Virus record (IMG/VR): IMGVR_UViG_3300042691_007211
Span: 1 to 29,659 of that record
DNA length: 29,659 nucleotides
From: a virus
Reading direction: 5' to 3' (one strand)
Below the pieces are notes generated by a model. It saw nothing but the letters and a program-made list of their open reading frames with translations. It had not been told where the DNA came from and searched no databases. The position numbers were made by a program, and so were the translations under genes. Below are positions 1 through 29,659 of this stretch, piece by piece; within the stretch, counting starts at the first letter, position 1; the number at the start of each line of letters is the position of its first letter.

Positions 1-340
1 TGTCCTTGAAGAATGACAAGCCACTGTTGCACTTGTGACACAACAATCCTCGCACTTGATGTGTGATGTAACTGTGGTCAACATAGAGTTTGACTTTGAG
101 TTCGTCTTGATGAATCCCACATATTGCACAACAAGAGTTCTGTTGTTCTAATAGTTGTTCGTATTCCTCAACAGTGAGATTGATTATCGCTCTGTGATAA
201 CTGCGACATCTCTTGCAGATTGTGTGTCTTTTGTTTTCTTCTTTGTTTTGGAATGGAAAGAACAATGACTCTTTCGTTTGCTTACAGATTCGACAGGTGA
301 CAAAGTCATCAGTCTGAATCTTCTTCTTCGTCATCGTCAT
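1..340 (-). CDS. Recombination endonuclease VII, partial (C-terminus off the left edge)
   Basis: About 113 residues are visible from ATG at 340 (a second in-frame ATG is at 334), and the frame stays open to base 1. Endonuclease VII family proteins are His-Me/HNH-fold nucleases that resolve branched DNA during phage recombination and packaging. The visible part has an N-terminal CxxC...CxxC zinc site (CRIC near residue 18, CKRC near 40), a second CAIC near residue 73, and the family core VDH followed about 8 residues later by VRGLLCHKCN. VDH supplies the metal/catalytic histidine and the cysteine pairs bind structural zinc. The start overlaps the preceding acidic gene by about 30 nt. It is the last visible gene of the leftward replication operon. 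The family call is confident; the C-terminal end and any helical dimerisation region cannot be seen. Confidence 0.85.
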   Translation of the reverse strand, partial: MTMTKKKIQTDDFVTCRICKQTKESLFFPFQNKEENKRHTICKRCRSYHRAIINLTVEEYEQLLEQQNSCCAICGIHQDELKVKLYVDHSYITHQVRGLLCHKCNSGLSFFKD

Positions 341-506
341 CCGTTCCGAAGCTCGCAAGACGATCCTCAACAGGAAGTGACAGATAGGATTGAAGTGTCG
401 CTGCAACTGCGCGACTCAATAATGTTTCGATAGCATCAAAGGATAAATTTTGATCAGTCGTCATCTCTGTCTCAACATCACCGATGCTGATTGATATATT
501 CAACAT
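309..506 (-). CDS. Small acidic protein of unknown function
   Basis: 65 residues from ATG at 506, which overlaps the stop of the upstream gene and has a GGGAG Shine-Dalgarno about 8 nt upstream; an in-frame ATG at 521 is the alternative. The C-terminal 14 residues are almost all Asp/Glu (TDDDDEEEDSD), and the middle looks helical. Such acidic tails occur on phage proteins that interact with DNA-binding partners or mimic DNA, but nothing here identifies a function. It sits between an unknown helical protein and endonuclease VII, with both junctions overlapping, so it is co-translated with them. I do not recognise a family. Confidence 0.6.
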   Translation of the reverse strand: MLNISISIGDVETEMTTDQNLSFDAIETLLSRAVAATLQSYLSLPVEDRLASFGTDDDDEEEDSD

Positions 507-706
507 TTGGTCAACTCCCATCGCATATCGAGCAAATCATCTATAAACTCGTCAACAATGGCGCGTTGGCGCAAGGTGTAATGAGGAAGGTTTCGCGCTC
601 TTGAGGCATGGCCTAGAGCTTCATCAATTTCACTGATGTTTTGTTCCGAGATAGGGAACTCTGATAACGCGAGTGTAGCATAGAACTTTGACAACATTCT
701 AGGCAT
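500..706 (-). CDS. Hypothetical small helical protein
   Basis: 68 residues from ATG at 706, whose first bases overlap the TAG stop of the upstream zinc/HTH gene. An AAGGCGAG stretch lies at a suitable distance upstream. The protein looks all-helical and slightly acidic, with no cysteines before the last residue and no recognisable motif. The stop overlaps the start of the next gene by a few bases, which supports a genuine operon member. Function unknown. Confidence 0.6.
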   Translation of the reverse strand: MPRMLSKFYATLALSEFPISEQNISEIDEALGHASRARNLPHYTLRQRAIVDEFIDDLLDMRWELTKC

Positions 707-1439
707 TTTGTTGTCTCGCCTTCATGATTGCTTGCAAGTCGTAAGTTGATCCCCGCTTCTCAATATCAAACTTCTTGACCAAACGATAGACCTCTCGTTG
801 TGTCATCTGAAGCCAAGCAGAAATCGCTTCCACATCAAGGAAGAATCTGCGGTTCGGGTTACTCATTGCCAATGCCACCAATCTCAAGACCGACCAACTT
901 TGTTTGCAACCAAAGCAACTGACATCTTCAGACAATTGTTCAACATCAATGACAACAAAACGATTGCAGTCATCAGTTGGGCAAGGAATCCTTCGTGCCT
1001 GTTCTTTGAACTTCTTGGCGGCTGCACGACCCCTGGCATGTAGCCCCCACAATTCCCCTGCGAAGTCTAACGCCCACGATTGTTGCAATGTCCACGACAA
1101 GTGAGCGATGTGGAACTCACAGGTTGCCTGAACCTCAAGGTCTGTGTTGGAGGCCTTGGCGACCAGCGCGGGCGGTGTCAACTGCCTCTCGCGCCTGATA
1201 ATAGACTCCCAACTGTGCAAGATAGCCAACAGGTCAGTCGCCATTGAAAAGTCAAGGGCATTGACATTGATCCCAATGGAGCGTTCGGCGGTGACTTGGC
1301 CACTGCCGGTGCGCGATGGCTCAAGGTAGAACCCTGCCTCAAATTGCAGTTGAGGCAACTCTTTCAAGATTGCTCTCATCCGACCGAAACAACTGCGACA
1401 TTCGGTTTCAATCACAGACTTGCAGACGTGGCATTCCAT
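699..1439 (-). CDS. Zinc-finger and helix-turn-helix protein, putative DNA-binding
   Basis: 246 residues. I chose ATG at 1439, which forms a TAATG overlap with the upstream stop, over the longer frame to 1490, because the chosen start leads straight into the first zinc site. That site is C3xxC6...C14xxC17. A central helical region follows, then a second possible zinc ribbon (CPTDDC, then CFGC about 20 residues later), then a C-terminal helix-turn-helix-like segment of about 45 residues (DVEAISAWLQMTQREVYRLV). The layout suggests a nucleic-acid-binding regulator or replication accessory protein. It lies downstream of the primase-helicase and the iteron-like repeats, so binding to those repeats is a testable idea but only inference. 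The precise family is not known to me. Confidence 0.65.
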   Translation of the reverse strand: MECHVCKSVIETECRSCFGRMRAILKELPQLQFEAGFYLEPSRTGSGQVTAERSIGINVNALDFSMATDLLAILHSWESIIRRERQLTPPALVAKASNTDLEVQATCEFHIAHLSWTLQQSWALDFAGELWGLHARGRAAAKKFKEQARRIPCPTDDCNRFVVIDVEQLSEDVSCFGCKQSWSVLRLVALAMSNPNRRFFLDVEAISAWLQMTQREVYRLVKKFDIEKRGSTYDLQAIMKARQQNA

Positions 1440-1789
1440 TAGAAGGCAGACTCCTGACTTGTGGATAGAACTGTGGATAACTTTGACCAATACGACGGCG
1501 CTTCAGTTTCAAAGAGTCGCCATCCTTGGCAGGTGTGATCGGCAACAATGATTCGGTCTTTGTTCGGTGCAGCCCATTTGATTCGATTGAGGCTTCTCTC
1601 CACCGCCTCAAAGGAAACGCGGGTGCGGTGTAGTTCATAAGTCATCAGACCTGACAGGCGTTTGATGACCTCTTCCTCAATCGTCAGGCGAGGGGTATCA
1701 AGATGACGCAGGAACCCTGCCCACGAGATACCTGCCCAAATGAGTCCTTGGCACCTTGAACAGTTGATTGGCTTGAAATCTTGATTCAT
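1439..1789 (-). CDS. Small zinc-binding-like protein of unknown function
   Basis: 116 residues from ATG at 1789, the first gene after the repeat-rich gap. Residues 10-13 form CSRC, and near residue 85 there is ADHTC, so a C-C-H-C metal site is possible. The centre is predicted helical and rich in Arg/Glu. The stop overlaps the next start as TAATG. I associate this kind of CSRC...ADHxC protein with actinobacterial phages but know no function. Its place, directly after the repeat cluster and before the zinc/HTH protein, makes a DNA-related role plausible (inference). Confidence 0.6.
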   Translation of the reverse strand: MNQDFKPINCSRCQGLIWAGISWAGFLRHLDTPRLTIEEEVIKRLSGLMTYELHRTRVSFEAVERSLNRIKWAAPNKDRIIVADHTCQGWRLFETEAPSYWSKLSTVLSTSQESAF

Positions 1790-1814
1790 CTATTGCCTTG
1801 GGGTGACCGTTGCC

Positions 1815-1925
1815 CTGTTTCCCGTTCCCCCCTTATAGGGGGGAAACGGGGAAACAGTTGGCACGCTCGTGTCGGTGGTGTTTCCCGAAATAGTGGGAAA
1901 CAGTTGGGAAACAGGGAAACAGTTA
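1815..1925. repeat. Iteron-like GGGAAACAG repeat cluster with long hairpin
   Basis: The 133-nt gap between the primase-helicase stop and the next gene holds direct copies of GGGAAACAG at 1849-1857, 1895-1903, 1906-1914 and 1914-1922; three continue as GGGAAACAGTT. Inverted copies are at 1815-1823 (CTGTTTCCC) and 1879-1886 (TGTTTCCC). A diverged copy, GGGAAACGG, is at 1841. The inverted pairs form two hairpins. One has arms 1815-1832 and 1838-1857 around TTATA, 18 bp with two one-base bulges, including six C:G pairs. The other has arms 1879-1886 and 1895-1902, 8 bp. The last copy touches the helicase stop codon. Possible roles are a replication origin, a regulator-binding array, or a terminator; no T-run follows on the transcribed strand. 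Confidence 0.85.
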
Positions 1926-3983
1926 GACATTGGGAGTCCAAGGCTTGACATCATTGGCAAAGAAATCGGATTGAAAGCCGTAAAGATACTTCTGACCGTC
2001 CTTGCGGTAGGTGACATGACCATTGCTGACGAGAGTTTCCATCACGAATTTCAGCTCGGCATCCTTCATTCCGTGACCTTCATCTCGTAGGTGATCCGCA
2101 ATCTGATTCCGCCCCATCTCGTATCCTGTCCGACGAAGTAAGTCGCAGACCGCTTCCATCTTCTGCTCTCGTGTTGATACTTTGACAGTTCCACCTGAAA
2201 TGGAAACCGAGATGCCACCGTCAGGCAGACTTCTCAAATTGGCGACGCCGACCGTCTTGGCGTCGGGGCAAATGGCGCGGACAAAGCCAGGACGATCCTT
2301 GGTGCAAGTGATGTCCAAGGCACCGTCAATGCCTCTGCCGAATGGCATCGCCACTGACACGGCAAAGGCCGCACCATCGATGTCTGCTCTCTTTGCCTGA
2401 GCGCCGATGGCATAGTTGCCTCGATTGTCTTTGCTCTTGGTAACGTGGTCGATGGTCAAGATACCGGCACCGCCAACCCGCAAAGGCTTGAGAACCTTCT
2501 GTGAGAAAGTAGTGGCATCCTTGTTCTTCTCTAGGTCTAGCCCAAGCAGGTTCATCGCGGCATTTACGCCGTCAACGACGATTAGGGTGGGTAGATAGGC
2601 CATTATCTCGGTGCGCATAACTTCACCTATGCCCTCACCTAATGGCTCATCAGGGTTGGCATAACGGAACATTTTGAACTTCTCAGTCGGCACACGCAAG
2701 GTCTTGAGGCGATTCATAATCGAGCGAGCAGAGTCCTCAAAGTCAAGATAAAAGACGATATTGTTCTTTTCTAGCTCTTGACGGATGGCCTCTAATGCAA
2801 TCCAAGTCTTGCCTGACTCCGATTCACCGAAGATGGCATTTACCTTGCCTGCATAAAGAAGGCAGTTGCCATCCTCACGGCGAAGCATTGAGGGTGGCGT
2901 TTCATCCTCTAATTCGGTCTCGGTGATTTGTTTTGGTATCCACGAGGACTCTTTGACGTTGCCTTCCTCATCGTGCAGTTGCACCAAGGATGGCGAGTGA
3001 ACCTCAAGGGTTGATAACTCCTTACGCTGCTCGCCGTAGCCCTGACTTCGTAAGGCGCGGGCAGAGGCGGTGAAATCCCCACCGTGTTCGACTAGGGTGT
3101 AAACGGCGAACTTCGAATAGGATCGCTCGGCCTCAAATTGAGTGCTGGTTGAAAAGACAAAGAGTTTGTCATTGCCAGCGTGATTGGTGGTGGCACTGAC
3201 CCCATCTGATTTTCCTGGTCTGCGCCAAGCCGTCACCTTGTCTCTTGTGGTGTAAACCTTCGACCATCCGAGGGGTTCAAGTATCTGCTCCCAAGTTACC
3301 TTGGAGTTGTAATCATCCCCTGGCGTTAGCCCTTCAGCTTTTGTCTTGATGTCTTCTGTGATGGCATCGTGCTTTGGGATTGCATCAAAGGTGACAAAGA
3401 GTTTGTGTAGTTGGTCGCGCTCGGCGACCGTCAAGGTCGGGATTGACTTTGGCGAGCCAACCAGCATTGACCACGCTCCGCCTGACGGATGGCAGGTGCC
3501 ATTGGTCGGAGCGACAATGACAAAGCCACCCTCGCCACGAGTTTCGGCTAGGACATCGATTCCGCCGTTTTCTCCTGGTCTTCTTGCAAGTTTGGTGTTT
3601 CCTGGCACTTCGCCGTCTATGCGATAGAGCCAATGCAAACCCCCTGATGGGGTAACTTCGACATAGCCATTGTTAATTCGATCCCAAACATTGCCAAGAC
3701 CTGCGTTGTGAGCCATCTCTTTCAAGTCAAGATGAAGTTTGTCGGCAACTGCTCTTCCTTCTAGTTCAAGAAGTTCTAAGTTGCCTGAAATTTTGCCGCA
3801 GATAACTCCTACTCCTTCGGCATTATTAAACCATCGCATCAATTCATCGGTGGTGGCTCTGCGTTCTTGATATTCTTTCCAAGTTGTCAAGCCTGGTCGT
3901 TTGCTTCCATCAGTTGCAACTGGAACAACCGAGATGCCTTGATTTGCAAATTCAAGTGCGGTTAAAAGAATGTTAGTCTGCAT
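1923..3983 (-). CDS. Prim-Pol / RepA-type helicase fusion (replicative primase-helicase)
   Basis: 686 residues from ATG at 3983; a longer frame to 4070 would overlap the HNH gene far more, and the chosen start begins the Prim-Pol domain. Residues 1-200 match the bifunctional primase/polymerase N-terminal domain: an acidic strand at LELLELEG, then SGGLHWLYR with the conserved His, then a GEGGFVIVAP strand. Residues 380-560 are a RecA-like RepA/AAA_25 ATPase: Walker A GESESGKT near 385-392, Walker B LIVVDG near 465, and a further ILTIDH strand near 505. The last 80 residues look like a winged helix. Such proteins prime and unwind DNA at the phage fork. The first metal motif is E-x-E rather than the usual D-x-D. 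The 5' third is visibly more AT-rich than the rest. Confidence 0.88.
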   Translation of the reverse strand: MQTNILLTALEFANQGISVVPVATDGSKRPGLTTWKEYQERRATTDELMRWFNNAEGVGVICGKISGNLELLELEGRAVADKLHLDLKEMAHNAGLGNVWDRINNGYVEVTPSGGLHWLYRIDGEVPGNTKLARRPGENGGIDVLAETRGEGGFVIVAPTNGTCHPSGGAWSMLVGSPKSIPTLTVAERDQLHKLFVTFDAIPKHDAITEDIKTKAEGLTPGDDYNSKVTWEQILEPLGWSKVYTTRDKVTAWRRPGKSDGVSATTNHAGNDKLFVFSTSTQFEAERSYSKFAVYTLVEHGGDFTASARALRSQGYGEQRKELSTLEVHSPSLVQLHDEEGNVKESSWIPKQITETELEDETPPSMLRREDGNCLLYAGKVNAIFGESESGKTWIALEAIRQELEKNNIVFYLDFEDSARSIMNRLKTLRVPTEKFKMFRYANPDEPLGEGIGEVMRTEIMAYLPTLIVVDGVNAAMNLLGLDLEKNKDATTFSQKVLKPLRVGGAGILTIDHVTKSKDNRGNYAIGAQAKRADIDGAAFAVSVAMPFGRGIDGALDITCTKDRPGFVRAICPDAKTVGVANLRSLPDGGISVSISGGTVKVSTREQKMEAVCDLLRRTGYEMGRNQIADHLRDEGHGMKDAELKFVMETLVSNGHVTYRKDGQKYLYGFQSDFFANDVKPWTPNV

Positions 3984-4410
3984 TGATGCCTCTCCATTTC
4001 TTGAGGCGATTGTTCTGACAAATACGGCAAACTCTTGTTTTTCTTGACATTTTGTAAAGGTTATTTTCATTCAATGGATGACCATTTTTGCAATGCGTTT
4101 TTCGTGCATTTTCAGCACTAAAGCCAAAACCACGCAGAACATTTGTCTTGATGTCAACAGGTTCTAAATGTTTTGGATTTACGCAAGCACGATTTCGACA
4201 TAAATGGTCTAAGTGTAAAGATTCAGGAATTGTGCCATTGACAATTAGATAAGCAATTCGATGAGCCAACGCAGTTCGATTATTCAACCAAAATCGCCCA
4301 TAACCATTGTCTAGGCGGCCAGTCCAAGGCCAGCATTGAGATTCAGACACGCGAACGAATTTGGACTCAAAGCGTTCTAAATCAGATTGTGAAATGCTAA
4401 AATAATTCAT
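3973..4410 (-). CDS. HNH endonuclease (HNH_3 type, possibly a free-standing homing endonuclease)
   Basis: 145 residues from ATG at 4410, preceded by a strong AAAAGGAG ribosome site. Residues 25-90 carry the HNH_3 signature: CWPWTG, GYGRF, AHRIAY, then LHLDHLCRNRACVNPKHLEPV, where the HLDHLC His-Asp-His supplies the active site and the later N and H complete it. A second CxxC-like cluster, CKNGHPL...CRIC, follows near residues 107-135. The stop overlaps the primase-helicase start by 11 nt. HNH_3 genes in phages are often mobile and inserted between host-range or replication genes. The AT-rich composition and the adjoining small ORF with a hairpin fit an insertion, but no intron boundary is visible. 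Confidence 0.85.
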   Translation of the reverse strand: MNYFSISQSDLERFESKFVRVSESQCWPWTGRLDNGYGRFWLNNRTALAHRIAYLIVNGTIPESLHLDHLCRNRACVNPKHLEPVDIKTNVLRGFGFSAENARKTHCKNGHPLNENNLYKMSRKTRVCRICQNNRLKKWRGINAD

Positions 4411-4422
4411 ATCGACTCCTTT

Positions 4423-4518
4423 TCAGTCGGTCACGCCCTCGGTGGTTAGCGCCACGCGAGGGTCTTTAATTGTCTGAAACCTAGCCCCAAAAACCAACAT
4501 TTGCATTTCCCCCGCCAT
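4423..4518 (-). CDS. 31-residue miniprotein of unknown function
   Basis: A short frame from ATG at 4518 to TGA at 4423, preceded by AGGAAGGGGAAAT, one of the clearest ribosome sites in the operon. The peptide begins MAGEMQML and ends LTTEGVTD. It fills the gap between the zinc-ribbon gene and the HNH gene, and its 3' half contains a 10-bp hairpin. Either it is a real small protein, or it is a leader whose translation opens or closes the hairpin before the HNH gene. The ribosome site is seen; the role is inference. Confidence 0.4.
   Translation of the reverse strand: MAGEMQMLVFGARFQTIKDPRVALTTEGVTD
4436..4462 (-). promoter_or_regulatory. Hairpin just upstream of the HNH gene
   Basis: CCCTCGGTGG (4436-4445) pairs with CCACGCGAGGG (4452-4462) around a six-base loop, leaving one bulged G at 4456. 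It lies about 25 nt before the HNH start and inside the 31-residue ORF. No T-run follows on the transcribed strand, so it is not a classic intrinsic terminator. Attenuation or RNA protection are the alternatives. Confidence 0.5.
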
Positions 4519-4529
4519 ATTTCCCCTTC

Positions 4530-4712
4530 CTAAATTGACCACCAACCGCGCAATGTTCCGCCTAGTGGACATTTATTCCAATCAGCTTTCCCATCGGCAA
4601 TCCATTTTTCGTGCAATCTCGTTTGAAACTGAAAATCTGTTTCGTGAGTGTCACGCCCACAATCAGGGCAAGTTTCAGCTCCGATTCTTTGATAGATGTG
4701 TTTGCATTTCAC
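4530..4712 (-). CDS. Small zinc-ribbon-like protein
   Basis: 60 residues starting at GTG 4712, which overlaps the upstream TGA as GTGA; a TTG start four codons earlier is possible. The N-terminus is KCKH...CPDCG...THETD, giving a C-C-C-H metal site, and the C-terminus ends GGTLRGWWSI. The CPDCGRDTHETDF core and the WWSI end are features I associate with small proteins of aquatic phage contigs. Function is unknown; single zinc-ribbon miniproteins usually bind nucleic acid or a protein partner. It is translationally coupled to the FmdB-like gene before it. Confidence 0.6.
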   Translation of the reverse strand: MKCKHIYQRIGAETCPDCGRDTHETDFQFQTRLHEKWIADGKADWNKCPLGGTLRGWWSI

Positions 4713-4876
4713 TTGCCACCCCAACCATCACCTTTGAAATGAATTGCAGGTGGCGTGAACTCTTTGCGCATTATTGATCCACAGTGACCGCAGTTGATTG
4801 TCGGCTCTTGCTCGAATGAAAACGACTGCAATACGACATCGCCACAGTCGTTGCAGGTGAATTGATATGTTGGCAT
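4709..4876 (-). CDS. FmdB-like zinc-ribbon protein
   Basis: 55 residues from ATG at 4876 to TGA at 4709. It opens MPTYQFTCNDCG and has a second CGHCG near residue 30, giving C8xxC11...C29xxC32. This matches the short FmdB/CxxC zinc-ribbon family, whose bacterial members are annotated as putative regulators. The start follows the stop of the 47-residue gene with no gap, and the stop overlaps the next start as GTGA, so it is firmly in the operon. The family assignment is good; the role in the phage is not known. Confidence 0.7.
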   Translation of the reverse strand: MPTYQFTCNDCGDVVLQSFSFEQEPTINCGHCGSIMRKEFTPPAIHFKGDGWGGK

Positions 4877-5020
4877 TTATTCTTCCCCTTCTAAATAGCC
4901 AAGTTGTTTTAATCTTTCCACAATCACAACCGCCATTCGTCTAGGCGTATCAGGCAACGAGGTTTCGTAGGCTTGCCACAACAAAGTCGCCACCGCATCG
5001 GTGATTGGCTTCTTTGTCAT
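4877..5020 (-). CDS. 47-residue helical miniprotein
   Basis: Runs from ATG at 5020 (ATGA overlap with the methyltransferase stop) to TAA at 4877, directly abutting the FmdB-like start. The sequence is one or two amphipathic helices (ATLLWQAYETS, RRMAVVIVERLKQLG) ending in an acidic GEE tail. No family is recognised. Tight coupling on both sides supports expression, and its position suggests an accessory to the methyltransferase or the zinc-ribbon proteins, but this is only inference. Confidence 0.6.
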   Translation of the reverse strand: MTKKPITDAVATLLWQAYETSLPDTPRRMAVVIVERLKQLGYLEGEE

Positions 5021-6273
5021 AACAATTTGCCTTCCATATCCTGCACCGCAAACTCAATGCGAGCTTTGGCGATTGGGATGTATTCATCGGTCATCTCTAT
5101 GCCGACAAAGTTGAACCCTTCATAAATCGCCGCCTTGCCAGTGCTACCGCTACCCATGAATGGATCAAGAACGGTGCCACCAGGCGGCGTCACCAAGCGA
5201 CAGAGATAACGCATTAACTCGGTGGGTTTAACTGTCGGGTGATGATTTTGCGCTCCGCTAGTGCGACCTGCGCCGGCGCGTGGAGATTTCATGCCATCAG
5301 AATCGGCTTTGCGTTCAACCATTTCCGATGCGGTTTTAACCTCAAATCCATCTAACCCCTCGTTGCGGTCGCGCTTGCTTGCTTTGGCGCAGTAGAAAAA
5401 GCGAGCGGCGGAGCCGCTGTCGCCAGCGCCGAAATCGTTAGTTGTAACCGCGTGGCCATACATTCCGCCACCGCCAAGACTTTCACCTAAATTTCCTCTT
5501 GCGCGAGTATTCGGAAACAACTCAACAACTGCATCCGACCCATCGTGAATCACATTGGCGGGCCAACGGCCTTGCGTGTTCATTGTTTGTTTGTAGTCAG
5601 GTTCAATCTTTTGCCCAAAGCCCGACCATTCTTCTAATTTGTTTATCGGAACTGGCTCTCCCGCAACTCTTGTGCCATCAATGTTCAACCCACCAGTGCC
5701 ATAAGTCAGCACATTGGCGGCGACGGTGCCGATGAGCGGTTTGCGGGCGACAACGATGGGTTCGTGCGCTGGCTTGAGTGCGGTTCCCCAGCCCTGCCAT
5801 TGCTTCGCCTCGGCGGTGGCGGGGGCGGTGATGTTGTAATCTGCTTTGAATCCATATTGTTGGTCAATATCTTTATCTTCTTGATGTCCATAATCTGCGC
5901 CCTTACCAATTACGGGCCGTTCTGCACCCGCCGCCTTATCAATCGCCTTCGACACATCAAGCGACTTCGGAAACCCGCTGCCATAAATCCACATAATCTG
6001 GTCGCGGATTTCAAAGCCCGCATCCTCAATGGCAACCGCCATTCGGTGATATGTGCGAGAACCGCTGAAGGCGAGCAAGTGACCGCCTGGTTTTAGAACG
6101 CGCAAACACTCTTGCCAGACTTCAGTATTGAATGCGATACCACTTGCATCCCAACTCTTGCCCATAAAACCTAATTCGTAAGGCGGATCAGTGACGATTG
6201 AATCAATGGAGTTATCTTCCATCGCTTTCAAGACATCACGATTGTCGCCGTGATGGATTTCAAATGTTGCCAC
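5017..6273 (-). CDS. DNA methyltransferase, N4-cytosine/N6-adenine type
   Basis: 418 residues from GTG at 6273, with a GGGGG ribosome site a few bases upstream. The amino-methyltransferase motif IV, DPPY, is at residues 29-32. Motif I is near the C-terminus as DPFMGSGS (370-377), preceded by HPTVKP (345-350), and followed by VGIE. This IV-first, I-last order is the beta-class arrangement, with a variable target-recognition region of about 200 residues between. It would methylate phage DNA, most likely against host restriction or to mark replicated DNA. No cognate restriction enzyme is nearby. It is preceded by the only long structured gap of this operon, which may regulate it. The target sequence cannot be predicted. 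Confidence 0.9.
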   Translation of the reverse strand: MATFEIHHGDNRDVLKAMEDNSIDSIVTDPPYELGFMGKSWDASGIAFNTEVWQECLRVLKPGGHLLAFSGSRTYHRMAVAIEDAGFEIRDQIMWIYGSGFPKSLDVSKAIDKAAGAERPVIGKGADYGHQEDKDIDQQYGFKADYNITAPATAEAKQWQGWGTALKPAHEPIVVARKPLIGTVAANVLTYGTGGLNIDGTRVAGEPVPINKLEEWSGFGQKIEPDYKQTMNTQGRWPANVIHDGSDAVVELFPNTRARGNLGESLGGGGMYGHAVTTNDFGAGDSGSAARFFYCAKASKRDRNEGLDGFEVKTASEMVERKADSDGMKSPRAGAGRTSGAQNHHPTVKPTELMRYLCRLVTPPGGTVLDPFMGSGSTGKAAIYEGFNFVGIEMTDEYIPIAKARIEFAVQDMEGKLL

Positions 6274-6304
6274 AAGACCCCCTTGTTTGTTTTATCTTGT
6301 GAAG

Positions 6305-6440
6305 TGATGAGATTTGCACTCATCAGCGCCCCGAACGCTCGCACCTTGCGACTTCTCCAGCATTTGTCATCGGAAAGGTGACGATGACATTTGCCTGAAT
6401 TGAGTTGTTCAGATGACGGAAGGGCAAATCCGAACAACTC
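6305..6440 (-). ncRNA. Candidate structured leader RNA before the methyltransferase
   Basis: The 175-nt gap 6274-6448 has no convincing gene but contains several perfect inverted repeats. TGATGAG/CTCATCA pairs at 6305-6311 with 6319-6325. TCGCA/TGCGA pairs at 6339-6343 with 6347-6351. TGTCATCG/CGATGACA pairs at 6365-6372 with 6382-6389. Then come two interleaved pairs: ATTTGCC/GGCAAAT (6389-6395 with 6423-6429) and GAGTTGTTC/GAACAACTC (6402-6410 with 6432-6440). Their order A-B-A'-B' is that of an H-type pseudoknot. The ATTTGC string recurs in the loop of the first hairpin. It may be a cis-regulatory leader, a processed small RNA, or a protein-binding site. Structure is seen only at the level of sequence complementarity. 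Confidence 0.5.
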
Positions 6441-6448
6441 GGTAAAAA

Positions 6449-6910
6449 CTAAACTGGCTTTGCCCCAAGTTGAGCCAATAGCGCGGCAACTTCAGGCGTG
6501 ATTCCGCCCGCCGGTGCCGTCGCCACAGGCGCAGGCGCAGGCGTGGCCACCTGTGGCGCTGCCGAAAGATAGGCATTTGCCTTTGCAACTGCCGAGGCAT
6601 CGGCGGTGGCATCAATGAGAATCCAAGGTGCGGATTTTCCAGGTTTGGCCGATCCTTGGCCCACTTTGGCAAGCACTCGTTGACCAATTTTGCTCTTCAA
6701 TGAATTGCGAAGGCCAACGTTAAACCAAAGCAATCCTGCGTGTTCCTTGTTAGTGTCAAGATCAATGACATTGACTTCGACGGCTTCTGCAAGGCCGTGA
6801 ATGGTTTGAATTCCTGTCTTGTATTCAACAGGTGTGATGATGAGAAGGTGATTGGCTAAATCTGCCACTTTCACGCTCTCGGCGTTATTTGATGGTGCTG
6901 CGAAGGTCAT
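6449..6910 (-). CDS. Possible ssDNA-binding / replication accessory protein
   Basis: 153 residues from ATG at 6910 (ATGA overlap with the upstream stop). The first 110 residues look like a beta-rich single domain with alternating hydrophobic strands (HLLIITPVEY, VEVNVIDLDT, GLLWFNVGL, QRVLAKVGQG). A flexible Ala/Pro-rich linker of about 25 residues and a short helical end, PEVAALLAQLGAKPV, follow. A globular OB-like domain plus a disordered Ala/Pro tail, sitting between the exonuclease and the methyltransferase/primase, suggests a single-strand-binding protein. I cannot see a diagnostic SSB signature, so this is inference from layout. It is otherwise a conserved hypothetical. Confidence 0.45.
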   Translation of the reverse strand: MTFAAPSNNAESVKVADLANHLLIITPVEYKTGIQTIHGLAEAVEVNVIDLDTNKEHAGLLWFNVGLRNSLKSKIGQRVLAKVGQGSAKPGKSAPWILIDATADASAVAKANAYLSAAPQVATPAPAPVATAPAGGITPEVAALLAQLGAKPV

Positions 6911-7080
6911 TCCCCCGTCTCCTTATCTGCTTGTCGGTTCATTTCATCTTCTTCTTTGTTTTTTATTAGGTCATTGATTGTTGGCTCGTTATCAAATTGA
7001 ATGAAGACCAACTTCGCTTCACCTTTGAGTCCAAGCATCCAACCGATGACTTTCAAAACGGTAGATTGCCATTTGCTCAT
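6907..7080 (-). CDS. 57-residue protein of unknown function
   Basis: Start ATG at 7080, five bases past the exonuclease stop, with GAGG upstream; the longer frame to 7179 only overlaps the exonuclease. The N-terminal 30 residues are basic and hydrophobic (MSKWQSTVLKVIGWMLGL), possibly a single membrane-associated or amphipathic helix. The C-terminus is strongly charged (KNKEEDEMNRQADKETGE). The stop overlaps the next start as ATGA. No family recognised. Confidence 0.55.
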   Translation of the reverse strand: MSKWQSTVLKVIGWMLGLKGEAKLVFIQFDNEPTINDLIKNKEEDEMNRQADKETGE

Positions 7081-7084
7081 CGCC

Positions 7085-7828
7085 TCAACTACGAGCTTCG
7101 GTTTCACCGTTACATCCTTTAGATAAATCCTTACTGAAAGGTTGAAAATAGGGGCAGTAATTACACAAGCGATTTGCAACGCTTGGAATCATTGCCCACA
7201 TTTGCGGATTGTTTTCCACATCTATTTGTGAGAGCAAGGTGTAGATGTTGTCCATCCGTTCCAAGGCTCTCAAGGCTACGCTTTCATCGTAGTCGTAAAG
7301 TTCGACGTGCATATCATCAATCGAGCCACTGGTCGGCAAATAAACCAAAGCGACTTGATTGACCTTCGCTTGTGTTTGCGCCTTTCCGTAGCCATAAAGC
7401 TGAATCTGCGTTTGATACTGAAAACTTCCACCGTCTTTGCGTTTACGATCCATTTGGGCAGGACTCGTTGTTTTCCAGTCGATGACAATGCCGTTGTTGA
7501 TGTCGTATAGGTCAACTGTGCCGGTCAAATTGCCACGAATTGTCACCTTTTGCTCCACTTCGTAGCCTTCAATCCTGCGAAATACGTCGGCCAAATAGCC
7601 GTGAATCGCAGAGCCTACTTGTGCGCTCCAGTTGGAAGAGCCTTGCTCATTGGTCTTTTCCCAATCTAACAATTTGTAAGCAAGTCGCCTTGTGCAATCG
7701 TGACCCATTTCCGATGGCCCAATGACGACTTGCTTGGCTCTAGGAGTCCAGATGCCCGCCTGCGTAATGATGTGGCCAAGTGCTTGACCCAATGATTTAG
7801 CAGGCGAGACTGGTGAAGTGAAAGTCAT
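7085..7828 (-). CDS. Cas4/RecB-like PD-(D/E)XK exonuclease with iron-sulfur cysteines
   Basis: 247 residues from ATG at 7828 (ATGA with the miniprotein stop). Nuclease motifs are in order: H76 in GSAIHGYL, D106 in GTVDLYD, D117-W-K119 in IDWKTT, and the Q141xxxY145 motif. Cysteines C45, C222, C225 and C239 make the one-plus-three pattern that ligates a 4Fe-4S cluster in Cas4 and AddB nucleases. Phage homologs process DNA ends for recombination, usually with a single-strand annealing or binding partner. The adjacent coiled-coil protein and the SSB-like gene may be those partners (inference). No cas1/cas2 or CRISPR array is present, so a recombination role is more likely than a spacer-acquisition role. 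Confidence 0.85.
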   Translation of the reverse strand: MTFTSPVSPAKSLGQALGHIITQAGIWTPRAKQVVIGPSEMGHDCTRRLAYKLLDWEKTNEQGSSNWSAQVGSAIHGYLADVFRRIEGYEVEQKVTIRGNLTGTVDLYDINNGIVIDWKTTSPAQMDRKRKDGGSFQYQTQIQLYGYGKAQTQAKVNQVALVYLPTSGSIDDMHVELYDYDESVALRALERMDNIYTLLSQIDVENNPQMWAMIPSVANRLCNYCPYFQPFSKDLSKGCNGETEARS

Positions 7829-7908
7829 TCGTCATCCTCATCTTCCCAAATTTCCTCATCAGGAATTGATGGGGTAATCGGGTCAATCCAAGGGTTCACA
7901 ATGCTCAT
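7825..7908 (-). CDS. 27-residue acidic miniprotein
   Basis: ATG at 7908 overlaps the upstream stop as ATGA, and its own stop at 7825 overlaps the exonuclease start as ATGA. The peptide starts MSIVNPWIDPITPSIPD and ends in EEIWEDEDDE, proline-rich then acidic. It exactly fills the space between two real genes with coupling at both ends, so translation is likely. It may serve mainly to carry ribosomes to the exonuclease, or bind one of the neighbours. No family recognised. Confidence 0.5.
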   Translation of the reverse strand: MSIVNPWIDPITPSIPDEEIWEDEDDE

Positions 7909-8225
7909 TGTTGATCCTGATTGACTAAGGTGAAGCGACGAGAGTTGCTTTGAACTTGTAGGGCATCTAAAACCTGTTGAGGCAATAGTTCCTTTGCACG
8001 TTTAACATCAAATCGCGTTGATGCGACCGTTGTGTAGCGAACTACCTGTTGGCCTTTGTAATAGCCAACTTCGGCATCGCCTAATGCTGCTTCGATATGG
8101 GAGCGAGCTACATCTGCAACTTCTTCCCACTCTTTGATTTTTGCTAAGGCTTGTCGATATTGTTCGAGCCACATTGCTATTGACTCGTCAAAATCAATCA
8201 CGCCTTTTTCGATTTCAACTGACAT
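7905..8225 (-). CDS. Coiled-coil protein, possible recombination/exonuclease partner
   Basis: 106 residues from ATG at 8225, preceded by GAGGGGAT; the frame extends to 8249 without a better ribosome site. Residues 20-50 form a helix (YRQALAKIKEWEEVADVARSH). A small beta segment follows, GYYKGQQVVRYTTV, then RFDVKRAKELLP and a final NSRRFTLV. This helix plus Gly/Val plus RFD-K arrangement recalls small proteins encoded next to YqaJ or Cas4-like phage nucleases, and the exonuclease is two genes downstream. Function is not established; the nuclease-partner idea comes from context. Confidence 0.55.
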   Translation of the reverse strand: MSVEIEKGVIDFDESIAMWLEQYRQALAKIKEWEEVADVARSHIEAALGDAEVGYYKGQQVVRYTTVASTRFDVKRAKELLPQQVLDALQVQSNSRRFTLVNQDQQ

Positions 8226-8239
8226 TTGATCCCCTCGAA

Positions 8240-8668
8240 TCAATACCAAGAGTTTTCTTTGAAGAACTCCCAGGCATTGCAGGGAGTCACATGTCGCCTG
8301 TGGATATAGGCGAGCGTGGCCACAAGTTGTGGCACCGATGCTTGAGAATGTTTCATCCCCAAGTTGCGATAGGTGGAATCAAGTAATTGCCCGATTCCTT
8401 TTGCGCTTGAGGTCGGATTTTTGGCCGATGCTTTCCACGCTGACTCCTTGCCCAACAATTTTGTAAGGCAGGAATATTCTGATTTGGTTAGCAAAGACTT
8501 TGCCAACTTCTTGGCATCAACTTGAGCCAAGACTGGTCGGTCTTTGTAGATAACTGTCGCAGGCACCGCAGGTTGCGGAGCGAATGCGGCATTGACGAAC
8601 ATTGAAGTCATTGCGCTGACTCCGACGATGATGGCAATTCCCCTAATTGTTTTTCTGCGTTGAGTAAT
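8240..8668 (-). CDS. Secreted lytic transglycosylase-like cell-wall enzyme, probable ATT start
   Basis: The ATG at 8611 gives 123 residues lacking an export signal. Reading upstream in frame gives RRKTIRGIAIIVGVSAM then TSMFVNAAFA, a textbook signal peptide with cleavage after AFA. AAGGAG lies 7 nt before an ATT codon at 8668. I therefore start it at 8668 (142 residues), inside whiB. The mature part carries LGKESAW with the likely catalytic Glu, AKNPTSSAKGIGQL, and a C-terminus TPCNAWEFFKENSWY typical of aggregation-promoting-factor-like transglycosylases. Such enzymes cut glycan strands outside the membrane. Being in the regulatory operon rather than the lysis module, it may help host wall remodelling. 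The ATG alternative has ATGA coupling to whiB. Confidence 0.7.
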   Translation of the reverse strand: MTQRRKTIRGIAIIVGVSAMTSMFVNAAFAPQPAVPATVIYKDRPVLAQVDAKKLAKSLLTKSEYSCLTKLLGKESAWKASAKNPTSSAKGIGQLLDSTYRNLGMKHSQASVPQLVATLAYIHRRHVTPCNAWEFFKENSWY

Positions 8669-9078
8669 TGGGTTTCTCCTTCCAATTTCGCAGCACGCTT
8701 GAGAACCTGAGTCACATAAGCTGGCTCAACTCTCAACGTTTCTGCGATTTCTTTCGGTGTTCGCCCCAAAGAATGCAAAGAACGGATTGCATCGGATCGA
8801 TTCATTCGACCTGTCTTGCGATTCCTAAATCCTTGACCAAATCCCCTTTGTGCAGGAGTTGTTCCTGCCCATATTCCATAAGGGATTTCTTCTTTGAGTG
8901 CGTAGTCCAAGCACTCCTTTCGTTCAGGACAACCGGCACAAATACTGCGCACGATTGGGAGACACTTTGCCTCTTGTTCTTTCGATACAGGAAAAAATAA
9001 ATTTGGGTTCACTATGCCCTTGCAACTTGCATCAGGTAGCAATGGCAAGGATGGAATGAAGTAGCTCAGCGATTGCAT
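8608..9078 (-). CDS. WhiB-family transcription factor with C-terminal HTH extension
   Basis: 156 residues from ATG at 9078 (TAATG with the resolvase stop). WhiB features are C19, C47xxC50 and C56 as 4Fe-4S ligands, followed by the YGIWAGTT turn (67-74). An additional C39 is present. After a basic segment (FRNRKTGRMNR) comes a helix-turn-helix of about 35 residues (DAIRSLHSLGRTPKEIAETL) and a 25-residue acidic tail. Most WhiB proteins end shortly after the basic AT-hook-like stretch, so the HTH extension is extra. WhiB proteins bind the sigma-factor C-terminal region and DNA. A phage copy would redirect host transcription or repress a host WhiB. It is the main evidence for an actinobacterial host. 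Confidence 0.9.
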   Translation of the reverse strand: MQSLSYFIPSLPLLPDASCKGIVNPNLFFPVSKEQEAKCLPIVRSICAGCPERKECLDYALKEEIPYGIWAGTTPAQRGFGQGFRNRKTGRMNRSDAIRSLHSLGRTPKEIAETLRVEPAYVTQVLKRAAKLEGETQLLNAEKQLGELPSSSESAQ

Positions 9079-9431
9079 TATTGCCTTTCACGCATCCAAG
9101 ACTCTAAATCTTGGATCACAAAAGCCTTTTCAACACTGGCATTTCTTCTCTTAACAACTACGAACGCCGGTGGCGTTTGCTCCAACCCACGCGCTTTGGC
9201 GTAGTTTTTGGCTTCTTTGACGGCCTCATCCCAAAAGGTCGGAAGCGAGATTGATTTTCTGTTCTTGGCTTCCAAAATGTAAGTCTTGCCCGCAGTGATG
9301 CAAACAATGTCGCCCTCGTCATTCTTACCCGCAAGTCGCAAACGCTCCGCGAAGGCACCGCGATCGCGCAACCACTTGAGAATTGCGATTTCCCACCCAT
9401 TACCTTTGCGACCATTGGGATTTGCCATCAT
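9078..9431 (-). CDS. Hjc-like Holliday junction resolvase / PD-(D/E)XK nuclease
   Basis: 117 residues from ATG at 9431 (ATGA with the upstream stop). The family pattern is clear: basic N-terminus NGRKGNGWE with E14, the AERL and AGKNDEGDI strand with D41, then YILEAKN with E54-A-K56. This E...D...ExK arrangement matches archaeal-type Hjc resolvases and small phage relatives. It would cut branched recombination or replication intermediates. The window also encodes endonuclease VII, so the phage appears to carry two structurally unrelated junction-cleaving enzymes. The alternative is a non-resolvase nuclease of the same fold. Confidence 0.78.
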   Translation of the reverse strand: MMANPNGRKGNGWEIAILKWLRDRGAFAERLRLAGKNDEGDIVCITAGKTYILEAKNRKSISLPTFWDEAVKEAKNYAKARGLEQTPPAFVVVKRRNASVEKAFVIQDLESWMRERQ

Positions 9432-9763
9432 TTAACCAACTCTAATTTGACCACTTTGCCTGCGATGGCTCTTGAAAACTTCACCGCATCGATTAACTGC
9501 TCCGCCAAGGTCAATGCCTCATCCTCGCTCATCGCAGCGATTTTGGCGATGACAGGTGGCACCGCCTGTCTTACCTTGTCGGCCTGTCTTGCCGACTCCA
9601 ATGAGGCCTGCGCCTGATAGCCACAAAATTCGCGGATGCGGGTGATATGAAGCAAAGGCACCTGATCCACGATGTCCTCAATCAAGTCGAGGTTGGCATC
9701 GGTCTCCTCTAGGTGAAGCACGATGGCACCATCTGTGGCGTTGTGAACCGAAAACAAGCTCAT
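9428..9763 (-). CDS. Hypothetical protein of 111 residues
   Basis: Start ATG at 9763, overlapping the upstream TGA as ATGA; the longer frame to 9805 would overlap the membrane protein. The N-terminal 40 residues seem beta-rich (MSLFSVHNATDGAIVLHLEE). The rest is helical and acidic/alanine-rich (EDEALTLAEQLIDAVKF). No catalytic motif is visible. It lies second in the leftward operon, before the resolvase. Function unknown. Confidence 0.65.
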   Translation of the reverse strand: MSLFSVHNATDGAIVLHLEETDANLDLIEDIVDQVPLLHITRIREFCGYQAQASLESARQADKVRQAVPPVIAKIAAMSEDEALTLAEQLIDAVKFSRAIAGKVVKLELVK

Positions 9764-9912
9764 TTGCTCATCACCTTCCGAAGCCTCGATTGGCCTTTTG
9801 ACCACGCTTGAGCCTGCTTGATGCCTTCCTCAAGTGGGTCATCGTGTAGGGCTAGGATAGCCCACAGAAGCCCTAGAACGGCCACTAGACCGCCGAACAA
9901 TAGATACTGCAT
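9760..9912 (-). CDS. Small single-pass membrane protein
   Basis: 50 residues from ATG at 9912, with AAGGGAG 6-7 nt upstream. Residues 3-22 (YLLFGGLVAVLGLLWAILAL) form one transmembrane helix, followed by a short acidic then basic tail (GQSRLRKVMSK). It is the first gene of the leftward operon after the divergent promoter region. It could be an early membrane-acting or exclusion protein, but there is no specific evidence. Confidence 0.6.
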   Translation of the reverse strand: MQYLLFGGLVAVLGLLWAILALHDDPLEEGIKQAQAWSKGQSRLRKVMSK

Positions 9913-9956
9913 AAAATCTCCCTTCCTGTGGATAAGTATGAAGGGAAGGTCTGACA

Positions 9957-9986
9957 AATCTACCCACGACACGCCGAAGGTGTCTA
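9957..9986 (-). promoter_or_regulatory. Candidate leftward promoter for the replication operon
   Basis: Read on the minus strand: TAGACA at 9986-9981, an 18-nt spacer, then TAGATT at 9962-9957, about 45 nt before the first leftward gene. Each box has one or two mismatches to the sigma-70/SigA consensus. The rightward promoter uses the same TAGATT -10 box. Confidence 0.45.
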
Positions 9987-9988
9987 TT

Positions 9989-10021
9989 GCCTTGTGTATT
10001 GACAAGCGTAGGCACAAAGGC
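9989..10021. promoter_or_regulatory. Possible operator spanning the rightward -35 box
   Basis: GCCTTGTG (9989-9996) and CACAAAGGC (10013-10021) are inverted repeats, perfect apart from one extra A. They bracket the TTGACA box at 9999-10004 symmetrically. A repressor binding here, for example the ribbon-helix-helix protein encoded just downstream, would block the plus-strand promoter. Sequence symmetry is seen; the binding partner is inferred. Confidence 0.4.
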
Positions 10022-10027
10022 TAGATT
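9999..10027 (+). promoter_or_regulatory. Rightward sigma-70-type promoter
   Basis: TTGACA at 9999-10004, exactly 17 nt, then TAGATT at 10022-10027: the best promoter match in the window. It would start transcription near 10034. The 40-nt leader contains a TTGGAG/CTCCAA hairpin (10035-10040 with 10054-10059) and a GGAAGAAGGA ribosome site before the first plus-strand gene. It is the only evident source for the plus-strand island. Confidence 0.7.
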
Positions 10028-10075
10028 TCTCTTATTGGAGCGAAAGGTAGTAACTCCAAGAAACGGAAGAAGGAA

Positions 10076-10285
10076 ATGAACGGAAAGCAACTAGTTCAGA
10101 TTAACAGAGGCAAGTTCGTTAGCGTAGATGACACTCACCGCATTGAATACGTTATCTATCGCGGCGGAGCAAGTGAGTGGATTATCTCCGAGAAGAATGC
10201 AGACGGTGTTTATTTTTCAGCAGTAGATCACGCACCAACCTTTGAAGCAGCTCGCATCAAATATCTTGGAAAGGTCGGTGCATAA
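10076..10285 (+). CDS. Hypothetical small protein, first gene of the plus-strand island
   Basis: 69 residues from ATG at 10076, with GAAGAAGGA upstream. Predicted as a small mixed beta/alpha protein: basic N-terminus MNGKQLVQINRGKF, then strands IEYVIYRGG and WIISEKNADGVYFSAV, then a helix FEAARIKYLG. The pattern resembles small phage proteins that carry a WII-S/K strand, but no function is known. The stop overlaps the next start as TAATG, so it is co-expressed with the ribbon-helix-helix protein. Confidence 0.65.
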   Translation: MNGKQLVQINRGKFVSVDDTHRIEYVIYRGGASEWIISEKNADGVYFSAVDHAPTFEAARIKYLGKVGA

Positions 10286-10410
10286 TGAAGAAGATTCGCT
10301 CAGTAAGAGTTAGTGAACAACTATGGCGCAGGGCGCAGGCCAAGGCCAAAGCCGAAGGCAAGACAGTTTCCGAAGTCATTGTTGATTTTCTCAAGGAGTT
10401 CGTCAAATGA
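10285..10410 (+). CDS. Ribbon-helix-helix DNA-binding protein
   Basis: 41 residues from ATG at 10285 (TAATG) to TGA at 10408-10410 (ATGA with the next gene). It has the compact Arc/MetJ/CopG layout: a basic beta strand KKIRSVRVS, helix EQLWRRAQAKAKAEG, then KTVSEVIVDFLKEFV. The conserved turn (GKTVSEVI) is intact. These act as dimers and usually repress their own operon; here the inverted repeat over the upstream -35 box is a natural candidate site. Coupling on both sides supports that it is real despite its size. Confidence 0.75.
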   Translation: MKKIRSVRVSEQLWRRAQAKAKAEGKTVSEVIVDFLKEFVK

Positions 10411-10880
10411 AGACAATGGAGATGTCAACTGCACAAATCGCCACCGCCTTTGCCGAGCGCGGTTGGTATGTGATGCCTTGCTACCCGCAACAGAAAACGC
10501 CGTTCTTTCCTATCGCAAAGCAGGGATATAAGTCGGCATCCAATAAGCCCGCCACTGTCAAGAAATGGTTTGAGAAGTCACCGCTTCTCAACATTGGCAT
10601 TGCTTGTGCGCCTTCAAACCTTGTTGTCTTTGATGTGGACTTTCGCAATGGCGGAACCACCGAAGGTTTAGAGCTTGACACTTTTACAGTTGAAACAGGC
10701 GATGGTCTGCATCTTTACTATCAGGCACCACTTGGCGCGTCATTTCCTGGAAAGTTACGCCAAGGAGTAGACATCAAGTTCAATGGATATGTTGTCACCG
10801 CAGGATCACTACACGAAAACGGCAAGTTCTATGAAATTGTCAAAGATATTGAACCTGCCCCTGTGATGGGATGGTGCTAA
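10407..10880 (+). CDS. Stand-alone Prim-Pol (bifunctional primase/polymerase N-terminal) domain
   Basis: 157 residues from ATG at 10407 (ATGA overlap). The Prim-Pol motifs are in order. KTPFFP and W54 form the N-terminal part. NIGIACAPSNLVVFDVD carries the metal pair D76xD78. TGDGLHLYY carries H102. GVDIKFNGYVVTAGSLHENG is the third motif. The domain ends soon after, so there is no helicase, zinc or winged-helix part. It is thus a second, catalytically intact Prim-Pol besides the replicative fusion on the other strand. It may synthesise primers, fill gaps, or work under a different transcription programme from the main primase. Confidence 0.82.
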   Translation: MKTMEMSTAQIATAFAERGWYVMPCYPQQKTPFFPIAKQGYKSASNKPATVKKWFEKSPLLNIGIACAPSNLVVFDVDFRNGGTTEGLELDTFTVETGDGLHLYYQAPLGASFPGKLRQGVDIKFNGYVVTAGSLHENGKFYEIVKDIEPAPVMGWC

Positions 10881-11117
10881 ATGAATGGATTAGATGTTCT
10901 CATTATCTTATTCACCGCGTTCTACGCCTTCGCAGTCGGCAGAAATATCTTCTTTTGGACTTTCCTATCTGCCTTCTATGGCTTTTGGATTCCACTGCTT
11001 CTGCTCATAATGCCCAAGCGCGAACCTCGTGCAGTCGTTTTCCCACAATGGTTGCTCAATTGGTTCGGCCCAAAATATGTCAACCGAACAATCAAGAAGA
11101 TGGAGGGTCAGTTCTAG
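10881..11117 (+). CDS. Small two-helix membrane protein
   Basis: 78 residues from ATG at 10881, immediately after the Prim-Pol stop, with GGGATGG upstream. Two hydrophobic segments, about residues 3-20 (GLDVLIILFTAFYAFAVG) and 23-43 (FFWTFLSAFYGFWIPLLLL), are followed by a basic tail ending KKMEGQF. It resembles a membrane-anchored phage accessory protein, for example for superinfection exclusion, but no family is recognised. Its TAG stop shares the CTAG tetramer with the stop of the convergent epimerase, leaving no room for a terminator. Confidence 0.65.
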   Translation: MNGLDVLIILFTAFYAFAVGRNIFFWTFLSAFYGFWIPLLLLIMPKREPRAVVFPQWLLNWFGPKYVNRTIKKMEGQF

Positions 11118-11980
11118 GATTCTTGGAAGGCGCGAGCAATGCCTTCTTCCAACGAAATCTTCGGCTCATAGAACGAGAGCATCTTCTTGGGATCACCAAC
11201 CCGATAGGCAACCCCGACAGGTGCCTTCGGGTTGGTTCGTATTTCGGCTAAATATCCCGCCTGCATCATCGCTAGTTCTGCCAATTCAATGAATGAGGTC
11301 GCTCTTCCTGAGCATAGGTTGGAGACTTCAACATTATTCGTGACCGCTTCAAATGTAGCTCGCACAACATCTTCAATGTGAATGAAGTCGCGCACCTGCG
11401 TTCCTCTGCCCCATACATCAAAGGGCGTCGCCTTCTCTTTGGCTCGCTTGATAAAGGATGGGAATGGATAGTCAAGGCTCTGGTCGCTTCCATACCCGCT
11501 AAAGGGTCGCAAGACTGTCACCTTCAAGCCTTCGTTGCGGGCATACTGCGCAAGCATTTCACCGGATAATTTCGCCCAACCATAAGTGAAATCAGGGGTG
11601 CGAATGTGAGCGAGGTTTATATCCCACTCTTTGAGGCTCTGCTTGTATTCAGCTCGCTGAAGGTAGATTGGATAAGCAGCCGATGATGAGAAATAGACAA
11701 TGTGACCAGGGCGAGTGCGAAGCGCCCATTGGAAGAGGTCGGCATCAATGGCGAGGTCGGCGGCAACTGCCAAAGGGTTCCCCTCGATAGTGGCGCGGCC
11801 ACCGACAATCGCCGCGAGATGAATGACGAGATCAAACTTGGTGTCATCGGTAGCGAAGAAATCACGAACATCGGTGCCATTTTTGATGTCAATGCCGGTG
11901 ATGTGATTGTTCTTGCTATCAAGCAACTTCTTGAAGTTAGTGCCGACAAAGCCTGCGTCACCTGTAATCAGAATCTTCAT
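11114..11980 (-). CDS. NAD-dependent nucleotide-sugar epimerase/dehydratase
   Basis: 288 residues from ATG at 11980 (ATGA with the upstream glycosyltransferase-like gene). Extended SDR features: Rossmann motif GDAGFVG at residues 7-13, the LAAIVGG strand end, the Ser region YFSSSAAYP, and the YGWAK active site with catalytic Tyr and Lys. RDFIHIEDVVRA is the conserved extended-SDR block. These enzymes remodel the sugar of a nucleotide sugar. With the two glycosyltransferase-like genes it would supply a modified sugar for phage or host glycans. Substrate unknown. Confidence 0.88.
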   Translation of the reverse strand: MKILITGDAGFVGTNFKKLLDSKNNHITGIDIKNGTDVRDFFATDDTKFDLVIHLAAIVGGRATIEGNPLAVAADLAIDADLFQWALRTRPGHIVYFSSSAAYPIYLQRAEYKQSLKEWDINLAHIRTPDFTYGWAKLSGEMLAQYARNEGLKVTVLRPFSGYGSDQSLDYPFPSFIKRAKEKATPFDVWGRGTQVRDFIHIEDVVRATFEAVTNNVEVSNLCSGRATSFIELAELAMMQAGYLAEIRTNPKAPVGVAYRVGDPKKMLSFYEPKISLEEGIARAFQES

Positions 11981-12717
11981 TTCCCCCACCTGTCGTGTTC
12001 ATATTGGTATTTGTCAGAGCCACAGAACGCTCTCTGAGCGTCGCGGTCAATTGCAAAGACGAAACTATCATCTGCCATCAGCGCAGCGCCAATGTGTGAC
12101 AAAGGCGTAGGTGCGTCAAAGGCGATGCTTGTGCGAATAGAGTCGCCTTCAATGACTGTTTCATAGAACGGATCGTGAATCAGGCTTGAGGTGACGATGA
12201 GTGGATAGATATGGCTTGCCAATAAATCTTGGTCAATCGTGTAGTAATTGGAGCCGTCCCTGTGAGTAAGAATAAGGTTTTCCATGAATCGCAACTTGGC
12301 AGTCTTGCCTGCGAACATACCGGCAGAGATGGGGTAGTTGTGACCTGTGGGATGGTCTTTGATGATGTGGTAATCAAGACCTGATTGCATCCAATCTTCG
12401 TGGGCTATTCGGTCACGATATGACAAGCGAGCATCCACATCTCGACAAATGACCGCCTCAAATTGCGGATCAGAGAAGGCGAAATAACGCCACAACTTGC
12501 CATTGTGATCCTCTACCGAGTCCACTTCAACAATCTGCACACCTTTGACGAGCTTGAGAGTGCTAATGATGACAGGGTCAACACTTGCACCGACATAAAA
12601 GCGAACTACGAATCCGTCATCGAACGGAAAGTAGCGGGAAGCAAGAATGGCGTTCTTGATTGCCCCTATGGTGTAGCGAGGTTCATTGCCATACAGAGAG
12701 AACGCGATGCACTTCAT
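11977..12717 (-). CDS. Glycosyltransferase-like protein (GT-A fold)
   Basis: 246 residues from ATG at 12717 (overlapping the upstream stop). It starts MKCIAFSLYGN, then a Rossmann-like nucleotide-binding half, and ICRDVDARLSYRD near residue 91, where DVD is the probable metal/nucleotide-sugar motif. HPTGHNYPISAGMFAGK follows, as in host-glycan transferases that check an acceptor. The C-terminal half includes YYTIDQDLLASHIYP. The acceptor and sugar are unknown. It belongs with the adjacent GT and epimerase; adding sugars to virion proteins or to host surface polymers are the alternatives. Confidence 0.7.
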   Translation of the reverse strand: MKCIAFSLYGNEPRYTIGAIKNAILASRYFPFDDGFVVRFYVGASVDPVIISTLKLVKGVQIVEVDSVEDHNGKLWRYFAFSDPQFEAVICRDVDARLSYRDRIAHEDWMQSGLDYHIIKDHPTGHNYPISAGMFAGKTAKLRFMENLILTHRDGSNYYTIDQDLLASHIYPLIVTSSLIHDPFYETVIEGDSIRTSIAFDAPTPLSHIGAALMADDSFVFAIDRDAQRAFCGSDKYQYEHDRWGK

Positions 12718-13391
12718 TGTTTGAGGTTCTTGAGCAGAACTTGATAGTCCTCACTCTTGATGTAATTATCAAACATCAATGCGTCGAAAGAATAAACCTC
12801 GCGGTCATTGACAGTGCGATAGCCCTCATCCCATTCGGCTTTGCCGGCAATCGGGTGGCAGTGTTCAATGATGACCTGTGGCAGATAGGCAAGATTTCCA
12901 AGGTCTTCGCCCAAGTGCTTCCAAAAGTTGTCAAGGTAAAGATGCTTCATCTTCGGTGGCACCATCCCGCCGAGGCTGCGCACAATGGCAGCAGACATCA
13001 TCACGGCCGTTGGTAATCTCTCGCCTTGAAGAAGGTCGTTGCCATAGGCAAGGCCAGGGCGTGAGCCAATAGCTCGCATCAATGCCACATCCCAATCAGG
13101 CGTTCGGAATCTGTGGTCGTCACCAATAAATGTGAAAAACTCATAATCATTGGCATATTTCTTGGCGGCAGCATTGATGGGATAACCCATCCCGCGAGTC
13201 TTGTTTTCAATCTCAACAATGTATTCAAGACCGACTGCGCTTCGATAGTCAATCAAGGCATCGTCGTCGGTATCAACGACAAAGAGCAAGTCAGAGCGAC
13301 ACGAGAACTCTTTGTGAGCCTGCAAGACCTCAACTGCATTTTGTGGACGGCCACGAGTAGGAATGAGAATCAGATTTGGTTTTATTTGCAT
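12714..13391 (-). CDS. Glycosyltransferase family 2-like protein
   Basis: 225 residues from ATG at 13391, overlapping the DUF6378-like gene by 10 nt. GT-A features: LILIPTRGRP at the N-terminus, the acidic motif VVDTDDD near residue 42, and a second acidic cluster FFTFIGDDHRF near residue 88. HLYLDNFWKHLG and a HCHP strand come later. The absence of membrane helices suggests a soluble cytoplasmic enzyme. It is first in a three-gene sugar cassette that ends with the epimerase. Substrate and target unknown. Confidence 0.75.
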   Translation of the reverse strand: MQIKPNLILIPTRGRPQNAVEVLQAHKEFSCRSDLLFVVDTDDDALIDYRSAVGLEYIVEIENKTRGMGYPINAAAKKYANDYEFFTFIGDDHRFRTPDWDVALMRAIGSRPGLAYGNDLLQGERLPTAVMMSAAIVRSLGGMVPPKMKHLYLDNFWKHLGEDLGNLAYLPQVIIEHCHPIAGKAEWDEGYRTVNDREVYSFDALMFDNYIKSEDYQVLLKNLKQ

Positions 13392-13645
13392 TCTAGTTCC
13401 CCCGCAATTGCGCCATAGGCGGATAAGTCAATATAAGAGTCAAGATGCTCAGGTGTTTCAATCAAGCGAGCAATTTTGACTAGGCATAAACACAAAGCGA
13501 CCTGTGAAGGACTTATCTCAGTTTCAAGATAAGCACTCCACAGGTCTGCAATGCGTTTGTGATTTGTGTATGGGTCGCCATAAATTTCATTGCGATCCGT
13601 TGATGTGAGGCGTTTGGCCTCATCTAAGATTTTCCCCCGATGCAT
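13382..13645 (-). CDS. DUF6378-like domain protein
   Basis: 87 residues from ATG at 13645, with AGAGA upstream; the frame to 13690 overlaps the previous gene. The core matches the small DUF6378 domain: ILDEAKRLTSTDRNEIYGDP, NHKRIADLWSAYL, then SPSQVALCLCLVKIARL and a final SYIDLSAYGAIAGEL. This domain is widespread in phages, and its function is not established to my knowledge. It sits between the lysis genes and the sugar cassette. Confidence 0.72.
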   Translation of the reverse strand: MHRGKILDEAKRLTSTDRNEIYGDPYTNHKRIADLWSAYLETEISPSQVALCLCLVKIARLIETPEHLDSYIDLSAYGAIAGELECK

Positions 13646-13649
13646 TTCT

Positions 13650-13847
13650 CTACTTACTTCCGCGACCAAATTCTGTCGCTTTAGGATCAATGGCCTTCAA
13701 TACAGGGCCAATGACTGCGGCCGCAAACGCGGCAACATAATCCTTTAGAGGACGCGATGGGTCTGCGAGATAGAGGGCTGCGACTGCGGCTGCTCCTGCT
13801 CTCGCGTAGGTGCTAACAATTGCGATGACTTTGTCTTTGTCGAGCAT
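13650..13847 (-). CDS. Small hydrophobic protein, possible second holin
   Basis: 65 residues from ATG at 13847, with AAGGAG exactly 5 nt upstream; the GTG at 13853 is less likely. Two hydrophobic, alanine-rich segments (residues 7-25, VIAIVSTYARAGAAAVAAL, and 37-51, YVAAFAAAVIGPVLK) are separated by SRPLKD. The C-terminus is polar. Position after the endolysin and size suit a holin or a pinholin-like partner. The first half of this gene is overlapped by the last 103 nt of the endolysin frame. Confidence 0.55.
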   Translation of the reverse strand: MLDKDKVIAIVSTYARAGAAAVAALYLADPSRPLKDYVAAFAAAVIGPVLKAIDPKATEFGRGSK

Positions 13848-14353
13848 TTGCACTCCTTGAACTTAGGTCTGCCAAAGCCCACAATGAACACTGGCAGAGA
13901 TGGCTTGAGTTTGCCACGATTCTTGACCTTGTAGGCGCGAATCTTACGCGCTACCTGACCTCCGTTGCGTTGGTCGCCCTTGGTGTCGGGGGCGGTGTTT
14001 CCTTCAATACAGGTGACGGTGCCATTGGCGTTGACGGCCTCCACGATACCCACGTGAGAAATGCGGTCAATGCCATCGGCAGGAAAGTCAAAGAAGACGA
14101 TGTCACCTGGCATCGGCTCGGCATCGGCGACTAATTGCCAACGCTTCGCCTCGGCAAATGCCTTTGCCCCTGCCGGTGTGTAGGTGCAATCAGGGATTTT
14201 GAGTCCGACTTGCTTGGCACACCAATTGACGAAGGCACCGCACCAAGGTTGATTGGCCTTCTGATACTTTGTTTCATTATCGGCAGGGCCTTCAATGTAG
14301 CCGACTTCGGCACCTGCGATGTGGAGAAAATTGTCTAGTTGCTTACTGCACAT
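13745..14353 (-). CDS. CHAP-domain endolysin (peptidoglycan amidase/endopeptidase)
   Basis: 202 residues from ATG at 14353 (TAATG with the holin stop). The CHAP catalytic set is visible: C38 in WCGAFVNWC, H100 in SHVGIV, and E117/N119 in CIEGNT. MPGDIVFFDF lies before the His strand, as is typical. The catalytic domain ends near GFGRPKF (about residue 160). The remaining 40 residues, KECKCSTKTKSSQ onward, are low-complexity and read through the start of the next gene. The real protein may therefore be functionally complete before this tail, with the overlap tolerated or serving translational coupling. It cleaves host peptidoglycan at lysis. Confidence 0.85.
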   Translation of the reverse strand: MCSKQLDNFLHIAGAEVGYIEGPADNETKYQKANQPWCGAFVNWCAKQVGLKIPDCTYTPAGAKAFAEAKRWQLVADAEPMPGDIVFFDFPADGIDRISHVGIVEAVNANGTVTCIEGNTAPDTKGDQRNGGQVARKIRAYKVKNRGKLKPSLPVFIVGFGRPKFKECKCSTKTKSSQLLAPTREQEQPQSQPSISQTHRVL

Positions 14354-14556
14354 TATCGCTTCAACGCTTCTTTGACGAGATCGGTGAGGAAATCAACCTT
14401 GTCTTCAAGTTGGTTCACCTTATCTCGCATCGAGCTTCCCCCATTCGGTTTCAATTCTGCCAAGTAATGCTTCACGAGCCACTTGATGCCCAAGGCCACA
14501 GACCCAAGAATTGTCGTGATAGCAACGGCGAGTGATGCCCAATCCAATGCGGTCAT
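14353..14556 (-). CDS. Holin-like membrane protein with coiled-coil C-terminus
   Basis: 67 residues from ATG at 14556 (ATGA with the upstream stop). One N-terminal transmembrane segment, about residues 8-28 (SLAVAITTILGSVALGIKWLV), is followed by a polar linker and a heptad-like helix (MRDKVNQLEDKVDFLTDLVKE). This layout is common among single-pass phage holins encoded directly before an endolysin, which is the case here. It would open the membrane for the CHAP enzyme. Confidence 0.72.
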   Translation of the reverse strand: MTALDWASLAVAITTILGSVALGIKWLVKHYLAELKPNGGSSMRDKVNQLEDKVDFLTDLVKEALKR

Positions 14557-14810
14557 AGTCCAATCACCAAGACTTGAACGACTGTGCTTCCTGATGGCGT
14601 CACGCCATAAATGGGATTGTTCTTGCTCTGCAAAGTTATCTTTTCGCCACTGGTCAATTCGAAACCGGAAGTTGTGTTCACATCAGCGTCGCCAAGATAA
14701 ACCTTCTGACCGCCTGCGGCGTGAAGATGGACTTCTTCTGCCTCGGCAGTATTGTCAACCAAAATGGTTGGTGTGGTTGTGACTGTGACTTGGCGTGTGG
14801 AGATGCCCAT
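14553..14810 (-). CDS. Small beta-rich tail or virion protein
   Basis: 85 residues from ATG at 14810. It consists of short beta strands (TRQVTVTTTPTILV, EEVHLHAAGGQKVYLGD, KITLQSKNNPIYGV, STVVQVLVIGL) and no helices or cysteines, suggesting a compact beta-sandwich subunit. Similar small beta proteins decorate tails or capsids in actinobacterial phages. It lies between the tail-fibre-type genes and the holin. Function inferred from context. Confidence 0.55.
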   Translation of the reverse strand: MGISTRQVTVTTTPTILVDNTAEAEEVHLHAAGGQKVYLGDADVNTTSGFELTSGEKITLQSKNNPIYGVTPSGSTVVQVLVIGL

Positions 14811-14843
14811 TGAAACTCCTAGAAATGACCCCGAAGACGATTG

Positions 14844-15056
14844 TTATGAAAGAAGAAGTGCCGCTTCCTCGGCTGTAATGCCTAATTTCTTGAGCAATGC
14901 CTGACGAGCCGCTTCCTTGGCTGCCGCCTCAGCTTCGGCCGCTTTACGATTAGCCTCTGCCTGTGCCGCCGCCGCCTCTAGGTCAGCGATTTCCTCAGCA
15001 GTCAATGGAACGACAGTCGTTTCCCCTGTGCTGCAATCTACGATTACTTTATCCAT
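14844..15056 (-). CDS. Small alanine-rich coiled-coil protein near tail fibres
   Basis: 70 residues from ATG at 15056, with AAGGAG before the start. MDKVIVDCSTGETTVVPLTAEE is followed by a long Ala/Glu helix (residues 20-57) and ends LGITAEEAALLLS. The N-terminal VDC-TGE strand pair plus helical Ala/Glu region resembles small proteins encoded after tail-fibre genes in several phage groups. They may act as chaperones or trimerisation factors for fibres; this is context-based. Confidence 0.6.
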   Translation of the reverse strand: MDKVIVDCSTGETTVVPLTAEEIADLEAAAAQAEANRKAAEAEAAAKEAARQALLKKLGITAEEAALLLS

Positions 15057-15065
15057 TATTGCTCC

Positions 15066-15593
15066 TTATGTGTTCTTGATTCCGTATAGAAAGAACGAAC
15101 TACCTGCTACGAAGTTAGTTTCTGCATCAATATAAATTGAAGTGATTGCGGCATTACCTCGCCACAGACCTGCGCTTATACCTTCCGCTTCTATGGTTGC
15201 TCCAACATTGCTTTCAGCAATTCCAAAAGTTGAAAAAGGAATAGAAGAGGTTGAAGTATAATTTGGAATATACATCTCAAATGGACTGAAAGCATTTGCA
15301 GTTGCAGTTGAACCACTCCCTGAAGGATATGATTCAATTATTGTTACGTTGCCCGATCTTGTTGATATTGCGGTGTTTCCATTGTTATTGCGCAAAACTG
15401 TTCTTGAATAGACTGCAGTCGATACACCATTGAATTGCAGCACTAAAAACGATTGTGCAACACCATTGTTGTTGTCTCGTATATTTGCTCTCAGCAGTAA
15501 ATCTGTGTAAGTTTGCGGAATTGACGAAAAAGTAAAATCTGTTGCCAACCCAGTCAATGTGTTTGATGCAATTAGAGAGAATGTATTAGCCAT
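15066..15593 (-). CDS. Putative receptor-binding/tail appendage protein, paralog 3
   Basis: 175 residues from ATG at 15593, two bases past the previous stop. A Ser/Thr/Asn-rich all-beta protein with the shared core FTFSSIPQTYTDLLLR near residue 20 and a C-terminal SFFLYGIKNT. It aligns by eye with the two upstream genes: FxFSSI-xxY-xDL at the same place, an N-rich middle, GLWRGNAAITSI matching the second paralog's GLWRSTSAITDI, and a final LYGI. Such small tandem beta modules are typical receptor-binding or decoration proteins. AT content is visibly higher than in the tail genes to the right. Confidence 0.6.
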   Translation of the reverse strand: MANTFSLIASNTLTGLATDFTFSSIPQTYTDLLLRANIRDNNNGVAQSFLVLQFNGVSTAVYSRTVLRNNNGNTAISTRSGNVTIIESYPSGSGSTATANAFSPFEMYIPNYTSTSSIPFSTFGIAESNVGATIEAEGISAGLWRGNAAITSIYIDAETNFVAGSSFFLYGIKNT

Positions 15594-15595
15594 AG

Positions 15596-16096
15596 TTAAG
15601 CCTTCAGTATTCCGTAGAGTGTGGCACTGAAACCAGCATTGATAGTATAACCATTTTGTGAAAAAATTGAAATATCTGTGATAGCACTCGTCGAACGCCA
15701 TAAACCGACTATGCGTTCTACTGATCCGCTACCATTTTTATCACTAGAAGTTTCTATCAAAATTGTTTTATTCGTAGAACCAGCATAAGAAAAAAGATTG
15801 ATTCGATAAAATCCTGGTGTTGAGCCACTTAAAACACCCAAATTGTCTAAATAGATGTAATTTTGCGTTGTATTTCTATTGGTGGAAACAGTAGAGCCAT
15901 TTCCTGCTAAAAATGTATTGGAGTAATTTGTTGCTGAATCATTGTTGAGTTGTAGTGCTAAACCATCCGAAGGCGTCACAGTTCCTCTAAAAATCAAAAC
16001 TAAATCAGTGTATGAATTACCAATACTAGAGAAGGTAAATCTTGCAGTTGTGCTGCCAGAGATAGTAGTCGCTATCGGTTCATAAGTCGCTGGCAT
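15596..16096 (-). CDS. Putative receptor-binding/tail appendage protein, paralog 2
   Basis: 166 residues from ATG at 16096 (TAATG with the upstream stop; the longer frame to 16144 is not needed). Shared layout with its neighbours: RFTFSSIGNSYTDLVLIFRG near residue 20, GLWRSTSAITDISIF near 140, and ATLYGILKA at the end. Otherwise divergent, which suggests duplication followed by rapid change in the exposed parts. Expected to be a surface-exposed tail or virion beta domain that could bind host glycan; not proven. Confidence 0.6.
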   Translation of the reverse strand: MPATYEPIATTISGSTTARFTFSSIGNSYTDLVLIFRGTVTPSDGLALQLNNDSATNYSNTFLAGNGSTVSTNRNTTQNYIYLDNLGVLSGSTPGFYRINLFSYAGSTNKTILIETSSDKNGSGSVERIVGLWRSTSAITDISIFSQNGYTINAGFSATLYGILKA

Positions 16097-16689
16097 TATG
16101 CTCCCTTGATTCCATATAGTGCAAACCGAGTGTTGGTTTCCCAATTTCCTCCACCACCGGCAATCAAAGAAATTGAAGTGATGGCTGAAGTGTTGTTGAA
16201 CAAACTAGAAGCTAAGGAAATAAAACCGCTTCCATTGCTGTCAAAACCACCGAAAAAACGAATAACTTTGCTTTTAGAAGTGCTTGCATAATCATAGATA
16301 TCAAGGATTGAAGCTCCAAGTGTGTTTGCTGTGACACTGTTGCCAGTTATTACATCAAAAAAATATGCGTAAGTTTGCGAAGCATTCCCATCAATGGTGA
16401 CGCTTGTGCCATTTCCCCTGAGTGAATGGTTGGAATATGAACTTGCTGTTACTCCGTTGAGTCTAATCAATAAATCCTGCTGAGTTCCGGCACCGCTTGA
16501 GTCTGCAATTCCTCGAATCTGTAAATGTTGATAAATGCTAGGAATTGAGCTGAAGGTAATCGTGCCACTAGAGCCTGTGCCATTTGCGCTGGCGATTGAC
16601 TCAAAAGCAGGTGGAGCGACAGCAGCGCCACCGAATGCGCCATAACCACGCGCTGATCCGTTGGCTAAGGATTGAAGTATTGGCGACAT
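16096..16689 (-). CDS. Putative receptor-binding/tail appendage protein, paralog 1
   Basis: 197 residues from ATG at 16689. An extra N-terminal stretch of about 30 residues (SPILQSLANGSARGYGAFGG) precedes the shared beta module. That module holds ITFSSIPSIYQHLQIRG near residue 43, NTSAITSISLIAGGG near 167, and RFALYGIKGA at the end. The N-terminal stretch may attach it to the tail. Together with the following two genes it forms a tandem array of related beta proteins. Confidence 0.6.
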   Translation of the reverse strand: MSPILQSLANGSARGYGAFGGAAVAPPAFESIASANGTGSSGTITFSSIPSIYQHLQIRGIADSSGAGTQQDLLIRLNGVTASSYSNHSLRGNGTSVTIDGNASQTYAYFFDVITGNSVTANTLGASILDIYDYASTSKSKVIRFFGGFDSNGSGFISLASSLFNNTSAITSISLIAGGGGNWETNTRFALYGIKGA

Positions 16690-16698
16690 CGCTTCCCC

Positions 16699-17403
16699 TT
16701 ATGCGAACTTCGTCTGTGTTTCGAGAACTGTGTAGGTCGGCGTTGCGGCCGTCTTGATAATAGTGAAAACATAGGCGTCAATGGCGCTGGCATTGCCCGC
16801 GCTAATGGCAGCAGGCACCTTGGGAGTGACTGCGCTGCCGTCAATTTGAATCACATTCGGATAATACGCGGTCGCGCCATTTGTGTTGAGCCAAACTAGC
16901 GTGATGGCATCGCCGACTGCCAACTTCGAACTGAGAGTATTTGATCCGTCATAACGGAAATTCAAGGTGTGGTTGGCAGTGGCGTTGGAGGTGTAATACC
17001 AAACCGACGCAGTTGCCACGTCAAAGTTGATTGTGCCTGTGGCAGCAGAGGCGACCACATTGACATCTTCTTCAAAACCTTTGATGACTAAATCTGATTG
17101 TGCAGAAGCGATGCTCAGTGTGACTGTTCCTGATGTTCCGCCACCTGACAGACCTGTGCCTGCGGTGACGCCTTCAATGTCGCCTGTGCCAATTGCAGAC
17201 CACGATGAGCCATCATATTTTTCAACTGCGTTTGTGTCGAGTAGATATGACAACATTCCCTCGGCCAACACTCCTGAAAGAGCAGTTGTTCGAGCTGATG
17301 AGTTAGCAAAGACCATCACAGTCTGTTGCATCAAGTAAGTGTTCACTTGAGCTGCCGTCAACACATCGCCGGTGTTGAATAACTTATATCCTGCGCCTGC
17401 CAT
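16699..17403 (-). CDS. Tail fibre-like protein
   Basis: 234 residues from ATG at 17403, with a purine-rich ribosome site. The N-terminal segment GAGYKLFNTGDVLTAAQVN, then NSSARTTALSGVLAEGM and YDGSSWSAIG, recalls a recurring module in phage fibre and virion proteins, where it may act as a conserved attachment part. After it comes GTGLSGGGTSGTVTLSI, a glycine-rich beta repeat often found in fibre shafts, then a beta-rich C-terminal domain. Likely a host-recognition or tail-tip component, next to the tail-tip protein gene. Confidence 0.65.
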   Translation of the reverse strand: MAGAGYKLFNTGDVLTAAQVNTYLMQQTVMVFANSSARTTALSGVLAEGMLSYLLDTNAVEKYDGSSWSAIGTGDIEGVTAGTGLSGGGTSGTVTLSIASAQSDLVIKGFEEDVNVVASAATGTINFDVATASVWYYTSNATANHTLNFRYDGSNTLSSKLAVGDAITLVWLNTNGATAYYPNVIQIDGSAVTPKVPAAISAGNASAIDAYVFTIIKTAATPTYTVLETQTKFA

Positions 17404-17412
17404 CGTTTCTCC

Positions 17413-18675
17413 TTAGTATGAAAGAACGCCTTGCGTTCCGTCAAGCACACCTTGGGTTGCGGAATCCAAAATGAATGCCTGAATTATAGGTTCAGCCGTG
17501 AGCAACTTTGTTGTCCACACTCGGTTGGAAATATCATGTTGAACGCCTTGAACGAAGAGTTCAAGAGTCACCGACGATGCCCCTGGTGTCGTCTTGGTGA
17601 CATTGATGAGGTTGAAAATGTCCAAATCAAGGCCCGCAGTTACGAGAGCCGAATCGCTCGTATCTTTGAGATTCAACGTGATGGAGTCAATACGAAAAAC
17701 CGCATTGGCCTTGGCGTTGAGAATCATCGTTGCTTGATCCAAAGCCTCTTGGTCAGTTTCAACCAAGATTCCTGACCTTGAACCTGAGTGGATAAAGTAA
17801 GTCTCAATTGAGGATGTTGACTGCACATTCTGAGGCGTTCCGCCTGCCCTGGTCACTGTGACATCATTGAAAATCTGTGTGTCGTCATAGGCAAGGTCGA
17901 GGTTGACATAAGGCAAACCTGTGCCTGTGTCAGTGAAGACAGTTGGAGTTTGATCCGCCTTTTCTGCCAAAGTGCTTCGTGATAGGAAGGTGGCGTTGCC
18001 TTCGTTGTCCATATAGAAGGCGCCAAATTCGCTTTCGGCAACATTTCCAAGGGCGCTCAAAAGGTCGCGCTGAGTGCCAGGGTCGGCCTGTAAGGTCGAA
18101 TCACCGGCATCTACATTTCTCATTGAGGTTGGAAATGCTGCGCTATCTAAAAGCGCGTCAACTCTAGCCCCCGATGATTGGCCCGCAGGCGTTCCACTTA
18201 CAGTTGAAATGCTGACATTGTTGAACAGACGGAAAGCGTCTACACATTGCAAGGTCACGGTCTGAATGGCATCTGTGCCGACCCTGAAGGTGTTGTCATA
18301 GCTCGTGATATAGCCTGAGAATTGATAATAACGAGTTGTTGTGACGCCGTCATCATAATCTGCCCAAATGCGAATCTTACGAAGTGGCAAGAGTTTGCCA
18401 TAGTAGGGCGAGGATGTGTTCTCAGGGTTCCAATCGCCATTCTCATCAACGAGAACGACAGTGGCCGTTCCTGCCTCAAATTTGCCAAGAATACGATTGC
18501 GACCGCGACGAGTGGCAACTTGAATTGCGATATTTGAAACATCCACAACATCGGCAGGGCCATCGGCCAAAATACCTGTGCCAAGTGGCGTGGATGGGTC
18601 ATCAAGAATGAGGGGAATGCCAAAGGCAGGGCCATTGGCGAAGTCAATTGAAATTCCGAGAACTGGCGCTGACAT
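17413..18675 (-). CDS. Minor tail protein / tail-tip hub
   Basis: 420 residues from ATG at 18675 (TAATG with the tape-measure stop). The N-terminal half has the features of actinobacterial-phage minor tail proteins: VATRRGRNRILGKFEAGTATVVLVD followed by NGDWNPENTSSPYYGKL and LRKIRIWADYDDG, then a strand GYITSYDN. The middle carries CVDAFRLFNN and a further beta domain. Located immediately after the tape measure, it is the expected distal-tail/hub element that closes the tube and carries the fibres. Confidence 0.72.
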   Translation of the reverse strand: MSAPVLGISIDFANGPAFGIPLILDDPSTPLGTGILADGPADVVDVSNIAIQVATRRGRNRILGKFEAGTATVVLVDENGDWNPENTSSPYYGKLLPLRKIRIWADYDDGVTTTRYYQFSGYITSYDNTFRVGTDAIQTVTLQCVDAFRLFNNVSISTVSGTPAGQSSGARVDALLDSAAFPTSMRNVDAGDSTLQADPGTQRDLLSALGNVAESEFGAFYMDNEGNATFLSRSTLAEKADQTPTVFTDTGTGLPYVNLDLAYDDTQIFNDVTVTRAGGTPQNVQSTSSIETYFIHSGSRSGILVETDQEALDQATMILNAKANAVFRIDSITLNLKDTSDSALVTAGLDLDIFNLINVTKTTPGASSVTLELFVQGVQHDISNRVWTTKLLTAEPIIQAFILDSATQGVLDGTQGVLSY

Positions 18676-21101
18676 TATGGAATTTCTCTTGGATCAAAAG
18701 TGGTGACTTGGCCTGAGCCAATACCTGTGAGCAATCCTGATCGCACAGTGCTAATCAAATCGTCTTGACTTATCACAGAGCCATTGACTGTCACATTGAC
18801 AGTTGTTCCCTTGCCTGCGTTCGGGCCAAAAATGCCTGATTCATAGTCGCCACTTGCGATGGAGCCTGTCACAGTATTTGAGCCAAAATCACCAGGGGAA
18901 ACTAGCGGTGGCAAACTTGGAGAGGCCGTTCGTGCGGCGGCTGCTGCTGCCTCTGCCTCAACAATCGCGGCGGCGGCTGCTTCGGCTGCTGCTCTTGCTG
19001 CCTCTGCTTGCGCTGATGCCAACTGCGCGGTTGCGATTGCGCCTTCGGCGGCTGCCTGTGCCGCGTCTGCAATTGCCAATGCTCCTTCTGCTGCGGTAGC
19101 CAAAGCACCTGCGGCTGCGGTGGCATTACCAAGAGCAGTGGTGACTGTTGCCGCATTATTTGTTGCGTTAGTTGCTAAAACTCCGAGCGCAGTGTCGGCA
19201 TCGCCAACACTTTTGATGTAAGCGTCAACTGCGCCTGTCGTGTCTTTCCAAGCCTTACCGATGCCATTAACAGGATCAATGAACTTGCCATTGTAATCAA
19301 ATGGAACGCCAATGTTTGCAAGATATGAGAGGACTTGAGCGTCAGTCAATCCCCATGCTTTTCCAAGTGCATTGACTTCGTCATCGGTAATTTTGAAATC
19401 ACGAACTTTGAGAACGAAGTCCGCATACTTCTCAATTTCCGCAACTGTCATTCCCCATTTGTCTTGCAAATCTTTGATTTCTTCGGGGGAGAGTTTGGAA
19501 TCTTTTAGTGCCTTGATGAAGTCAAGATATTTTTCAGCTTGTTCGGTTGTTAGACCCCACGCTGCTGCTAATAACTTGATTTCTTCGTCAGTAATTTTTT
19601 GATCTGCAACCGCAAAATACTGTGCAAGATAATTCTTGACAGCCTCAGTTGATAGACCCCACTTAGCGGCCAAGACTGCAATTTCTTCGCTAGTTATCTT
19701 GGTGTCAGATAGAGCCAACAAAATGTCTTGATATTTTTGCGCCTCGGCAATTGTGGCCTTGATTTGCTCTCGTTCTTCTTGCCTCAATGCAATTCGTGCG
19801 GCTTCTTCAATGTTGTTTTCGCGTAACAAATTCTGTCGAGCGGCTTCAAGATTAATTGCTTCATCTGTTGTTTTGGTATCAAAAGCGCCTGTGCCAGTAG
19901 CCTTGGCGGTCATACCTGCCAAACGCTCTAAATCTTTGAGATGTTCTGCAACGACTTGTGATTGTTTTTGAACAACCTTGCCATTTTGTTCAAAGCCCGA
20001 AGTCAAATCTCTAAGTTTAATAAAAGCTATGCCGGCTGCTGCTGCAAATGCCAAAACGCCTGCGGCTGCTGCTCTAGCAGATAGACCGCCAGTTGCAAAG
20101 GCTGTGGCAACGCCTGCTGCGGTGCCTGCGGCCGCTTGCTTCTTAAATGTTCCCGTGAGCAGTGTCAATGCCGAGATAAGTATTTGAACTCCGGCAGCGA
20201 CCTTGCCACCGACAAAGGTGCCGACGAGTATTGCGGCAAAGGCTTCAAAAGCACCCTGATTTCGGGCGATAACACCGAACATCTTGGCAAGTGCGCGAGT
20301 TGCGCCAACTGCAAATTCTACGAAGTTACGAAGAGCCTCAGCGATTTCATCTTTGTTTTGAGCAATAAACGCATCAAAGGCAGGCAAGACCTCAAGGCGA
20401 ATCATCTCTGCCAAATCCTGCAAAACAGGAATGAGAGCATAACCTAAAGCGTCAAGCGTCTGATCGAATTGTAGGCGAAGGCGGGCAAGTTGAAATTCAA
20501 AAGTTTGCGCACGCTTTTCAGCTTGGCCTGCGAAGGTGCTTCCAAGAACACCGAGGGCTTTGTTAAGGTCTTTACTCTTGACGATTGTTTCATCAAGTGG
20601 AACACCTAATTTTTTGAGTGCGCCGATATTTCCGCCAAGGGCGCGAACCATTGCATCCGTTACTTGGATGAGTGATTTGCCTGTTCCTGCGCTGACATCA
20701 AGGGCAAGTGCTTGAAGTGCCTGTGCCTGTGAAATGTCACCTGTTGCCTGTGTTAATTTCTGAAGGCTAGGAATCAACTCATTGTTATTGACGCCGACTT
20801 GAAGTTCTAGGGCGTCAAGATAACGAACAGTTGAGGCAATTTGTTCATCTGTGGCGTTTGTCGTATTGCGTAACGCAACAGCAAGGGCAGCCTGTTGTCT
20901 TTGATCCTCAATCGCACCTTGAACTGCATCTTTGCCAATTTTGACGGCCAACGCTGCTGTCGCTGCTGCCGCAACACCAAAAGCCTTGGCGATTGTTTTG
21001 CCCGCGTTAGCAAAAGACTCTTCAAGTTTTCTGAGGTCTTTGAGTGCCTCTTTGGAACCCTTGTCATTGTAGACCGTTACGATCCGTTCAAGGATTGCCA
21101 C
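18675..21101 (-). CDS. Tape measure protein
   Basis: 808 residues from GTG at 21101 (TAGTG overlap with the upstream stop). Typical features: a long helical N-terminal region (AILERIVTVYNDKGSKEAL, then EEQIA/LEL-type helices), hydrophobic segments near residues 275-345 (VGTFVGGKVAAGVQILI, ARAAAAGVLAFAAAAGIAF), four 34-residue tandem repeats near 466-601, an alanine-rich helix near 655-725, and a small C-terminal domain with NVTVNGSVIS. Tape-measure length scales with tail length; at about 0.15 nm per residue this suggests a tail of about 120 nm. It follows the chaperone and gp10-like genes in standard siphovirus order. Confidence 0.92.
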   Translation of the reverse strand: MAILERIVTVYNDKGSKEALKDLRKLEESFANAGKTIAKAFGVAAAATAALAVKIGKDAVQGAIEDQRQQAALAVALRNTTNATDEQIASTVRYLDALELQVGVNNNELIPSLQKLTQATGDISQAQALQALALDVSAGTGKSLIQVTDAMVRALGGNIGALKKLGVPLDETIVKSKDLNKALGVLGSTFAGQAEKRAQTFEFQLARLRLQFDQTLDALGYALIPVLQDLAEMIRLEVLPAFDAFIAQNKDEIAEALRNFVEFAVGATRALAKMFGVIARNQGAFEAFAAILVGTFVGGKVAAGVQILISALTLLTGTFKKQAAAGTAAGVATAFATGGLSARAAAAGVLAFAAAAGIAFIKLRDLTSGFEQNGKVVQKQSQVVAEHLKDLERLAGMTAKATGTGAFDTKTTDEAINLEAARQNLLRENNIEEAARIALRQEEREQIKATIAEAQKYQDILLALSDTKITSEEIAVLAAKWGLSTEAVKNYLAQYFAVADQKITDEEIKLLAAAWGLTTEQAEKYLDFIKALKDSKLSPEEIKDLQDKWGMTVAEIEKYADFVLKVRDFKITDDEVNALGKAWGLTDAQVLSYLANIGVPFDYNGKFIDPVNGIGKAWKDTTGAVDAYIKSVGDADTALGVLATNATNNAATVTTALGNATAAAGALATAAEGALAIADAAQAAAEGAIATAQLASAQAEAARAAAEAAAAAIVEAEAAAAAARTASPSLPPLVSPGDFGSNTVTGSIASGDYESGIFGPNAGKGTTVNVTVNGSVISQDDLISTVRSGLLTGIGSGQVTTFDPREIP
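19299..19706 (-). repeat. Four tandem 34-residue repeats within the tape measure
   Basis: Repeats begin at 19706, 19604, 19502 and 19400 on the minus strand, exactly 102 nt apart. The pattern is D-x-K-[IL]-[ST]-x-[ED]-E-[IV]...L...WG-[LM]-[ST]...Y[LA]. The DxKIxxEE half looks like the end of an EF-hand or dockerin loop, but the earlier calcium-binding acids are missing. At DNA level the copies have diverged, so they are old duplications kept for their helical spacing. Confidence 0.8.
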
Positions 21102-21751
21102 TAGACACCTCGCTTCTTCAACTGCGCATCCATACGAGCCTGCGCCTTCTTTTCCGCGCTTTCAATGGCTCTAAAGATACCTGCTTGCGCAGACTTCTTG
21201 TTGTTATCAACTGCCTTGATGAGTGCGCGGCCTTTGTCATTTCCTGAATGTTGTGCGGTAGGAATTACGCCATAATACTTCTCAACTGTTTCAATGAATT
21301 GTTGTGAAGCGTTCGGATTAGTTGAACGCGAAGCACGTGTTCTTGCTCGTGAGGCACGAGAGCCTCGACCAGCAGTTTCAAAGATTGCACCTGCCGCATC
21401 GCGCTGAATGACACCATAAGCATTTTTGAAACCTGTTGAATTTTTCTTACTTGTTGGCGCAACAGACTTGATTCCTGCTTTTGCTTTTGCGCCATCATAG
21501 ACAGGAAAAGAAGGCCCGCGTTTTTCTCCCTGTGGCAATGGCCCAATAAGGCCTCCACCAACATTTGCTCGTTGCCAACCTGAAGGTCGAACATCGAAGG
21601 GGAGATAATCGCGTGCCTCTGAGACTACTGTTGAAAGAACGCCTTTGATTTCTTTATCAAGAGCGCGCTTGAGATCGGGCGCGAATCGCTCCAATGCAGT
21701 CACAGTTTCCGACAAACCTTGCATCGTCACTGTGTATTGGGGAACCTTCAA
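21101..21751 (-). CDS. HK97 gp10-like neck / tail-completion protein
   Basis: 216 residues. The start is taken as TTG at 21751, forming a TTGA overlap with the chaperone T-frame stop. N-terminal helix GLSETVTALERFAPDLKRALDKE, then VVSEARDYLPF, is the gp10-like layout; a basic central region (RGSRASRARTRASRST) and a C-terminal helix with KRGV follow. Such proteins usually sit at the head-tail interface. Here the gene lies between the chaperones and tape measure, a position also seen in actinobacterial phages. Function is assigned from layout and position; a minor tail protein is the alternative. Confidence 0.6.
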   Translation of the reverse strand: MKVPQYTVTMQGLSETVTALERFAPDLKRALDKEIKGVLSTVVSEARDYLPFDVRPSGWQRANVGGGLIGPLPQGEKRGPSFPVYDGAKAKAGIKSVAPTSKKNSTGFKNAYGVIQRDAAGAIFETAGRGSRASRARTRASRSTNPNASQQFIETVEKYYGVIPTAQHSGNDKGRALIKAVDNNKKSAQAGIFRAIESAEKKAQARMDAQLKKRGV

Positions 21752-21910
21752 TTCGCGCCTCGCAATCTCGCTCGTTCTTTAATGTAGGCAAACACCGCTT
21801 CCAATACACCATCAGGCGCATCTAATAAATCAGCGATGGGCAAACCAGTCTCCACAGAGACGGCGGCTATGTTATAGCTCAGTGAGTCTCTGTGGATTCG
21901 GAAGAAGGGT
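21748..21910 (-). CDS. Tail assembly chaperone, T-frame extension (-1 frameshift product)
   Basis: This frame has no good start codon and is open from at least 21910 to the TGA at 21748. It reads DSLSYNIAAVSVETGLPIAD, then LLDAPDGVLEAVFAYIKE and RARLRGAN, a typical second half of a lambda G/GT-like chaperone. It is in the -1 frame relative to the G part, which stops at 21879, so it must be made by ribosomal frameshift within about 21880-21930. The best slip candidate is the CCCTTCT run at 21908-21902, but it is not a perfect X-XXY-YYZ heptamer. The long form would bind the tape measure during tail assembly. Confidence 0.65.
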
Positions 21911-22157
21911 CTGTTGTCAAGGTAACGCTGTCCAATGTGTCAAGGAAGTCATTGCCGAATGGCTTGACTACTTTGCCATTGGCGCGAAGTGCTAACCAAG
22001 CCAAATAGTAAATATGTTCTAATTTCTGTTCCTCACCAATCAGCTTGGCAAGGCCTTTGCCATACTTTTGCTCAAACTCAACAATGATGCGTGGTCGTAA
22101 AGAAAATGCATCTTCAAACCCATCTGTGAGTTTTACTTTTACTTTTAAGCCGTCCAT
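21879..22157 (-). CDS. Tail assembly chaperone, G part
   Basis: 92 residues from ATG at 22157, with a GGGGGAAAA ribosome site; the frame to 22259 is not needed. The core is helical: FEDAFSLRPRIIVEFEQKYGKGLAKLI then EHIYYLAWLALRANGKVVKPF, a common layout for phage tail-assembly chaperones. It ends DPSSESTETH, where the T frame takes over by a -1 shift. It lies between the tail tube genes and the tape measure, as in most siphoviruses. It chaperones the tape measure while the tube polymerises. Confidence 0.78.
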   Translation of the reverse strand: MDGLKVKVKLTDGFEDAFSLRPRIIVEFEQKYGKGLAKLIGEEQKLEHIYYLAWLALRANGKVVKPFGNDFLDTLDSVTLTTDPSSESTETH

Positions 22158-22168
22158 TTTTCCCCCTG

Positions 22169-22591
22169 TTAAGAAGTTGCTTTTGAAATTGCACCTGAAA
22201 TGGGCCATGTCACTTGAATCGTTGACAATGCGCCGACGGCGGCATTGATTGACGACCAAGATGTGATGACCGCGTTGAAAGTATATTTCGGATTCGTAGC
22301 CGAAACAGTTGTGTTCTGTGGTCGAACTTCCATCGCCACAGTCGTTCCAAGTTTCTTTGTGGCGTTTGTCGGATAAATCAACTGTTCAAGTTGACTGCTC
22401 GCAAAGTCCTGCATTAGGTCTAAGGTGATGCTATTAGTTGCGACTCCGGCAATTACTGACCTGTCACTATCCCCGACCTTTGTTGTGTCAATCGTTTCAT
22501 AGGTGGTGGAGATAGTGACGGATCGAGCAAAGGAAGAAATGTCCACACCAGCGAGAGAAATGAAAGCGTTGGTGAGAACGATTTTTGCCAT
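22169..22591 (-). CDS. Major tail tube protein, copy 2
   Basis: 140 residues from ATG at 22591. It shares its layout and many residues with the upstream gene: M-A-x-IVLTNA(F/Y) at the start, VDIS, TTYETIDTTKVG, NSITLDLMQDFAS in the middle, then SATNPKYTFNAVITSW and VTWPISGAISKAT at the end. This is the tail-tube beta-sandwich layout of actinobacterial siphophages. Tandem divergent copies suggest either that both build the tube or that one is a minor, decorating or tail-end subunit. Confidence 0.78.
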   Translation of the reverse strand: MAKIVLTNAFISLAGVDISSFARSVTISTTYETIDTTKVGDSDRSVIAGVATNSITLDLMQDFASSQLEQLIYPTNATKKLGTTVAMEVRPQNTTVSATNPKYTFNAVITSWSSINAAVGALSTIQVTWPISGAISKATS

Positions 22592-22594
22592 GAA

Positions 22595-23005
22595 CTATGC
22601 AGTTGCCTTTGTGACTGCGCCGCTTACAGGCCAAGTCACTGATGCGGTTGCCAATTCGCCAACTGCGCCATTGAGAGGTGTCCACTCTGAGACAAGCGCG
22701 GTGCAGGTATACGACGGATTTGTTGCGCTTGTTGTTCCACCATTAGGCTTCACAACAACTGTGGTTGTGGTGCCGAGTAGCGGATAGACAGTCGCTTCAA
22801 TTGAACCTGAAGCGTAGTCCTGATGAAATTCAAGGGTGATTGAGTTATCTGCAAGACCTCCGATGCGTGAACGTGCGCCTGAAGTTCCGAATGCTGTTGT
22901 CTCAACAACATCAATTGATGAATTGAGACTTACTGATGCCAGATGGTCACTAACATCGACAGAATTGATGGTGACATAGGCATTGGTTAGAACGATGCGT
23001 GCCAT
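22595..23005 (-). CDS. Major tail tube protein, copy 1
   Basis: 136 residues from ATG at 23005 (TAATG with the 57-residue gene). MARIVLTNAYVTINSVDVSD, then NSITLEFHQDYASGS and VTWPVSGAVTKATA, closely parallels copy 2. Judged by eye the two share roughly one third to one half of residues, strongest at the N-terminus and the WP(V/I)SGA end. It would assemble as stacked rings around the tape measure. Which copy is the main structural subunit cannot be decided here. Confidence 0.78.
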   Translation of the reverse strand: MARIVLTNAYVTINSVDVSDHLASVSLNSSIDVVETTAFGTSGARSRIGGLADNSITLEFHQDYASGSIEATVYPLLGTTTTVVVKPNGGTTSATNPSYTCTALVSEWTPLNGAVGELATASVTWPVSGAVTKATA

Positions 23006-23178
23006 TATTTCTTGGCTCCTTCTTGTGCCGGTTTGATTGTTGGTTGATTTGCTTCGATGTGGCCACCAACAATGAGAGCATCAATGTTTGCGCCTGCATC
23101 TTCTAGTTCTTTCAAGGTAAGAATCTCACCTTGCTTTTTTCCACAGACCTCGCGGTCTGAGATGACTTTGTAAGTCAT
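23005..23178 (-). CDS. 57-residue conserved-type small protein in the tail module
   Basis: From ATG at 23178, with an AGGAGAAGAC ribosome site, to TAA at 23005, coupled as TAATG to the first tail-tube gene. It reads MTYKVISDREVCGKKQGEIL then KELEDAGANIDALIVGGHI, and ends with a KPAQEGAKK tail. The pattern VxGxxxGExxxLxELxxxGxNIxALIxGGHI is like small proteins found before tail tube genes in actinobacterial phages. It might chaperone the tube protein; this is inference from coupling. Confidence 0.65.
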   Translation of the reverse strand: MTYKVISDREVCGKKQGEILTLKELEDAGANIDALIVGGHIEANQPTIKPAQEGAKK

Positions 23179-23186
23179 GTCTTCTC

Positions 23187-23585
23187 CTATCCCCAGAGCG
23201 TGAGTCTGTATCTATATGAAAGAAATGTAACCCCTTGTGAGTCATAGGTGCCTGCTTCGGCTCCTGTGACACGCAAAGTGTTCACTGCTCCCGACAAAGT
23301 GCGATCACTTTCAAGCGCGGCCTTGATTGAGCTAGCGCCTGACCCTGAGAGGTAGGCATCCAACTTGTCTTGTCCTGAGCGTTCTGAAAAGCGTTGCACA
23401 ATCACAACCACATCAACTTGTGCTTGGTCAAGACCACGAGCATTGTCGATGTCGAATGTGAAATCTAATTGGCCGACAACTGCGGCAGGTGGAACGATGG
23501 TGTCAGGAATGAGGTCATAAGCACGCAGACCTGTAATTGTCTGAAGGGCGCTTTTGAGGCGATCACGCACTGTGCTTGGGTTCAT
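23187..23585 (-). CDS. Tail terminator / tail-completion protein
   Basis: 132 residues from ATG at 23585 (ATGA with the connector stop). An N-terminal helix (MNPSTVRDRLKSALQTITG) leads to LRAYDLIPDTIVPPAAVVG. Then come a beta strand VDVVVIVQRFSERSGQDKLD and YLSGSGASSIKAALESD, and a final strand pair. The PPAAVVG...RxSxRxxQDKLDAYL core is characteristic of the tail-terminator proteins of actinobacterial siphoviruses. These cap the tail tube and join it to the neck. The gene lies in the expected place between connector and tail tube. Confidence 0.75.
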   Translation of the reverse strand: MNPSTVRDRLKSALQTITGLRAYDLIPDTIVPPAAVVGQLDFTFDIDNARGLDQAQVDVVVIVQRFSERSGQDKLDAYLSGSGASSIKAALESDRTLSGAVNTLRVTGAEAGTYDSQGVTFLSYRYRLTLWG

Positions 23586-24190
23586 ACTGCCAAACCATTG
23601 TTTCTCTTAATTGGGCGCAATAAAGCCTCAACATCAGGATCGAGTCGTGAAGACAACCTGACTGTTCCAAGTTCAGGAGTTCCTGCAATCCCAAATGGCG
23701 ATTGCTTACGAATAAAGAGGCGCGAAGATTGAATCAAACAGGCTTGATTGACTTCTGATGGAAGTGCCGACCATCCCCAAACGCCTGTGACCTTGACTGC
23801 CTGTGGCAAGTAATATGGAAAAACATAAGCGCCTGTTGCAAGAATCCGAGTGTAAGGCCAACCGCGTCGAGGATTATTGATTGGCTCTGTCATAAAGTCA
23901 GAAGTTGACCATACAGTTGACCAAGTTTGATTGAAATTGTCGTCGGTGGCAATTTGTGAAATTGAAACAAAATCATCAACAGCAAGACTCCAAGGATTTT
24001 GCGCTGTGTAATATCTCGTGACAGGACTGCCTGATGTTCCGTCAGCATAGAAGAAGCGACCAGTGTAGTCGTCAATCATTCTGCTCGTGGAAGTTATTGA
24101 CAATTCAAGCAAAGCATCGTCGCTTGTGTCAGTTATTGCCAGCGATGCCTTGAGTTCCGCGAGTGTCGCGTAGCCGTTGGTGATTGCCAC
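23582..24190 (-). CDS. Head-tail connector (gp6-like adaptor)
   Basis: 202 residues from GTG at 24190, with a GAGGAAAAC ribosome site. The N-terminus MAITNGYATLAELKASLAI, then LELSITSTSRMIDDYTGR, gives the helical adaptor pattern. A beta-rich middle insert of about 90 residues (TRYYTAQNPWSLAVDDFVSI, WPYTRILATGAY) follows, then a final helix before LGTVRLSSRLDPDVEALLRP. Such connectors dock onto the portal ring. Its position before the tail terminator fits. Confidence 0.75.
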   Translation of the reverse strand: MAITNGYATLAELKASLAITDTSDDALLELSITSTSRMIDDYTGRFFYADGTSGSPVTRYYTAQNPWSLAVDDFVSISQIATDDNFNQTWSTVWSTSDFMTEPINNPRRGWPYTRILATGAYVFPYYLPQAVKVTGVWGWSALPSEVNQACLIQSSRLFIRKQSPFGIAGTPELGTVRLSSRLDPDVEALLRPIKRNNGLAV

Positions 24191-24278
24191 TTGTTTTCCT
24201 CTTCTTCGGTTTGGATTGAACTGCGCGTTCTAATTTTGGAAGAGCCGTTGCGCTCTCTTTTCGCTTCAATCGCGCCAT
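24129..24278 (-). CDS. Possible small basic protein overlapping the connector start
   Basis: 49 residues from ATG at 24278, overlapping the glycosyltransferase stop by 13 nt, to TGA at 24129, overlapping the connector by 62 nt. The first 30 residues are extremely basic (MARLKRKESATALPKLER, then PKKRKT). This would fill the 75-nt gap between the two genes. The weak ribosome site and long overlap keep it doubtful. If translated it may bind nucleic acid or simply couple translation. Confidence 0.3.
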   Translation of the reverse strand: MARLKRKESATALPKLERAVQSKPKKRKTSGNHQRLRDTRGTQGIAGNN

Positions 24279-24949
24279 GAGTCGTGATGTTCCTCTTTGA
24301 GCCAATAATTCTTTGAGTGAGGCAAGATGGCTGCCGTGTTCACATGAATCGGGAAGCCTAGTGATTTAATTCGACGACAGAAGAGTAGGTCTTCACCTAT
24401 CCATTCGCCATTGACAGGGCCATCCCAAAACCAACACCAATCCTTGCCTTGATTTGGGTCGGCTGCGTCTCTCATTGCTTCAAGAACGCTGCGATGCACC
24501 ATCAAACAACCTGTGCCTGCGGCATCTATCTCAAAGACTGCGTTCTTGTCGTATTTGTAAAGCGGAAGAAATCCATTTGGTGTGTCTTGAAAAATCGCTG
24601 GAACGGGTTTTGGATAAGGCTTACCAACAACACCGAAACCTGCAAAAACTAAACCTGCAACAACAGGGCGTTCTTTGTCGTGTGCGGTGTCACACAATAA
24701 ATCAAATGTACGAACATCCAATTGCTCATCAGAATCAATCATCAAAAGCCAATCAGAATCAGTCATTTCTAAGAATTGCTTGACTACTCGATTGCGTTGC
24801 TTTGAGAGAAGACCTGAACCTTTAATGCGAACAAATGGGCCGAGCTTTGATGTGCGAGCTGATGCGAGTTGAATCAAATGATATGCGAACCCGCCATTGA
24901 CCATGCCAGGATCGCAAGACCCGATTGAAACTTTGTGACCTGTTTTCAT
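24266..24949 (-). CDS. Glycosyltransferase (GT-A) inside the head module
   Basis: 227 residues from ATG at 24949, with GGGGGAAC upstream. GT-A signature: VSIGSCDPGMVNGGFA, RIKGSGLLSKQRNRVV, then DWLLMIDSDEQ with D72xD74 as the metal/UDP-sugar motif. A later GTGCLMVHRSVLEAM and a final EDLLFCRRIKSLG complete the acceptor side. It lies directly after the major capsid gene and before the connector, an unusual place for an enzyme. Modification of capsid or tail proteins during assembly is a reasonable inference; an enzyme acting on host glycans is the alternative. Confidence 0.82.
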   Translation of the reverse strand: MKTGHKVSIGSCDPGMVNGGFAYHLIQLASARTSKLGPFVRIKGSGLLSKQRNRVVKQFLEMTDSDWLLMIDSDEQLDVRTFDLLCDTAHDKERPVVAGLVFAGFGVVGKPYPKPVPAIFQDTPNGFLPLYKYDKNAVFEIDAAGTGCLMVHRSVLEAMRDAADPNQGKDWCWFWDGPVNGEWIGEDLLFCRRIKSLGFPIHVNTAAILPHSKNYWLKEEHHDSWRD

Positions 24950-24970
24950 AGTTCCCCCGAACTTTAGGAA

Positions 24971-25013
24971 GTGCAGAGACGAATGAGTCGGGGGGCCTCA
25001 TCCGCCTCTGCAC
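24971..25013 (-). terminator. Strong hairpin after the major capsid gene
   Basis: Arms 24971-24987 and 24997-25013 form a 17-bp stem with a nine-base loop; on the transcribed strand the two irregular positions are G.U pairs, which fits an RNA structure on that strand. No long U-run follows, so it may be a weak terminator, an RNA-protection or an expression-step element between capsid and downstream genes. Confidence 0.6.
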
Positions 25014-25021
25014 AATCTTGA

Positions 25022-25041
25022 CTTCTAGTTCAAACTAGAAG
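25022..25041. repeat. Perfect palindrome over the capsid stop codon
   Basis: CTTCTAGTT at 25022-25030 and AACTAGAAG at 25033-25041 are exact inverted repeats separated by two bases. The TAG stop of the capsid gene is inside one arm. With the following hairpin it makes a double structure at the 3' end of the capsid message. Confidence 0.65.
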
Positions 25042-26381
25042 GTTGGTGCTGATAAGCCTGTTCCTGAAATGATGGAAGCGGCTGTTGGGTAACGTCCTGC
25101 GGTATAAGCAGCGTAACCATAAACGACTGTCTTGATGGTGAGGTTTCCTGCACCTGTCGCGTCGTAGCGAAGTGTGAATGGAGAACCTGGTTGCTCCCAA
25201 AGGTGAGATTCGCCTGCGGTCACAACATAGATTTCATCTTGATTTGTTGTGGTTCCGTAGGTTGTTCCGATGTTTGCATCGGTCACAATTGGAAGACCCA
25301 TCATCTGATAGCCAGAGTTTCCGTAAGCAGCGCCACCATTTCCGACACCAGCAGCGTTGGTTGGGCCATTAGCGGCAGGAACAACGAGTGGGCGGTTTGT
25401 TGAATCAACCGCAGCAAGCAAGAATGCAAGGCGGCGTGGGTGCATCACGAAGTGAGTTGGGTTGACAAATGCGTTTGTCTGAATCTGCTGAATTGCATCA
25501 GCGAGTTTCGGATAAAGCAATGCAACTGTTGGAGCAGTTGAGGTGAAGGTGATTGCGTTTCCACCTGAAGCGCGAAGGCCAAGAATCTGTCCTGCGCTGC
25601 CTGTTCCATTGAGGATTTGTGAGTCAAGAGTTGTGTGCCATGAACGGATGAGGTCTTGAGCAACGAATGTGTCAATTCCTGTTCCGCGCTCAATCGCTTG
25701 ACGGGATAGGTCTTGCTGACCGGCAATGGTTCTGACATTGATAGTCAAGAGGGTGTCGTCAACATCTGTTTCGCTGACTGCATCGTTCTGTGTGACTTGA
25801 ACGGCCGTTGAGGAACCAGTCGTCATGCGGCTAATGTTCAGAGTCATACCAGAAGGAGGCAAGGTCATCTTGTTTGTGACGAAGTCTGCAAATGGGCGAC
25901 CTGCACGAGCCAAAGGTGCTGCGAGATCAACGAGGTATTGTGGAATCACAAGACCATCGAACTGAGCAGTTCCGACATCGCGGCGCTCAATTGATTCTTC
26001 GCGTTGGTGACGAGCTAGACGCTCCTGCGCAGCATAATCAGATTTGAACTGTGCGTTGTAAGCATCCTTGAAGAAGGAAGAATCTGATTCTGGTGCGTAG
26101 GTGCGTGATTCGCGTGTTACTTTGAAACCGCCGACCTTTGGGGTGGCGATGTCTGCTACTGCTGCGCGTGCTTCAGCAGCCTTGCGGTCTGCATCTGCCT
26201 GAGCAGTGAGTTTTTCAATTTTCTCATCGAGAGAACGGGATTCAGCGACTAGAGCATCAACCTTTGCGGTTTCCTCTGCGGTTAGATCGGTGCGGCTCTC
26301 TGCTGCTACTGCTTCGAGAACTGCATCCATTTCTGCCTTCACTGCATCACGGCGCTCGACTACCTTGTCAAAATATGACAT
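25035..26381 (-). CDS. Major capsid protein, HK97 fold
   Basis: 448 residues from ATG at 26381, with AAGGAGC nine bases upstream. The first 80 residues are a charged coiled coil (VVERRDAVKAEMDAVLEAV ... RSLDEKIEKLTAQ), the scaffold-like delta domain. After about residue 130 comes the shell domain: GLVIPQYLVDLAAPLARAGRPF, ISRMTTGS, QDLSRQAIERGTGIDTFVAQDL, LNGTGSAGQILGL, and VMHPRRLAFLLAAVD. The protease gene immediately before it would remove the delta domain. Standard HK97-type gene order (portal, protease, capsid) supports the call. Confidence 0.93.
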   Translation of the reverse strand: MSYFDKVVERRDAVKAEMDAVLEAVAAESRTDLTAEETAKVDALVAESRSLDEKIEKLTAQADADRKAAEARAAVADIATPKVGGFKVTRESRTYAPESDSSFFKDAYNAQFKSDYAAQERLARHQREESIERRDVGTAQFDGLVIPQYLVDLAAPLARAGRPFADFVTNKMTLPPSGMTLNISRMTTGSSTAVQVTQNDAVSETDVDDTLLTINVRTIAGQQDLSRQAIERGTGIDTFVAQDLIRSWHTTLDSQILNGTGSAGQILGLRASGGNAITFTSTAPTVALLYPKLADAIQQIQTNAFVNPTHFVMHPRRLAFLLAAVDSTNRPLVVPAANGPTNAAGVGNGGAAYGNSGYQMMGLPIVTDANIGTTYGTTTNQDEIYVVTAGESHLWEQPGSPFTLRYDATGAGNLTIKTVVYGYAAYTAGRYPTAASIISGTGLSAPTF

Positions 26382-26469
26382 TGAGTTTTGCTCCTTGTGA
26401 GTTGGGTTGCGAGGTGGTGGCGAAGATGCTCACGGCGCTTCAAGGGTGTGAGGTTCGCTCCGACTTCAA

Positions 26470-26487
26470 TCTGCTCGATTGAGCAGA
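26470..26487. repeat. Hairpin at the end of the protease gene
   Basis: TCTGCTC (26470-26476) and GAGCAGA (26481-26487) pair around GATT, 3 nt past the protease stop. There is no U-run on the transcribed strand. It sits in the 109-nt gap before the capsid gene, which otherwise holds only the capsid ribosome site. It could set different mRNA levels of protease and capsid. Confidence 0.55.
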
Positions 26488-26490
26488 AAA

Positions 26491-28020
26491 CTATTTTGTT
26501 GCGCTTACGATTGCTTTTGCTAGACGAAGAGAAATCTTGCGACCTTCTTCTTCGGTTGGCGATGGTAGTGGGTCAATTGCACGAAGTTCTGATGCTTTGT
26601 GACCAACAAGGGTTTCAGTTTCAACCCATCCATCACGGAGTTCACGATAAACACGAATCAGAATTGCAGGATCGCCTTCTTCGGCGGTGATTGAGAAGTC
26701 TGAATTTGGAATACCAAGCACACCTTCACGCATCACATGTTCAATGCGACCGCGAGCAGTTCCGCCCGATGAATCCCATTCTACGAAGTCGCCGACGACA
26801 TCAACTGCACGAGCATATTCTTCTTCGTCTTCTTCATCAACTTCATTGTTGTCGCCCACCATTTGTGCCATAACTTCCACCGCACGCATAATGTATTCGT
26901 GACCTTCTGAAAGGTCTGAGAAAATGCTCTGTAAGGCAATGAGTGAATCGCCTGTGACTTCGCGGCCTTCTTTGACGGCGTCTATTGCGGCTCTTAATTG
27001 CTCACGAGCCTGCACTGTCGTTGTTGGGTAGGCAGGATAAGTGACAACTGAAACATCGCCATCTGCCAATGAAACCTCGGTAAGAACTCGACGGCTTCTG
27101 TCATCATTCCACTTTTGACGAATGACGCGGAAGGCGAAAGACATTTGGTCAACATCTCCGCGCTTGACGAGTTCATAAATATCACGACCCTCTTGAGTGT
27201 CTGCGAGGTCTGCTTCAAACCGCAAACCGCGATCATCTTCTTCAAGTTTCAAGGTGCCATTTTTGGTTCGAGCTAATGGCAGACCCTCGTGATTGATGAG
27301 AAGTCGCACATCAGGAGTCTCGCTCAAAGTCTTGCGAAAAGCGCCAGGGGCAATGCTTTCCTTGAATGGTAGGGGAACGCTTGAGTCATTGAAAACTGCT
27401 GCGTATCCGGCAAGGCGCATTCCTTCGCCATCTGCGCGGGCTTCCACATCGCGCACAGTGTAAGTGCGGCGTTCGATTTTCTTTGCCATTTTGCTCCTTG
27501 AATCGGCCTCGGCATTAAGGGCATCAATCTTGCGTTGCGCCCAATTTTGCGCTCTGTCACTAAAGTCAGAATCTCCGCCCCATAACAACCAAGCAACCAA
27601 TCCTGCGCCTGGATATTGTGGATTCGATGAGTCTTTGTTTTTTGGCGCTTGGCCGTCAACTTTATGACGAGCAAACCAAGGTGCCATTTTGCGAACTTTG
27701 TTTTCTGTAATTCTTCCCGCCGCCATTTCGCGTGCTTCACGCTTAGTGGCATCGGTCAAGCCATCTCCCCCAAAACCTTCGCTCACATACTTCAAGCCGC
27801 GTGCTGCATTGTCGCGGATGAATTGTGGAACGCTCAAATCTACCTGTCGGATTTCTCCGCCTGGTTCCATATCTTCAGAAATTGAAACTGCCACCATCTG
27901 ATCAATTGCATCTTGTTTGCTTGTATGGCAACCGATTGTCGTATAAGAGCCATCTGATTCTTCTTTGACTGTGGCCCAATCTTGACAATCGCTTTGTTTG
28001 TCTGAAATGTAATATGGCAT
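26491..28020 (-). CDS. Prohead protease with N-terminal extra domain and C-terminal Tudor-like domain
   Basis: 509 residues from ATG at 28020. Residues 1-55 form a small domain (MPYYISDKQSDCQDWATVK, HTSKQDAIDQMVAVSIS). Residues 60-170 are a second unknown domain (GLKYVSEGFGGDGLTDATKR, PQYPGAGLVAWLLWGG). Residues 178-345 are an HK97-type protease: LAGYAAVFNDSS, PGAFRKTL, H244 in LLINHE and S294 in QMSFAFRV. Residues 425-495 (VGDFVEWDSSGGTARGRI ... IRVYRE ... LVGHKASELR) look like the HVA1/Tudor-like domain. The protease matures the capsid. An internal ATG at codon 178 has its own AAGGAG, so a shorter normal-sized protease may also be made. Confidence 0.87.
   Translation of the reverse strand: MPYYISDKQSDCQDWATVKEESDGSYTTIGCHTSKQDAIDQMVAVSISEDMEPGGEIRQVDLSVPQFIRDNAARGLKYVSEGFGGDGLTDATKREAREMAAGRITENKVRKMAPWFARHKVDGQAPKNKDSSNPQYPGAGLVAWLLWGGDSDFSDRAQNWAQRKIDALNAEADSRSKMAKKIERRTYTVRDVEARADGEGMRLAGYAAVFNDSSVPLPFKESIAPGAFRKTLSETPDVRLLINHEGLPLARTKNGTLKLEEDDRGLRFEADLADTQEGRDIYELVKRGDVDQMSFAFRVIRQKWNDDRSRRVLTEVSLADGDVSVVTYPAYPTTTVQAREQLRAAIDAVKEGREVTGDSLIALQSIFSDLSEGHEYIMRAVEVMAQMVGDNNEVDEEDEEEYARAVDVVGDFVEWDSSGGTARGRIEHVMREGVLGIPNSDFSITAEEGDPAILIRVYRELRDGWVETETLVGHKASELRAIDPLPSPTEEEGRKISLRLAKAIVSATK
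27487..27499 (-). promoter_or_regulatory. Internal ribosome binding site and start within the protease gene
   Basis: AAGGAG at 27499-27494, four bases (CAAA), then ATG at 27489, in frame with the protease. The same AAGGAGCAA pattern precedes the capsid gene and the small gene at 15056. The codons it forms (Ser-Arg-Ser-Lys-Met) lie between the N-terminal domain and the protease domain. Confidence 0.6.
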
Positions 28021-28028
28021 TTTTTTTC

Positions 28029-28478
28029 CTAAATCAGAAGCAGAACTTCTGCATCGTCTTCAAGTATTGAGAACGCTATCTCGGCAACTGCGGTTGATTT
28101 CACCATTCCAAGATTTGCAACTGCGTCCGCAATAATTGTTGAAACTTGAACTTCTTGCTTTGTTTCAGGCTGTGGAAAGTTTGGTTGAACAAAGTTTGGC
28201 ATTCCGCCACCGCCACCAACAATCGGCGTGACAGGAATTGTATTTGCACTTGCCTGCAAACTTCCAAGAGGTGCATCTGCAATTGCTTCAACATTATCTG
28301 CTGCGCGAGCTGTTGCAGATAAAGTTCCAAGTGATGCTGACATAGTAACGGAGTGCGTTACTAATGAATTTGCGCTTGATGGTAGGCCACCAAATTCTGC
28401 GAGAGCAGAAACGATGACGACAGGGCCTAGAAGGTCGGTGCCTAATATGCCTTCATCAAGAACGAATTGTGATGGCAT
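28029..28478 (-). CDS. Hypothetical virion-associated protein
   Basis: 149 residues from ATG at 28478. Low-complexity Ala/Ser/Thr-rich N-terminal half with beta-like strands (GPVVIVSALAEFGGLPSSAN, VTMSASLGTLSATARA). A glycine/proline hinge (GGGGGMPNFVQPNFPQP) follows, then a C-terminal helix/strand part ending EDDAEVLLLI. No enzyme motif is visible. It lies between the portal-side small protein and the protease, so a head-associated structural role is plausible. Function unknown. Confidence 0.6.
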   Translation of the reverse strand: MPSQFVLDEGILGTDLLGPVVIVSALAEFGGLPSSANSLVTHSVTMSASLGTLSATARAADNVEAIADAPLGSLQASANTIPVTPIVGGGGGMPNFVQPNFPQPETKQEVQVSTIIADAVANLGMVKSTAVAEIAFSILEDDAEVLLLI

Positions 28479-28479
28479 T

Positions 28480-28863
28480 CTAAGAAGCCAAAGTTAAGGA
28501 TGCTGTGAGAGAACCACTTGGGATGGTGTAAGTATCACCTGCAACATAAGCGTTGCCAGTAATAGTGCCACTGAATAGGAAATTGCCAGCAGAAGCATTA
28601 TCCCAAGCAGTGAAATAAGTAGCATCTTCAGTGCCAGCGATATTCGTCCACGTGACAGCAGCATCAGAGGCAATCGCGCCACTTGAAGCAGCAGCAAATG
28701 TGACCTCTTTACGAGTTGTTTCAGTCGCAGCATTGGCAGTTCCATTCGCCCCAGGGTCGCCCGTGTGGAGTTTGATATAGACATTCGCCGCAGAATAGGC
28801 AGTGCCATTTCCGACTGCATCAAGGAATTTGTTTGCTAAGTATGAACTCAATCCTGTTGCCAT
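28480..28863 (-). CDS. Beta-rich virion protein of a tail-fibre-like family
   Basis: 127 residues from ATG at 28863 (TAATG with the portal stop). Conserved-looking blocks are LANKFLDAVGNGTAY, VYIKLHTGDPGANGTAN, then EVTFAAASSGAIASDAAVTW, FTAWDNASAGNFLFSGTIT and GDTYTIPSGSL. Homologs in actinobacterial phages are, as I recall, often labelled tail-fibre-like, but the position after the portal suggests a general virion surface or head protein. No catalytic residues. Confidence 0.65.
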   Translation of the reverse strand: MATGLSSYLANKFLDAVGNGTAYSAANVYIKLHTGDPGANGTANAATETTRKEVTFAAASSGAIASDAAVTWTNIAGTEDATYFTAWDNASAGNFLFSGTITGNAYVAGDTYTIPSGSLTASLTLAS

Positions 28864-29659
28864 TACTCATCTCCCTCAATGAACTCTTCAATGACTTCTG
28901 AGATTCGACCTACCTCGTCACGGATGACCTTCTTGCGAACCTTGCGGCGGTCAATCTGATTTGTGACTTCAATCTTTGGCGCCTCAACATTGACAGTCGG
29001 TGCCTCAACACGAACTTCAGGTGACTCAAGCATCACCATTGCAGGTTCGACATTGACATTTGGCGCAGCGACATTGACGACAGGCTCAGGAACATTGACG
29101 ACAGTTCCATTATTGCGAGCCTCTCGGACATCATAGGCAGCAGTTGGGTCAGTAGGATCAATTTGCGCAATTGGTTGCAACTGCGAACTTGGAACGCCTG
29201 TGTGCGCGATAGGCACCATTTCAACCGCCTTGAGGACTTCTTCAGGATCAAAGCCAACTTGAACCAACTTGCTCACAATGTCAGCTCGTAGATTGAGTCC
29301 AACATCCTTGGCATCGGCGGCATCAATGTTCTGTAATGGAACGCGGAATTGGTCGCCTGCCTCACCGATTGGCGAGAGGTCTTCAACTGCTCGAACATCA
29401 TTCAAAGACAGGAAGCCCTCACGAAGGCCTTTGGTGTAGGCCTCATAACGCTCAAGTGTTGTGCCACGAAGTAGCGCATCAAGATTGAACTTGATGAAGC
29501 CATCCGATTCAGGAAGCAATGCCGAAAGGCTCTGCTCTAGGCGCTCAAGTAGTGGACGAAGGCTATGTTGGACGAATGAGAGGTTTTGCGCCTCAACCGA
29601 AGCAAATGACATTGCCCCTGCCACAGGATGCCCTAGAAGGCTCACAGGAACGCGGAATA
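28863..29659 (-). CDS. Portal protein, C-terminal part (start beyond the right edge)
   Basis: 265 codons are visible and the frame continues past base 29659 (residues FRVPVSLLGH at the edge). The HK97-type portal signature GFIKFNLDALLRGTTLERYEAY, then GFLSLNDVRAVEDLSPIG and GDQFRVPLQN, marks the stem and wing region. A C-terminal extension has a repeated V-x-V-x-x-P pattern (VVNVPEPVVNVAAPNVNVEP, VEAPTVNVEAPKIEV), then a basic segment and an acidic end EEFIEGDE. The portal is the dodecameric DNA gate on which head assembly and packaging depend. Terminase should lie further right. Confidence 0.88.
   Translation of the reverse strand, partial: FRVPVSLLGHPVAGAMSFASVEAQNLSFVQHSLRPLLERLEQSLSALLPESDGFIKFNLDALLRGTTLERYEAYTKGLREGFLSLNDVRAVEDLSPIGEAGDQFRVPLQNIDAADAKDVGLNLRADIVSKLVQVGFDPEEVLKAVEMVPIAHTGVPSSQLQPIAQIDPTDPTAAYDVREARNNGTVVNVPEPVVNVAAPNVNVEPAMVMLESPEVRVEAPTVNVEAPKIEVTNQIDRRKVRKKVIRDEVGRISEVIEEFIEGDE

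Follow-up and report, generated by a model that had tools for sequence, protein, structure and literature searches.

We propose that an array of short repeats, lying directly behind the primase-helicase gene of a phage represented in IMG/VR, is the replication origin of that phage and that the C-terminal domain (CTD) of the primase-helicase is the reader of its repeats. Judged from sequence comparison and from analogy, we give this joint claim a probability of roughly 0.84. An initiator-binding origin with iterons beside a replication gene had already been offered by a first-pass annotation of the window (the whole stretch of 29,659 nucleotides analysed here), and of the readings weighed it appears to be the best supported. 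The array is held to be an origin because the nearest experimentally known systems of the same geometry are origins. At the level of sequence, our comparisons establish the array, the concerted change of its copies, the accompanying change of the CTD, the exchange of both as a cassette, the pairing of a hairpin and the recurrence of the arrangement 3' of RepA-type helicase genes.

The array lies in the intergenic gap at 1790-1922, a sizeable gap after the primase-helicase in the operon, as first described, with the primase-helicase stop on one side and the next minus-strand gene of the operon on the other; all relevant genes lie on the minus strand (Table 1). It starts at the primase-helicase stop codon, and about 25 nt separate its last repeat from the start of the next gene. 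The repeat GGGAAACAG occurs exactly on the plus strand at 1849, 1895, 1906 and 1914, so that the four direct copies originally claimed stand. The two claimed inverted copies are unequal, one being exact (1815-1823) and the other, GGGAAACAC at 1878-1886, carrying one mismatch; a seventh, near copy, GGGAAACGG, lies at 1841. Five exact copies of one 9-mer thus fall within 120 nt, against a maximum of three for any 9-mer in 120 nt across 300 Markov-1 simulations of the window with the same dinucleotide make-up, and the repeats are real and well over chance. They form the sole cluster in the 29.7 kb window, with just two scattered one-mismatch sites elsewhere. Dispersed sites of the kind known for phage stoperators and operators were not seen in the window or in related contigs of up to 34 kb, each of which has one array cluster.

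Table 1. Features of the primase-helicase locus and its repeat array (window coordinates).
Feature	Position	Strand	Basis or remark
Primase-helicase gene, 715 aa	1923..4070	-	Pfam, PHROG, AlphaFold
Codons of the predicted winged-helix CTD, presumed iteron reader	1926..2189 (~aa 628-715)	-	AF2, PDB matches, swap with array
Codons K669-D670-A671, start of the predicted recognition helix	2058..2066	-	Class A/B separation
Three direct iterons (CTGTTTCCC, coding strand)	1895..1922 (1914-1922, 1906-1914, 1895-1903)	-	Layout conserved in relatives
Small dyad, 8-nt loop	1878..1903	.	Inverted copy 1878-1886 + iteron 1895-1903
Iteron 1849-1857 and near copy 1841-1849, adjoining the main hairpin	1841..1857	-	
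Main hairpin CCCGTTTCCCCCCTATAAGGGGGGAACGGG (coding strand), 12 pairs, one extra base in 5' arm	1821..1850	-	
Exact inverted iteron, far side of the main hairpin	1815..1823	+	
Next gene, 116 aa, PHROG 10480	1439..1789	-	Conserved across complete word change
246-aa protein, weak similarity to PHROG DNA binding protein	699..1439	-	

The two hairpins noted at the outset are also present, and the region folds beyond shuffles: as single-stranded DNA, 131 nt reach -32.3 kcal/mol compared with -17.8 +/- 3.0 for shuffled sequences (z -4.8). The small dyad is retained in relatives having other repeat words. The array is 54% GC and has no AT-rich melting region, the most AT-rich 30-mer in 1600-2100 (70% AT) lying outside it at 1765. 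A strong stem-loop directly behind a stop codon could instead be a terminator or RNA structure that ends the primase transcript, with the repeats as by-products, and typical GC hairpins do occur at some homologous positions in other phages. However, the gap gives no intrinsic terminator match, its stem being without a T-run, and Rfam yields no family at gathering score for the region (E<=1 gives chance-level miRNA matches only). This explanation also leaves unaccounted for the words outside the stem, which change in concert with a DNA-binding domain, and we consider it very improbable.

By Pfam, the protein encoded in front of the array combines a Prim-Pol domain (aa 38-203; PF09250, E 1.5e-12) with a RecA-type/RepA-like AAA_25 helicase domain (aa 404-547; PF13481), and its PHROG match is DNA polymerase/primase. 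Pfam typing of the helicase gave AAA_25/RecA matches only, neither SF3 nor DUF927/D5-type. The AF2 model of the full-length protein is poor (pLDDT 50), and a PDB sequence search with the full-length profile found nothing. Modelled alone by AF2, the CTD folds as H-H-H-b-b with a core pLDDT of ~86, and a search of the PDB with this model (Foldseek/VIA) returns winged-helix DNA binders, with the best Z of 12.4 for Zur; the CTD is accordingly a predicted winged helix. All CTD search matches inspected are full or contig-truncated primase-helicases, with no stand-alone or nuclease-fused reader among them.

Querying IMG/VR with the protein and an alignment recovered about 100 loci, of which ~50 are non-redundant; most are metagenomic contigs, many of them fragmentary. 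An array is found behind the gene in nearly every locus whose sequence extends past the stop codon. The first-pass annotation had suggested a cluster search and had listed absence from close relatives among the refuting results; the array is present in practically all of them, written in other words. The iteron word is 9-11 bp long and differs between phages, falling into five classes: A, that of the window (AACTGTTTCCC), B (AAC[T/C]GTTCCGC), C (AACCGAACCT), D (AACTGTTCCCG) and E (AACCGCGCC), with further variants such as CCGATCCG. Nearly all direct and inverted copies within one locus share one word and thus change in concert. Their arrangement is constant, running from three direct repeats through a small dyad, a repeat and the hairpin to an inverted repeat. 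We further note that L017, L019, L022, L058, L070 and L094 have an extra repeat set closer to the gene, which roughly doubles the iteron number. The contigs of L006, L011, L014, L019, L024 and L070 end 2.2-2.5 kb behind the primase-helicase gene, and several independent contigs terminate near one common sequence (CCCCCCGTGGCA..ACGGGTATGGGCAAAAAGTGTGG), possibly a site of packaging or a physical end of the genome.

Strong co-variation and cassette swaps link the iterons with the helicase CTD. In two natural pairs of relatives, CTD and array have been replaced as a unit of ~0.4 kb within flanks ~90-98% identical. Scored over stretches of 60-100 nt, identity between L024 (class C) and L012 (class B) is mostly 91-100% in the flanks and 37-66% across CTD and array, the replaced stretch comprising the last ~85 codons plus the array; identity is likewise high downstream of the array between L024 and L011/L012. 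In the second pair, L081 (class D) and L091 (class C), ~4.6 kb of upstream DNA are mostly 85-100% identical, interrupted by one ~250-nt indel, against 51-71% for CTD and array.

These swaps bear directly on the proposal that the array serves a small downstream protein, for example a phage regulator or a partition or packaging protein. The first-pass annotation had named the products of 1439-1789 and 699-1439 as possible binders, and the weak similarity of the 246-aa protein to a PHROG annotated as DNA binding protein would suit such a role. Yet between L024 and L012 the homologues of both proteins remain ~90-100% identical despite the new word, and it is the CTD that changes instead. The 11 class changes needed on the downstream-protein tree also speak against this role, which we regard as having only a slight chance of being correct; by the same comparison, the 116-aa protein appears not to be the specificity determinant. 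Because word and CTD change while the small proteins stay, the primase-helicase itself, acting through its predicted winged helix, is the probable reader of the iterons.

Maximum-likelihood trees of 49 non-redundant loci point the same way. The word classes require 5 changes on the CTD tree, where the minimum is 4, against 16 when the tree is built from the rest of the protein; class labels shuffled on the CTD tree need 24.6 on average and never fewer than 21. For the 37 of these loci with the downstream gene, the counts are 5 (CTD), 12 (rest of the protein) and 11 (downstream gene). Only three of the 715 alignment columns, 669, 670 and 671, fully separate class A (K-D-A/S) from class B (A/G/S-N-D/G/N), and columns 669 and 671 separate class D as well. 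In the AlphaFold model these columns form the N-terminus of the predicted recognition helix. In L007 (L007:1239-3323), ~13 CTD residues over this predicted helix are deleted in frame with the array intact; the protein could be a variant that does not bind, or the assembly could be at fault.

Against a self-read origin it can be argued that neighbouring sequences are inherited together through mere linkage. Linkage alone is no full explanation, because all copies change in concert and because the pairing is retained across inserts. In L086 the protein has K-D-A and the array is class A, despite the ~550 nt inserted between gene and array, which include a tRNA-Gly, and the arrays of L056 and L057 are still class B behind inserts of ~500 and ~780 nt. 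The tRNA gene of L086, tRNA-Gly(TCC), lies at L086:5076-5151, between primase stop and array. Upstream of the primase, the window encodes an HNH endonuclease and an N6/N4 DNA methyltransferase (3973-4410 and 5017-6273), and replacement of the block homologous to this region among close relatives does not follow the repeat word. We considered this accessory block as a co-determinant and rejected it, L006 and L014 differing there while their arrays are nearly identical.

A further alternative is that the array is an operator through which the CTD or another protein regulates the operon behind it, with no role in starting replication. Initiators often autoregulate, and the array does sit between two genes of one operon, close before the next start codon. 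But it lies behind its reader's own gene rather than before it, the gap shows no match to a sigma-70 promoter, and the array is kept even where other genes have been inserted between it and the primase-helicase gene. In unrelated phages the same array-plus-hairpin layout adjoins different downstream genes, and the closest experimental precedents are origins; an operator is therefore unlikely, though less so than the alternatives above.

The iterons surround a second element, the main hairpin. In relatives, five outer pairs of its stem are altered on both sides with pairing kept, and over seven distinct stems with a TTTA loop the covariation score is 0.468, compared with 0.137 for shuffles and less than 0.07 for slid controls. 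The extra base in the 5' arm is present in all hairpin types of the primase-helicase family. Scanning IMG/VR for the 17 bases CCCCCTCTTTAGAGGGG gave at least 69 distinct sites, and among the matches listed 58 of 69 lie in an array (at least three copies of an 8-mer) as opposed to 81 of 1140 control windows; these are not counts of independent events, because family members are included and each locus gives one row, related phages being counted. The symmetric form without the extra C has 23 distinct sites, 5 with arrays. Because the CCCCCTCTTTAGAGGGG pattern itself requires the extra C, the bulge count is partly so by construction, and the independent evidence for the bulge is, within these sequences, the contrast with the symmetric form together with hairpins of other sequence. 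The words surrounding the CCCCCTCTTTAGAGGGG hairpin are highly diverse, including CTACAAAA, GTGTCAAA, GCGTGACA, GTACC, GTTACC, GGGTGTACG and more.

Among the matches listed, 47 of the 58 hairpin arrays have an AAA_25 gene, typed with a home-made profile, no more than 4 kb away, and in 46 of these 47 it is the gene's 3' end that faces the array or runs into it, the stop typically lying 75-90 nt before the hairpin. The corresponding fraction for symmetric sites without an array is 2/18. AAA_25 was found in nine of ten upstream proteins tested, partnered by Prim-Pol, Toprim_3 or no recognised primase domain. A fixed polarity of the hairpin relative to the gene was discarded: most hairpins are on the same strand, but 8 of the 47 among the matches listed are inverted. 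Origin-stealing copies were likewise sought and dismissed, the class-A hairpin 24-mer occurring in 11 contigs, all known carriers of the family primase-helicase gene. L228, L285 and L300 carry two CCCCCTCTTTAGAGGGG hairpins at a spacing of 173 nt, amid further strong GC hairpins; a search near the L228 pair found no helicase of the AAA_25 kind, and these double hairpins are probably a different element. The open-access literature that we searched holds no mention of the hairpin sequence CCCCTCTTTAGAGGGG or its parts.

The arrangement extends to cultured phages, of which we inspected 20, most chosen by helicase matches of the AAA_25 kind and two Arthrobacter phages via the primase half. An array lies directly behind the helicase gene in MinS1, P8625, Dagobah, CGphi29, 1N2-2, PB15, XX1924, Rhizobium 16-3 and CRP-831, and weaker arrays follow it in Leaf and Hendrix, whose hairpins may be terminator-like. 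Peas has an array too, but its helicase, as read from its sequence, appears to be of another type. Eight of the 20 (Shambre1, Dulem 38, KimJongPhill, Zuko, Gustav, Bane1, Caulobacter RW and ct76p945) have no array behind the gene, so the layout is common, not universal. The MinS1 helicase belongs to the same type but lacks the Prim-Pol part, and the order of elements in MinS1 is the same. The strongest hairpin is bulged in the 5' arm in Dagobah, 1N2-2, PB15, XX1924, CRP-831, Leaf and Hendrix; a 3'-arm bulge in the strongest hairpin behind the gene occurs in none of the 12 array-bearing phages. In P8625 the array is at the extreme end of the linear record. In the Streptomyces phage Dagobah the iterons (L110:3550-3680) form part of the helicase reading frame itself, at its 3' end, and as a result the protein ends in repeated EPVGEPVADL units. 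No GC-skew extremum marks the array in the window, where a cumulative minimum had been anticipated; because MinS1 also gives no signal at its array and the minimum of Dagobah lies 1.8 kb away, GC skew is uninformative as an origin test. Origin work has reportedly been done on corynephage BFK20.

Taken as a self-read origin, the locus suggests the following course of events. From the co-variation, the winged helix of the CTD would bind the 9-11 bp iterons right behind its own stop codon, and several protein copies may assemble on the direct repeats and dyad, positioning the hexameric RecA-type helicase on the DNA. At the centre, the GC-rich bulged hairpin would be extruded, or exposed on one strand, and could then signal where the helicase is loaded or where the Prim-Pol domain starts a primer, the least certain step and a weaker inference drawn by analogy. 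As the presumed reader domain is adjacent to its sites, both move as one cassette of ~0.4 kb, so that related phages could adopt a different origin code, probably one that does not cross-react with the old.

The principle of an initiator helicase reading iterons behind its own gene is already known. New here are a RecA-type helicase version with direct evolutionary evidence, from sequence, for the pairing of reader and site, natural cassette swaps with candidate specificity residues, and a constant asymmetric hairpin common to many iteron codes. The balance tips slightly towards a broad undescribed origin class, in which a RepA-type helicase, whatever its partner (Prim-Pol, TOPRIM or another), has an exchangeable CTD reader and is followed by matching iterons around a conserved asymmetric hairpin, typically CCCCCTCTTTAGAGGGG, with one extra base in one arm and a T-N-T-A-like loop. 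If such a class exists, the iteron word would act as a code that changes freely and defines replication compatibility groups, and the hairpin would stay constant, read by its structure as a signal to load the helicase or start a primer. One constant hairpin common to many unrelated iteron origins is indicated, and a 17-base search can locate candidate origins in uncultured phages. Three residues that track two site classes across dozens of genomes amount to an already randomised natural experiment on origin reading. Cassette swapping may also let phages evade origin-directed attack or competition; PLE satellites facing the origin-directed nuclease Odn are reported to escape by a swap (PMC8263062).

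Several known systems share parts of this design. PrimQH proteins, in the part of the source available to us, join a primase, a RecA-type RepA/DnaB helicase and a C-terminal WH predicted to recognise origins (PMC5862659); our protein shares this combination, but its N-terminus matches Prim-Pol PF09250, and that part gives neither sites nor swap evidence. The pRN1 initiator ORF904 likewise has a Prim-Pol primase, a helicase and a C-terminal winged helix, with a stem-loop 3' of its gene, but it has an SF3 helicase and no iterons, in contrast to the RecA-type helicase and iterons here. The pRN1 stem-loop downstream of the Prim-Pol initiator gene is ~100 nt long and essential, its pairing conserved and its sequence not, and a pRN1-like layout has been suggested for BIP-1 phages (PMC4234260). 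That study could not demonstrate sequence-specific binding and left open how the Prim-Pol initiator finds the stem-loop (PMC4234260), for which a candidate reader domain and sites can be named here. P4 alpha unites primase, helicase and a winged helix binding origin repeats in one protein (as described in PMC4234260). Its primase is TOPRIM-type and its helicase of another type, whereas the window protein has Prim-Pol; some other carriers of the CCCCCTCTTTAGAGGGG hairpin have Toprim_3 together with AAA_25. We know of no conserved hairpin of the bulged kind in P4 ori/crr.

RSF1010 (IncQ) replicates with the hexameric helicase RepA, an iteron reader and a primase that starts at the hairpins ssiA/ssiB (PMC4434180, PMC4234260). 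The RepA-type helicase at oriV is matched by AAA_25 here, and the ssi hairpins offer an analogy for ours, but RepA, RepB' and RepC are three separate proteins where the window has one polypeptide. SaPI Rep uses its C-terminus to recognise iterons that follow its gene directly (PMC7581432, PMC6092414). The SaPI/PICI Rep-ori arrangement agrees with the window and its relatives in its position directly 3' of the helicase gene, where we infer origin status, and in its short iterons; the helicase C-terminal domain that reads them there has a candidate counterpart in the CTD here. SaPI Rep helicases belong to DUF927/D5-type families, whereas the helicase here is RecA-type (AAA_25) and its carrier a phage, and while in PICI origins an AT-rich region lies between two iteron sets, the centre here is a GC-rich bulged hairpin.
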